A program made the translations under genes and the position numbers. Under the pieces are notes generated by a model, which was not told where the DNA came from, did no database searches, and was given only the letters and a program-made list of their open reading frames with translations. From Fibrobacter succinogenes (GTDB taxonomy: Bacteria > Fibrobacterota > Fibrobacteria > Fibrobacterales > Fibrobacteraceae): a stretch of DNA of 51,134 nt. This document shows positions 1-51,134 of the stretch, one piece after another. How positions within the stretch are numbered: the stretch's first letter is position 1; each line of letters starts with the position of its first letter. The stretch lies in the NCBI GenBank assembly GCA_902756345.1, contig CACVQR010000017.1, positions 1 through 51,134 of the forward strand. Direction: 5' to 3'.

Positions 1-53
1 AGAGCAGCGGACTCATAACCCGCGGGTTCCGGGTTCAAGTCCCGGAGGTCCCA
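1..53 (+). tRNA. tRNA with CAT anticodon (Met or Ile2), 5' part missing
   Basis: The window opens inside a tRNA. The anticodon loop is CTCATAA (12-18) with anticodon CAT at 14-16. The T-arm is CCGGG/TTCAAGT/CCCGG (29-45). The 3' acceptor strand is at 46-52 and the discriminator A at 53. No CCA is encoded. The closing pair of the anticodon stem is A11-C19, a mismatch. CAT fits elongator Met or lysidine-modified Ile2; the D-arm and 5' acceptor needed to choose are outside the window. A terminator follows directly. Confidence 0.85.
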
Positions 54-54
54 C

Positions 55-91
55 GAAAGGCGGTTTCATCTAGAAACCGCCTTTCTTTTTT
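55..91 (+). terminator. Rho-independent terminator after the first tRNA
   Basis: A GC-rich inverted repeat (GAAAGGCGGTTTC and its complement, about 55-67 and 71-84) with a short loop is followed by a run of T. It begins two bases after the tRNA 3' end, so it ends the tRNA transcript. Confidence 0.85.
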
Positions 92-149
92 TAAGACCGC
101 AAGTGGCCGTTTGCCTTTTTCTACATTTTAACCAGTCAACATACTCTAC

Positions 150-165
150 CGGGATCGCCATCCCG
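150..165. promoter_or_regulatory. Perfect 6-bp hairpin upstream of the carboxynorspermidine synthase gene
   Basis: CGGGAT (150-155) and ATCCCG (160-165) flank the loop CGCC. It lies 38 bases before the chosen start codon and so is probably in the leader. It could be an operator half-site pair or an RNA hairpin. No T-run follows, so it is not an intrinsic terminator. Confidence 0.3.
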
Positions 166-202
166 ATGGATTAACTCTCAACAAATGAGGAACAAACAAA
201 AA

Positions 203-1477
203 ATGGCAAGAGCATTGATTATCGGTTGTGGCGCCGTTGCCACAGTTGCTATCAAGAAGTGCTGCACCTGCAGCGAAGTTTTTAGCGAAATCTGTATCGC
301 AAGCCGCCATCGCGAAAACTGCGAAAAGCTGGCCCAGGAACTCCGCCCGAACACAAAGACGGTCATTACGACTGCAGCCGTTGACGCCGACAAGGCCGAA
401 AATGTCTCTGCTCTGATCAAGGAATACAAGCCGGACCTGGTGATGAACATCGCGCTCCCGTACCAGGACCTCGCCATCATGGACGCCTGCCTCGAATGCG
501 GCGTGAACTACATGGACACGGCTAATTATGAACCCGAAAACATCGACGATCCCGAGTGGCGCAAAGTCTACAACAAGCGTTGCAAGGAACAGGGTTTCAG
601 CGCCTACTTCGACTACAGCTGGCAGTGGGCTTATAAAGAAAAGTTTGAAAAGGCAGGTCTCACGGCTCTGCTCGGTTCGGGCTTTGACCCGGGTGTTTCC
701 CAGGCATACTGCGCCTACGCCCTCAAGCACCAGTTCGACACCATCGAAGAAATCGACATTCTCGACTGCAACGGTGGCGACCACGGTTACAAGTTCGCCA
801 CGAACTTCAACCCCGAAATCAACCTCCGCGAAGTTTCTGCCCCGGGTAGCTACTGGGACACCGACGAAAACGGCAAGGGTCACTGGGTTGAAATTCCGGC
901 CATGAGCATCAAGCGCGAATACGTGTTTGACGAAGTGGGCAAGAAGGATATGTACCTCTTGCACCACGAAGAAATCGAATCCTTGGCCCAAAACATCCCG
1001 GGCGTCAAGCGCATCCGCTTCTTCATGACGTTCGGCCAGAGCTATCTGGACCACATGCGCTGCCTCGAAGACGTGGGCATGCTCAGCACGCAGCCCATCA
1101 AGTTCCAGGGCCAGGACATCGTTCCTATCCAGTTCCTGAAGGCTCTCCTTCCGGACCCGGCAAGCCTCGGCCCCCGCACAGTCGGTAAGACCAACATCGG
1201 TTGTATTTTCAAGGGCACCAAGGATGGCAAGCCGAAGACTTACTACCTCTACAACGTTTGCGACCACCAGGAATGCTACAAGGAACTCGGCAGCCAGGCA
1301 ATCGCTTACACCACAGGCGTTCCGGCCATGTGCGGCGCCATGATGGTGCTCACCGGCAAGTGGAATAAGCCGGGCGTACATACCGTGGAAGAATTTGACC
1401 CGGATCCGTTCATGGAAGCCCTCACCAAGTACGGCCTCCCGTGGAAGGAAAACTTTAACCCGGTGCTTGTTGATTAG
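203..1477 (+). CDS. Carboxynorspermidine/carboxyspermidine synthase (saccharopine dehydrogenase family)
   Basis: This 424-aa cytosolic protein belongs to the saccharopine dehydrogenase-like family. It starts with a Rossmann fold (LIIGCGAVATVAIKKC at the N-terminus) and carries GSGFDPGVSQAY in the middle, both typical of carboxy(nor)spermidine dehydrogenases. The enzyme condenses aspartate semialdehyde with a diamine, putrescine or diaminopropane, and reduces the product with NADPH. I start it at ATG 203 because GAGGA lies about 11 bases upstream. The in-frame ATG at 185 has no ribosome site and would itself overlap that GAGG. The next gene is speA, so the pair would take arginine to agmatine and add the aminopropyl donor step. 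The decarboxylase that finishes spermidine (NspC type) is not in the window. Whether the product is the spermidine or norspermidine form cannot be read from sequence. Confidence 0.88.
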   Translation: MARALIIGCGAVATVAIKKCCTCSEVFSEICIASRHRENCEKLAQELRPNTKTVITTAAVDADKAENVSALIKEYKPDLVMNIALPYQDLAIMDACLECGVNYMDTANYEPENIDDPEWRKVYNKRCKEQGFSAYFDYSWQWAYKEKFEKAGLTALLGSGFDPGVSQAYCAYALKHQFDTIEEIDILDCNGGDHGYKFATNFNPEINLREVSAPGSYWDTDENGKGHWVEIPAMSIKREYVFDEVGKKDMYLLHHEEIESLAQNIPGVKRIRFFMTFGQSYLDHMRCLEDVGMLSTQPIKFQGQDIVPIQFLKALLPDPASLGPRTVGKTNIGCIFKGTKDGKPKTYYLYNVCDHQECYKELGSQAIAYTTGVPAMCGAMMVLTGKWNKPGVHTVEEFDPDPFMEALTKYGLPWKENFNPVLVD

Positions 1478-1550
1478 TAGGAAGTAGGAAGTTAGAAGTA
1501 GACAGGAATAACGCAGGTGAAACTGTCTACTGCCTACCGTCTACTGTCTA
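1478..1550. repeat. Inverted heptanucleotide arrays (4 + 4 units)
   Basis: Immediately after the TAG stop (1475-1477) come four heptamers TAGGAAG, TAGGAAG, TTAGAAG, TAGACAG (1478-1505). After a 17-base spacer come four in the opposite orientation, CTGTCTA, CTGCCTA, CCGTCTA, CTGTCTA (1523-1550). The inner arms form a perfect 9-bp stem (1497-1505 with 1523-1531). Consensus on one strand is TAGRMRG. A related array is at 7161-7188. Function unknown; a dispersed repeat is likely. Confidence 0.8.
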
Positions 1551-1552
1551 CT

Positions 1553-1565
1553 GATCCGAAGGATC
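1553..1565 (+). promoter_or_regulatory. GAA-triloop hairpin covering the speA ribosome binding site
   Basis: GATCC (1553-1557), loop GAA, GGATC (1561-1565) form a perfect mini-hairpin. The likely Shine-Dalgarno sequence AAGGA (1559-1563) lies in its loop and 3' arm, seven bases before ATG 1570. Folding of the mRNA would hide the ribosome site. Whether this is used for control is an inference. Confidence 0.45.
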
Positions 1566-1569
1566 ATTC

Positions 1570-3468
1570 ATGAAAAAATGGCGCATTGACGATTCCCGCG
1601 ACTTGTACAACGTCAAGGGTTGGGGCGTGAACTTCTTCGACATCAACGAGAAGGGACACGCAACGGTTCACCCGCTCAAGGAAGGCGGCCCGGACATCGA
1701 CCTGTACGAACTCGTGCAGGAACTTTCGCTCCGCGACGTATCCACCCCGATGCTGCTTCGCTTCCCGGATATCCTGGACAGCCGCATCGAGAAGATTAAC
1801 GAGTGTTTCAACAAGTCCCGTCAGGAATATGGTTTCAACGGGAGCTACTACAGCATCTTCCCGATCAAGGTGAACCAGCAACGCGCCGTGCTCGAAGAAA
1901 TCGTCAGCCACGGCAAAAAGTACAACATCGGTCTCGAGGCCGGTTCCAAGCCGGAACTGCATGCGGTGCTCGCGAACATGGACAATCCAGATTCGCTGAT
2001 TATCTGCAACGGCTACAAGGACGAAGACTTTATCGAACTTGCGCTTCTCGCGCAGAAGATGGGCAAGAAGATTTTCGTCGTCGTCGAAAAGATGAACGAG
2101 CTTCACCTAGTGGTGGAATTGTCGCGCCGTATCGGAGTGCGTCCGAACATCGGCATCCGCATCAAGTTGGCAAGTTCCGGTAGCGGCAAGTGGGAAGAAT
2201 CCGGCGGATACCACAGCAAGTTCGGCCTCAACAGTTCCGAACTGCTGGAAGCGCTTGACTACATCAAGCAGGAGAAGATGGAAGACTGCATGAAGCTCAT
2301 TCACTTCCACTTGGGTAGCCAGATTACCAACATCCGCCACATCAAGAGCGGCCTTCGCGAAGTTTCGCAGTTCTACGTGCAAATTAAAAAGATGGGCATG
2401 GGCCTTGAATTTGTGGACGTAGGCGGCGGTCTCGGCGTGGATTACGACGGCACCCGCAGTTCCAACGCAAGCTCGGTGAACTACTCCATTCAGGAATACG
2501 CAAATGACGTGGTGTACGCCATGTTCGAAGCCTGCGAAAACGGCGGTGTCGCACACCCGAACATCATCGCAGAATCGGGCCGTGCACTCGCTGCACACCA
2601 TTCCATTCTGGTATTCAATGTGCTTGAAACTGCGGGCCAGGCGTTCTTCGACGAGAACATTCACGAAATTAACGACGACGCTCCCGATGCACTGAAGGAC
2701 CTTTACGGCATCTACAAGGGTCTCACGCCCAAGAACCTGCTGGAAAGCTGGCACGACGCCATTCAGCTGAACGACGACGTGCTCAACGGTTTCAAAGTCG
2801 GCGATTACGACTTGCCCACCCGCGCCATGTGCGAACGCCTGTTCTGGAGCATCGTGCGCAAGGTGGACCTACTCGCCAAGGACTTGCGTCATCCGCCTTA
2901 CGAACTCAGCGAACTCCCACGCCTGTTAGCCCAGAAGTATTTCTGCAACTTCAGCTTGTTCCAGAGCCTGCCGGACAGCTGGGGCGTGGACCAGGTTTTC
3001 CCGCTCATGCCGATCCAGCGTCTGAACGAAGAACCGACTGTAGAAACAACAATCCAGGACGTCACTTGCGACTCCGACGGTAAAATCGACATGTTCGTCC
3101 GCGGTGGCGACGTAAGCCGCACACTCCCGTTGCATGAACTCAAGAATGGCGAACCGTACTACATCGCGGTCTACCTCGTGGGCGCCTACCAGGAAATCCT
3201 CGGCGACCTGCACAATCTCTTTGGCGACACCAACGCAGTCCATATCGTTTGCAACGACAAGGGCGGCTACGAAATCGACAAGGTGATTGACGGCGAATCC
3301 GTGGAAGACGTGCTTGACTACGTGAACTTCAGCGACAAGGCGCTCGTGCGCACCATGGAAAACTGGGTGTCTCGCTCCGTGAAGGAAGGCAAGATTACCC
3401 TGCAAGAAGGCAAGGAATTCTTGAACATCTACCGTGGCGGCCTGTACGGGTACACATACCTGGAATAA
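1570..3468 (+). CDS. speA: Biosynthetic arginine decarboxylase
   Basis: This 632-aa protein is full length for SpeA (about 630-660 aa). It is a fold-III PLP enzyme that converts arginine to agmatine, the first step to putrescine. The PLP lysine is Lys100 in SIFPIKVNQQ. The glycine-rich phosphate-binding segment is DVGGGLGVDYDGT, HFHLGSQI is the conserved strand before it, and ESGRALAAHHS follows. The C-terminus GGLYGYTYLE also matches the family. ATG 1570 is preceded by AAGGA at a seven-base distance. It lies 92 bases after the carboxynorspermidine synthase gene, separated only by the heptamer repeat, so the two genes are probably one polyamine transcription unit. Confidence 0.97.
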   Translation: MKKWRIDDSRDLYNVKGWGVNFFDINEKGHATVHPLKEGGPDIDLYELVQELSLRDVSTPMLLRFPDILDSRIEKINECFNKSRQEYGFNGSYYSIFPIKVNQQRAVLEEIVSHGKKYNIGLEAGSKPELHAVLANMDNPDSLIICNGYKDEDFIELALLAQKMGKKIFVVVEKMNELHLVVELSRRIGVRPNIGIRIKLASSGSGKWEESGGYHSKFGLNSSELLEALDYIKQEKMEDCMKLIHFHLGSQITNIRHIKSGLREVSQFYVQIKKMGMGLEFVDVGGGLGVDYDGTRSSNASSVNYSIQEYANDVVYAMFEACENGGVAHPNIIAESGRALAAHHSILVFNVLETAGQAFFDENIHEINDDAPDALKDLYGIYKGLTPKNLLESWHDAIQLNDDVLNGFKVGDYDLPTRAMCERLFWSIVRKVDLLAKDLRHPPYELSELPRLLAQKYFCNFSLFQSLPDSWGVDQVFPLMPIQRLNEEPTVETTIQDVTCDSDGKIDMFVRGGDVSRTLPLHELKNGEPYYIAVYLVGAYQEILGDLHNLFGDTNAVHIVCNDKGGYEIDKVIDGESVEDVLDYVNFSDKALVRTMENWVSRSVKEGKITLQEGKEFLNIYRGGLYGYTYLE

Positions 3469-3585
3469 TGAGGTGTGAGCAATGAGGTATGGGGTCGCAT
3501 TACTTCGTAATGCTTTGAGCTTATTATGGCACCAAAGGTGCAAATATTAGAACCCAAAGGACTGAAAGTCCGTGCTCATACCTCA
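3469..3585. repeat. Cloverleaf-like element: 13-bp outer stem enclosing three triloop hairpins
   Basis: Directly after the speA stop codon, 3469-3481 pairs with 3573-3585 (13 bp, one G-T wobble). Inside are three perfect hairpins: GCATTAC/GTAATGC (3497-3513, loop TTC), GCACC/GGTGC (3529-3541, loop AAA) and GGACT/AGTCC (3559-3571, loop GAA). A second copy of the outer 5' arm core, TGAGGTATG, sits at 3483-3491 and could replace the first. No ORF covers it. It could be a mobile palindromic repeat, an RNA processing element or a small structured RNA. Confidence 0.7.
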
Positions 3586-3623
3586 AAGCGAACGAATGTG
3601 AACACCCCAAAAGCCTATTAATC

Positions 3624-4481
3624 ATGATTCACGAGATTCTGCCCCATAAGTTGAACAACGCGTTTCGAGTGCAAGACCCGAAACCGACGGATTTTTTGAT
3701 TCGTTACAATGGATCCAAGACGCTCCTCAAAAAAAATGACGAAGACTATGCCATTCCGCAAATCGGAGAAATTCTAGCCATTGAAGGCAAAACGCTCACC
3801 GATTTTGAAGGACATTACCTTTTCAGTATCGATGACACAGCCTTCTTTTTAGATGACAGCAAGGCTACGGTCGAAGCAGAAGCTCCTGTCGGCTACGAAT
3901 ACATGGGCAACCGCACCTTCCGCAGCATGAATCCCGTAGAACGCATGGGCGGTGCCACCGCAGCCCACATCGCCCACTGGGAATCCTTGAACAAGTTCTG
4001 CGGCCGCTGCGGAAACGTGACTATTCGCGGCGACCACGAACGTTCCGTCATTTGCCCCAAGTGCGGCAACGTGGTGTACCCGAGAATTTCACCCGTCGTA
4101 ATCGTGGCCGTGCGTAATGGCGATAAGCTCCTGATGGCGCACAACATCGACAATCCGAATCCGAGACTTTTCTTGATTTCGGGATTTGTGGAAATCGGAG
4201 AAAGCCTGGAACAGGCCGTTCACCGCGAAGTCATGGAAGAAGCGGGCCTCCGCGTGAAAAACATCCGCTATTTCGGGAGCCAGCCGTGGCCCTTCAGCGA
4301 CTCGCTCATCGCGGGCTTTACCGCAGAACTTGACGGCGACGACACCATCCACATGCAAAAGGAAGAACTTTCCGAAGCCATGTGGGTCAAGCGCGAAGAC
4401 ATTCCCGAATACGAGACCGACGTCAGCATCAGTTGCTGCCTCATCGAGAACTTCCGCCGCGGCTTTACGATTAATCCATAA
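3624..4481 (+). CDS. nudC: NAD+ diphosphatase / NAD-cap decapping Nudix hydrolase
   Basis: This 285-aa protein has the full NudC layout. There is a variable N-terminal half, then a zinc ribbon with Cys126, Cys129, Cys144 and Cys147. The Nudix box is GX5EX7REXXEEXG at residues 187-208. The NudC-specific SQPWPF motif (219-224) separates NADH pyrophosphatases from other Nudix enzymes. It hydrolyses NAD(H) to NMN(H) and AMP and, by family knowledge, removes NAD caps from RNA. It acts as a cytosolic dimer. The start at 3624 has no clear Shine-Dalgarno sequence. Its stop is two bases before a palindromic repeat shared with the convergent gene downstream. Confidence 0.95.
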   Translation: MIHEILPHKLNNAFRVQDPKPTDFLIRYNGSKTLLKKNDEDYAIPQIGEILAIEGKTLTDFEGHYLFSIDDTAFFLDDSKATVEAEAPVGYEYMGNRTFRSMNPVERMGGATAAHIAHWESLNKFCGRCGNVTIRGDHERSVICPKCGNVVYPRISPVVIVAVRNGDKLLMAHNIDNPNPRLFLISGFVEIGESLEQAVHREVMEEAGLRVKNIRYFGSQPWPFSDSLIAGFTAELDGDDTIHMQKEELSEAMWVKREDIPEYETDVSISCCLIENFRRGFTINP

Positions 4482-4482
4482 T

Positions 4483-4510
4483 GTCTTCCCGGACTTGATC
4501 CGGGATCTCC
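4483..4510. repeat. Dispersed CCCGG...CCGGG palindromic repeat, copy 1
   Basis: The sequence begins GTCTTCCCGG and ends ATCCGGGATCTCC, with an internal inverted repeat. Near-identical copies lie at 8783-8810 and 18833-18858, all in the same orientation and all outside coding sequence or just touching it. Here it sits between the convergent 3' ends of nudC and the next gene and may act as a bidirectional terminator hairpin. Confidence 0.7.
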
Positions 4511-4530
4511 TTTTCTACTAAAAAAAGCAA

Positions 4531-5070
4531 TCATTTCTTACTTGTATCAGCAGGCGCCGCTTCAGGCTTCGGAGCGAGCATCACGTAAAGCGTGTCGTGC
4601 ACCACAACTGTGTCGCGGACATAAACCGTATCCGGTTTGCAGGCAACAGCAGCGGCCACAGATTCTACACTTGAAGAGGATTTTACCGCAGACGAAGACG
4701 AAACCGCAGCCTTCACAGAAGAACTTGACTTTGCAACAGCCGAAGACTTGCCTTTGTTCTTCTCTTCTGCCTCGATCTTTTTCATCAAGGCCTCACGTTC
4801 TTCACGCAACTGGACAAGTTCCTTCTTGTAGCGGTCCTTCGTCATCGGACGGCGTTCGCGGGCATATTTGCCCTCGACACGGTTGATTTTACGGTCCAAC
4901 TCGCGAACTTGATCATAAAGCGGGCCGTCCCCTTCAACTTCAGAAGTCGGGGAAAAGAACTCCACAAACTTTTTCCACACGGATTTTTCTTCGGCATAAC
5001 CAACCGAAACCAAAAGCGTTAAGCATACGACAAGCCCAATACGGCCCGACATCAAAGATTTCGTAAACAT
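4531..5070 (-). CDS. Exported coiled-coil protein with serine-rich linker
   Basis: I do not recognise a family for this 179-aa protein. It has an N-terminal hydrophobic segment ending in VGYAEEK, which fits a signal peptide cut after Ala. Next is a charged helical region (about residues 50-105, heptad-like with many Arg, Lys and Glu) that should form a coiled coil. A Ser/Ala/Val-rich linker (about 108-145) resembles those of other exported proteins in this window, and a short C-terminus repeats VYVRDTVVVHDTLYV. It probably sits in the periplasm or on the outer membrane. It is monocistronic and convergent with nudC. Confidence 0.7.
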   Translation of the reverse strand: MFTKSLMSGRIGLVVCLTLLVSVGYAEEKSVWKKFVEFFSPTSEVEGDGPLYDQVRELDRKINRVEGKYARERRPMTKDRYKKELVQLREEREALMKKIEAEEKNKGKSSAVAKSSSSVKAAVSSSSAVKSSSSVESVAAAVACKPDTVYVRDTVVVHDTLYVMLAPKPEAAPADTSKK

Positions 5071-5161
5071 GCCTCAATGATAGAAAAATCAGACAAAACG
5101 ACACCCGCAAACCGCCCCACCCCTTTACAAACAGCCCATTTTTTCTAAATTAACAGCACTC

Positions 5162-5234
5162 GCGGGAGTAGCTCAGTTGGTAGAGCGCGACCTTCCCAAG
5201 GTCGATGTCGAGGGTTCGAAACCCTTTTCCCGCT
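5162..5234 (+). tRNA. tRNA-Gly (CCC)
   Basis: The cloverleaf is complete. The acceptor strands are GCGGGAG (5162-5168) and TTCCCGC (5227-5233). The D-arm has AGCTCAGTTGGTAGAGC. The anticodon stem CGACC/GGTCG encloses loop TTCCCAA, anticodon CCC, and the T-arm loop is TTCGAAA. The discriminator base is T5234 and CCA is not encoded. A strong terminator follows. Confidence 0.95.
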
Positions 5235-5236
5235 CT

Positions 5237-5274
5237 AAAGCAAAAAACCACCCTATCGGGTGGTTTTTTGCTTT
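5237..5274 (+). terminator. Rho-independent terminator after tRNA-Gly
   Basis: This is a 17-bp perfect inverted repeat (5237-5253 with 5258-5274) with loop TATC. The upper stem ACCACCC/GGGTGGT is GC-rich and is followed by six T on the 3' arm. It is symmetric, so it could also stop leftward transcription. Confidence 0.92.
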
Positions 5275-5280
5275 ATTCGC

Positions 5281-5521
5281 GGAAGGGTTTCTAAGAACCT
5301 TCGAAGAGGATTCGACTAAATTCTTTTGCGGGCGCAAGCCCATGAAAAGAATTTAGGACTTACTGCGCAAGCAGTAAGCCCGAAGGGCGGCAAGCCAGCC
5401 GCGTAAGCGGAGACTGGCGAAGCTGTCAAACCCTTTCCCAACTCATTAACAAGTGTATCGAGCATTGAGCCCGTAGGGTTAACTCACAACCTTGCGTAAG
5501 CAAGGAATATTGTGAGTTAAC
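5281..5521. repeat. Dense cluster of nested perfect hairpins
   Basis: This 240-bp non-coding stretch is almost wholly made of inverted repeats. 5316-5327 pairs with 5345-5356 (12 bp) around an inner GGGC/GCCC hairpin. 5359-5366 pairs with 5371-5378 (8 bp). 5378-5381 pairs with 5385-5388 (loop GAA). 5394-5398 pairs with 5414-5418 around CCGC/GCGG. 5478-5489 pairs with 5510-5521 (12 bp) around CCTTGC/GCAAGG. Arms 5283-5290 and 5428-5435 could close the first set. Loops are GCAA or GTAA four times. No ORF or T-run explains it. Confidence 0.75.
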
Positions 5522-5547
5522 AAACCCTTTACAGAAAAAAGTGTAGC

Positions 5548-6507
5548 TTACAAGTAATAATCTGGCCTAATTCCTAAGGCCTTTTCATCCGTCTCAAGTT
5601 CATCTGCCGGCACATTCCGGCCCACCACCAGGGCGCAGTCAAACCCAGCCACACGGGCCCCAAGCACATCCGTGCCCAAAGTATCGCCTACCATCAGCAC
5701 GCGAGAAACTTCAGGCAGACTCCGCTTGACCTTTTCCCAAATCGCAGGGAAAGGCTTGCCTAAATAATAAGTCTCGCAACCCGCCGGATTCACCTCGCAA
5801 ACAGAATCGCGACGCAGGCGCTCACTCAAAGCGCCCGATACCGGCTCGCGAACCGTCATGCCATCGTCCCCCGGAATCTTCGGCGCCCAAGCGTCCGAAT
5901 TCAACACCAAAAGCATCGAGCCCGGGCGCCTTAAAATCTTTACCGCCTGCTCGTACGTTTCAGGCGTATCCTTCGCCGACGAAATCGCCACAATCGGCTC
6001 GACAGGTTCGACCGCCGGAGCCACCGCTTTAATTCCGCAGTCTTCAAGCACGTGCTTGCCCGTTTCGCGGCCGATGTAATACACCTCTCGAACGCCATGA
6101 CGCACACCGCGACAAGATTCTACAGTACGGCCACGCAATTCCGCCACCAAATCCTTCAGCAAGCTTCCCGAAGAAATCGTCTCGGCCTCGCTAAAAGCGA
6201 AGCCTCGCTTGCCCGCATCGGCCGCAAGCACCGAATCCACATCGGAGGCCGCATTCGTAATCAGACGCATTTCCTTGCCCGCGGCGCGCAGCATTGTATA
6301 CCAATCCAGCGCCCCGTCGTAAACAAAGCTCCCGCGGTTATAAAGCGTGCCGTAACCGTCAAAGCAGAACGCATCGTAACGGTCCAGCAAATCTTCCATG
6401 TGCGTGTAACGCGGCGCAGGCGACTCGCTCCCTGCGGGAACGCTCGCCCCCTGCGATTCAATAATCTGCTTATACCGCAGATAAATTTCAGTCTCTAAAA
6501 CTTCCAT
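5548..6507 (-). CDS. HAD-superfamily hydrolase (NagD-like, class IIA)
   Basis: This 319-aa cytosolic protein has the HAD nucleophile motif FDGYGTLY with Asp50. Motif II is in LITNAASDVDS and the C-terminal motif IV is MVGDTLGTDVLGARVAGFDCALV. The layout, with the cap between motifs II and III, fits the NagD/4-nitrophenylphosphatase class that acts on small phosphate esters. One oddity is that the second residue of the usual DxD is Tyr (DGY), as in 2-haloacid dehalogenases. That Asp is the general acid in phosphatases, so the reaction is uncertain. It is last in a leftward operon, five bases after the upstream orphan gene. Confidence 0.82.
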   Translation of the reverse strand: MEVLETEIYLRYKQIIESQGASVPAGSESPAPRYTHMEDLLDRYDAFCFDGYGTLYNRGSFVYDGALDWYTMLRAAGKEMRLITNAASDVDSVLAADAGKRGFAFSEAETISSGSLLKDLVAELRGRTVESCRGVRHGVREVYYIGRETGKHVLEDCGIKAVAPAVEPVEPIVAISSAKDTPETYEQAVKILRRPGSMLLVLNSDAWAPKIPGDDGMTVREPVSGALSERLRRDSVCEVNPAGCETYYLGKPFPAIWEKVKRSLPEVSRVLMVGDTLGTDVLGARVAGFDCALVVGRNVPADELETDEKALGIRPDYYL

Positions 6508-6512
6508 TAGGG

Positions 6513-7157
6513 TTAGCAGCGGCTATTCAAAATCCCGTAGTCGCGGCCTTCCACCGGAATCACCAACTGCAACTTAGAAAGCACATCGATATGCTTGTCG
6601 AATTCGGCCTTAAAATCTTCGCCGAGTTCCTCTTCGTCATCGTGATTCAAGTTGTAGGCAATGTAGCTGCCGTCCGGGAAAATCGAGATGCAACAATCCC
6701 ACGTGATGTCGCCTTCCTGTTCTTCCTCGTCATCATCGCGATCCTTGCTTTCAAGCATCAGCATCGGACGCGGGGCAGGAATCGCTTCGGCATGGCCGTT
6801 TTCAAAAATGAAGTAGTTGCGGCTCACGAGCTCATGTTCAAGCGCCATCGTCGAAGGCGTGCGTTCAAACTCGTTGCGCAGCCTGCGAATGTTGCCCAAG
6901 TCGTCTTCGTACGGGTCCTGGAAATCCTGCGGCAGCACCACCTGGTAGTAGTCAAATTCCTTACCGCTCTTGGCGTAAGTTTCCTGCCATTCCTGCGGCG
7001 GTTCCGGACGGAGCGTCAAGAAATCCTCGAATGCATCCAGAATTTCCGAAAGGCGAGAATCCCACGGTTCGTTTTTCTGGTTCTGCACCAAGTCCATGAA
7101 ATTCTTCAGACGTTCTTCACCCGAAATTTCCTTCAATTCTTCATTTTCTTCAATCAT
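6513..7157 (-). CDS. Acidic protein of unknown function
   Basis: I do not recognise this 214-aa protein. It has no signal peptide or membrane segment and is strongly acidic, with runs such as DRDDDEEEQEGD and HDDEEELGED. It therefore looks like a soluble cytosolic protein. It lies between an aspartoacylase-like gene and a HAD hydrolase gene in one leftward operon with short gaps. Its Shine-Dalgarno sequence AGGAAG (about six bases before the ATG) is supplied by the first unit of the heptamer repeat at 7161-7188, an unusual case of a repeat giving the ribosome site. Confidence 0.75.
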   Translation of the reverse strand: MIEENEELKEISGEERLKNFMDLVQNQKNEPWDSRLSEILDAFEDFLTLRPEPPQEWQETYAKSGKEFDYYQVVLPQDFQDPYEDDLGNIRRLRNEFERTPSTMALEHELVSRNYFIFENGHAEAIPAPRPMLMLESKDRDDDEEEQEGDITWDCCISIFPDGSYIAYNLNHDDEEELGEDFKAEFDKHIDVLSKLQLVIPVEGRDYGILNSRC

Positions 7158-7160
7158 ATA

Positions 7161-7202
7161 CTTCCTACTGTCTACTTCCTACCGTCTACCGCGCCTTTGG
7201 CG
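7161..7202. repeat. Heptanucleotide array and AAA-triloop hairpin
   Basis: Four units CTTCCTA, CTGTCTA, CTTCCTA, CCGTCTA (7161-7188) repeat with an exact 7-base period and match the array at 1478-1550. Next to them is a perfect mini-hairpin GCGCC/GGCGC with loop TTT on this strand (AAA on the other). The block fills the gap between two leftward genes; its leftmost unit provides the ribosome site of the 6513-7157 gene. Confidence 0.75.
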
Positions 7203-7204
7203 CA

Positions 7205-8107
7205 TCACCATTCCTCGACGCTTTTCACCGTGAGGCTCATCGCGATATCCTTTTCGTAGTACGCTGGCTCGCTAATGAAAATCGGATACACCGGGCTTTC
7301 GCCATGGTACAAAATATCCTTGCCGTCAAATGTACGGAACAACTTGTCGCCATCCTTGAGTTCGCGATAGTCGCGCCCCATCAAATCCGGATGAATCATC
7401 GCCTGGATTGGTCCACCGCCCTGCGGCTTGGGATAACCCAAATCCTTGAACTGCGTATAGACTTTCACTTTAATCGGTGCTCTTTTCTGCAATTCACCGC
7501 GGTTCCATTCCTCGGCCAATTCCAAATAGCGCTTCACCAGGCGCTCCGATTCCTCGAAAATCGCGGCATCCAGCGTTCCATGCTGCTGCGGGCCAATCTC
7601 GATGCACACATCCGCCTTTGCCACCGTTCCAAAATACGGCGAAGCGGAGCGTTCTTCGGGCTGGTAATAAATCCAAGCATCCTTGAATTCTTGCGTCAGC
7701 ACTGCCGAGGCGCGCATCGTAAACGGGTCGCGCGCCGAAAGAATCAGGCAATAGCCCATGTTTGAGCCCGTGTTGTGCACATCCAGAAGCAAGTCCGTCT
7801 TGGTATCAGCCCCCTTCGGGCCATACAAAGCATTCAGTTCCTTAGCTCGACGGAACTCGTACTGCTGCGGCTCCACCGTCACATCTAAGCAAGTCTGCGA
7901 AAAAGCGCGATTCAAGTCATGATCGCGATAGCGGCGGTTCAAGCGTACCGCTTCGGGGTTAGCAAGCACCAAATCCACCTTGGCGCTACAGAGCGAATTA
8001 TAACACTCTGGGTGTTCCATCCATTTCTGGACAAGGCGAACCCCCGTCCGTTCGTTACCGTGGGTACCACCTGCAACGACTATGGTATTTATCAAACTCA
8101 TACCCAT
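7205..8107 (-). CDS. Aspartoacylase-like zinc amidohydrolase (AspA/AstE family)
   Basis: This 300-aa protein has the zinc-carboxypeptidase-like motifs of aspartoacylases and succinylglutamate desuccinylases. GGTHGNE carries the zinc ligands His16 and Glu19. RDHDLNR is the substrate-binding arginine motif, and LLLDVHNTGSNMGY carries the third ligand His. The order and size fit aspartoacylase (N-acetylaspartate to aspartate and acetate), but the true N-acyl substrate in this organism is not known. A second ATG three codons in (8101) is an equally good start; neither has a clear Shine-Dalgarno sequence. It is first in a leftward operon with the acidic orphan and the HAD hydrolase. Confidence 0.85.
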   Translation of the reverse strand: MGMSLINTIVVAGGTHGNERTGVRLVQKWMEHPECYNSLCSAKVDLVLANPEAVRLNRRYRDHDLNRAFSQTCLDVTVEPQQYEFRRAKELNALYGPKGADTKTDLLLDVHNTGSNMGYCLILSARDPFTMRASAVLTQEFKDAWIYYQPEERSASPYFGTVAKADVCIEIGPQQHGTLDAAIFEESERLVKRYLELAEEWNRGELQKRAPIKVKVYTQFKDLGYPKPQGGGPIQAMIHPDLMGRDYRELKDGDKLFRTFDGKDILYHGESPVYPIFISEPAYYEKDIAMSLTVKSVEEW

Positions 8108-8114
8108 AATATAG

Positions 8115-8138
8115 AAAATCCCCGCTTGCGCAGGGATT
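8115..8138 (-). terminator. Probable terminator of the leftward 8170-8613 gene
   Basis: AATCCC (8117-8122) pairs with GGGATT (8133-8138), with an inner GC/GC pair capped by TTGC (GCAA on the minus strand). On the minus strand the stem runs into TTTTCTAT. The T-run is weak, so it may only be a hairpin of the kind common in this window. Confidence 0.45.
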
Positions 8139-8169
8139 ATTCTACGGATTAAACACCTCCATGTTTAAA

Positions 8170-8613
8170 TCAGTTTTCGCCATTATGCATTTCAGTCTGT
8201 TCGCGATCAATCGTGTAAGTCAAGTATTCTCTAAAGTCACGGTCAATCGTAACCCCTTCGAAATCCTCGACATTATCAATATGAACATCGAATACCGACT
8301 GATTGTCAATCCATGCCTGGATATCGAAGTTTTCGATCGTGATTGTATTATCACGCGGGCCTTGCGCCACATATTCGAGTTTTGATTTCGCGACCCACCC
8401 CTGACCGCAACTTCCCTTCACAAGAACCTCCGTATCGGAATCCTTGAGAATCGTCAGTTCGTCATTGAAGTGAGCGGTGCAGACAACCGCGCCACCACCT
8501 TTCTGGGCTGTGACATCGATGTCTCCCAACTTTGACTTAACCTTCCTGGCTGCGAAAGAGGTCGAAACCAGAACGGCCAGCATTACAAACAACATCCACT
8601 TTACGCTTTTCAT
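8170..8613 (-). CDS. Small exported protein (SH3b/DUF4097-like features uncertain)
   Basis: This 147-aa protein starts with a clear signal peptide (MKSVKWMLFVMLAVLVSTSFA). I use ATG 8613 because GGGAGG lies seven bases upstream; a longer frame to 8676 would add residues before the signal peptide. The mature part has ILKDSDTEVLVKGSCGQGWVAKSKLEYV, which resembles a bacterial SH3-like (SH3b) segment. It is followed by an acidic tail. It is probably periplasmic or surface exposed and appears to be monocistronic. The family is not certain. Confidence 0.7.
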   Translation of the reverse strand: MKSVKWMLFVMLAVLVSTSFAARKVKSKLGDIDVTAQKGGGAVVCTAHFNDELTILKDSDTEVLVKGSCGQGWVAKSKLEYVAQGPRDNTITIENFDIQAWIDNQSVFDVHIDNVEDFEGVTIDRDFREYLTYTIDREQTEMHNGEN

Positions 8614-8729
8614 GATGGACCTCCCTTGTAATTGGGGCGAACACCCGTCCCACCTCCAAGATACAAACACGGCCACCCGCCAGACCAGTGATTGTAAACT
8701 TTTTTATAGTCCAAGTTGGAATACCCCCG

Positions 8730-8765
8730 CGTCATTGCGAGCGCTCCGCATGAAGCAATCTATAG
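8730..8765. repeat. CGTCATTGCGAG...GAAGCAATC palindromic repeat
   Basis: The element starts CGTCATTGCGAG and ends GAAGCAATC, with ATTGC and GCAAT as the inverted ends. The same type of repeat is inserted inside a coding region at 44923-44964. Repeats with these end sequences are known in many unrelated bacteria. Confidence 0.7.
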
Positions 8766-8782
8766 CACATTCCGCCGCAATT

Positions 8783-8810
8783 GTCTTCCCGGCCTAGAGC
8801 CGGGATCTCC
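8783..8810. repeat. Dispersed CCCGG...CCGGG palindromic repeat, copy 2
   Basis: This is nearly identical to the copy at 4483-4510, including the flank GATCTCCTTT. It lies in the non-coding stretch 8614-8890 between divergent genes. The rest of that stretch is AT-rich and holds the promoter region of the 8891 gene. Because the neighbours are divergent, a terminator role is unlikely here. Confidence 0.7.
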
Positions 8811-8890
8811 TTTCCTCTAAAGCAAAAAGCATATTTCTATTAACATTTTGAAAGATTTTAAATTATATTCTTTCTAAAAAGAGGTTTGTT

Positions 8891-10501
8891 ATGAGTTTCG
8901 TGAAATATTTTCTGTTCCTTAGTTGCGCGGCATTAATATGCGCCTGTACAGCAACCATTTCATCTGACGACGAAGATGAAATTTCATCTGTTTCCAGTAG
9001 CTCAGGCAAAAAATCAAGTTCAAGCAAAAATTCCGATAAGAAGTCTAGTGCCGTGGAAAAAGATAAAAGCAGTTCTTCTGGAGAACTTGATGAAGATTGC
9101 GTTGGCGAACCAGGCACGCCTTGGGATGGTACAACCGCAAAATCATTTGCTTGCGGAAGTGGAACAAAACTCAGCCCCTATATGATTTTAACAGCGGAAC
9201 AGCTCGCATACCTTTCTTTTGTTGTCGGATCTAGCGAAAAAGAATACAAAGGCAAATACTTTAAATTGGGCGCAGACATTCTTCTCAACAAAGGCAAAAT
9301 TATTGACGACAAAGGTGACTTTGTAGCAGACTCCACCAAACTTCACAAATGGACCCCGATTGGCAATTCAAGTGTCGCTTTTGACGGAACATTCGACGGA
9401 GATGACCACACCATCAGCGGAATGTTTATTAATACAACTAGCAGTAATAACGGATTGTTTGGAAACAGTCGTGGAACAATTCAAAATTTGACTCTAAACA
9501 ACGCTTGGATCTACGGCGGGAAATATACTGGAGGTATTATTGGCTACAATGTCGGCACGGCAGAAAATCTAACCAACCTAGCAAGCGTCTCTGGAAAAGA
9601 GGACTGCCTAGGCGGAGTGATGGGAAGTTCCAATCAAAAAGATTACAAAAACAACTCTATCATTAAAAACGTTTTAAATGAAGGAATCATTGCCGGAAAT
9701 AAGAATGTCGGAGGCATAGCCGGTTGCGCAACTTATGTAACCGTAAATGGAGCTGAAAATACAGCTGAAATTGAGGGATACGGCTATGTCGGCGGAGTAT
9801 TCGGAGGAATTGGTTCTTCTTCAAAAAATGATGTCAAAAACTTAAAAAACTCAGGAAGTATTAATGGAACGCATTTTGTAGGAGGAATATCAGGACATTG
9901 TGGAGGAAGTCTCTCTATCACTCAATACACAAACACATCCACATATTATTGCCCTAAAGGAATTTCATCGTGGTATTGTGGGACAATGCAATCAGCGCAT
10001 AATGAAGGAAGTATTACAGGAAAAAGATATGTTGGAGGAATCATTGGAGAAGTTTGTTACGGAACTATTTCTGAGCTAAGCAATAATGGTGACATATCAG
10101 GCGAAGGAGGAACTGGCGGCATTGTAAGTTCAATGTCCTACACAACAACCACAGCCGTATACAACACAGGAAACATTTATGGGAAAGACTATGTTGGAGG
10201 TATTATCGGATACAACCAAGAAGGAGTCACCAGTGCAGCCTACAGCACAGGCAAAGTCGACGGAGATTCCTTGGTTGGCTTAATGATTGGTTACAATTAC
10301 AACACCACCATGGCCGACTACTATTACCTCGAACAAGGCGAACAAGAGCCTTTCGGCCTTAACAACAGCGGCGGAGTCGCCACACCCAAATCATCCAAAG
10401 AGATGAAATCCGAAAAGTTTGCAGAACTCCTTGGCGAAGATTTCGTTTACGACAGCGGTTTGAACGACGGTTACCCCGTACTCAAATGGGAAAAGGAGTA
10501 A
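8891..10501 (+). CDS. GLUG-repeat surface lipoprotein
   Basis: This 536-aa protein begins with a lipoprotein signal (MSFVKYFLFLSCAALICAC). A Ser/Lys/Asp-rich linker (about residues 25-75) is typical of exported Fibrobacter proteins. From about residue 175 to 480 it carries repeated glycine-rich units such as YVGGIIGYNQEG and FVGGISGHCGG. These match the GLUG motif found in adhesins and extracellular matrix-binding proteins and should form a beta-helix. The ribosome site is AGAGG, six bases before ATG 8891. It is the first gene of a four-gene rightward cassette with lower GC than its neighbours. Its job is likely binding at the cell surface; the ligand is unknown. Confidence 0.8.
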   Translation: MSFVKYFLFLSCAALICACTATISSDDEDEISSVSSSSGKKSSSSKNSDKKSSAVEKDKSSSSGELDEDCVGEPGTPWDGTTAKSFACGSGTKLSPYMILTAEQLAYLSFVVGSSEKEYKGKYFKLGADILLNKGKIIDDKGDFVADSTKLHKWTPIGNSSVAFDGTFDGDDHTISGMFINTTSSNNGLFGNSRGTIQNLTLNNAWIYGGKYTGGIIGYNVGTAENLTNLASVSGKEDCLGGVMGSSNQKDYKNNSIIKNVLNEGIIAGNKNVGGIAGCATYVTVNGAENTAEIEGYGYVGGVFGGIGSSSKNDVKNLKNSGSINGTHFVGGISGHCGGSLSITQYTNTSTYYCPKGISSWYCGTMQSAHNEGSITGKRYVGGIIGEVCYGTISELSNNGDISGEGGTGGIVSSMSYTTTTAVYNTGNIYGKDYVGGIIGYNQEGVTSAAYSTGKVDGDSLVGLMIGYNYNTTMADYYYLEQGEQEPFGLNNSGGVATPKSSKEMKSEKFAELLGEDFVYDSGLNDGYPVLKWEKE

Positions 10502-10507
10502 AACTTA

Positions 10508-11101
10508 ATGAAATACTGCATAAGATGTGCTAAAGAAATTGGAGAAGGGCACGATTATTGCCCTTATTGCGGAACTCCACAAAAAGAGACCCTAAAAAAA
10601 GAATCTTTCTCTTCTTCAAATAACCAATCCTCCAAAACAGTGATTGTCACTGGAGCTTTGGTTCTTGTTGTTTTTGCTGTAATAATAGCGGCCCTACTTG
10701 AGAAACCGTCAAGCAATCATCCAGCAAACAGCAAAGAATCTTTTAACAATTTGAATAAAGACAACTCTGTTTTACAAAAGGCATCAATACAAGTATCCGC
10801 ATCTCAAATTTTAAGCGAATTTAAAAACAATGAAATACGAGCAGGTGAAAAATACAACGGCAAACGAGTCTCCATTATAGGATGCGCTGCAGATATTGAC
10901 AACACTTTTGGTATTTTGACTGTATCCATAAATTCCTGTGGCGGTCTACTAGATTTAGACTTTGTTTCAGCAGAATTTCCAAATCAACAAAAAAATAAGT
11001 TGGCATCTTTAAATAAAGGACAGCGTATCGCAGTTGATTGTACTATTGTTGATGGCGGAAACATCATGGGCGTTCACGGGACAAACTGCACGATCCATTA
11101 A
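10508..11101 (+). CDS. Zinc-ribbon, single-pass membrane protein with OB-fold (tRNA_anti-like) domain
   Basis: This 197-aa protein has three parts. A zinc ribbon is at the N-terminus (CIRCAKEIGEGHDYCPYCG, two CxxC knuckles in the first 22 residues). One membrane helix follows (about residues 40-63). A C-terminal domain of about 100 residues has the pattern of the tRNA_anti-like OB-fold: YNGKRVSIIGCAADID, then KGQRIAVDCTIVDGG. The ribbon should be cytosolic and the OB-fold on the outside, by analogy with other zinc-ribbon membrane proteins. AGGAG overlaps the stop of the GLUG gene, so the two are translated together. Confidence 0.75.
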   Translation: MKYCIRCAKEIGEGHDYCPYCGTPQKETLKKESFSSSNNQSSKTVIVTGALVLVVFAVIIAALLEKPSSNHPANSKESFNNLNKDNSVLQKASIQVSASQILSEFKNNEIRAGEKYNGKRVSIIGCAADIDNTFGILTVSINSCGGLLDLDFVSAEFPNQQKNKLASLNKGQRIAVDCTIVDGGNIMGVHGTNCTIH

Positions 11102-11116
11102 ACAAGGAGAAAAATT

Positions 11117-11578
11117 ATGGTAAATGAACAAGAAAAACTAGAATATGTCGGCTTTTGGGCTCGTGTTGGGGCAACAATAATTGACAGCCTTTTAATTTTG
11201 ATTGTCATACTCCCCATTCTCACTGCATTTTATGGTGCAGCATATTGGGAAAGCGAAAATGCAATCGAAGGTCCTATGGATTTTCTATTAACTTATATAT
11301 TTCCGATGGTTGCTATAATAGCATTTTGGCTTTTGAAACAAGCTACGCCAGGAAAAATCGCCATTTCAGCTAAAATTGTTGACGCAAAAACTGGAGGAGA
11401 GCCTTCTATTGGGCAATACATTATTCGATACATTGCATATTTTCTTTCAACGATTCCATTATTTTTAGGATTTATTTGGGTTGCGTTCGATTCTAAAAAA
11501 CAGGGATGGCACGATAAAATCGCAGGAACAGTCGTTGTCCGTCCAAAGAAACGAGACACCGAAGTTCGGTTTGAATAA
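11117..11578 (+). CDS. RDD-family membrane protein
   Basis: This 153-aa protein opens with GFWARVGATIIDSLLI, the Arg and Asp that give the RDD family its name. It has three hydrophobic helices (about residues 20-40, 55-75 and 100-120) and the family's C-terminal GWHDKIAGTVVV. RDD proteins are inner-membrane proteins with poorly defined roles; some act as ion or small-solute antiporters. AGGAG lies seven bases before the start. It is third in the cassette with the GLUG lipoprotein and zinc-ribbon protein. Confidence 0.88.
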   Translation: MVNEQEKLEYVGFWARVGATIIDSLLILIVILPILTAFYGAAYWESENAIEGPMDFLLTYIFPMVAIIAFWLLKQATPGKIAISAKIVDAKTGGEPSIGQYIIRYIAYFLSTIPLFLGFIWVAFDSKKQGWHDKIAGTVVVRPKKRDTEVRFE

Positions 11579-11613
11579 AGATTATACAGACATATAAGCA
11601 ATAGGAAATTCTA

Positions 11614-12363
11614 ATGGGAAAGAAATTTCGCACACATGTTCAAGGCGAATCTCTACAGAAGAAAATAGACGCAGACTATGAACGGTATTTTACCATTTGG
11701 GGGACGTTTGTAGCATTCTTCATTTTAACACTTTATATATGGCTCTTTTATTTTAGAGTCTGGGAAATCACCTTTAGTATGGCCGTAACTTTTTCTGTAA
11801 TTACAGGAATATTCCTTATTTACGGAATCCGAAAATCACTTAAGCTTTTTAAGCACATTCGCAACTGTTATAAAGGAATGGAAGGGGAACGTCTTGTTGG
11901 CGAGATGTTAAACAAAATGAGCAACGATTCCACCCGAGTCTTCCATGATATTTGCGGAGATTATTTCAATGTAGACCATCTTATTATTAGTACGAAAGGC
12001 ATTTTCACCATTGAAACAAAACATTACGATCGAAAGAAAGGATATAAGTTTTTATTCCAAAACGGCAAATTAATGTTTAATGGCCGTCAATGCTCAACTC
12101 TATTAAATCAAATGGATGGTGAGTCCAATTTTATTCATGAGAAATTGAACGTCCTTTGTGGACGAGACTACCCCATTCAGAAAGTAGCAATTATCATCGG
12201 CGCTTACATTGAAAACCCTCAAAATGAATTTTCCAATTATTGGATTTTAAATGAAAATAGTTTCCCAAAGTTTTTCCAAAATACAAAAGATGGTCTCACC
12301 ATTGACGAAGTCCGTTCAATAGCAAACCAAATCACAGAATGGATCAAAGTCTCCGTTGACTAA
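11614..12363 (+). CDS. NERD-domain membrane protein (predicted nuclease-like)
   Basis: This 249-aa protein has two membrane helices (about residues 25-47 and 53-75) followed by a NERD domain. That region includes GMEGERLVGEMLNKM, then HDICGDYFNVDHLIISTKGIFTIETKHY. The Asp (VDHLI) and the ETK triad match a restriction-like nuclease core. NERD domains occur in plasmid, stress and defence contexts, and activity has been shown for few. The ribosome site is AGGAAA. It is the last gene of the four-gene cassette and reaches to five bases from the convergent antitoxin stub. Confidence 0.8.
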   Translation: MGKKFRTHVQGESLQKKIDADYERYFTIWGTFVAFFILTLYIWLFYFRVWEITFSMAVTFSVITGIFLIYGIRKSLKLFKHIRNCYKGMEGERLVGEMLNKMSNDSTRVFHDICGDYFNVDHLIISTKGIFTIETKHYDRKKGYKFLFQNGKLMFNGRQCSTLLNQMDGESNFIHEKLNVLCGRDYPIQKVAIIIGAYIENPQNEFSNYWILNENSFPKFFQNTKDGLTIDEVRSIANQITEWIKVSVD

Positions 12364-12368
12364 TTATT

Positions 12369-12509
12369 TTAGCTGAAGTGGTCTTTCAGTCTGAAGGCAA
12401 CTTTCATTTCAACAATTGCCATTTCAGCCGGACTCAGGCCAAGAAATTCATCCACATCACCGACTTTCCAGCCTTTCTTCTGCAATTTTTCTTTTTTCGC
12501 CTTTTCCAT
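12369..12509 (-). CDS. 46-aa orphan antitoxin-like protein (truncated XRE/HigA-type N-terminus)
   Basis: This short frame runs from ATG 12509 to TAA 12369 and has a good ribosome site (AAGGA, seven bases upstream). The protein has the stretch LQKKGWKVGDVDEFLGLSPAEMAIVEMK. This strongly resembles the N-terminal part of XRE-family antitoxins that precede RelE/HigB partners, which normally continue into a helix-turn-helix. Here it stops at FRLKDHFS, so the DNA-binding part is missing. No toxin gene lies beside it. It is either a remnant of a toxin-antitoxin pair or a mini-protein of its own. Confidence 0.6.
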   Translation of the reverse strand: MEKAKKEKLQKKGWKVGDVDEFLGLSPAEMAIVEMKVAFRLKDHFS

Positions 12510-12676
12510 ACACTAATCCTTATCATCGCAAATATATATCAGATTTGACATAAAATCAAGTAATAGAGTCACCACGCCCCCACCTTTGTAAATCATTGTA
12601 AAATTTCGTCCTAAAAAGGCTTCAATAGTCCGAAAAAAGCGTGTATAGTATATATGCAACTCAAAAAAGGACTACT

Positions 12677-13663
12677 ATGAGTATAAGAAAAGATACGCCG
12701 AATCCGCTAGTTTCTGCCGGCGAAATCGTACTTTACCAACCCGAAGGCGAAGTAAAACTGGAAGTGCGCGTTGAAAACGAAACCGTATGGCTTACACAGG
12801 CGCAGATGGCTGAGTTGTTTCAAAAAAATCAATCAGTTATTGCCAGACACATTCAAAACGCTATTTCAGAAGGAGAAATCACCAAAGAAGGTAATATGCA
12901 AATTTTGCATAATACTCTCTCCAAGTATAAGCCAACGACCATCTATTCTTTAGATGTCATTATTTCTGTCGGTTATAGGGTAAAATCAGCAAATGGTGTA
13001 AAATTTCGTCGTTGGGCAAATCAGGTTCTCAAGGACCATTTGCTCAAGGGCTACAGCCTCAATCGTCGGATGCTCGCAGCCGGAATGCAGGTTGAAAGCC
13101 GTTTTCAAGAGCAAGAAAAAAAGCTTGAGTCACAAAATGCAGAAATCGCCGAAATGAAGGTCTCGGTTGAATCGCAAAACGCCCGCATCAGAGCTGTCGA
13201 AAATCACATTGATTTTTTCGTGAAGGCAGCACAACTTCCAAGTGGCGGTATTATTGCCCCAAACACAAGATTCAACGGCTACGTGCTGATCGCAGACCTT
13301 GTGAAATCAGCAAGACGATCTATCGTTTTTATTGACCCATATGCAGACATTAGTGCATTGAAGTTTACCGCAATGAAAGCGGAAGGCGTTGCCGCCACCA
13401 TTTACTCCGCACGGATTTCGCACCAATTCAAGGAGGAGGCTGCGCTATACAAAAAACAGCATCCAGAATTTGATTTAAAGACCATGCGAGTTATTCACGA
13501 CCGATTTTTGCTTGTAGATGATACGGTTTACCATTTCGGGGCCAGTTTCAAGGATATGGGTGCGGAATTTTCGGCTTATAGTGTTCTGAACTTCGTGACC
13601 CCTGAAGAAGTTATCGAAAAAGTTATGCAGACGACAAAGGAATCTTCTGCAAAGGGGTTTTAG
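12677..13663 (+). CDS. RhuM-family protein
   Basis: This 328-aa protein belongs to the RhuM family, named for a Salmonella pathogenicity-island gene. The N-terminal DNA-binding-like part has VWLTQAQMAELFQKNQSVIARHIQNAISEGE, then YSLDVIISVGYRVKSANGVKFRRWANQVLKDHLLKGYSLN. A coiled coil follows (about residues 125-175), and a C-terminal domain has VIHDRFLLVDD, resembling phospholipase D-like folds. ATG 12677 has AAAAAAGGA six bases upstream; the longer frame from 12641 lacks one. Such genes are common in mobile and defence regions and the molecular role is unknown. It is divergent from the antitoxin stub. Confidence 0.85.
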   Translation: MSIRKDTPNPLVSAGEIVLYQPEGEVKLEVRVENETVWLTQAQMAELFQKNQSVIARHIQNAISEGEITKEGNMQILHNTLSKYKPTTIYSLDVIISVGYRVKSANGVKFRRWANQVLKDHLLKGYSLNRRMLAAGMQVESRFQEQEKKLESQNAEIAEMKVSVESQNARIRAVENHIDFFVKAAQLPSGGIIAPNTRFNGYVLIADLVKSARRSIVFIDPYADISALKFTAMKAEGVAATIYSARISHQFKEEAALYKKQHPEFDLKTMRVIHDRFLLVDDTVYHFGASFKDMGAEFSAYSVLNFVTPEEVIEKVMQTTKESSAKGF

Positions 13664-13748
13664 GGGAGCCCCTAGCCCTTTGATCCATTTTACTGCATTA
13701 AGTTTTTGCATGAAAATCTCAACCTGCAAATTTATTATATTAAATGCC

Positions 13749-14117
13749 ATGACAAAAGATGAAGACGAAATCGAAGAAGTAGAAGTTCACGAAATTCACC
13801 GGGAAGAAGTTCCTGTGGAAGATAATTCTTCGAACATGAAAAAGGCTTTGGCGGTGTTGCTGATGCTTGCTGTCTTGGCTTATGACGCCTCCCCAATAGA
13901 CTTCATTCCAGACGTTCCCATCATAGGTTGGATTGATGATGCGGGTCTTACACTTGCCGCAGGAATCAACTTGATTCAACAGTTTGTCGGAAACCAGAAC
14001 GCAAGCCTGGTAAAGCTCCTAAAATACGCCAAGTGGACCTTCGTCTCGATGGTCGCCATAGCCGTTTTGCTGCTAGGCGGTCTAATCGCCCTGATCGTCA
14101 ATTTGATTGCCAAGTAA
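13749..14117 (+). CDS. DUF1232 (YkvA-type) membrane protein
   Basis: This 122-aa protein has an acidic N-terminal tail (about residues 1-30). The family signature follows: AYDASPIDFIPDVPIIGWIDDAGLTLAAG, i.e. SPxDxIPD and DD. A C-terminal membrane helix is VSMVAIAVLLLGGLIALIVNLIA. DUF1232 proteins are small membrane-associated proteins without an assigned activity. The ATG at 13749 has no good ribosome site; an upstream in-frame extension to 13680 is possible but unlikely to be used, since it would precede the conserved start of the domain. Confidence 0.75.
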   Translation: MTKDEDEIEEVEVHEIHREEVPVEDNSSNMKKALAVLLMLAVLAYDASPIDFIPDVPIIGWIDDAGLTLAAGINLIQQFVGNQNASLVKLLKYAKWTFVSMVAIAVLLLGGLIALIVNLIAK

Positions 14118-14193
14118 ATCAAATTGAAACGCATTGACCTCATTTTTTTTTCAATCTTTATTAAATTTGGGGCAAAAGGGAGTTCTCGGGTTC

Positions 14194-15933
14194 ATGCATT
14201 GGGTTAGTTCAGGAATCTTCTTCATCATAGCGTTCTGCACGGCGGTTTTGTCATACGCCGAGCCCGGCTACTGTTTCTTCAACTCCCGAGAATGCGAAGA
14301 CTGGCAAGATTCCGTCCATGCAGAAAGGCTTCCCGATTCCCTCCGCGTCACTTTGCAACAGAAGATCGAAAGCGATACCGGACTCATCTTTTGGGGGAAT
14401 GCCTACGCAGAATATTTAGCCAACGTGGCCTACCACAACAAAATAGATTTCTGGTCAACAGAAAAAATCTCCCGAGAGCAAAAAAGCGAATTCTTTTTGT
14501 GGCACGACAAACAGCACGATTTATCATTGCGTAAACTAGATTCTATCCCATCAGACCTTAAAGACGCGTACATCAAAGCCAACAACACCACATTATACGG
14601 CCTCCTTAAAGTAAAATACCAGATAGATAAAGTATACGACCGCAAAACACGCAGTTGGAACGACCCCGAAAAAGGCTACGACACCCTCACACGATTTTAC
14701 CATATCCACCAAGGCCCCATTATCGAGACTAATCCGCCAAAGCTCTTGGCAGAAATTTCACTCGAAGGCGAAGTTTCAAAATTAAAGCGCATCTATTTCG
14801 AAGACGGGCACTCACGAATTATCGAAAATAGCGAATTCAAATCTCTAGAATCCATCGCAAAGCAGCAAGGCTCGTACCTGCCAAACCATTACATCCTTCA
14901 AACACACAAGAACATGAGTCCTATTTACAAGACTCAAATCATGGAAGCCCTTGTAAAAGGCGACAAAGACGCAATCCGGGAGAATACGGCCAAGTTGGAT
15001 ACCTTCCTAGTTCACGCAGACAAACTCTTCTTTTACAGTTCTCCGTCTAATCTTAACTGCAACACCAAGCGCCTGCTTAGTGCCTACCTAGGCACCTTCG
15101 AAGACTATGCAGGTTGCAACTATTACACCTCTCCGTACGTAGATAACGAAGAAGCAACCATTCACGCAATGTTGCAAGATTCCCTCAGGGCCATGTATCG
15201 TTCCGGCGAACTTGAAAACGCCCTACTAGACCGCAGTTCCAGCGACCGTGCCTTCTGGCGGATACTCGCCGCATCACTCACCACAAGCGACCAAAACGAT
15301 TTGAACGCCCTTATTAAAGCGAACGCAGATAGCGTCAAGAAAATCGAACAATGGAATTTTATCACCACGAATTTCTACGTGGATTACGGAATCGGGTGGA
15401 ACATCCAGATGGGTATGGGTGGCGGGATTTCCTTGGGGGTTGGCGATGCTTTCAGCTATGATTTCGACAACCACCCCACATTTGACATCACCTTGGAATT
15501 CTTCTACAAAAAAATCGGTGGCGGTTACAATACAAGGATCCTACATTCCAAGACCTTCGACGACAACAAATTCCAAAGCCTAGTTCTTATTGACTTGTAC
15601 GCCGGCTATCGCACCTTTGTAACATCCTATGTAGAAAACAGAATCTATCTAGGCCCCACAATCCTCTTTAGCGACCTTCAAGTAAAAGATGACGAAAAGC
15701 CCTTGAAATCCCACGTCGGAGTCGGACTCCATTGCGGTACAGCATTCGACTTTTATTTCAGCAAGTATAAAGACGACGGGCAACTCCGTCTCGGGTTAAG
15801 ACTTTTTGCAAGCGTGAGCAACTACTACACAGACATCGTAAAAGATAGTGACGGCGGCATATTCTCCGTAACGCTCACCCCGTTATTGCAATTCTACGAC
15901 AGGAGCAGAAAGAAGTATGGCGAAGCCCACTAA
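14194..15933 (+). CDS. Exported protein with predicted beta-barrel C-terminus
   Basis: This 579-aa protein starts at ATG 14194 with a signal peptide (MHWVSSGIFFIIAFCTAVLSYA); GGGAG lies about 12 bases upstream. No family is recognised. The N-terminal two thirds is polar and mixed alpha/beta. The last 190 residues alternate polar and hydrophobic residues with glycines (GIGWNIQMGMGGGISLGVGDAF, then LVLIDLYAGYRTF and VGVGLHCGTAFDFYF), as in outer-membrane beta-barrels. It overlaps the next gene by 17 bases, and both end in similar barrel-like segments, so they are probably co-expressed and may be partners or diverged paralogues. Confidence 0.7.
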   Translation: MHWVSSGIFFIIAFCTAVLSYAEPGYCFFNSRECEDWQDSVHAERLPDSLRVTLQQKIESDTGLIFWGNAYAEYLANVAYHNKIDFWSTEKISREQKSEFFLWHDKQHDLSLRKLDSIPSDLKDAYIKANNTTLYGLLKVKYQIDKVYDRKTRSWNDPEKGYDTLTRFYHIHQGPIIETNPPKLLAEISLEGEVSKLKRIYFEDGHSRIIENSEFKSLESIAKQQGSYLPNHYILQTHKNMSPIYKTQIMEALVKGDKDAIRENTAKLDTFLVHADKLFFYSSPSNLNCNTKRLLSAYLGTFEDYAGCNYYTSPYVDNEEATIHAMLQDSLRAMYRSGELENALLDRSSSDRAFWRILAASLTTSDQNDLNALIKANADSVKKIEQWNFITTNFYVDYGIGWNIQMGMGGGISLGVGDAFSYDFDNHPTFDITLEFFYKKIGGGYNTRILHSKTFDDNKFQSLVLIDLYAGYRTFVTSYVENRIYLGPTILFSDLQVKDDEKPLKSHVGVGLHCGTAFDFYFSKYKDDGQLRLGLRLFASVSNYYTDIVKDSDGGIFSVTLTPLLQFYDRSRKKYGEAH

Positions 15934-17023
15934 CATGCTCAAGAAAGTTTTTCTTTTACTCATTTACGCATTCTTTTATTCGCAAGCCGCAGATCCAGTC
16001 CAGTTTGAATCCGGCCACGAATGGGGTTGGGGCGGAACAACAAACGAAAACAAGTCTGAAAAAAAGACCGCAGTAATCCCGTATTTCGACCAAGATATCG
16101 GCCAACATCTACTCAAAAAAGAATTCAGTTACATTGCAAACCCAGGATATGTCCGCGAAAGTTTCACCAAATCCATAAATGTACACCGCACACCATTCGG
16201 GCGACTTACTTATTTTGGGTATAGCAACGAAGGTTTTTACGAAGATGTCTACACCTACCTCGCAAGCGACGCCTGGGAAAACGACCTGAAAAAAATCCCC
16301 GCCGGAGACGCCGCATTCGTGCGCACCATCGTATACTATAGCTTTATCGGCATCGATGGAAAACGTTACGTACAAATTCAACTTGACAAAATCGAAAACG
16401 ACAGTCAACGGGAATTCCTGCAAGAATTCTTCAACGTCAAACGACAACGTGACGTTCTGCGAACCGGTCATTGGAATTTATTCTTCGGATTCGGGGCAAA
16501 CTATTTCTCTCATGGTGCCGACGACAAGCTTAACCCCGGCCCGGCATTCGATCTCGGCTTCGGGTACTGTTTCGTCGGAAGGTATTGCACCGATTTCCGC
16601 ATCGGAAGCATTGTCGGCGTAAATCCGTACAAAGAAGACGTGGTTCAGTCAGGTGTATCCTTCCCCAAAAAAGAAATCTCTTACACCGCCGTCGAAGCTC
16701 TGCTCCGCACCAAGCTGATTTACACCTACGATTATGAACTTTCCGTTTTCGGAGGTTTAAGACTGCACGCCATCGAATTCGACACCGAAGAAGGCAAACG
16801 GTTCAAAGATAAAGGTCTTAAGGACATGGCCAACGGTTATTCCTATGGTTACACCATGGGCTTTGAAGGGGCCAAGTTCTTCGGCGGGAACGGCGTCATT
16901 CCCAAACTATTCGGAATCAGCGCCCGAGTCGGCGTAGCGAACTTCGGCGACAACAATCTCGATATCGGCGGCTATAACTGGTACGGAGGAATAGACCTTA
17001 TAGCAAAACTGATAAAACTATAG
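15917..17023 (+). CDS. Outer-membrane beta-barrel-like protein
   Basis: This 368-aa protein has a signal peptide (MLKKVFLLLIYAFFYSQAAD after a short N-terminal extension). The C-terminal half is glycine- and aromatic-rich with alternating strands (NLFFGFGANYFSHG, FDLGFGYCFVG, GGYNWYGGIDLIAKL), so it probably spans the outer membrane. ATG 15917 is served by AGGAG about 11 bases upstream. ATG 15935 (MLKKV) is an alternative that would place the signal peptide at the very start. It overlaps the upstream gene by 17 bases, so translation is likely coupled. Function unknown. Confidence 0.7.
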   Translation: MAKPTNMLKKVFLLLIYAFFYSQAADPVQFESGHEWGWGGTTNENKSEKKTAVIPYFDQDIGQHLLKKEFSYIANPGYVRESFTKSINVHRTPFGRLTYFGYSNEGFYEDVYTYLASDAWENDLKKIPAGDAAFVRTIVYYSFIGIDGKRYVQIQLDKIENDSQREFLQEFFNVKRQRDVLRTGHWNLFFGFGANYFSHGADDKLNPGPAFDLGFGYCFVGRYCTDFRIGSIVGVNPYKEDVVQSGVSFPKKEISYTAVEALLRTKLIYTYDYELSVFGGLRLHAIEFDTEEGKRFKDKGLKDMANGYSYGYTMGFEGAKFFGGNGVIPKLFGISARVGVANFGDNNLDIGGYNWYGGIDLIAKLIKL

Positions 17024-17152
17024 GTCCAAACCGTTAAAATCAGCCTCCCATTACGATTTCCGAGCTATTATCTGTAGCCCACTTTTTCTATCTTTCCCCC
17101 CGTATTTTATTGTACAGTAAAAACCAGGGATTTATCCCATAGGAAGACACAA

Positions 17153-18727
17153 ATGAAAAAGATCAAGTTCCAGGACACCTCGTTCCGCGATGGTTTCCAA
17201 TCTATTTTCGGTGCCCGTGTGTTCGCCAAGGACTTTATGCCCGCGGTCGAAGCAGCCGTGAAGGCTGGCATCACCCACTTTGAAGCTGGTGGCGGCGCCC
17301 GTTTCCAGGCCCTGTACCAGAACTGCGGCGAAGACGCATTCGACATGATGGACGAATTCCGCCGCGTTGTCGGCCCGAACATCCGCCTGCAGACACTTGC
17401 CCGCGGTATCAACGTGGTGGCCCTCGCTCCGCAGCCGCGCGACATGATCAAGCTCCATGCCGACATGTTCAAGAAGCACGGCATGACCCGTATTCGTAAC
17501 TTTGACGCCCTCAACGACGTGAACAACCTCATCTACTCCGGCAAGTGCATTACCGACGCCGGTCTGGAACACGAAGTCGTCGTGACCATGATGGAACTTC
17601 CTCCGGGATGCGACCTCAACGCCGCCCACAACCCGGAATTCTACGAACGCATCCTCCGCAACATTTTGGACGCAGGCGTTCCGTTCGCTTCCGTTTGCTT
17701 CAAGGACGCTTCTGGCACCACGAACCCGACCAAGGTTTATGAAACCTTCAAGCGCGCCCGCAAGCTCCTTGGCGATAAGGTGGAACTCCGCATTCACAGC
17801 CATGACACCTGCGGTACCGGTGTGGCCCAGTACAAGGCCGCTATCGAAGGTGGCGCCGATGGCGTCGACCTCGGCCGCAAGCCGCTTTCCGGCGGTACGG
17901 CTCAGCCCGACCTGTTCTCCATGTTCCACGCCCTCAAGGGTACGGAATACAAGCTCGCCCTCGGTGAAGACAGCATCGTCGACGACCACATTCCGGAACT
18001 CATGGAAGCCAACAACGTCGCCGTCGAATGCCTCAAGGACTACAACTTCCCGCCCGAAGCCCGTCAGATTACCACCGACGTGATCTTCAGCCCCATGCCG
18101 GGTGGCGCTCTTACCGCCAACACCCTCATGATGCGTGAAACCAAGACCTTCCACCTGTTCCCGAAGGTGATCGAGAACATGAGTGAATGCGTCCGCCGCG
18201 GTGGCTTTGCTTCTTCCGTGACGCCGGTTTCCCAGTTCTACTTCCAGCAGGCTTACATGAACACCTTGAACCAGGCTGCAGGCCGCGGTACGTGGTTCAA
18301 GATGACCGAAGGCTACGGCAAGATGCTCCTCGGTTACCAGGGTAAGACTCCTTGCGAACCGGATCCGGAACTCGTGAAGATCGCTGCCGACCAGTTCAAC
18401 ATGAAGCCGTTCAAGGAAGCCTATCCGGGCGTCCAGTGCGCAGAAGAAATTCTCGAACCGGGCATTCCGAAGGCCAAGGCTCTCCTCGAAGAAAATGGTC
18501 TGCCGGTTACCGACGAAACCATCTTCATCACGGGCTGCCTCCAGACGAAGGCTGGCAACAAGGGCATCGAATTCCTCAAGGGCAACCGCCACATTGGCGT
18601 TCCCAAGAAGGACCCGAACGCGGCACCCGCCGTGGACACCAAGAACATGAAGGCCGGCGCTGCAAGCACCTACCGTATCGCTCTTGGCAACCAGAGCTGG
18701 GACGTGCAGGTTCAGACCCTCAAGTAA
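17153..18727 (+). CDS. Carboxyltransferase subunit of a biotin-dependent decarboxylase/carboxylase (oxaloacetate decarboxylase alpha / PycB type), biotin domain absent
   Basis: This 524-aa protein begins with the HMGL-like TIM barrel of pyruvate carboxylase subunit B and oxaloacetate decarboxylase alpha. It has FQDTSFRDGFQS, CFKDASGTTNPTK (carbamylated-lysine region) and IHSHDTCGTGVAQYKAAIEGGADGVDLGRKPLSGGTAQPD with the metal-binding HSHD. The conserved carboxylase C-terminal domain follows. It ends with STYRIALGNQSWDVQVQTLK, the first strand that normally leads into the biotinyl domain, but there is no EAMKM motif. The biotin carrier must be a separate protein. In succinate producers such enzymes act on oxaloacetate, pyruvate or methylmalonyl-CoA; which one is not decided here. 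AGGAAGA precedes the ATG, and the gene stands alone with a terminator. Confidence 0.85.
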   Translation: MKKIKFQDTSFRDGFQSIFGARVFAKDFMPAVEAAVKAGITHFEAGGGARFQALYQNCGEDAFDMMDEFRRVVGPNIRLQTLARGINVVALAPQPRDMIKLHADMFKKHGMTRIRNFDALNDVNNLIYSGKCITDAGLEHEVVVTMMELPPGCDLNAAHNPEFYERILRNILDAGVPFASVCFKDASGTTNPTKVYETFKRARKLLGDKVELRIHSHDTCGTGVAQYKAAIEGGADGVDLGRKPLSGGTAQPDLFSMFHALKGTEYKLALGEDSIVDDHIPELMEANNVAVECLKDYNFPPEARQITTDVIFSPMPGGALTANTLMMRETKTFHLFPKVIENMSECVRRGGFASSVTPVSQFYFQQAYMNTLNQAAGRGTWFKMTEGYGKMLLGYQGKTPCEPDPELVKIAADQFNMKPFKEAYPGVQCAEEILEPGIPKAKALLEENGLPVTDETIFITGCLQTKAGNKGIEFLKGNRHIGVPKKDPNAAPAVDTKNMKAGAASTYRIALGNQSWDVQVQTLK

Positions 18728-18785
18728 TTTGTTCGAAACAAATTAAGAAGGGCCTCCGGCAAACCGCCGGGGCTCTTTTTTTATT
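18725..18785 (+). terminator. Hairpin over the stop codon plus rho-independent terminator
   Basis: The stop TAA is part of a perfect 9-bp hairpin (18725-18733 with 18737-18745, loop CGA). Right after it, CCGGC (18756-18760) and GCCGG (18766-18770) form the core of a GC-rich stem extended by flanking pairs and followed by eight T. The second hairpin is a clear terminator; the first may protect the mRNA 3' end. Confidence 0.85.
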
Positions 18786-18809
18786 TCATGTCAACGGACG
18801 CGGTTTATT

Positions 18810-18858
18810 GTCATCTCGGGCGCAGATTTCTTGTCATCCCGAGCTTGACCCGGGATCT
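18810..18858. repeat. Dispersed palindromic repeat, copy 3, with a half copy
   Basis: GTCATCTCGGG (18810-18820) is a half copy, and 18833-18858 (GTCATCCCGAG to CCGGGATCT) is a full copy of the repeat at 4483 and 8783. It lies between convergent genes. Its last two bases are inside the TAG stop (minus strand) of the next gene, so the repeat abuts that coding region. Confidence 0.65.
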
Positions 18859-19654
18859 AAAACACGAACTGTTTTCCCACAAACAGTGAGAAGTCAATCA
18901 AGTCTCCACGCGCAAATCCGCCGAAGAATCCGCTCGGGTGGGTATAGGTCCACTTGATTGACGCCATCGCATCGTCATACTTGTCTTTAAAAATGACATC
19001 ATATTCAGCAACCAAATTGCCAAATTGACCACGACGCCCTAAGTACGTTCCAAGCCAAACAGAAGAAGTGATGTCTACACCGGAATTTTTACCTCTGCTA
19101 TCCATAAGACCTTCATTGCCTAGCCTATTGCGCATCCTATCATAATCAGAGGATCCCTCATATAATTGAAAACCAATCGCACCGCCGACAATTAAAAACG
19201 CTGGGCTAAAGTCCGCACCGACAAGGATTCGTTCTTGCAAATTCCAAAAGCTATAGCTCTTGCGACCGGCCTTAGACTCCAACCAAGCAACGTAATCTTT
19301 ATCAAATTCACTGTCCCTGAGACAACGATGAGACGCGTCGCAACCAAAATGGAGAGAGCCGCCAAATACGCCTGCAGCCACATTCAAAAACAGTGGCGAT
19401 AAAGTTCCCGCCATACGGTAAGTCAAACCAATGTTGCCACCAAAGGCATTCAGGTTTTCCAAATTGTAACCATCACCCGAATGTCCGTAAAACCCCGAAG
19501 CCGCCACAGACAATTCCTGCACAGAACTATCCGGAGAACTACGGTGCATAATCGGAGCAGGCATTAGCGCAGCCCCTATAGAATGCGTCGTCGGTTTCAT
19601 GCACCCCGTAAACGCCACCGACAAGGCAGCCAACAGAATTAATTGTTTTTTCAT
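18857..19654 (-). CDS. Outer-membrane lipoprotein of unknown function
   Basis: This 265-aa protein begins with a lipoprotein signal (MKKQLILLAALSVAFTGC, lipobox before Cys18). ATG 19654 has AGGAGC eight bases upstream; a frame extending to 19699 would put 15 residues before the signal. The mature part is rich in Gly, Phe and Tyr with alternating strands (FGGNIGLTYRMAGTLSPLFLNVAAGVFGGSLHFG), which suggests a beta-barrel-like or sandwich fold in the outer membrane. The C-terminus FSLFVGKQFVF ends in Phe, as outer-membrane proteins often do. The family is not recognised. Confidence 0.75.
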   Translation of the reverse strand: MKKQLILLAALSVAFTGCMKPTTHSIGAALMPAPIMHRSSPDSSVQELSVAASGFYGHSGDGYNLENLNAFGGNIGLTYRMAGTLSPLFLNVAAGVFGGSLHFGCDASHRCLRDSEFDKDYVAWLESKAGRKSYSFWNLQERILVGADFSPAFLIVGGAIGFQLYEGSSDYDRMRNRLGNEGLMDSRGKNSGVDITSSVWLGTYLGRRGQFGNLVAEYDVIFKDKYDDAMASIKWTYTHPSGFFGGFARGDLIDFSLFVGKQFVF

Positions 19655-19732
19655 ATCATAGCTCCTAAAATTTGCGGTATGACAACAACCATACCGCATT
19701 GAAAAATAAGATTACCTGTTAGAATAAAGGCA

Positions 19733-22246
19733 CTATTTTGCCAAAATTCTGTATACAAGACAAACCTCGTCTGTCTTGCCACTCCTAAAGACCAGCCTAG
19801 ACGCGATTTTTTTGTAATTATGCGTAATTTTCGTATCTATGACATCTGAAAGAGAAATTTCTTTTACAACAAAGTCACCCTCTATTGTAGCAGAATCTTT
19901 CAAGTACTGCATTCCTGATAAATACGAATCAAAATACACGCCTGTTCCCTGGCAAGACCCCGGCCAATAATAAATCTGGAGTTTCTTATAAGATTCAAAG
20001 CTCTTTTCGCCTTTAAAATCCAAATAAGCTTCGCTACCTATTTTCTTAAAATCCAGTTCAGCCCCCATATTGGCCCCTTCAAGATAAGTCTCCACCGATG
20101 CAGACGGCGTCCATGAGGCAAACTTATACGCCTTCGGATACAATTCAATATCAGCGTTTTCATATTCCTTACCGGTATCTTCAACAGACTTCGTAAGCAC
20201 CGGGTTCGCAACCGTTACATTGCCTCCATCGGAATTCAACACCAGGCGAATCCAGTGATACTTTTTGAGCGAACCTTCATTTGCAGGGAGTTTCCAATGA
20301 ACATGGTGCTTTTTGCCATCTACCGGAATAGACACCTCTTGCAATTGCAATTGCCCCGCACCCGATTTAGATTTCAGTAACAAAAGTTCCGCTTTCATCC
20401 AAGAGCCTTTCGTTTTGTTAACCGTAATGTCAAAACCGACAGAAGTGCCTTCCGGAAGGTCTTCGCCATTGTCAAATACGGCAACCTTGTGCCACCCGGC
20501 AGGCAAATCAAATGTCACATTTTTGTCGCTCTCAGTCGCTTCTGCATTATAATCGTAGCGGCCATAAGCGAAATATTTCTTCTGTACATAGCCGCCCTTT
20601 CTCAGGAATTCAGGCATTTTCGTCTGATCCATGCAGTCGGTTCCCGGCTTGAAATACCAAGACAAATTTTCATTACGGAATTTCTTGCCGGCATAATCGT
20701 AGTCGTAATTAGCCAATTCACACAGGACTCGCCACATATCGACCTGCAAACCTCTGATAACGGCAGAATCAGCCTTCATATTCGACGGCAATTCAATATG
20801 TCTACCGCTAATCGGTTCGTTATAACGCGGGTGCGTTGCATCTACCGCATAAACGGCATTCGCAGAACTCTTTGCGCCCGGATTCGTGAAAGGGAACCCA
20901 GAATAATTTTGATAAAAAGCGCATGGTTCCGTAATGGAACTTATCCCGTTACATTTCAAATCCATCGCACTTGTTGTCGGAATAAAGGTACTATTCTTTT
21001 GGATCAAAGAATTTTCATCCCAACCCGTTGAAAAAGAAACAAAAAATTCAGTCATGTCATCCGGCATGGCTTTAATCATACCGTCACTCAAGCTATTATA
21101 CATTGTTTCCGCAAACGGATAAGTACTTCCTTGAATAAAATCATAGAAGGCTTGTGCCGTACGCTTTTTTTCTTTAGCACCATCTAGATACTGATATTTT
21201 CTATTGTGGGCAATTGGGGTTTTGCCATCAAGGTAAGAATAAAGCCTACTTTCTGCACGACCGAACGGTGAACCGAATTTTTTTGCATGCCTGTTCAAAA
21301 CAAAGAATGTGTCAGAATGCGCCGGAATAGTCCCTTTCAGCTGGCCTTGCGCAATAAGTACAGACGGAAATCCCTTGTATTCTGCAGCCTTGCGATATTC
21401 CCCAAAAAGGAATCGGTTAGGCGACGCATTCACCTCGTATGAATAATCGGAACAATCTTTATTCTTGCACATTCTCTCATACAGCAACAACCCGCTAGCA
21501 CCAGGGCCATTAATCAAATCCCTGAAAGCCTCAGCTCCACCGGAACCACCATCTAGAGCCCAAAAATCAATCGTATAAAAAAGCGCAAGCGGCAAAATGG
21601 CTCCCTGGTGCGGCGAATCCAAAGACGAATACAGCCGAATCGGGGCGTCCGTCATCTTATTCCGTGCGATATCGTACAAGTACGAACCATAACGGCCCAA
21701 GATACCGCCCTGACTTACCCCAAGCACAACAAAACCATCTTGCAGTTTGTTATCAAATCCAAACCAGTATTCCGAATTAATCAAATGAAGCATTTTCGCA
21801 AAACTTTGAGAATTTTCCAACAGAGACCGTCTCACAGTTTGCGGGAATTGCACAAGAACGGGCGTGTAGCCCAATTCTACAAGCGGGTCAACAATGCCAA
21901 AACGTTCAACTTCGTCCTGCATTTCGCTTAAAGTCCGCATTCCATTTGTACTGAGGTAAATGCCATCAATCATCAGGAACGGGCGAACCAGGCTAAAGTG
22001 CATTTTTTTCGAGTCGTCTTTCCGCGGATTAAGGACCCTTATTCTCACCTTATCATACATCGGAAGCGCAGAACAAGGAAGACCTGTCAACGTAAATCCG
22101 CTATTTCTTGAATTTTTAATATCATATTTTGCCACACACATTGAATCCAATCCGTAATTTCCACTAAAGACCAAATCAATATGTTCCCTTGCCGTAGAAA
22201 CTGAAAAACCAAGCAACAATGCCAAAACAAATAATACGAATCTCAT
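19733..22246 (-). CDS. Secreted alpha/beta hydrolase (lipase/esterase-like) with C-terminal accessory domains
   Basis: This 837-aa protein has a signal peptide (MRFVLFVLALLLGFSVSTA). A hydrolase region (about residues 90-420) includes the nucleophile elbow GVSQGG (Gly-x-Ser-x-Gly) in GFVVLGVSQGGILGRYGSYLYDIA, then LYSSLDSPHQGAILPLALF, a pattern shared with PGAP1-like and triacylglycerol lipases. The rest (about 560-830) looks like beta-sandwich modules, as in carbohydrate-binding domains (HVHWKLPANEG, VRLVLNSDGGNVTVANPVL). The substrate could be a lipid, or acyl groups on plant polysaccharide; the sequence does not decide. Its ATG overlaps the upstream stop by one base (TAATG), so the pair is translationally coupled. 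Confidence 0.75.
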   Translation of the reverse strand: MRFVLFVLALLLGFSVSTAREHIDLVFSGNYGLDSMCVAKYDIKNSRNSGFTLTGLPCSALPMYDKVRIRVLNPRKDDSKKMHFSLVRPFLMIDGIYLSTNGMRTLSEMQDEVERFGIVDPLVELGYTPVLVQFPQTVRRSLLENSQSFAKMLHLINSEYWFGFDNKLQDGFVVLGVSQGGILGRYGSYLYDIARNKMTDAPIRLYSSLDSPHQGAILPLALFYTIDFWALDGGSGGAEAFRDLINGPGASGLLLYERMCKNKDCSDYSYEVNASPNRFLFGEYRKAAEYKGFPSVLIAQGQLKGTIPAHSDTFFVLNRHAKKFGSPFGRAESRLYSYLDGKTPIAHNRKYQYLDGAKEKKRTAQAFYDFIQGSTYPFAETMYNSLSDGMIKAMPDDMTEFFVSFSTGWDENSLIQKNSTFIPTTSAMDLKCNGISSITEPCAFYQNYSGFPFTNPGAKSSANAVYAVDATHPRYNEPISGRHIELPSNMKADSAVIRGLQVDMWRVLCELANYDYDYAGKKFRNENLSWYFKPGTDCMDQTKMPEFLRKGGYVQKKYFAYGRYDYNAEATESDKNVTFDLPAGWHKVAVFDNGEDLPEGTSVGFDITVNKTKGSWMKAELLLLKSKSGAGQLQLQEVSIPVDGKKHHVHWKLPANEGSLKKYHWIRLVLNSDGGNVTVANPVLTKSVEDTGKEYENADIELYPKAYKFASWTPSASVETYLEGANMGAELDFKKIGSEAYLDFKGEKSFESYKKLQIYYWPGSCQGTGVYFDSYLSGMQYLKDSATIEGDFVVKEISLSDVIDTKITHNYKKIASRLVFRSGKTDEVCLVYRILAK

Positions 22247-23517
22247 TACTTTACCTCCACGAATAAAGTCTGGTTAACGGTTTTACCGCCTTCAGAGAGC
22301 CTTACTTTTACGGACTGCTCGCCCGCCGATTCAAACTCCAGCAGCATTTCGGACTTTGGTTCTAGCGCCTGCCACTTATTTTTCGTATAAATTTCCACCT
22401 TCGGAAGCACACTTCTATTCGTGCAAACAAAATAGGGGTCATAGAAAATCTTGAGTCGAGATCCCCTCACAGTTGCCGACGGAACCCCCGCCTGCAGAAT
22501 TCTTGCATTTTGTAACTGCCCTGCCTTACAAACGCTATCGTTACAGGCACGGTAAGCGTAATCCACATTACCTATCAGCAAGGGCATTTCGAGATTATCC
22601 GTACCTGCGGCAGCCTCGTTTGCCTCGTAAAACAACCCCTTCGGATTCGCAATCACGCTATCACGCAAGCGATTCCGATCGATAAAGTACATGTTGTTGA
22701 ACCAGCCATCGCGAGATTTTTGCGGAGTCAAATCGGTCCGGTCACAAAATTTTTGAATCTGATAATGTTCTAATTCACTCAAAACAAAATCAGCGCTAGT
22801 GGAATCTGCAATTTTACGACGTTTTTCTTCGGAATAGGCAGCAGACGTCATCGGCGCAGGCGTCGAGATGAATTTGCCTTCGCGGCGAGGGATCCTCGGG
22901 TCCAAATCGCTGTATGGATAAGTCCACACTTCGGCAACCGAGCCGTTCGACACCGCGCAACTTACCGATACATCGTCAATAAACAGGGTCGTGTATTGAT
23001 GCGCAGGAACATCAAAAAGCCCAACGCCTACATGCTTGACCGCCTTTGCGGAATTTCCGAGAAGTTCAGCGACAGCAATCTTCAGCGAATAAGTCTTATT
23101 GGCATCGAGATCAAAGAACTTCACGCCGCTATTGCCGAAATCGCCCGCAAGCCAGATTCCGAACTTGCTTTTCTGCGTTGCGCGCACTTTGAACGCAACG
23201 TTCCCGGATTGGACGGTCAAGGGCAACTTGTCAAACGACAACAATCCCGTCCAATCCCCCGCCTTGTCCTTCATGCCGGACAATCGGATATAAGGCGGGG
23301 TAAGCGCCTCCGTTGAGCCCGAAAAATTTCCTCCTTGGCCGAGCACACCCCAGTTGGCGCTCCACTCCGGTGCTTCCGGGAACGTCATGCCAGCCATTTC
23401 CATTTTACCTGCTTCGCCATTTTTATACAGCGAAACATCATTACAAACTTGCGCAAAACTTGAAAGAGACAATACGGTCTCAATCAAGGCTGCACACCTT
23501 GACATCCTACTGATCAT
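22246..23517 (-). CDS. Secreted protein with N-terminal carbohydrate-binding-like domain
   Basis: This 423-aa protein starts at ATG 23517, where GGAGG lies seven bases upstream. A signal-like hydrophobic stretch (CAALIETVLSLSSFAQ) follows. Residues about 20-190 look like a jelly-roll module (GNVAFKVRATQKSKFGIWLAGDFG, YTTLFIDDVSVSC), a pattern common in carbohydrate-binding modules. The C-terminal part ends in an Ig-like beta region (VKVRLSEGGKTVNQTLFVEVK). No catalytic motif was found. It is co-transcribed and coupled (TAATG) with the alpha/beta hydrolase gene, so it may help anchor or target that enzyme. Confidence 0.65.
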   Translation of the reverse strand: MISRMSRCAALIETVLSLSSFAQVCNDVSLYKNGEAGKMEMAGMTFPEAPEWSANWGVLGQGGNFSGSTEALTPPYIRLSGMKDKAGDWTGLLSFDKLPLTVQSGNVAFKVRATQKSKFGIWLAGDFGNSGVKFFDLDANKTYSLKIAVAELLGNSAKAVKHVGVGLFDVPAHQYTTLFIDDVSVSCAVSNGSVAEVWTYPYSDLDPRIPRREGKFISTPAPMTSAAYSEEKRRKIADSTSADFVLSELEHYQIQKFCDRTDLTPQKSRDGWFNNMYFIDRNRLRDSVIANPKGLFYEANEAAAGTDNLEMPLLIGNVDYAYRACNDSVCKAGQLQNARILQAGVPSATVRGSRLKIFYDPYFVCTNRSVLPKVEIYTKNKWQALEPKSEMLLEFESAGEQSVKVRLSEGGKTVNQTLFVEVK

Positions 23518-23617
23518 AGGACCTCCATTTTTAAAGATGTTTGTTAAGCTCCCTAGCACTCGCTAGGCCGCGATATAAAAAGCCATATAAAAACAAAGCA
23601 TTAAACAGGATAAAAAA

Positions 23618-23642
23618 ATACACCTGTGGCTAACAGATGTAT
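23618..23642. promoter_or_regulatory. Inverted repeat upstream of the secreted hydrolase operon
   Basis: ATACA-C-CTGT (23618-23627) mirrors ACAG-A-TGTAT (23633-23642) with one mismatch and a five-base centre. It lies about 100 bases upstream of the 23517 start, between this operon and the histidine kinase gene. A second hairpin, CCTAGC/GCTAGG with loop ACTC (23552-23567), is nearer the gene. Either could be an operator. No experimental support. Confidence 0.3.
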
Positions 23643-23741
23643 CTAAAAAACTATTTAATTGCTCCGAACCGAATTATAGATAAACAAATTTTTATTGTAA
23701 AGACGTCATTCGGAATTTTTCAAAAAAAGTGTATACAGCGT

Positions 23742-24956
23742 TTACACGGAATCCTTTTTCAGCTTCACATTCAGTTCCGTTCTATACACATCACCTTCTA
23801 CGCGACCTTCATAACGATAGCATCCACTATACATGAGTTCCAGGCGTTTCTTGAAGGTCGAAAGTCCAAGACCGCTCGCATTCGGTTTCGCCTTGCGCGG
23901 AAAGTTACTATTCTCGCCCACAAAGCTAAGTTCATCCCCTTTCTGCACAATCTTGATATGGGCAAAGCTTTTACCGTCCGGATTTACGCAATGTTTCATC
24001 GCATTTTCCATCAAGGGCATCATCAGCAAGGGTTCCACTTGACAATCGGGATTTTCAAGTTCGTATTCAAATTTGAAATCAAATGAATCGTCATGTCTCA
24101 ATTTTTCAAGTTCCGCATACTTTTCCAAAATGCCCACATCTTCTTTAAGCGAAATATACTTGTCACCTGTCTGGTAAAGCATCACACGAATCAGCTGCGA
24201 AAGTTTCGTCATACTTGTTTCGGCAAGGCCAGGGTCTATACGAATCAAGCTAGTAATATTGTTCAAGGTATTGAACAAGAAATGCGGCGAAAGCTGATTC
24301 TTCAAAAATTTGAGTTCGTATTCCAAAGTCGAGCGTTTTTTTTCACGCAAGATAAATGCCCTAATGATTTGTCTCGTAAACATCGAAATCAAAATGCACA
24401 CAAAGCAGATAAGCGCAAGAGCTATCAGGAACACAAGTACAGTCCATAACGAAAAGTGTCCGCGTCCGGCGCCAGCACTAAAGCAATAGTTACTAAAGAA
24501 ATCAACAATTCCTTCGTTTGCCTTGCGCTGGATCAAGAAATAGAAAACTTCGCGGCCTAATAGCGAAATAAAGAGTATCAACGCATTTCCCGCAAAGAAC
24601 ACCACATAGCGTTTTCTAAAGAAGCATTTTGGAACAAGGTAACGTTGGTTTACCAAGAAGGTCAAGAAAGTAGCCAGAAGTGGCAAATAGTAGGTTGCAA
24701 GGTTGATAAACGACACCTGAGTCATCGGATATGTCGGATCCAGCAACAATATTAGCGGGAACAACAGAATAAACATCCAAATGAGAATCATCAGCGCAAA
24801 AGTCGGAATCGGATACTGGGCATCGTTCTTATCGCCCACGATTTCGATCAATTCCCGCTCATTTTTCTCGAATTGAGCCTCTTGAAGTTCCGCTAAACGT
24901 TCATAATTGCGGCGTAAAAAGGCCCTAAGGGCGGATTTCGCATATTTTGTCGTCAT
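23742..24956 (-). CDS. LytS/YehU-type sensor histidine kinase
   Basis: This 404-aa membrane protein has about four hydrophobic helices in the N-terminal half (residues about 55-210). The His_kinase domain has the phospho-acceptor His in LSPHFLFNTLNNI. The ATP-binding HATPase region has the N-box LMENAMKHCV and the G-box ASGLGLSTFKKRLELMY. Such kinases usually pair with a LytTR response regulator, but none is present in this window. ATG 24956 has AGAGGAA five bases upstream, better than the in-frame ATG at 24977. The secreted hydrolase operon lies directly downstream on the same strand, separated by 224 bases. Confidence 0.92.
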   Translation of the reverse strand: MTTKYAKSALRAFLRRNYERLAELQEAQFEKNERELIEIVGDKNDAQYPIPTFALMILIWMFILLFPLILLLDPTYPMTQVSFINLATYYLPLLATFLTFLVNQRYLVPKCFFRKRYVVFFAGNALILFISLLGREVFYFLIQRKANEGIVDFFSNYCFSAGAGRGHFSLWTVLVFLIALALICFVCILISMFTRQIIRAFILREKKRSTLEYELKFLKNQLSPHFLFNTLNNITSLIRIDPGLAETSMTKLSQLIRVMLYQTGDKYISLKEDVGILEKYAELEKLRHDDSFDFKFEYELENPDCQVEPLLMMPLMENAMKHCVNPDGKSFAHIKIVQKGDELSFVGENSNFPRKAKPNASGLGLSTFKKRLELMYSGCYRYEGRVEGDVYRTELNVKLKKDSV

Positions 24957-25156
24957 TTTTTCCTCTTGCGAATACAAAAATAGCCCTTATTGGGGCAAAA
25001 AAAAGGGCGTTATGACAAAAACATGACAAAAGTGCCGTTTTCTTTGACGAAATTCACAAATAACTTTTGCGAACAAAGGCGTAATCTATGACACTTCAAA
25101 ATGCAAATGGAGGTAGATTTACGAATGTAAACGAAACAACAAGCAACGAGGTTGAT

Positions 25157-26011
25157 ATGACAAAGAATACACACGTTCATGACGACAGGGATGTCTATTT
25201 CCAGTACCTGAACGATATTTCCAAATATCCGCTGCTTACCAAGGAACAAGAAAAGGTTGTACTCGCGAAAGTTCGCGAAGGCAGCCGCGAAGCCATGGAC
25301 CTGCTCGTCAAAAGCAACCTCCGCTTCGTCGTGAACATCGCAAACCTTTACAAAGGTCAGGGCATCGATGTAAACGAGCTCATCAACGAAGGCAACATGG
25401 GCCTCATTGAAGCCGCTCGCCGCTTTGACCACTCCCAGAAAATCAAATTCATCAGCTATGCCGTTTGGTGGGTTCGCCAGAACATCACCCGCGCCATCGC
25501 GGAACGCGGTCGACTGGTCCGCATCAGCGCCGAAAAGGAACTCGTGCTCCGCCGCTTCGCCAAGAAGGGTGGCGCCATGCACCAGGTCGTTGGCGGCGGT
25601 CTCATGCTTGACCCGAAGAGCCTCGAAGGCGTCAGCAAGTACAAAGCCGACGACATCGAAAAGATCTTGATGATGGGCAACAAGTCTACCTCTCTCGACG
25701 CCCCCGTTGGCGAAGATGGCGACATGACGCTCGGCGATACCATTGCGGCACAAGAATTCCGCACCGACGAACTTGCCGAACAAAACAACCGCTCCAAGCT
25801 CTTTAACAAGGCGATGAATAACAGCCTTTCCGCCCAAGAAAAGGAAATCATCAAGCTCTATTTCGGATTCAAGATGGATTCCGACCTGAACTTGAAGGAA
25901 ATCGCACCGATGGTCGGCCTTTCCAAGGAACGCACCCGCCAGCTCAAGGATTCCGCGCTCGAAAAGCTCCGAAACGAACAGCTTGCCCGCGTTTTGAACG
26001 ACGCCGCCTAA
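25157..26011 (+). CDS. RNA polymerase sigma-70 factor (RpoD-like, short form)
   Basis: This 284-aa protein has sigma region 1.2 (YLNDISKYPLLTKEQEKVVLAKVREG). Region 2 is NLRFVVNIANLYKGQGIDVNELINEGNMGLIEAARRFDHSQKIKFISYAVWWVRQNITRAI. Regions 3 and 4 follow, with the helix-turn-helix LKEIAPMVGLSKERTRQLKDSALEKLR. Region 1.1 is absent, as in the primary sigma factors of Bacteroidetes, so it may be the housekeeping factor or a close relative. I start at ATG 25157 (GAGGTTG upstream). An in-frame ATG at 25088 would add 23 poorly conserved residues. Upstream, a GGAGG is followed by ATG-TAA, a minimal start-stop frame. Confidence 0.9.
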   Translation: MTKNTHVHDDRDVYFQYLNDISKYPLLTKEQEKVVLAKVREGSREAMDLLVKSNLRFVVNIANLYKGQGIDVNELINEGNMGLIEAARRFDHSQKIKFISYAVWWVRQNITRAIAERGRLVRISAEKELVLRRFAKKGGAMHQVVGGGLMLDPKSLEGVSKYKADDIEKILMMGNKSTSLDAPVGEDGDMTLGDTIAAQEFRTDELAEQNNRSKLFNKAMNNSLSAQEKEIIKLYFGFKMDSDLNLKEIAPMVGLSKERTRQLKDSALEKLRNEQLARVLNDAA

Positions 26012-26042
26012 TTTTGACCTTTTTTCTCTCTCTCCTTATATT

Positions 26043-26069
26043 AAAAACCGGCCTTTTGGCCGGTTTTTT
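26043..26069 (+). terminator. Rho-independent terminator after the sigma factor gene
   Basis: A perfect inverted repeat AAAACCGGCC/GGCCGGTTTT with loop TTTT continues into six T. Confidence 0.92.
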
Positions 26070-26115
26070 CCGTTTTTATTAGTCAAGCAAACAAATGAAA
26101 TTGTATTTTTAAAGC

Positions 26116-27897
26116 ATGAATTTCAATATGCTGAACTTTCGAACCCTTTTTGTAGCCGGTCTTTCGGCTCTGTGCCTCACCACAAGCCCGCTTGCAGCAA
26201 GCGACAAGAAAGATCCTCCTGGCGATTTCTATAACGAAGTTTCGCGCCTGAACAAGGTGCTTTCCGAAGTCAACCGCAAATATGTCGAAGACGTGAATCC
26301 GACTGAGCTCACCGACGCGGCATTGAACGGCATCCGCAACATCTTGGACCCGCATACCACGGTGTTTTCGCCCAAGGACTACGAAAGCCTCAAGGTTTCG
26401 ATGGAAGGCAAGTTCGGCGGCGTGGGCATCACCATTAGCCTCCGCGACAACATTTTGACCGTCATTTCACCGCTTTCCGGCACCCCGGCATTCCGCTTGG
26501 GCATTCGTGCCGGCGACCGCATCCGTAGAATCGACGGCAAGGACACCAAAGGCTTAAGCCTCGACGAAGCCGTGAACAAGCTCCGCGGTAAAATCGGCAC
26601 CGACGTGACCGTTTCCATTGAACGCGAAGGCGTGCCCGATCTGATGGACTTTACCATTACCCGAGCCGAAATCATTGTACACGCCGTGCCCTACTACGGC
26701 ATGGTCACCAAGGATATCGGCTACATCAAGCTCGCCACCTTTAGCGACAAGACCACGAGCGATGTCGAAAACGCCCTCAAGATTCTACAGAAGAGGGGCA
26801 TGAAGAAGATTATTCTCGACATGCGCTACAACCCGGGCGGGCTCTTGAACCAGGCTATCGAAATCAGCGAATTGTTCCTGAAACAGGGCAACCTGATCGT
26901 GAGCACCCGTGGCCGCACCCAAAAGACCGAAAGCCACGCCCGCAAAAACGGCATCGTGAAGCCTGAAGTGCCGATGGTTGTTCTTTTGAACCAAGGTTCC
27001 GCAAGTGCTGCCGAAATTGTCTCTGGTGCTCTGCAGGACTGGGACCGAGCTCTGATTATCGGCAAGACATCCTTCGGCAAGGGATCTGTGCAGACGATTT
27101 TCCCGCTCGACAACCAGGGTAACGCACTGAAGCTTACGACCGCCTTCTACTACCTGCCCTTCGGACGATGCATCAACAAGCCCGAAAATGGCATCAAGGG
27201 CTTGAAGATCCTTGAAGAAGAATACGCCGCCGAAGAAGAAGGCGACGAAAAGGTCGATTCCACGAAAAAGGATACCGCCAAGGTTGACACCTTCTACACG
27301 CACAACGGCCGCATGATGTTCGGCAGCGGTGGCATCACCCCCGACGTAGAAGTGGAACTCGCCCCGATGCCCTGGGTGGTGCAGGTACAGGAACGCATGG
27401 CTATGTACTTCAAGTTTGCCGTCAAGATCCGTCCGGACTTGGAAAAGAACAACGTGAAAATTGACGCCAACTGGGAAGTTCCCGACAGCCTGTTTACGCA
27501 GTTCCGCGACTTCTGCATGAAGGATACAAACTTCACGAAGATCAAGAGCAACGCACTGGTAGGCGTGGACCAGCTCGAAAAGAGCATTATCCGCGAACAG
27601 AACTACATGGGCGATAGTGCCAAGGTCGTGAGCGACACCGCTCTTGCCAAGCGCATAGCCGACATGCGCAAGGCTCTTGAAAACAACCGCAACGCCCAGT
27701 TTGACGAAAACAAGCAGTACATCAAGGACGGCATCAAGCGTGAACTCCTGACAGCGTTCATCAACGACTCTGTCAGCACCGCCTTCTCCCTGAAGCAGGA
27801 CAAGCAGTTGAACGAAGCGATCAAGTACCTGAGCGACATGAACCTTTACAAAAAGGCAATCAGCGCTCCGTCCAAGAAAGCATCCAAGAAGAAGTAG
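26116..27897 (+). CDS. S41 carboxy-terminal processing peptidase
   Basis: This 593-aa periplasmic protease of the CtpA/Prc family has a signal peptide (cut near SPLAAS). An N-terminal helical region is followed by a PDZ domain (about residues 90-175: GKFGGVGITISLRDNILTVISPLSGTPAFRLGIRAGDRI). The peptidase core carries the Ser motif GSASAAEI (294-301) and the Lys motif GKTSFGKGSVQ about 25 residues later, the Ser-Lys dyad. A long C-terminal extension (about 390-593) is charged and helical. It trims the C-termini of exported proteins; the substrates are unknown. It is likely the first gene of a unit with the MlaE, DciA and GyrB genes that follow. Confidence 0.93.
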   Translation: MNFNMLNFRTLFVAGLSALCLTTSPLAASDKKDPPGDFYNEVSRLNKVLSEVNRKYVEDVNPTELTDAALNGIRNILDPHTTVFSPKDYESLKVSMEGKFGGVGITISLRDNILTVISPLSGTPAFRLGIRAGDRIRRIDGKDTKGLSLDEAVNKLRGKIGTDVTVSIEREGVPDLMDFTITRAEIIVHAVPYYGMVTKDIGYIKLATFSDKTTSDVENALKILQKRGMKKIILDMRYNPGGLLNQAIEISELFLKQGNLIVSTRGRTQKTESHARKNGIVKPEVPMVVLLNQGSASAAEIVSGALQDWDRALIIGKTSFGKGSVQTIFPLDNQGNALKLTTAFYYLPFGRCINKPENGIKGLKILEEEYAAEEEGDEKVDSTKKDTAKVDTFYTHNGRMMFGSGGITPDVEVELAPMPWVVQVQERMAMYFKFAVKIRPDLEKNNVKIDANWEVPDSLFTQFRDFCMKDTNFTKIKSNALVGVDQLEKSIIREQNYMGDSAKVVSDTALAKRIADMRKALENNRNAQFDENKQYIKDGIKRELLTAFINDSVSTAFSLKQDKQLNEAIKYLSDMNLYKKAISAPSKKASKKK

Positions 27898-27915
27898 GAA
27901 TCCTTGATTACCGTC

Positions 27916-28689
27916 ATGAACAGAATTGCAGAAAGTCTGGGTAAGTTTATCCGGAAGTTTCTGCATACGGTATTAAGCTACCTGCACTTTGTGTGGCAGC
28001 TTTTCAAGAACATTCCTGGCGCATTCAGCAACCTCCACACGACCGTGGAACAAATGCAACACGTGGGCATCACCAGCATTCCCGTGGTGGTGGCCGCCTC
28101 CCTTGCCACAGGTGCCATTATGGCCTGGCAGCTTGCCTACCAGTTTGCAGACATCATTCCCCTGATGTTTGTGGGAATGGCCGTGGGTAAGTCCGTGATG
28201 GTAGAGCTCTGTCCGATTCTTACTGCAATGGTACTTGCAGGCCGAATTGGAGCATCCATGTGTTCGGAACTGGGCACCATGGCTGTCACCGAGCAGCTCG
28301 ATGCATACAAAGTATTAGGACTTAGTCCCTACAAGTTTTTGCTTGCACCGCGCCTGATTGCAACCATCATCATGCTTCCGACCCTTACGATTATCAGCAT
28401 CTTTATCGGTATCGTAGGCGGTTACGAAGTGGCGCACCTTTACAAGGACGTGTCATTCGCCGTATTCTTCTACGGTGTACGCATGTTCTACCAGAACTGG
28501 GACTTGGTCGTGGGCCTGATCAAGGCAACCCTTTACGGCTACTTTATTGCAAGCTACGCCTGCTTCTTTGGCTTTACCACCCATAGCGGCGCCGAAGGCG
28601 TAGGCAAAAGCACCAAGGCCACTGTGGTTGCCGGCATGACGAGTATTTTGATTGGCGGTTTTGTCCTTTCGAAACTGCTGTTGCTCTAA
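27916..28689 (+). CDS. mlaE: MlaE-family ABC transporter permease (lipid asymmetry)
   Basis: This 257-aa inner-membrane protein has about five hydrophobic helices. It carries the MlaE signature region VGKSVMVELCPILTAMVLAGRIGASMCSELGTMAVTEQLDA. With an ATPase and an MCE protein it would move phospholipids between the membranes; those partner genes are not adjacent. Start choice is uncertain. ATG 27916 is the first ATG, but its nearest AGGAA is about 15 bases away. TTG 27904, four codons upstream, is very close to that AGGAA. It follows the protease gene by 18 bases and overlaps the next gene by one base (TAATG). Confidence 0.9.
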   Translation: MNRIAESLGKFIRKFLHTVLSYLHFVWQLFKNIPGAFSNLHTTVEQMQHVGITSIPVVVAASLATGAIMAWQLAYQFADIIPLMFVGMAVGKSVMVELCPILTAMVLAGRIGASMCSELGTMAVTEQLDAYKVLGLSPYKFLLAPRLIATIIMLPTLTIISIFIGIVGGYEVAHLYKDVSFAVFFYGVRMFYQNWDLVVGLIKATLYGYFIASYACFFGFTTHSGAEGVGKSTKATVVAGMTSILIGGFVLSKLLLL

Positions 28690-29015
28690 TGGACAATTCC
28701 TATCGCATTAAGCGCAAAAAACCGGTCTGCGGGAAAGATCCCGAAGACATTAGCGTGCTGCTGCAAATGGTTCTAGACAAGGCCCACATCACCGATGAAA
28801 TGGCACTTGAAAAGCTGTCCGAAGGCCTTGAAACTATCGTGGGTCCACTCATAAAACCGCACGTTCAAATCGTCAAATTCGAACGCAATATTTTGACGCT
28901 AAAGTGCGGTAGTTCCGCATGGAAACAAGAACTTTTTTTGCAAAAAAAAGCTATTATTGACAAGTGTAATTTATTGCTTGGAAAGCCCTCTGTTAAGAAC
29001 ATTCTTTTCGTTTAA
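28689..29015 (+). CDS. DciA-like (DUF721) replicative helicase loader
   Basis: This 108-aa basic protein has the DUF721 pattern: a helical N-terminus, then IVGPLIKPHVQIVKFERNILTLKCGSSAWKQELFLQKKAIIDKCNLLLG. The segment LTLKCGSSAWKQEL is the core KH-like strand/helix. DUF721 proteins (DciA) load or assist the DnaB helicase in bacteria without DnaC. They are often encoded next to gyrB, as here, where gyrB begins 59 bases downstream. The ATG shares one base with the mlaE stop (TAATG), so the genes are coupled. Confidence 0.82.
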   Translation: MDNSYRIKRKKPVCGKDPEDISVLLQMVLDKAHITDEMALEKLSEGLETIVGPLIKPHVQIVKFERNILTLKCGSSAWKQELFLQKKAIIDKCNLLLGKPSVKNILFV

Positions 29016-29071
29016 AAGCATGTTAAAAAGGCCCACGAGCATCAAGAATTTAGAAGAAGAAAACAAGGTAA

Positions 29072-31015
<1,944 letters not shown>

Positions 31016-31019
31016 GGTA

Positions 31020-32024
31020 ATGGCTCCGACTAAGGCAGATTTTCAGACCGTGCTGACTCAAGCACGCACACTTGTCCAAGAACAATTGAAACTTACCGAA
31101 AATGTCATTTTCGGTGTTGCCAAGAATGCTCCTGCTGGAATAAGCGAGCGATTAGAATCCTTGTTCCAACGTAAAGGCAAGCGAATTCGATCAACACTTC
31201 TCTGCCTGCTTGCACAAAGTGGTTCTCAAAAGCCCGATCCTCTGCGCGTGGCACACGCTTGCGCTGGCATTGAACTTTTGCACCTCGCAAGCCTTGTGCA
31301 CGACGACATTATCGATGGCACCGATATTCGCCGTGGACAGAAAACGGCGCACAAGGAATGGGGCACGCAGGTGGCGGTGCTCATTGGCGACTATGTTCTT
31401 TCGCAGGCCATGCAGTGCGTGATTGATGAAGAATCGCACGACATTCCGACCGTACTTTCCAAGGCTGCGGACAAATTAATCGCCGGCGAAATCTTGGAAC
31501 TGGACCAGTCCGGAAACATGCGTCTTTCGTTCGAAGAATACGACCGCATCATTGACGGGAAGACAGCATCCCTGATTGCGGCGGCAGCACGCATCGGAGC
31601 AATCCTTGCCGGATTCGGCAAAGAAAACACCGACAAGTGCGCCCAAATGGGTAGCCATTTCGGAATTGCATTCCAGATTGTCGACGACCTTTTGGACTAC
31701 GGTTTTGGCAGCAAGAATCTGGACAAGGCCAAGTTCACCGATTTAGGCAATGGACTGATTACTCTTCCGCTGCTGTACTATTTTGAAAGTTGCAACGCAC
31801 AGGAACGCTCCGACATGGAATCGCTCATCGCAAAGGCGGACCAGCCCGACATTCCCGAAAAGATCATCGAAAAATTGAACGAAAAGGACGCATTCAAAAA
31901 GGCAAAAGCTTGCGCCCAAGATCATCTTGAAAAGGCTCTTGTAATTGCACAAGGTCTGCCGAACTCGACGTTCACAGATGAAATCATCCAGATGTTTTCG
32001 TCAATGGACAACCGTGGCAATTAG
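31020..32024 (+). CDS. Polyprenyl diphosphate synthase
   Basis: This 334-aa trans-prenyltransferase has both Asp-rich motifs, the first in LVHDDIIDGTDIRRG and the second in GIAFQIVDDLLDYG. It adds isopentenyl units to an allylic diphosphate to make the side chain of quinones or a similar product. Chain length depends on residues before the first motif and cannot be fixed here. I start at ATG 31020, with AAGG before it; an ATG at 31008 would overlap the gyrB end. It follows gyrB by four bases and is the last gene before tRNA-Ala. Confidence 0.9.
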   Translation: MAPTKADFQTVLTQARTLVQEQLKLTENVIFGVAKNAPAGISERLESLFQRKGKRIRSTLLCLLAQSGSQKPDPLRVAHACAGIELLHLASLVHDDIIDGTDIRRGQKTAHKEWGTQVAVLIGDYVLSQAMQCVIDEESHDIPTVLSKAADKLIAGEILELDQSGNMRLSFEEYDRIIDGKTASLIAAAARIGAILAGFGKENTDKCAQMGSHFGIAFQIVDDLLDYGFGSKNLDKAKFTDLGNGLITLPLLYYFESCNAQERSDMESLIAKADQPDIPEKIIEKLNEKDAFKKAKACAQDHLEKALVIAQGLPNSTFTDEIIQMFSSMDNRGN

Positions 32025-32069
32025 CTCTTGACAACGTCGGCGGCTAATTCTATATTTCCGCCCAAACCT

Positions 32070-32142
32070 GGGGATATAGCTCAGTTGGTAGAGCGACAGG
32101 TTCGCAATCTGTAGGTCATGGGTTCGACTCCCACTATCTCCA
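32070..32142 (+). tRNA. tRNA-Ala (CGC)
   Basis: The acceptor strands are GGGGATA (32070-32076) and TATCTCC (32135-32141) with one G-T pair. The D-arm is AGCTCAGTTGGTAGAGC. The anticodon arm ACAGG/TCTGT encloses loop TTCGCAA, anticodon CGC. The T-loop is TTCGACT. The discriminator is A32142 and CCA is not encoded. A terminator follows. Confidence 0.93.
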
Positions 32143-32143
32143 T

Positions 32144-32172
32144 AAAAAAGCAGGATTTAGTCCTGCTTTTTT
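32144..32172 (+). terminator. Rho-independent terminator after tRNA-Ala
   Basis: AAAAAAGCAGGA (32144-32155) pairs with TCCTGCTTTTTT (32161-32172), loop TTTAG. The symmetric form with A-run and T-run also fits termination of the convergent gene that ends at 32178. Confidence 0.9.
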
Positions 32173-32177
32173 CGTTT

Positions 32178-33494
32178 TTAAAATTCCCACTTGAAGCCAA
32201 CTTTCAGTTCTGAAAGAATACTGTTTTCCGGATAGACTCCCTTATAATATTTGGGCAAGCTGTAATGCTTGTAGAATTGTTCTACGCCCAAATAGAGAGT
32301 CAACGCATTCGGCTTCCAGTAAAGCATGGTTCCCCAGACACCGCTGAATTTACGCATTTTTTTGTAATCGCTATCCGGACCATCCAGGACAATACCATAA
32401 AACAGATTGAGCCTAGCCTCAAGCGTTATATTGCGTTTGAATTTGTAAGACACTTGCGAACGGAGGGTTGGTCCAAACCATTTGGCGAAATACTTGGGAA
32501 TAGCCACACTAACAGATGACGTCGTATCCTTAAAATCATTCATCTGCGCCCAATACATGGAATCCAGCTTTCCGATATTCCAGTTATAACATTCCGGTCC
32601 GTAGGTTTCCAGACAAACCTGCATCGGGTTTTGCCATTCCCCGTACATAGGATAACTTCCACCCCAATATGGGTTCCACGGTTCCTCGTTTTCTTCACTT
32701 TCCAATTCTTCAAGCGCATTCTTATACGACTCGATATAGCTCACAAGATCAACTGCGGAATCCGCTTCGAACCGGGCACCAGCATAAACGGACCAATTCA
32801 ATCCATAGGGAACGGTCCTGTGCCAGGAACCATACAACGCAAACGAAAGCGGCCCATCGGGATCATAGTAGCCCCAGACCGCCGCCCCAACACGCTGCTT
32901 TTCAAACCGATAAAAATCGCGTTCCACCCATGCATAAAAATTTGGCGAAACGTAAGCCCCCTCGACAACCTTTATATCCGCCCCCACATCGACCATCAAG
33001 GATTTTCCGACCAAGGAATATTCAAGCCCCACCGAAATATTCCAGTCATTCGTATCAAGCACGGGCATGTCATCGTTCGCCACAAACCAGTCGCCCGAAA
33101 AACCTACCCCAAAGGAATGTATCCAATCGCCAGCCGAATAATCAACAAAAGGAGTCAGAGAAAAGAAGATATCTCCACCGGTTTCACTGACTTTCTCTAC
33201 ACCGCCATATTCGTTATAATGCAAACCGTAAAAACCGATATCACCCAAAAAACGTAGCGACCACGGATTCTTTTTTTTCTCAGTCGTGTCAAGGGCTTTA
33301 TAGTATTCATCGATAATTTCACGAATTTCTTCTGTATAGGGGCCGGGAATCTGAACCGCTTCTTCGAAGGCTGCTAGGGCGGCCGACACATCACCGGCTT
33401 CTTCAGCCTTCATTGCACGGAAGTACACAGATTCTTGCGTCTCGGCAAAAAGCAGAGACGTAAGCAACAGGAGCACTACTGCAACGAAGCGCAT
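32178..33494 (-). CDS. Outer-membrane beta-barrel protein with short TPR-like N-terminus
   Basis: This 438-aa protein has a signal peptide (MRFVAVVLLLLTSLLFAETQES). The start of the mature part is helical (YFRAMKAEEAGDVSAALAAFEEAVQIPG), like one tetratricopeptide repeat. From about residue 80 it alternates aromatic and polar residues in many short strands (DWIHSFGVGFSGDWFV, ISVGLEYSLVGKSLMVDVGADIKV) and ends ELKVGFKWEF, with the terminal Phe of outer-membrane barrels. The function is not known. Its start codon lies right behind the stop of the upstream Met/His-rich gene, so the two form an operon. Confidence 0.75.
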   Translation of the reverse strand: MRFVAVVLLLLTSLLFAETQESVYFRAMKAEEAGDVSAALAAFEEAVQIPGPYTEEIREIIDEYYKALDTTEKKKNPWSLRFLGDIGFYGLHYNEYGGVEKVSETGGDIFFSLTPFVDYSAGDWIHSFGVGFSGDWFVANDDMPVLDTNDWNISVGLEYSLVGKSLMVDVGADIKVVEGAYVSPNFYAWVERDFYRFEKQRVGAAVWGYYDPDGPLSFALYGSWHRTVPYGLNWSVYAGARFEADSAVDLVSYIESYKNALEELESEENEEPWNPYWGGSYPMYGEWQNPMQVCLETYGPECYNWNIGKLDSMYWAQMNDFKDTTSSVSVAIPKYFAKWFGPTLRSQVSYKFKRNITLEARLNLFYGIVLDGPDSDYKKMRKFSGVWGTMLYWKPNALTLYLGVEQFYKHYSLPKYYKGVYPENSILSELKVGFKWEF

Positions 33495-33947
33495 CTAGGG
33501 ATGTGGATGATACATCGGCTTCATTGGATACATGGGATTCATTGGAGCCGGCCCCGGACCATGGGGCATTTCTCGCATCGGGTTCATTTGATGAGACTCC
33601 GGGTGCTCATAAAAAGGACGACGTTCGCGAGATTGATTTTTCGGGATTTCCCCCTCAAAGCGAGGCTTTTCGTCCCGTTTTTTCGAGACTTCCTGGCGGA
33701 TATTTTTCTTTTCGGCGGAGGAACTGTTGCGCAAGTCCCTAAGAATTTGCTCTCGGGCAGCACGACGTTCTGCGCGCAATTTTTGCCAATCTGCGCTTTC
33801 CTTTGCACCGAGATTGGGCATTTCTCGCGAAATTTCCATTTTCTCGGCGGGGGTCGGGACAGAAGACTCCGGACGCGCAGAAGACGGAACAGCGTAGCTA
33901 AGCGCTGCAGCCATCATAATTGTCGTTATGAGAGTAGTCTTTTTCAT
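33495..33947 (-). CDS. Exported Arg/Glu-rich protein with Met/His/Pro tail
   Basis: This 150-aa protein has a signal peptide (MKKTTLITTIMMAAALSYA). A charged helical middle (about residues 40-100) resembles the Spy/CpxP-like DWQKLRAERRAAREQILRDLRN. The C-terminal 35 residues are rich in Met, His and Pro (MNPMREMPHGPGPAPMNPM, then MYHPHP). Such tails bind copper or other soft metals in some periplasmic proteins, but this is only suggestive. I use ATG 33947 rather than an upstream TTG. It directly precedes an outer-membrane protein gene, with no gap between stop and start. Confidence 0.65.
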   Translation of the reverse strand: MKKTTLITTIMMAAALSYAVPSSARPESSVPTPAEKMEISREMPNLGAKESADWQKLRAERRAAREQILRDLRNSSSAEKKNIRQEVSKKRDEKPRFEGEIPKNQSRERRPFYEHPESHQMNPMREMPHGPGPAPMNPMYPMKPMYHPHP

Positions 33948-34006
33948 ACTCAATCTCTTGCAAATTCCGTGCCAACCATCTTTTAGGCTATAATAAATAT
34001 ATAAAA

Positions 34007-35461
34007 CTATTTCTTATAGTCTTCCTTTTTCATACCCAATCTTTCCATAATTTCGCGCAGAACCTTGCGGTCGATGCCCAAAATCGTCGCTGCGAGCGTC
34101 AAATTCGCATTACTGTCAGAAAGCGCCCGGCCAATTACTTCGCGTTCCACGATTTCGCGGGCTTCTTTAAGCGTACGCGGCGACTCCTTGGCCTGCGCCT
34201 GGACATCGCCCAGGCCCAAATCGGCAGGCTGGACTACTCCATGCACCGCCTGAACCAAAGCCTTCTGGACCTTGTTTTCGAGTTCGCGCACGTTACCCGG
34301 CCAGTGGTAGCTGAGCATCGCCTTTTCGGCGTTGCGGCTCAAGTGGAATTTTCCACGACCGTATTCCGCCCCATAGCGGGTCAAGAATTCTTCGGCCAGG
34401 AGCACAACGTCTTGTCCGCGGTCTCTCAAGGGCGGCATTTCTACCGGCATCACCTGAATGCGGAAATACAGGTCTTCCCTGAAACGCTTCGCCTTGACCG
34501 CTTCTTCCAAGTCTACATGCGTTGCACTAATGATGCGCACGTTCACCGGAATTTCGCGGTTGTCGCCCACGCGGGTAATGTGCTTTTCTTGCAACACGCG
34601 CAAGAGCTTCACCTGCATGTTCATGGGCAGTTCCCCGATTTCGTCAAGAAAAATCGTTCCGCCATCGGCTTCCTCAAAGAATCCCTTGCGGGTTTCAATA
34701 GCGCCCGTAAACGAACCCTTGGCATGTCCGAACAAAAGAGATTCCATCAAGTGTTCCGGAATGGCGCCACAGTTGACAGCGACAAAGGGTTTGTCTGCAC
34801 GGGGGCTATGCCTGTGGATATAGCGGGCAATGACTTCTTTACCGGTTCCCGTTTCGCCACGGATAATTACCGGCATCGGAAGTTCCGCTAATTTATCTGC
34901 AAGCGCAATCAAGGAGGCCATCGCCTTGCTCGAATACACAATGCCGTCTTTGCGAATGACATTACGCAAGACATTCAAGGATTCCTTGTCGCGCAAGCGA
35001 TCGAAGGCTGCAAAGGCAAACTTCTCGCACACCATCACGAATGAATCGAACAAGGCACTGTCGTCTTCAGTAAACGGTTCTTCGCGGGCGGCTCGCTGCA
35101 AGTACAGGTAACCGGCTTCGCTTTCGGGCGTGCGGAACGGCGACACCATAATGCTTGTCAGCTGGTTCTGCACAATAGACTTCGAAAGGTCGGCGGTATC
35201 GTCATCGAGTTGATTCCACACCACAGCCTTCTTTTCGAGCTTGGCCTGCTTTACTGCAGAAATAGAAATCGCAACTTGTTCGGGATTGCTCAAGTGGATT
35301 GCATTTTCGCCACCGGTATCGAGAACGGCGGCGTCGGCATGCAACACATCCTTGGCCACTTCAAGAATTTTCACAAAAAGCGATTCCGGCTGGACTTCGT
35401 CCAACAGGATTCTTACGACATCGAGCATTTTTTCTGTAGCTAGCATCGATTCTGACTTCAT
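34007..35461 (-). CDS. Sigma-54-dependent transcriptional activator with GAF domain
   Basis: This 484-aa cytosolic enhancer-binding protein has an N-terminal GAF-like sensor (about residues 1-155). The AAA+ domain has Walker A GETGTGKE (202-209), the sigma-54 contact loop GSFTGA (249-254; the usual form is GAFTGA), the Walker B region GTIFLDEIGELP and an Arg-finger region. A Fis-type helix-turn-helix is at the C-terminus (LTLAATILGIDRKVLREIMERLGM). There is no receiver domain, so control must come through the GAF domain or protein contact. It is encoded after a membrane Ser/Thr kinase in the same operon, 18 bases apart; that kinase is a candidate controller. Confidence 0.93.
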   Translation of the reverse strand: MKSESMLATEKMLDVVRILLDEVQPESLFVKILEVAKDVLHADAAVLDTGGENAIHLSNPEQVAISISAVKQAKLEKKAVVWNQLDDDTADLSKSIVQNQLTSIMVSPFRTPESEAGYLYLQRAAREEPFTEDDSALFDSFVMVCEKFAFAAFDRLRDKESLNVLRNVIRKDGIVYSSKAMASLIALADKLAELPMPVIIRGETGTGKEVIARYIHRHSPRADKPFVAVNCGAIPEHLMESLLFGHAKGSFTGAIETRKGFFEEADGGTIFLDEIGELPMNMQVKLLRVLQEKHITRVGDNREIPVNVRIISATHVDLEEAVKAKRFREDLYFRIQVMPVEMPPLRDRGQDVVLLAEEFLTRYGAEYGRGKFHLSRNAEKAMLSYHWPGNVRELENKVQKALVQAVHGVVQPADLGLGDVQAQAKESPRTLKEAREIVEREVIGRALSDSNANLTLAATILGIDRKVLREIMERLGMKKEDYKK

Positions 35462-35479
35462 GCGAAACCTCTTTCTTAA

Positions 35480-36640
35480 CTATTCCGATACAGGTGTCGG
35501 CAAATCCCTCAGTACCGCAGGCGGAAGCGTATCAGGGGCAGATTTTTCGCGATTTTCCAAGCCCGACTCAACCGATTCCAAACTTCTGGATTTCTGAAGC
35601 AACAAATTTCCCGTTTCGTCGATATCGGGACCTTTTGTCCCAATCAAGACGAAAAACACCACTGCAATTAATATAAGTCCAAAAAGGGCTAAAACCGCAA
35701 TTTTTAAGGTGTTTTTTTTGTTTCCGTTATCGTTTTGGCTGTACGGGAAAGCGCTTTTTCGCTCCGTCGGGAATTTTTTTCCCATTTTTTCGGGCAAGGC
35801 TTCGACGGCATATTTTTGCAAAGCAGTCTGGACGGTTACCTCCCCCACGCCGATTGAATCGAGAGCGATTTCCAGAAGTTCATCAAGTTCGTCAAAATCC
35901 TCGGCGCGGTTTTCCAGGGATTCGCACAGCAAGGCCTTCCACAACGGCTCCAGCGCCGAAAGTTCCTGCGGCTTGCAACATTCCAAGTCATAAAGCCGCG
36001 AAGAAATATCCATGCCTTCGATAGCCTGGGCCTGGGCCGCAAGTTCATTGTAAACATTCGATTCAAGCAAGGGGGCACCTGCAATCCAGCGGAACAAAAG
36101 CATCCCCAGGCTGTAAAGATCACTCTGCATACTGGCAGGCCTGCCCTGAAAGCGTTCCGGCGCCGCATAGGCCAAGGCGCCCGGGCCCACAATGCCACAG
36201 TCAATCATATATGTCTGCAAGCTATTGCCGGACTTGCAAAGCAAAACATTCGAAGGGTTGATATCGCCGTGATGGATATTTTCTTTATTCAGGGCATCCA
36301 GCGTCTGCACGACTCCACGCAACAGCTTCAACGCCACCGCTACCGGCATCGCCGGAACATCAGCCGAACTCACGCCCTCAATAAAATCGTAAACCAAGTA
36401 TGGCGTATTATCACGAACGCCCGATTCGCGGACGCGGTAAAGCCCAGGAATGTTCAAGTGCTTCAGGCGGTCAGCAACAGAATCCTCAAAACGGCAACCG
36501 GAATGGTACCACTTTAAGGCATAAAAGTCTTCGCCACATGCAAGTTCGTAAACATCGGCTTCGCCACCTTGGTGCAACAAGGCGCAGTCACACGCCTTGT
36601 CCAGAATGCTCGCCGTAGACTTTTCGCTTTTTACGCTCAT
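35480..36640 (-). CDS. Membrane-anchored eukaryotic-type Ser/Thr protein kinase
   Basis: This 386-aa protein has a Hanks-type kinase domain at the N-terminus. A glycine loop HQGGEADVYEL is followed by the ATP lysine Lys43 (YALKWY). The catalytic loop HGDINPSN has Asp126 and Asn131. The metal-binding Asp147 is in DCG, replacing the usual DFG. The APE motif is in AYAAPERFQG. A single membrane helix (about 300-325) leads to a short outer tail rich in Ser, Glu and Pro. All catalytic residues are present, so it is likely active. It overlaps the TPR lipoprotein gene by four bases and precedes the sigma-54 activator gene. Confidence 0.92.
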   Translation of the reverse strand: MSVKSEKSTASILDKACDCALLHQGGEADVYELACGEDFYALKWYHSGCRFEDSVADRLKHLNIPGLYRVRESGVRDNTPYLVYDFIEGVSSADVPAMPVAVALKLLRGVVQTLDALNKENIHHGDINPSNVLLCKSGNSLQTYMIDCGIVGPGALAYAAPERFQGRPASMQSDLYSLGMLLFRWIAGAPLLESNVYNELAAQAQAIEGMDISSRLYDLECCKPQELSALEPLWKALLCESLENRAEDFDELDELLEIALDSIGVGEVTVQTALQKYAVEALPEKMGKKFPTERKSAFPYSQNDNGNKKNTLKIAVLALFGLILIAVVFFVLIGTKGPDIDETGNLLLQKSRSLESVESGLENREKSAPDTLPPAVLRDLPTPVSE

Positions 36641-37341
36641 AGTCTACCCGAAAGTACCATCGACTTCAAGGAATCTTCGGCAACCTGCGTCCAGTAAATC
36701 AGGGAGCTGTTCGTGGGCGCCTTCTGCAAGCCCGCAGACCAAGTATCCCAGGCCGATTCCACATCGCCTTCTTCCCAGTAGATATTTCCGAGGTTGATGT
36801 ACGCCGAAATGAATCCGGGTTCACGGGTCACGATATGGATGAATATATTCTTTGCGCTATTCTGGTCTCCGGGAACATTGCTCCGCGAAAGAATCAAACC
36901 CTTCAGGTTATAGCTAAAATAGTTCAAGCTGTCCAAGTCGATAGATTTATTCAATAAAGGAAGCACGTTCGCAGACGCATCGTGGCCTAGCGTTGCGCGG
37001 GCCAAGTAGAACAAGCAAGTCGAATAATTGGCATCGATGCTTCCGCTGCTATCAAGGCCGTAAAGGATCTTGAATTCGCGGGCGGCGCGACTCCAACGAA
37101 CAAACGAGGAATCGTTGAAACGGTCCGCTTGTTCCGCTTCGGCATAGAACGAAAGCGCAAGCCCGTAACGGGCATCGCGGTTGGCCGGTTCAACATCCAA
37201 GGCTTTCGAGAAATTCGTAATAGCGCGTTCATAGTCGCCAATACGCAAGGCGTCGTTTCCACGTTTGATGTCGTCATTGACGCAAGACATCAAAGACAAG
37301 GTGAACAACAGCACCCCTATGTAGCACACACGCCTAAGCAT
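36637..37341 (-). CDS. TPR-repeat lipoprotein
   Basis: This 234-aa protein has a lipoprotein signal (MLRRVCYIGVLLFTLSLMSC). Tetratricopeptide repeats follow: KRGNDALRIGDYERAITNFSKALDVEPANRDARYGLALSFYAEA near the start and PGFISAYINLGNIYWEEGDVESAWDTWSAGLQKAP near the end. TPR units mediate protein contacts. Its stop overlaps the kinase start by four bases, so the lipoprotein, kinase and sigma-54 activator are one operon. The lipoprotein could sense an envelope signal for the kinase; that is an inference from order alone. Confidence 0.88.
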   Translation of the reverse strand: MLRRVCYIGVLLFTLSLMSCVNDDIKRGNDALRIGDYERAITNFSKALDVEPANRDARYGLALSFYAEAEQADRFNDSSFVRWSRAAREFKILYGLDSSGSIDANYSTCLFYLARATLGHDASANVLPLLNKSIDLDSLNYFSYNLKGLILSRSNVPGDQNSAKNIFIHIVTREPGFISAYINLGNIYWEEGDVESAWDTWSAGLQKAPTNSSLIYWTQVAEDSLKSMVLSGRL

Positions 37342-37366
37342 AGCCTAAATATATAATAAAATCAAT

Positions 37367-37397
37367 AAAAAAAGAACCTTGGCATAAACCAAGGTCC
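37367..37397 (-). terminator. Terminator of the DUF3332 gene
   Basis: On the minus strand, ACCTTGG (37389-37395) pairs with CCAAGGT (37376-37382) around loop TTTATG, and the transcript then runs into seven T. This is a clear intrinsic terminator. Confidence 0.85.
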
Positions 37398-37420
37398 TTG
37401 AAAATCAATCAAGTAAGAAA

Positions 37421-37855
37421 TTACTTGTCGAGTTCACGCTGAGCGACAACGTTACCTTCGGCGTCGATGGCGCGGATAACGTTTTCATCGCGCTGGAGGG
37501 TCAGGACGGCCTTTTCGCCAGCAGCGGTGGTGATTTCAGCAGTCATAGAACCGTCAGCGTTCTTGACAGCAGCAATGGTGTTGCCCTGAGCGTCCTTTTC
37601 ATAGTAGGAGTCGCCAGCAGCGAGCGGGTTGGAGCCAGTCCAGAATTCGACAGTGTTCAGGACGAGGAAGTCCACGAACGTAGCGATACCGTAAACCGGG
37701 ATCACCCACATAGCGAAGTGAACGATGGAGTTGAGCCACTTGTTACCAAGAGAGCCGTTCCAAGAGAGCAGCTTGTTGAAGCATGCGTACTTGCCATAGC
37801 AGCCGGAAAGAACAATCATGCCGGCGCAGAGAAGGGTAATGATACCTTTTTTCAT
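37421..37855 (-). CDS. DUF3332-family lipoprotein
   Basis: This 144-aa protein has a lipoprotein signal (MKKGIITLLCAGMIVLSGC). The DUF3332 pattern follows: FNKLLSWNGSLGNKWLNSIVHFAMWVIPVYGIATFVDFLVLNTVEFWTGSNP. A second hydrophobic segment lies in that region (about residues 45-75) and a polar beta-rich C-terminus (about 85-144) comes after. The family has no assigned function and is found in envelope fractions of Gram-negative bacteria. AAGGAG is seven bases before the start. It is transcribed alone, from the AT-rich region shared with the divergent solute-binding protein gene. Confidence 0.85.
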   Translation of the reverse strand: MKKGIITLLCAGMIVLSGCYGKYACFNKLLSWNGSLGNKWLNSIVHFAMWVIPVYGIATFVDFLVLNTVEFWTGSNPLAAGDSYYEKDAQGNTIAAVKNADGSMTAEITTAAGEKAVLTLQRDENVIRAIDAEGNVVAQRELDK

Positions 37856-37911
37856 TTTATTAACTCCTTAAGGGTTGTTTATCGTTTTCTTACGATGACA
37901 GAAATATAACT

Positions 37912-37958
37912 AAAAAATGATTCTTTGGTGATAAACACCATAAAAAAACTCATTTTTT
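37912..37958. promoter_or_regulatory. Nested inverted repeat in the divergent promoter region
   Basis: AAAAAATGA (37912-37920) pairs with TCATTTTTT (37950-37958), enclosing TGGTG (37926-37930)/CACCA (37936-37940) with loop ATAAA. It lies in the 285-base AT-rich gap between divergent genes. It may be an operator or an upstream terminator. The rest of the gap is very AT-rich, with no other clear structure. Confidence 0.4.
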
Positions 37959-38140
37959 GATTTTTATCACACCCTCGTTCTGTTTACTTTTATTTACAAA
38001 AATTCTCCTTTTTCCTTTTTTTATTCCATTTTGGACTATCTTTGCGACCGTCATTTCCGTGATTTTTTTCACTTTTCTCTTTTTTTTGTTATTTTAATGT
38101 TCAAGTATTCATGACGATAGGTAAGAAAGGAGAGTTGTTC

Positions 38141-39664
38141 ATGGGTTTGATGACGAATAGAATTATGCATTCCATTCTCGCAGTGGCTATTGCATCTACC
38201 GCAGCGATAGCAGCTAAAGCGAAGCCGCTTACTGTGTGGATTATGCCCAACGGAGCCTCTCCGCAAGAAATTCTCGAAAAAAGACTTGAAATCTACTCCA
38301 AGAAGACCGGTATTCCGACCAAGGTCGAAGTGCTTGACTGGGGTGAAGCCTGGACCCGTATTTCGCAGGCCCTTGCCGGCCAGCAGCCCGCACCGGATGT
38401 CCTGCAGCTCGGAACCACCTGGATTCCGTATTTCGCATCGCGTAAAGAAATCAAGCCCCTGAACGAAAACCTCTCGACAATTCAGCCCGAAAGATTCGTT
38501 CCTGTCAGCTGGAACACGACGCATATCGACGAAGACACGACCATTTACTCCGTCCCGTGGTTCATCGACATTCGCCCGGTCCTTGCCAACAAGAGGATTC
38601 TCGCCGAACACGGCATCACTCGCGATTCCGTCAGGACATACGAAGGTTTCAAGAACGCTATCCGCAAAATCAACAGCAAAGATGAAGTTCTTGACGATGG
38701 CGCCCACGTAAAGGGTTTCGCCTTCCCCGGCAAGAGCGACTGGAACATTCCGCACAATTTTGCCCCCTGGATTTGGAGCAACGGCGGTTCATTCATCAAG
38801 AAAGATGAAAACGGCAAGTGGCATGCCAATATTCTTTCCAGGGAAACCCTTCTCGGCATTTCCAGTTATCTCCACTTTATCATGGATACACTGGTCAATC
38901 CCGAAGCCTTGCAAACCAACACGGCCCAGATTGCCCAGCAGTTCAACAACGGCGAACTCGCCTTTATCGTAAGCACTTCAGAAATCGTCATGCAGACCCG
39001 TTTCCACGGAAGCATGGGAGGCCTTTCAAACGCCCGTATCGGTAGCGACAGTATCATGGTACTTCCCATTCCCAAGGGCAAAGTTGGAAGCGTAAGCTTT
39101 ATCGGCGGTTCGAACCTTGCCATTCCGGCAAGCAACAAGCGTAAAGAAGCTTTCGATCTCTTGCTTTTCTTGACCGAAGACGAAAACCTGGACGCCTATA
39201 CCAAGCAGATTGGCTTTTTGCCGCCATCTAGAAAGGTTCTGCAGGAATGGGCCAAGGATGAAGACTACAACATTCTTGTTCGCGCCCTTGAAACCGGTCG
39301 CGCCTACATGGCCATTCCGGAATGGGGTGAATTGGAACAGTTGCTCGTCGCCATGTTCAGCGCCATCTGGGAACAGATGGAAATACCGTCGCTCTATTCC
39401 GAAGACAAGCTGTACGAGACTTTCCAGCAGTACACCGCAGAAATCAACAAGAAGTTGAACTACCCGACAAACAGCATGATGACCGCTGCCGAATTCAAGG
39501 CCGCCTGGAACAAGATCAACGAAGAGCAAACGCCTGTGGTTGAAGTCGCCAAGGATTCCACGAACGGAGTCGTCGACGACAACATGAAGACAGCCCCCTT
39601 CGTATTCGCCGTCATGCTTATCCTCGGGTTCCTGTTCGCCTTCCTCCGCAAGCGCAAGAAATAA
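38141..39664 (+). CDS. Extracellular solute-binding protein (sugar-type) with C-terminal membrane anchor
   Basis: This 507-aa protein has a signal peptide (about MGLMTNRIMHSILAVAIASTAAIAAKA). A family 1-type solute-binding fold follows (LTVWIMPNGASPQEILEKRLEIYSKKTGIPTKVEVLDWGEAWTRISQALAGQQPAPDVLQLGTTW, and later NGGSFIKKD). The C-terminal membrane helix (APFVFAVMLILGFLFAFLRKRKK) is unusual for this class, which is normally free or lipid-anchored. ATG 38141 has AGGAG seven bases upstream, so the in-frame ATG at 38111 is not used. No ABC permease is near. The next gene, 23 bases on, is a membrane diguanylate cyclase, so it may serve as a ligand sensor rather than a transporter part. Confidence 0.85.
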   Translation: MGLMTNRIMHSILAVAIASTAAIAAKAKPLTVWIMPNGASPQEILEKRLEIYSKKTGIPTKVEVLDWGEAWTRISQALAGQQPAPDVLQLGTTWIPYFASRKEIKPLNENLSTIQPERFVPVSWNTTHIDEDTTIYSVPWFIDIRPVLANKRILAEHGITRDSVRTYEGFKNAIRKINSKDEVLDDGAHVKGFAFPGKSDWNIPHNFAPWIWSNGGSFIKKDENGKWHANILSRETLLGISSYLHFIMDTLVNPEALQTNTAQIAQQFNNGELAFIVSTSEIVMQTRFHGSMGGLSNARIGSDSIMVLPIPKGKVGSVSFIGGSNLAIPASNKRKEAFDLLLFLTEDENLDAYTKQIGFLPPSRKVLQEWAKDEDYNILVRALETGRAYMAIPEWGELEQLLVAMFSAIWEQMEIPSLYSEDKLYETFQQYTAEINKKLNYPTNSMMTAAEFKAAWNKINEEQTPVVEVAKDSTNGVVDDNMKTAPFVFAVMLILGFLFAFLRKRKK

Positions 39665-39687
39665 CCAGCCTTATGAAGTAACGTTTT

Positions 39688-41574
39688 ATGCCTACACACA
39701 CGATATCAGGTTTTTCGCGAAGCATCGTCTTCAAGGTGCTTATCGTTTTGATTTTCTCCATGACTCTCGTGGTCACGGGGAGCATCTTCATATTCACCTC
39801 GAAACAGACACACCTGATGTTGGAGTGGAGCTTCAACAACAACGAATCGATGCTCACGCAGATTGGCAACATGGCGTCAAGCGAAATGAAGCAGTTCGGC
39901 GACCGCCTAACGCTTCTTTCCAAGACTTCTGAAATCCAGAGCCTAGACCCCAATACCGCCGCAAGCTACCTCAAGAGCTATAGCATTTCGTCGCTGTTCA
40001 TTTCGGGCGAAACAGTTACTTTGTACGACAGAGAAAACTCGTTTATTTGCGACAATTCCATGGTCGGCATTCCAACAGAAAGCCCCTACCCCATTGATTT
40101 TTCGCGCATTACTCCGCACCGCCCTTACTTGACGCCCTGGTTTAGGGAAGCAAAGGATGCACCCCCGAAGCGTCTGTTCGGCATTAGCATTACAAACAAG
40201 TCTAGTTCCAGCGGATACCTGCTTGCAGAATTCTCACTTCGCAGACTTTGGACGAACTTCCCTAACTATAAAATTGGTAGAAACGGATTCCTGGTCGCCA
40301 TTAACGGTCAAGGAGAAATTCTGTACCACCCCGACTTAAAGCGTTGGCTTACAGATACACACAAGATCAACGAACTTGGATTTACAGAAATTGATCCTCG
40401 CAACTATGATGTCAAGAAAGCTCAGTTCCAGAAGCTTTACGACAACGAGCAGTATCTTGTTAACTACTACTTTGATTCTAACACCGATTTTGGTCTCTTT
40501 GCCTTCCAGCCGAAAAGCGAAATTGACGACCTGATTTCTTCGGCAACGCAGGCAAGCATCGCCATTCTCGTGATTTCAATTCTGATAATCTTCCTTGTCG
40601 CCGCATGGATGTTCTATACGCTTGGACTTCCGCTGAACCGCATGACCAGGCACATCCGCCAGATTAGTGAAGGGAACCTCGATGTCGACGAAATCAACAT
40701 GGGCAACCGCACAGACGAACTGGGTCAATTGAGCAACGCGTTCAATTCCATGCACGACACCATCAAGCGCCAGATTAAAGAACTGAATGCCCATAGAGAA
40801 ATCTTGGAACAGGAAGTCAAGGAACGTACCAAGGATTTGGAACAGGCCAACAAGAAACTGGAACTGATTTCGAAGACCGACGAACTGACGGGACTTCCGA
40901 ACCGCCGCGAAATGAACGAAACCATCGCAAACGAAATGGGTCGTTCTGCCCGCACGCATAAGCCGTTCTGCTTCATCTTTATTGACATCGACCACTTCAA
41001 GAATATCAATGACACCTACGGGCATGCTTGTGGCGACATTATCCTGAAGTCGGTTGCCCAGACGATTCGCGGTCTTTTGCGCAAATACGACGTATTCGCC
41101 CGCTATGGCGGAGAAGAATTCTTGACTCTGTTACCCGAAACGGACCTCGAAGGGGCTAGAGTAGTCGCCGAACGTTTCCGCAAGCAGATCGAAAAGATGA
41201 CCGTTCGCTACGCGGACTTCACCATCAAGATTACGATTACGCTCGGTGTAGCCAGATTTGACGACCGCCTGGGCGCAGACCGTAGTATCCAAATGGCAGA
41301 CAAGGCGCTTTACCAGGGCAAGGAAGGAGGCCGTAACCGCGTGATTGTGTGGAGGCCCGAATGGGTGACCGAAGCCGACTACGAGGCTGCCGCCATTGAA
41401 CTTGCCGCCTTGAAAAAGGATGCCGAAAAGCCCAAGGGCGAAAACTTCCAGCTGAGTCTCGACTATATCGAAGACCATCCGCTCAAGCAGGCCGCAGAAG
41501 CTGCGGAACGCGAAGAAGGCGAGGATGATCGCGATGAAGAAAATCCTCCCGAAAAGGAAGAAAAGCAGAGCTAG
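39688..41574 (+). CDS. Cache/HAMP/GGDEF diguanylate cyclase
   Basis: This 628-aa inner-membrane protein has a first helix (about residues 12-38), a large periplasmic Cache-like sensor (about 40-285) and a second helix (about 288-312). A HAMP linker (LGLPLNRMTRHIRQISEGNLDVDEI) and a coiled coil follow. The GGDEF domain has active-site GGEEF at 474-478 and an inhibitory I-site RKYD at 465-468, the right five-residue spacing. It should make cyclic di-GMP and be product-inhibited. A charged C-terminal tail follows. Its gene is 23 bases after a tethered solute-binding protein, a likely input partner. Confidence 0.92.
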   Translation: MPTHTISGFSRSIVFKVLIVLIFSMTLVVTGSIFIFTSKQTHLMLEWSFNNNESMLTQIGNMASSEMKQFGDRLTLLSKTSEIQSLDPNTAASYLKSYSISSLFISGETVTLYDRENSFICDNSMVGIPTESPYPIDFSRITPHRPYLTPWFREAKDAPPKRLFGISITNKSSSSGYLLAEFSLRRLWTNFPNYKIGRNGFLVAINGQGEILYHPDLKRWLTDTHKINELGFTEIDPRNYDVKKAQFQKLYDNEQYLVNYYFDSNTDFGLFAFQPKSEIDDLISSATQASIAILVISILIIFLVAAWMFYTLGLPLNRMTRHIRQISEGNLDVDEINMGNRTDELGQLSNAFNSMHDTIKRQIKELNAHREILEQEVKERTKDLEQANKKLELISKTDELTGLPNRREMNETIANEMGRSARTHKPFCFIFIDIDHFKNINDTYGHACGDIILKSVAQTIRGLLRKYDVFARYGGEEFLTLLPETDLEGARVVAERFRKQIEKMTVRYADFTIKITITLGVARFDDRLGADRSIQMADKALYQGKEGGRNRVIVWRPEWVTEADYEAAAIELAALKKDAEKPKGENFQLSLDYIEDHPLKQAAEAAEREEGEDDRDEENPPEKEEKQS

Positions 41575-41610
41575 CATTCGCCACAATTACCGGCGCCAAC
41601 TTCTAAACAT

Positions 41611-41640
41611 AAAAACACCGCCTTAAAAGCGGTGTTTTTT
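41611..41640 (+). terminator. Rho-independent terminator after the diguanylate cyclase
   Basis: AAAAACACCGC (41611-41621) pairs with GCGGTGTTTTTT (41629-41640), loop CTTAAAA. Confidence 0.9.
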
Positions 41641-41641
41641 A

Positions 41642-41715
41642 TCGGGATGACTGAATTCGAATCAGCGACCTCTTGAACCCCATTCAAGCGCTCTACCAGG
41701 CTGAGCTACATCCCG
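41642..41715 (-). tRNA. tRNA-Pro (GGG)
   Basis: On the minus strand the acceptor strands are CGGGATG (41715-41709) and CATCCCG (41649-41643), discriminator A (41642). The anticodon arm CTTGA/TCAAG encloses loop ATGGGGT, anticodon GGG. The D-arm is AGCTCAGCCTGGTAGAGC, and the T-loop is TTCGAAT. CCA is not encoded. Confidence 0.92.
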
Positions 41716-41750
41716 TTGGTTCATTGGTGGGTCAAAATTAGATAAAAGTG

Positions 41751-41784
41751 GGCTTTTTTGCAAGGCTAAAGCCCCAAAAAAGCC
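41751..41784. terminator. Bidirectional terminator with nested hairpin
   Basis: GGCTTTTTT (41751-41759) pairs with AAAAAAGCC (41776-41784), enclosing GGCT (41764-41767)/AGCC (41770-41773). It ends the leftward gene that stops at 41791. Confidence 0.75.
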
Positions 41785-41790
41785 GTTTTT

Positions 41791-42522
41791 TTACTTCCAG
41801 AAGCCCACAATCAGCACGTCAGGCGTAGCCTTCGGGTACTTTTTGCTCTTGAACGAAACAATCTTTCGAATGCTTTTTTGCTTGAGTTCCCAGCCTTCGC
41901 GGGAAAGGCCCTTGGTCGAAAGCGTCACCTTAAGTCCAGGAACCTTGCCGCCCTCTGTAATCTTGTCAAATTTATCGACATTCAGCATCACTGGTTTGGC
42001 GGACACGGAAAACTGCTTGGCAGATTCAGCTTCCAGAGCGATATCAGGACGAGCCTTCTTGTCGGTTTCCCAAATATAGAACGACCATTCACGTTTTTCG
42101 CCCTTGGCATAATAGCCGGCATCAAAGAGCTTTTCACTAAAGACAAACGGAACCTTCACGATGCCATCCATGTTGGCAAGATAAGGCTTGCCGGTTGTAT
42201 CGACAAGCACGACCACCGGATTGATTTGGCCTTCCATTTCAGAAGAGTTGAAATCAAATTCGATTTTGACGGTACCCTTGGCAGGAATCTTGTTCGGGTA
42301 CTTGAAGTTCGACATGCCGTTACCCTGGCCGAACACATTTTCAAGAACGATTTCTTTGTCCGTAATATTAGCACCCTGCAAAACGATATGCTTGGTATCG
42401 CCTTGGTTCAACATGCCGATGGGGTATTTTTCGGGAACAAAGCGGATTGCCTCGTCGGCAAAAGCAGCCGTCGAAAAAGCCAAAGCCGCGGCCAAAACTG
42501 TAGGAATGATTTTGAAAGTCAT
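41791..42522 (-). CDS. DUF1573-like exported protein
   Basis: This 243-aa protein has a signal peptide (MTFKIIPTVLAAALAFSTAAFA). Two Ig-like beta modules follow, of the type found in DUF1573 proteins: a first with NITDKEIVLENVFGQGNGMSNFKYPNKIPAKGTVKIEFDFNSSEMEGQINPVVVL and a second with KARPDIALEAESAKQF. It should be periplasmic. ATG 42522 is followed directly by the signal; a frame extending to 42594 would put 24 residues before it. It is 22 bases downstream of the phosphatase gene and probably shares its operon. No catalytic residues are seen. Confidence 0.75.
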   Translation of the reverse strand: MTFKIIPTVLAAALAFSTAAFADEAIRFVPEKYPIGMLNQGDTKHIVLQGANITDKEIVLENVFGQGNGMSNFKYPNKIPAKGTVKIEFDFNSSEMEGQINPVVVLVDTTGKPYLANMDGIVKVPFVFSEKLFDAGYYAKGEKREWSFYIWETDKKARPDIALEAESAKQFSVSAKPVMLNVDKFDKITEGGKVPGLKVTLSTKGLSREGWELKQKSIRKIVSFKSKKYPKATPDVLIVGFWK

Positions 42523-42544
42523 GGTATGAATATAGAAAAAAATA

Positions 42545-43225
42545 CTAGCTGGAGATTCTTGCAAGCAACTGGCACATTTCCGCATAGCTTTCAACCGTAT
42601 TTTCGGGCTTTAACGGAAGCAAGTTCACCGGTTTTCCAAAGCCACAAAGGAGCGTAATGCAATCGACCCCGGCATTGCGGGCTGCAAGAATGTCCGGCTG
42701 GTCATCGCCCACCATGACGGCCTCTTCACGAGAGACGCCTGCCATTTCAAGAATCTTGAGCAAGCCTGCGGGGCTGGGTTTGCGTTCGGGCGTGGTGTCG
42801 CCGCAGAGCACGAATTCAAAGCGGTCGCGAAGTCCAAAATGTTCCAGCAACTTGAATGTCGGGCGCTCTGGCTTGTTGGTAAGCATAGCCACGCGGGCGT
42901 GCGTGTTGCGCAGGAATTCGACAACGCCCGGATTCGGGAGCGTGCGCTCGGTGCAGTGTTCCCAATAAAAATCCGAATAGACCTTATGGACCATCTCGAT
43001 GGTAACGCCCGTGCGAGCAACATTTTCAGGGAGAGCGGCCTCCCCCATACTACGCTCGATCAACTTCATAGAGCCGTTCCCAATAAAAGTCCGCACCCGC
43101 TGTTCGTCATGTTCCGGCAAGCCAAAGTGGTGCAGTGCAAAATTCACCGCCACGGCAAGGTCGCCGAGGGTGTTGAACAGCGTGCCGTCCAGGTCAAACA
43201 CGATGAGGGATTTGTGGTGAAGCAT
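42545..43225 (-). CDS. gph: Phosphoglycolate phosphatase-like HAD hydrolase
   Basis: This 226-aa cytosolic protein has the full HAD set. The nucleophile motif is VFDLDGTLFNT, motif II is in VAMLTNKP, the lysine in PERKPSPAGLLKILE, and motif IV is MVGDDQPDILAARNAGVDCITLLCGFG. The helical cap after motif I (GDLAVAVNFALHHFGLPEHDEQRVRTFIGNG) is that of phosphoglycolate phosphatase (Gph), which clears 2-phosphoglycolate. Pyrophosphatase (PpaX) and other phosphatases share these motifs, so the substrate is provisional. The exported DUF1573-like gene lies just downstream. Confidence 0.87.
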   Translation of the reverse strand: MLHHKSLIVFDLDGTLFNTLGDLAVAVNFALHHFGLPEHDEQRVRTFIGNGSMKLIERSMGEAALPENVARTGVTIEMVHKVYSDFYWEHCTERTLPNPGVVEFLRNTHARVAMLTNKPERPTFKLLEHFGLRDRFEFVLCGDTTPERKPSPAGLLKILEMAGVSREEAVMVGDDQPDILAARNAGVDCITLLCGFGKPVNLLPLKPENTVESYAEMCQLLARISS

Positions 43226-43252
43226 GGCGGAGCCAAATTTAGGAATCTTTTT

Positions 43253-43447
43253 TTACCGCAAGAATTCCATCTCGACGAGAAACCGGTAAAAGCAAAGTAC
43301 CGACACGCCCAAAATGAACACAAGCACAATTACGAACTGCACCGGGTGCTCCCGGAAACTGTAATCCGCCTTGCCGTAAGAGAACTGCCCACGGACAATC
43401 GCGCTTATGAAAAGCGCCAAGAAGATTAAGGCTAGCAGAAGGGACAT
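43253..43447 (-). CDS. Small two-helix membrane protein
   Basis: This 64-aa protein has two hydrophobic segments (residues about 2-18 and 38-58) with a short charged loop between them (GQFSYGKADYSFREHP). I know no family. It lies 11 bases downstream of the broken lipoprotein gene and 27 upstream of gph on the same strand, so an operon is plausible. No good Shine-Dalgarno sequence precedes ATG 43447, so the call rests on composition and packing. Confidence 0.5.
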   Translation of the reverse strand: MSLLLALIFLALFISAIVRGQFSYGKADYSFREHPVQFVIVLVFILGVSVLCFYRFLVEMEFLR

Positions 43448-43458
43448 AGAAGCGCGCG

Positions 43459-45127
43459 TTATCGGGATTTCAATAGTAGCTTATTATTCTCTTGAAGGCC
43501 GTCGTTGTCAAAGCGAACGGTAGGATTCTTGCCGTTCTTGTAAGCTTCTTCGCTTTCGTAGAGGGAAAGGGCCACAGAAACGCCAGGCTGGGTTGCAAAA
43601 TTTACCTCGCCCACCGGAACATCGCCGCTAAACGAGAATTCCTGCGAAGCGCCGTCCTTGAAGGAAGCCTTCGGAATGCGAACAGTCTCATCAATCTGCG
43701 CAAGAGACACTCCCGTGCTATCGACGAATTCCGCCACCAAATAGACATCGAAGAAACAGGGCGCCACGCCGGTGTTCGTGACGGTAATGTTCAGCGTGTT
43801 CGTCGCAATATTGCCCGTGGCAGTGTCGGTGGAGTTTTCCGCAGTGGGCGTCGCGACGGTCAAAAGTTCCGCCTGCGTCACGGTAAAATTGTACCCGATG
43901 ACCTTGCTCACGGAATCCGCCAGCGCCTTGTTGTCCTTGTAGAAATAGTAACCGCAGTCGTTATCCTGGTCCAGAACATAGTAGGTCAGGTGCGCCGTAG
44001 TAATCGCATCCACCCAGCGTTCCGCAGTCCACTTCTGGCTACCTCCGGGAATCAGGTCGTCGTAGGTCAGCATCGTCCTGTAACCGGCGATGTTTTCGGC
44101 GATGGTCGGGAGGTTCGCGTTGTATGCCCGCAGCAAGGTATCGGGCCTGCCGGGAATGCCGATGAACCCGTCGTCGCGCTTGGTAATGCCGAGGTCCAGC
44201 GCATGCGTATAGACATCGCCAAAACCGTTGGATGGCAGCACCAGCTGGGTCTTCTTGAACACGGACGCATAATAGTCCAGCATGTCCTTCAGCACCGAGT
44301 CGGCGGGCATCACGCTCCCCAACATGTGCGAGGTGTGCCATTCGCCCCATTCGCCAAAGGTGCGGACATCGATGTATTCGATACGCGGGTCGCCGTCGTA
44401 TTTTTCGGCCAGGGCCTTCGCGAAATCCTTCGCCGCTTGCAAATAAATCGGGTCATCCCAGACGGGAGCATACGCATGGAAATCCGTCCCCCGCAAGTCA
44501 ATCTGGATTTTTTTCGCGCCCATCTCATAGACAAAGGGCGGAGTCCAGTCGTAATCCTCTTGGGGCGGGAAGTCGCTCTTGATAAACGAAGGGGTGTACG
44601 GCAGCACGCGCAGGGCGTAAGTCATATTGTGCTCGGCAAGTGCGTTCAGCAGTTTTTCCAGTTCCGTCCAGTCATAAACGCCCTTTGCGGGGTTCAGCTT
44701 GTTCCACTGCTGGTAGCCAGCCGGAACCATACGAGACCAGGTCCCACGCCCTGTTGTTCAGGGAACCGTAAGGACCGTATTCAAATTCCGGGACAAAAGT
44801 CCACGCCCCACCGGTCGGCACCGTGAAACCCTTGTGCGGATTAGAAAGCGGCCCAGCGAAAGGACTGAGCGCGTAGGTGATTTTGGTAGTGTCTGCAGAA
44901 GGAACCGAGAATGTGTCTTTCTCGTCATTGCGAGAACTCGAAGAGTTCGTGGCAATCCATGACGAACTACTTGAAAAAATGTCTGCCGACGAACTCGACT
45001 CTTCAACGGCGCTGCTTTCTGTATTCTCGGGTCCGGAGCCGCTCGAATCATCGCCACAGGCGACAAACAGTGCCACTGCAGCCATCAGAGCAATTTTTCC
45101 AAGGTATTTGCTGAAGGGTTTCGCCAT
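43459..45127 (-). pseudogene. DUF4874/DUF4832-like secreted lipoprotein, broken by a 4-bp duplication
   Basis: Two reading frames make up one protein. The first (45127 to about 44715) has a lipoprotein signal (MAKPFSKYLGKIALMAAVALFVAC), a poly-Ser linker and LSNPHKGFTVPTGGAWTF. The second (to 43459) has QQWNKLNPAKGVYDWTELEKLL and a TIM-barrel-like part with GYRTMLTYDDLIPGG. Both match the DUF4874 and DUF4832 pair of glycoside-hydrolase-like proteins. The join holds a tandem GGCT duplication (plus strand AGCCAGCC, 44715-44722); removing one copy restores YGSGYQQWNKL. Unless this is phase variation or a sequencing error, the gene is inactive. The Ser linker also contains an inserted palindromic repeat at 44923-44964. 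Confidence 0.8.
44923..44964. repeat. Palindromic repeat inserted in frame in the lipoprotein linker
   Basis: The element starts CGTCATTGCGAG and ends GGCAATCCATGACG. In the centre, GAACTC (44934-44939) and GAGTTC (44943-44948) form a perfect hairpin with loop GAA. It is related to the intergenic copy at 8730-8765. On the minus strand it is translated as roughly SWIATNSSSSRNDEK within the poly-Ser linker. Confidence 0.75.
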
Positions 45128-45220
45128 ATTTTAAGTATAATAAAAAAAAGTCAATTTTTTTAATAATTTTTATTGGAAAAGGTAAATTTTTTGATTATTT
45201 TTTATAGAAAAAGGTAACAA

Positions 45221-46576
45221 ATGCTATACCGTAAGAATGAAATTTTGATTAAAAATTGGCTAAAAAGCGATAAAAAAGCCATTTTACTGACGGGAGCCCG
45301 CCAGACGGGGAAAACATTCCTTATAAGGCATGTTCTTGAGTCAAATAGTCAAAATTTCGTCGAAATCAACTTCTTGAAGAGTCCCGAACTGCTGGGGGTA
45401 CTCGAATCCGCCAAGAACAAGGATTTTTCGGCATTCTTTACACGACTCCAGTTTGCCACGCGGAAGGAACTCACCAAGGGGAATACAATCATCTTTCTGG
45501 ACGAGGTGCAAGAATACAAGGAAATCCTGACCGCCATAAAATTTCTTGTGGAGGATGGCTCGTTCCGGTATGTCCTCAGCGGCTCGCTCCTGGGCGTAGA
45601 ACTATCAGACCTTCGTTCGGCTCCGGTGGGCTACTTGCCAATCGTCGAGATGTGCCCGATGGATTTCGAGGAATTCCTTATTGCACAGAAGATTCCTGCT
45701 GACGCTTTGGCTCGGCTGCGAGAAAACTTTACCGCCAAGACCCCAGTTGATGAATTTGTCCACAACAAAATTTTAGACGCCTTCTATACCTACCTGATTG
45801 TCGGGGGTATGCCAGCCGCCGTGCAGAAGTTCGTTGATTCGAACGACCTGAACGCAGTCACGCGAATCCACAAGGACATTCTCAAACAGTACAAGTGGGA
45901 TTTTTCAAAATACGAGAAGGAACGCAAACTTCACCTGATAAACACTTACGACTTGATTCCTTCCGAATTGAACTCCAAGAACAAGCGTTACATGTTCGCC
46001 GACCTGGGAGCCAAGCAGAAGTTCGGCCGTTACGAGAACAGTTTCAACTGGCTCATTGACGCGGGCGTCGCAATACCGACTTTCAATACGACAGAACCCG
46101 TAGTCCCTTTAAAGATCAACAAGCAGAACAATTTGTTCAAGCTGTTCCTTTCGGATGTGGGGCTATTGACAACAAGCTACGGGCGGGCTTCGCAGATGCA
46201 GCTGCTACAGGGCGGACACGATATGAACTGCGGTGCCATTTTCGAAAATGCGGTCGCCCAGGAACTGCACACCCATGGTTACGACGGCTATTATTTCAAC
46301 AGCAAGAAACTCGGTGAACTCGACTTTATCATCGAATACGAGGGCAAGTGCCTCCCCATCGAAGTCAAGAGCGGCAAGGACTACACCAAGCATTCCGCCT
46401 TGAATAACGTGCTGCAAATAAAAAATTACGACATTCCTCAGGCTTTCGTATTCGCAAACACAAACGTCTCTGTCCGGGGAAACATCACCTATTTCCCCAT
46501 CTACATGATTATGTTCTTAAACGAAACCGCCACGCCATTGCCGACAATGCCGCGACTGGACTTGTCAGATTTGTAA
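45221..46576 (+). CDS. AAA+ ATPase with DUF4143 domain
   Basis: This 451-aa protein has Walker A GARQTGKT (25-32) and Walker B NTIIFLDEVQ (about 88-97). The AAA part is followed by a helical region and the C-terminal DUF4143 domain. That ends in LGELDFIIEYEGKCLPIEVKSGKD, whose spaced Asp and IEVK triad looks like a restriction-nuclease fold. This family is common in Bacteroidetes and Fibrobacter, often in mobile or defence regions, but its role is unknown. The leader is very AT-rich, with a tandem duplication of about 33 bases around AAAAGGTAA (two copies before the ATG). It begins the accessory right end of the window. Confidence 0.88.
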   Translation: MLYRKNEILIKNWLKSDKKAILLTGARQTGKTFLIRHVLESNSQNFVEINFLKSPELLGVLESAKNKDFSAFFTRLQFATRKELTKGNTIIFLDEVQEYKEILTAIKFLVEDGSFRYVLSGSLLGVELSDLRSAPVGYLPIVEMCPMDFEEFLIAQKIPADALARLRENFTAKTPVDEFVHNKILDAFYTYLIVGGMPAAVQKFVDSNDLNAVTRIHKDILKQYKWDFSKYEKERKLHLINTYDLIPSELNSKNKRYMFADLGAKQKFGRYENSFNWLIDAGVAIPTFNTTEPVVPLKINKQNNLFKLFLSDVGLLTTSYGRASQMQLLQGGHDMNCGAIFENAVAQELHTHGYDGYYFNSKKLGELDFIIEYEGKCLPIEVKSGKDYTKHSALNNVLQIKNYDIPQAFVFANTNVSVRGNITYFPIYMIMFLNETATPLPTMPRLDLSDL

Positions 46577-46582
46577 AACTAG

Positions 46583-46679
46583 AAGGCTCATGCCGAAGGC
46601 CGAGCCCTTGTTCGCGTGCGGTGCAGGCAGAGCCGTGGCTGAAGCGACCTTTGGACACTTGGCCTTTAGGCCTTAGTGT
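46583..46679. repeat. Two nested hairpins upstream of the toxin-antitoxin genes
   Basis: First, GGCTC (46585-46589) and GAGCC (46602-46606) enclose GCC/GGC with loop GAA. Second, ACACT (46655-46659) and AGTGT (46675-46679) enclose GGCC/GGCC with loop TTTA. The remaining gap to 46828 is AT-rich, with a further AAGAAA/TTTCTT hairpin near 46770. It is the end of the ATPase transcript or the leader of the toxin gene. Confidence 0.6.
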
Positions 46680-46828
46680 ACATTCCCCCCTTTAGGTGGT
46701 GCGGGACCCCTCCCCCTTCAGTTATCAATAAAATCGACCCTATTTTTGTAAAAATAAGAAACCCCTTGCGTTTCTTAAAAATTTTTATTATATTAAAAAA
46801 GAGATTTTTGATTAACGGTGGAGGTTTC

Positions 46829-47146
46829 TTGAAAGTTGAGTTTAGAGATAAGGATTTGGAACTTTGCGCAATGGATGAGGCTTATGCAATACGGCGAATG
46901 GGCAAAAAACGGGCTAAATGCTACAGGAATCGAATCTTCTCCTTGCACTTAGCTAAAAATTTTGCCGCTCTGCCTTCGCTTCCAGGACATTTTCATGAAT
47001 TGGTCGGAAACCGAAAAGGACAATGGGCATGCGACCTTGATCAACCATACCGATTGATTATTTGGGGAGCAGAGCCAAACAAAGTTGTTATTTGGACTGA
47101 AGTTGCCGAAGCCGAAGTCGTAGAAATTGTAGATTATCATAAATAG
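46829..47146 (+). CDS. higB: HigB-type toxin (RelE/ParE superfamily)
   Basis: This 105-aa protein has the HigB layout. It is a compact mRNA-interferase fold starting KVEFRDKDLELCAMDEAYAIRRMGKKRAKCYRNRIFSLHLAKNFAALPSLPGHFHELVGNRKGQWACDLDQPYRLIIW. The C-terminal Arg of PYRLIIW and the acidic tail match the family. It should cut mRNA at the ribosome unless neutralised. I choose TTG 46829 as the start because GGAGG lies just upstream; a start at 46676 would add 51 unrelated residues. The antitoxin gene follows after 11 bases, the usual HigB-before-HigA order. Confidence 0.85.
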   Translation: MKVEFRDKDLELCAMDEAYAIRRMGKKRAKCYRNRIFSLHLAKNFAALPSLPGHFHELVGNRKGQWACDLDQPYRLIIWGAEPNKVVIWTEVAEAEVVEIVDYHK

Positions 47147-47157
47147 AGAGGAATAAC

Positions 47158-48168
47158 ATGGCAGAAGAAAAAGAACTCATTTTGTGGGGGGCAACGTCCC
47201 CTGGAGAAATTCTTGAAGAAAAACTTCAAGAAATGAATGTGGATGTTAACGATTTCGCCGCCCGAATCGGCTACACACCCAAGACGGTGAACGAATTGCT
47301 CAGAGCTAAGTGCAGGGTGACGCCAGAAATGGCCTACAGCCTTGAATTTGGGACAGGAATTCCCCAGTATTGTTGGCTAGAAGCACAAAAGTTGTACGAA
47401 CGGGATCTCTGGCGAGAAAAAATCAAGAAATCCCTCAAGAAAAGTGTTGTTTGGCGCAAGCTCTTCCCCATCGGAGAACTCAATCCGCGCACATGGATCA
47501 AGGACTTCAACAACAAGGAAGACGGCGTGTCGCCCATCCTCAAGTTCTTCGGGGTAGCAAGCCCCAAGGCATGGGAAAATTACTACTACAAGAACCGCCT
47601 GAAGGTGGCCTTCCGCATCTCGCTGGCCGAAACCGAAGACCCGTACGCGGCCTCCGTGTGGATGCGCCGCGGCGAAATCCTCGCCGACGAAATCAAGATG
47701 GAAAAGCAGAACGACAAGAAGGTGCGTTCCGCCATCAAGAAGGCGATGCCGCAATTCGTGGAACTGGCCAAAAACGACGTTGCCGCGTGGGAAGATTTAC
47801 GCCGCAAGAAGGCATTGCCCAAGCCGAAGGTGGGCGAAGATTTCATTGACGACGGCATGCACAAGTTGCAGGAACTGGGCGCAAAGCTCGGAATCAAGGT
47901 GCTCTACGCGCAGAACTTCAAGTCGGCGCCGATTCATGGCATGGCCCGCTGGTACAAGGACATCCCCGTCATCCAGCTGCACGACCGTTTCAAGGACCGC
48001 AACGCGTTCTGGTTCACGTTCTTCCATGAGCTCGGCCACATCGTGCTCCACGGCAAGAAGGACATCTTCATCAAGAACGTCTATTACGGCAACAAGAACC
48101 AGCAGAAGGACGACGAGGCAAACGCATTCGCGCAAAAATACATGGTGCAGGCAGGGCTAGAAGTCTAG
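47158..48168 (+). CDS. higA: HigA-type antitoxin fused to an ImmA/IrrE metallopeptidase
   Basis: This 336-aa protein has a helix-turn-helix at the N-terminus (SPGEILEEKLQEMNVDVNDFAARIGYTPKTVNELLRAKCRVTPEMAYSLE), the HigA/XRE type. A helical linker leads to a C-terminal ImmA/IrrE-like zinc peptidase with HELGH (His290, Glu291, His294). It should bind and silence its own promoter, block HigB, and may itself cleave regulators. Plain HigA is about 100 aa, so this is a long fusion form seen in some toxin-antitoxin loci. AGAGGAA lies seven bases before the start. The 3' part has higher GC than the toxin gene. Confidence 0.88.
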   Translation: MAEEKELILWGATSPGEILEEKLQEMNVDVNDFAARIGYTPKTVNELLRAKCRVTPEMAYSLEFGTGIPQYCWLEAQKLYERDLWREKIKKSLKKSVVWRKLFPIGELNPRTWIKDFNNKEDGVSPILKFFGVASPKAWENYYYKNRLKVAFRISLAETEDPYAASVWMRRGEILADEIKMEKQNDKKVRSAIKKAMPQFVELAKNDVAAWEDLRRKKALPKPKVGEDFIDDGMHKLQELGAKLGIKVLYAQNFKSAPIHGMARWYKDIPVIQLHDRFKDRNAFWFTFFHELGHIVLHGKKDIFIKNVYYGNKNQQKDDEANAFAQKYMVQAGLEV

Positions 48169-48185
48169 GGGGAAAGGCTCTTTTT

Positions 48186-48237
48186 CAAAAGTCCTATGAA
48201 AAATGTAATTTCTGCTGCAAAAGTCCTATGACTTTTG
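48186..48237. repeat. Direct repeat pair and hairpin after the antitoxin gene
   Basis: CAAAAGTCCTATGA occurs twice, at 48186-48199 and 48218-48231, 32 bases apart. The second copy is also the left arm of a perfect hairpin, CAAAAGTC/GACTTTTG with loop CTAT. The 144-base gap lies between convergent genes. The hairpin could end transcription. Confidence 0.6.
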
Positions 48238-48312
48238 TACACGAACTCAGCGATTTGGAAACGATGGAAAACGTTTGACTAGGAAGGAACTCGGACATTT
48301 ACGAATGTTCTT

Positions 48313-49404
48313 TTAACGAGAAATCCCTTTCCCTATATCGGCTACAATTTTTTTGAGGACATCTTTTTCTACACTTGAAAACTTGCCGATAGACAGGACT
48401 CTTGTTTTCCAATGTTCAAAGTGTTGTTGTGGGAGTTCCTTTTTATTGAATGCTTTGGCAATATCAGCTTTCCATTCGTTAATTTTGCCTATTACCTGCG
48501 GAACGTTCACTCCATTTACGACCGTGCGACCGCCAGCGGAAAAATTATCGCGGAATGATGGACAAACAACGCCTTTCCTCTGCAACAACCATTGACAAGC
48601 GTATTCATAATCGCCCTCCAAAACACTCGGAGAGGCGATAAGCATTTCAATTTTTATCTCTTGTTTTTCATCTGCCGAAAGCTTATTCCAAAATTTCACC
48701 TTATTGTTAACAAGTGAACTTGCGAATTTTTCTTCCGCCAAATCAAGTTTTGAAAATTCATCAATATTTGGGCTAAACCACCATAAGTCTTCTCCATCAC
48801 TTGTTGCGTTACGCTTCATTTTAGAATCGACCATATAGGTTCTGAACGCATCAAAAGGATTTTTCATATGACGAATTTCATCATATGATTTACCCAATCT
48901 CTTAAAAAGAGACTTTTCTCTTGAAACATTCATATCCAACATGTAGCGAGGACTATGCGTAACGGCAACGTCTTCCACACAATCTTCAAACGAACGATAT
49001 TTAATTTCAAAAGGGTTTTGCTTGCCGCAAAATACATGGATTCTGCTGACATCAGGGATCCTTGTTGATTCCATAATGCTGCCGCCCATTACTTTCCATG
49101 AATCATTTCGTGTACTAAGAGTTTTGACCTCTATGCCCAAAGCTTGATTCTTATTGATTCTTGCGACAATATCAGGAAATTTATGACCGCCAATATATTC
49201 AATATTCCAATCGGGAACCCCAACAAAATCTTTTGACTTGTCTAGAGCTTTGCATACCTCACCTTCAAAAATCTTCCAAAAATCACCGCTAGCAAATCGA
49301 GACGAATCCCTCTGCAATCGTTCTTTCGCACACGAGAGCAGATTATTGAAGTTCTCCAACGTCCTTGGATCACAAATTAATTTTTCGCCAACGGAAATAG
49401 ACAT
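48313..49404 (-). CDS. Type II restriction endonuclease (PD-(D/E)XK fold), predicted
   Basis: This 363-aa protein has a restriction-type catalytic core: Pro77-Asp78 in HKFPDIVARINKNQALGIEVKT, with Glu92 and Lys94 as the second part of the triad. It also has a following RIHVFCGK strand. The gene starts two bases after the stop of a C5 DNA methyltransferase on the same strand, so the two form a restriction-modification operon. The recognition sequence cannot be read. Low GC sets it apart from the core genes. Confidence 0.8.
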   Translation of the reverse strand: MSISVGEKLICDPRTLENFNNLLSCAKERLQRDSSRFASGDFWKIFEGEVCKALDKSKDFVGVPDWNIEYIGGHKFPDIVARINKNQALGIEVKTLSTRNDSWKVMGGSIMESTRIPDVSRIHVFCGKQNPFEIKYRSFEDCVEDVAVTHSPRYMLDMNVSREKSLFKRLGKSYDEIRHMKNPFDAFRTYMVDSKMKRNATSDGEDLWWFSPNIDEFSKLDLAEEKFASSLVNNKVKFWNKLSADEKQEIKIEMLIASPSVLEGDYEYACQWLLQRKGVVCPSFRDNFSAGGRTVVNGVNVPQVIGKINEWKADIAKAFNKKELPQQHFEHWKTRVLSIGKFSSVEKDVLKKIVADIGKGISR

Positions 49405-49406
49405 GT

Positions 49407-50633
49407 TTATTCCCCGAATAAATCATTCCAAAGAGATTCAAGTCTTTTCCCAATTGAGTAACCAAGCAAAGGTGGGACCGCATTCCCGATAACTTTATAG
49501 GCATCAGATGAATTGACTTTATTGGTTCCGTCGTTAAAGATGAATTCATAATCATCGGGAAAAGTTTGAATCCTTGCGCATTCACGAACACTCAAACGAC
49601 GTTCCTGCAATCCTTTGTTCAATTCAGACAAAATCTTTCCGCCATGTTCTTCGCTCAACCTGCGATATTCAATATTGCCATGATGTTCGCTTCGGATTGT
49701 CGGACCGATACCGTCCATATCGATTTCGGAGCTGCCCTGCATTTTACCATAGTATTTCGCTTTTGAGTAAGCCATCTGTGCGGCATCTGAGCTTTCGTCA
49801 GGCTCTTTCAATCCAACGAAGGCATCCTTGCAGGTGACGATTTTTTGAAGACCTTCTCCATGCGTCTTTATCGGGTACGGATAATATGGCGATTTCTCGG
49901 AGTTCTTTTCTATGTCGGCAAGAATTTTGGGATTGGCATATTTTCTTGAAATGCCAATAAAAACAACACGCTCGCGACTTTGTGGAACGCCATATTCCCA
50001 GGCCTTCAAGACCTGAGCATCAACAACGCAATACCCTTTATCGATGTTGCGAAAGTCGGTTTCAATAATCTTCTTGGCGTCGCCTAATGAAACGAGACCT
50101 TTTACGTTTTCAGCGATAAAAACTTTTGGCTTGACGATTTCGATGACCTGTTTCATCCAAAGATACAGGGTTCCTCTAGATTCATTTTCAGCGTGTTCTT
50201 CGTTTACACCATTGTGACTTTTGGCTGAATCAAACCCAAGACGTTTTCCTGCAACCGAGAAATCCTGACAAGGGAAACCGCCTGTGACAACATCTATATT
50301 TTTAGGGAATTGGAATTCACCCGACTTACTCTTCTTGACTAGATCTACAATGGATTCTACTCTGTATATCCCGTCGATTTTCTTTCTATTGCCGAAGAAG
50401 TGGTTCCACGCCTTTTGCGCACAGGGCAGGATGTCATTTGCGAAAACGGTCTGAAAACGATTCTTATTCAAGCGAACGAAATTTCGGTTGATATTTTCTT
50501 CTATCCAATCCGGATGGATTTTTTCGTTGACAGATTTCTTGAGAGTGGTAAAGCCACCCTCAAGCCCAAGGTCGAGTCCTCCGCAGCCGGAGAACAGAGA
50601 AAGCACACGAAGTGCATTCTTGCCAGAAGCCAT
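49407..50633 (-). CDS. C5-cytosine DNA methyltransferase
   Basis: This 408-aa protein has the ordered motifs of 5-methylcytosine methyltransferases: FSGCGGLDLG (motif I, about 14-23), the catalytic PCQ with Cys122 (GGFPCQDFSVAG, motif IV), ENV (175-177, motif VI), QSRER (218-222, motif VIII) and VIGNAVPP (motif X) near the end. The variable target-recognition region lies before motif IX (about residues 270-330). It protects host DNA from the endonuclease encoded just downstream. A 58-bp palindrome lies eight bases before its start codon. Confidence 0.95.
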   Translation of the reverse strand: MASGKNALRVLSLFSGCGGLDLGLEGGFTTLKKSVNEKIHPDWIEENINRNFVRLNKNRFQTVFANDILPCAQKAWNHFFGNRKKIDGIYRVESIVDLVKKSKSGEFQFPKNIDVVTGGFPCQDFSVAGKRLGFDSAKSHNGVNEEHAENESRGTLYLWMKQVIEIVKPKVFIAENVKGLVSLGDAKKIIETDFRNIDKGYCVVDAQVLKAWEYGVPQSRERVVFIGISRKYANPKILADIEKNSEKSPYYPYPIKTHGEGLQKIVTCKDAFVGLKEPDESSDAAQMAYSKAKYYGKMQGSSEIDMDGIGPTIRSEHHGNIEYRRLSEEHGGKILSELNKGLQERRLSVRECARIQTFPDDYEFIFNDGTNKVNSSDAYKVIGNAVPPLLGYSIGKRLESLWNDLFGE

Positions 50634-50640
50634 AACGCCT

Positions 50641-50698
50641 CGATGTTCCTACGGAACAGGTGAAATGTTCTGTTTTCACTTCTGTTCACGAAACATCG
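50641..50698. promoter_or_regulatory. 58-bp nested dyad upstream of the methyltransferase gene
   Basis: CGATGTT (50641-50647) mirrors AACATCG (50692-50698), GAACA (50654-50658) mirrors TGTTC (50683-50687), and GTGAAA (50660-50665) mirrors TTTCAC (50674-50679), all about one centre. A competing small hairpin GTTCC/GGAAC (loop TAC) lies at 50645-50657. It is placed as a leader or operator of the restriction-modification operon; the methyltransferase or an unseen controller might bind it. Confidence 0.5.
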
Positions 50699-50729
50699 AC
50701 ATGCTTCGACAAGAGAATGCCCAAATAGA

Positions 50730-50750
50730 ACTCACCCCAATGAGGTGAGT
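50730..50750. repeat. 7-bp hairpin
   Basis: ACTCACC (50730-50736) pairs with GGTGAGT (50744-50750), loop CCAATGA. It lies in the non-coding stretch 50634-51088, between the methyltransferase dyad and the three-copy motif, with no T-run. Function unknown. Confidence 0.5.
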
Positions 50751-50770
50751 CCCATTTGTCCAATTCCTGC

Positions 50771-51023
50771 TGCGTTAAAAATTTGGTCGTATTTTAAGGA
50801 CGCAAGAACGGGAGCAAAAACGTTTGTCTTCGTTCCTACCCTCAATATTCGATAAAACAAAAAAGCGTGGTATCGAATACTTTTCCGTCCTTAGGCAACG
50901 ACCAAGAAGCCCTGCGCAGAAAAAGCAAACGACCCACGCCCAATTCTGGGTGTGCGTTGTAAGCTCTATTCTTCTGCACAAAAACTTTGGTCGTGTTTTA
51001 AGGACGCGAGAATAAGAGCAAAA
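50771..51023. repeat. Three-copy bipartite repeat TTGGTCGT-N4-TAAGGACG, one copy inverted
   Basis: Copies A (50783-50802, plus), B (50886-50905, minus) and C (50987-51006, plus) share both 8-base halves exactly and differ in the four bases between (ATTT, TGCC, GTTT). Copies A and C share about 50 bases including flanks (50771-50820 and 50975-51023). A and B can pair, as can B and C. TATTCGATA (50846-50854) and TATCGAATA (50871-50879) form another stem between A and B, and CACGCCCA/TGGGTGTG (50936-50955) a further one between B and C. No convincing ORF covers it. Confidence 0.75.
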
Positions 51024-51055
51024 AACTCTAAAACCGTGTCTTATACTGAAAAAAG

Positions 51056-51089
51056 TTGACACTACTCAAAAAAGCAGGAGTAGTGCCAA
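51056..51089 (+). promoter_or_regulatory. Hairpin enclosing the ribosome site of the last gene
   Basis: CACTACTC (51060-51067) pairs with GAGTAGTG (51078-51085), extended by TTG (51056-51058) with CAA (51087-51089) across one mismatch. The Shine-Dalgarno AGGAG (51076-51080) overlaps the right arm, and the A of the ATG is in the extended stem. Translation could be held back when it folds. Alternatively it is a terminal inverted repeat of a mobile element. Confidence 0.45.
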
Positions 51090-51134
51090 TGAAGACAAAA
51101 CAGGTAATAAAGAGAGTCGCGGAATACGACCAGT
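51089..51134 (+). CDS. Start of an unidentified gene, cut by the window end
   Basis: ATG 51089 has AGGAG eight bases upstream. The 15 full codons read MKTKQVIKRVAEYDQ. This is too short to place in a family. A position beside repeats and a hairpin would suit a mobile-element gene, but this is only a guess. Confidence 0.45.
   Translation, partial: MKTKQVIKRVAEYDQ

Follow-up and report, generated by a model that had tools for sequence, protein, structure and literature searches.

The tRNA-Gly(CCC) locus and its units

The window analysed here is the whole 51,134-nucleotide stretch of a Fibrobacter succinogenes genome assembly (GCA_902756345.1, contig CACVQR010000017.1, positions 1 to 51,134). 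It starts within a tRNA (positions 1-53; Rfam tRNA, 33.8 bits, 5' end cut off). Directly behind its tRNA-Gly(CCC) gene and a terminator-like hairpin lies a dense cluster of further hairpins, which is made up of one full unit of RtT type (Rfam RF00391) and one 5'-truncated unit. The features of this locus, with R1 denoting a covariance model built from 11 Fibrobacter Pro units only, are the following.

5162-5235, + strand: host tRNA-Gly(CCC) (ARAGORN; Rfam tRNA, 64.2 bits)
5236-5275, + strand: perfect 18-bp (18/18) terminator-like hairpin TAAAGCAAAAAACCACCC/GGGTGGTTTTTTGCTTTA, between tRNA-Gly(CCC) and unit 1 (repeat search)
5279-5445, + strand: unit 1, a complete RtT-type unit (R1 match 5279-5441, 43.4 bits, E 1.7e-12; fold z -6.19)
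5281-5290, + strand: 5' strand of P1, GGAAGGGTTT, which is the tRNA tail in reverse complement, with one bulge
5295-5313, + strand: P2 hairpin GAACCTTC-GAA-GAGGATTC
5316-5356, + strand: P3, a 12-bp stem with an inner GGGC-GCAA-GCCC hairpin (repeat search; changes on both sides at 11 of 11 pairs in the family)
5359-5378, + strand: P4, CTTACTGC-GCAA-GCAGTAAG
5379-5387, + strand: P5, CCC-GAA-GGG, near-invariant both across the family and in RtT of E. coli
5388-5425, + strand: P6, CGGC..GCCAG-CCGC-GTAA-GCGG..CTGGC..GCTG, a long hairpin with a 3' bulge
5428-5445, + strand: tRNA-Gly tail copy AAACCCTTTCCCAACTCA, which forms the P1 3' strand (repeat search)
5458-5533 (start approximate), + strand: unit 2, a 5'-truncated remnant (repeat search; counterparts at other loci)

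The sequence copied in the units is that of tRNA-Gly(CCC) from the T-loop to the 3' end, AAACCCTTTTCCCGCTC. Unit 1 ends with AAACCCTTTCCCAACTC, which repeats the tRNA sequence from the final bases of the T-loop through the mature 3' end, and the 3' strand of P2, GAGGATTCGA (5306-5315), copies the 5' half of the tRNA T-arm, GAGGGTTCGA. From this layout of P1, P2 and tail it follows that P3-P6 occupy the T-loop position of a tRNA 3'-half copy. Unit 2 keeps part of P4, P5 (CCCGTAGGG), P6 (5478-5521), which is the second of the 12-bp stems, and a degenerate copy of the tRNA tail, AACCCTTTACA. Intact counterparts of unit 2 occur at locus L018, and a similar remnant is found at L021; the tail of the window copy is itself degenerate.

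Both 12-bp perfect stems described in the initial annotation are present (5316-5327/5345-5356 and 5478-5489/5510-5521), as are the 8-bp stem (5359-5366/5371-5378) and the four caps, GCAA at 5334 and 5367 and GTAA at 5403 and 5496. The emphasis on GNRA caps holds for the window itself, whereas C(GAA)G is the commoner cap across the family. The description of the cluster as non-coding agrees with the lack of any ORF of at least 80 aa spanning it, and a terminator-like hairpin, of 18/18 bp at 5236-5275, does stand before the cluster as described. An ordinary terminator was thus rejected as an explanation, since the terminator-like hairpin stands apart from the cluster. The stretch from 5270 to 5530 folds at -104.3 kcal/mol against -70.1 +/- 5.1 kcal/mol for dinucleotide shuffles (z -6.75, 0 of 200 as low), and unit 1 alone (5279-5445) gave z -6.19, again with 0 of 200 shuffles as low; these two values rule out chance hairpins. 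Two features had been overlooked, namely that the stem enclosing the cluster is formed with a copied tRNA 3' end and that the cluster belongs to a family of repeats associated with tRNA genes. In the Rfam scan of the window, tRNA was the sole family to reach its threshold.

Covariation and strand

When 11 Pro units were aligned by sequence alone (A3), 90.7% of cells paired and 20 pairs were changed on both sides. The covariation score was 0.377; shuffles gave 0.148, and slid partners no more than 0.123. When all units were aligned with MAFFT only, P4 and P6 were misregistered between unit types; the model was therefore built from one Pro unit type and then used to align the others. The resulting alignment of 118 distinct units, which was made with the model and hence leans towards it, scored 0.481 (shuffled 0.145, slid at most 0.077), and in P3 changes on both sides occurred at all 11 pairs. 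Paired substitutions, whose lack in homologous loci would have spoken against a structure, are thus present. With the conserved P1-P6 order and a cross-phylum match to RtT, they support the earlier suggestion of a multi-domain structured RNA, which remains a predicted RNA. The other suggestion, that palindromic repeats had landed inside one another, does not agree with the fixed order of the hairpins, although P4 and P6 types are swapped between loci.

Where the register is secured, G-U exceeds A-C by 45 to 6 in P2, P4 and P6 (19:2, 15:1 and 11:3 respectively) in the same model-leaning alignment, pointing to RNA made from the tRNA strand. A strand-symmetric stem search over all stems gave a weak excess (G-U 121, A-C 92, p 0.055). 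P3 has 11 G-U and 14 A-C beside 1368 Watson-Crick cells. Such a near-pure Watson-Crick helix is unusual for RNA and is compatible with correction of a palindrome at the DNA level.

The family in Fibrobacter and the tail rule

More copies lie on other contigs of the same genome, behind both tRNA-Gly(GCC) genes, and a scan of its tRNA loci found units behind tRNA-Pro(UGG) and tRNA-Pro(CGG) in which tail and reverse complement are both of Pro type. In relatives, units occur genus-wide and also behind tRNA-Ser(CGA). Thus, units in the Fibrobacteraceae follow five tRNAs (Gly-GCC, Gly-CCC, Pro-UGG, Pro-CGG and Ser-CGA) with matching tails, in tandem at some loci. R1 matched 76 of 150 genomes of the phylum, and all 76 belong to one family. 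The Fibrobacter units lie on the same strand as the tRNA at a median distance of 50 nt.

Each copy carries the last ~16 bases of its tRNA, and often part of their reverse complement too, so that the tail sequence differs by host tRNA. Identity between unit and host tRNA rises abruptly at T-loop position -16/-15 from the 3' end and drops past the mature end; over the T-stem and acceptor strand it is mostly 75-100%, and falls to 33-66% at a small number of acceptor positions in Gly and Ser tails. Pairing of the 5' strand with the unit's own tail, judged by duplex energy, is clear for Pro and weak for Gly-CCC and Ser, and the acceptor part of P1 is frequently unpaired despite the conserved tail copy. 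Among 18 arrays with at least two units, the tRNA-proximal copies are better preserved in 8 and the distal ones in 1.

Several loci depart from the common arrangement. Pro-CGG units at L115, L117, L118, L120, L124 and L130 combine the CGG tail with the P4 type usual for Pro-UGG; judging from these sequences, modules seem to have been exchanged between loci. At L057 (1294-1452, - strand), a Pro-tailed unit lies upstream of tRNA-Pro(UGG), between this gene and tRNA-Lys(UUU). The reverse-complement strand is missing, and the hairpins of this unit are set straight into the T-loop of a tRNA-Pro copy that is cut short near the anticodon. Matches at L098 and L103 resemble this T-loop unit. L040 and the distal part of the array at L019 carry other hairpin types with partial tRNA-Gly tails and match the model poorly. 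Toxin-antitoxin-like pairs follow two arrays, HTH and HipA at L018 (2-1225, - strand) and HTH-like and Gp49-like at L058 (1830-2495, - strand).

Relation to RtT and breadth beyond Fibrobacter

Although built from Pro units, R1 finds the Gly units, that of the window included. In E. coli K-12 it also recovered all four RtT copies (29.2, 17.4, 16.7 and 15.6 bits; E 7e-8 to 2e-3), the next match scoring 5.4 bits. Conversely, RF00391 run on whole genomes matched 5 of 16 Fibrobacter genomes at 30-38 bits (best 37.6; E<=0.001) and reached its gathering score of 45 bits in none of the 16. It reported nothing in the genome of the window, and in a set of Fibrobacter loci there was no RtT match at E<=1. 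Four of the five sub-threshold places coincide with R1 matches; the two checked, in G003 and G005, both lie behind tRNA-Ser(CGA).

The units stand behind a tRNA gene and carry a copy of the 3' end of that tRNA. They also contain the near-invariant P5 CCCGAAGGG and the T-arm copy GTTCGA, which in the window appear as CCCGAAGGG and GATTCGA. The E. coli tyrT RtT unit shows the order GGGGAAGGAT, T-arm hairpin, GAGCGNNAGCGA, GCCGCAGGC, CCCGAAGGG and tail ATCCTTCCCCCACCACCA. A tandem G-A motif has been noted for RtT (PMC7657543). The aligned Pro units have invariant GA..GA columns, which are absent from the Gly units, including that of the window; the placing of the RtT motif in P3 is an assignment made in this analysis. 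From its agreement with the E. coli RtT consensus, the cluster very probably shares the identity of RtT, function aside. It is also probable that it encodes an RtT-class RNA, linked to a tRNA and closed at P1 by the copied 3' end of that tRNA together with a (partial) reverse complement of it.

When 84,980 genomes were scanned with a DNA pattern, 55 loci were obtained. The pattern fixed parts of the motif beforehand (including GTTCGA and CCCGNAGGGC) and is uninformative on the conservation of those letters; an upstream tRNA with a matching tail is independent evidence, because the pattern did not require either. In Gammaproteobacteria the tail is that of the upstream tRNA for Val, Ser, Lys, Tyr, Glu and Arg, and RF00391 reaches its threshold in several of these units. 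Units with matching tails follow Ser tRNAs in Burkholderiales. In these two groups taken together, a few units have altered tails. MAGs labelled Nitrospirae (L217, Ser) and Verrucomicrobiales (L196) also carry units, under labels that may be wrong. The remaining pattern matches are due to chance and mostly have no tRNA nearby. Four matches fell in viral contigs, of which one is real, an E. coli-like RtT copy (L221). RtT has been reported near Asn and Lys tRNAs in Pasteurellaceae (PMC4986893).

RtT has been almost unstudied and was known from Gammaproteobacteria; the Fibrobacter units place it in a further phylum, where its hosts are tRNAs for Gly, Pro and Ser. With a tail that matches whichever tRNA is the host, what had been a peculiarity of E. 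coli becomes a widely distributed class that obeys a plain rule. As a speculative extension, held with low confidence, RtT-type units could be widespread tRNA-adapting elements that establish themselves behind a wide variety of tRNA genes in several phyla and copy the acceptor and T-arm of each host tRNA, and their reverse complement, by an undescribed mechanism. The family offers natural tests of which tRNA end and which helices the RNA needs, and of how a sequence acquires the end of a neighbouring tRNA.

Proposed expression and role

RNA polymerase would read past the tRNA terminator into the units, and each transcribed unit would fold as a P1-P6 junction. The tRNA-like end of a unit may allow tRNA-maturation enzymes to cut there, at the 3' end of the unit, and release an RNA of ~150 nt, by analogy with the release of RtT in E. 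coli. The tail copy, which stops at the mature tRNA end, fits the use of these enzymes. A promoter-like site was sought inside unit 1 and none was found; with the terminator-like hairpin standing before the unit, expression remains predicted only. E. coli RtT is freed from tRNA operon transcripts and has been tied to amino-acid limitation and the stringent response (PMC4986893). On this analogy, the released RNA might, tentatively, have a regulatory or decoy function that is tied to the output of the tRNA and the supply of amino acids.

Alternative explanations

The units might instead be mobile, non-autonomous DNA (or RNA-templated) elements, which insert in the T-loop of a tRNA and restore it with the 3' part that they bring; tandem units would then have arisen by repeated insertion or by amplification, and their hairpins would serve mobility and not the host. 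Tail copies running from the T-loop to the mature 3' end, the better preservation of tRNA-proximal copies, sporadic presence behind many tRNAs in differing taxa and the occurrence of units at contig ends, like repeats, would all suit such an element, as would the almost purely Watson-Crick P3 and the hairpins set directly in the T-loop of the 5'-truncated tRNA-Pro at L057. However, neither recombinase nor reverse transcriptase was found among the flanking proteins at the several loci of the same genome that were examined, where HAD, NUDIX, HTH/HipA, Gp49-like, L20 or unassigned proteins were met instead, and the strong conservation of helices and the G-U bias in P2, P4 and P6 argue for a function as RNA. 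This account is the strongest competitor of the RtT reading, yet is judged rather unlikely; mobility and RNA function are compatible and do not exclude each other. A far more remote idea is that the tails are leftover attR sites of phages or integrative elements, with the hairpins unrelated. Transfer RNA 3' ends are classical integration sites, and the repeat does start in the T-loop. What lies between the tail copies is, however, a conserved unit of ~200 bp with a fixed helix order, found in many species and matching RtT, and no integrase is present in the flanks examined. This makes attR sites very improbable.

The repeated capped hairpins could also act as a sponge for a binding protein, such as one of the CsrA/Rsm type. 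C(GAA)G caps do recur in the Fibrobacter units, and GGA-bearing loops in several gammaproteobacterial ones, but no candidate protein is known, and a sponge appears improbable. A CsrA sponge in Fibrobacter is ruled out by the absence of CsrA from the 16 Fibrobacter genomes searched. The gammaproteobacterial units with GGA-bearing loops (L165, L171, L172, L179, L182, L190 and L206) resemble CsrA/Rsm sites and are in this respect unlike the Fibrobacter units. An RtT-class RNA is the preferred reading of the cluster.

Comparison with known systems

Small RNAs from the trailer of a tRNA transcript, such as 3'ETS-leuZ among the tRNA external transcribed spacer RNAs, resemble the RNAs predicted for the units in their origin. 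Unlike the units, 3'ETS-leuZ is not known to have a tRNA-tail copy or a conserved multi-helix structure. Integrative elements that target tRNA genes share with the units a direct repeat of the tRNA 3' end from the T-loop in their att sites, whereas the units are ~200 bp long with a conserved structure and no integrase in the flanks tested.

The closest likeness is to RtT (RF00391, rttR, tyrT operon), with which the Fibrobacter units have in common, in the same order, the reverse complement of the tail, the T-arm hairpin, P3, P4, the P5 motif CCCGAAGGG, P6 and the tail copy. Units also stand in tandem behind a tRNA in both, and the models match in both directions. A tandem-GA apex of P3 is seen in most Fibrobacter Pro units. 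In contrast to RtT, the Fibrobacter tails are those of Gly, Pro or Ser and not of Tyr, P3 and P6 are longer, a terminator-like hairpin precedes the unit, CCA is not encoded and the units score under the Rfam gathering threshold. The Fibrobacter RtT-type units are a new lineage of a known kind of RNA, distantly related to the RtT of E. coli.
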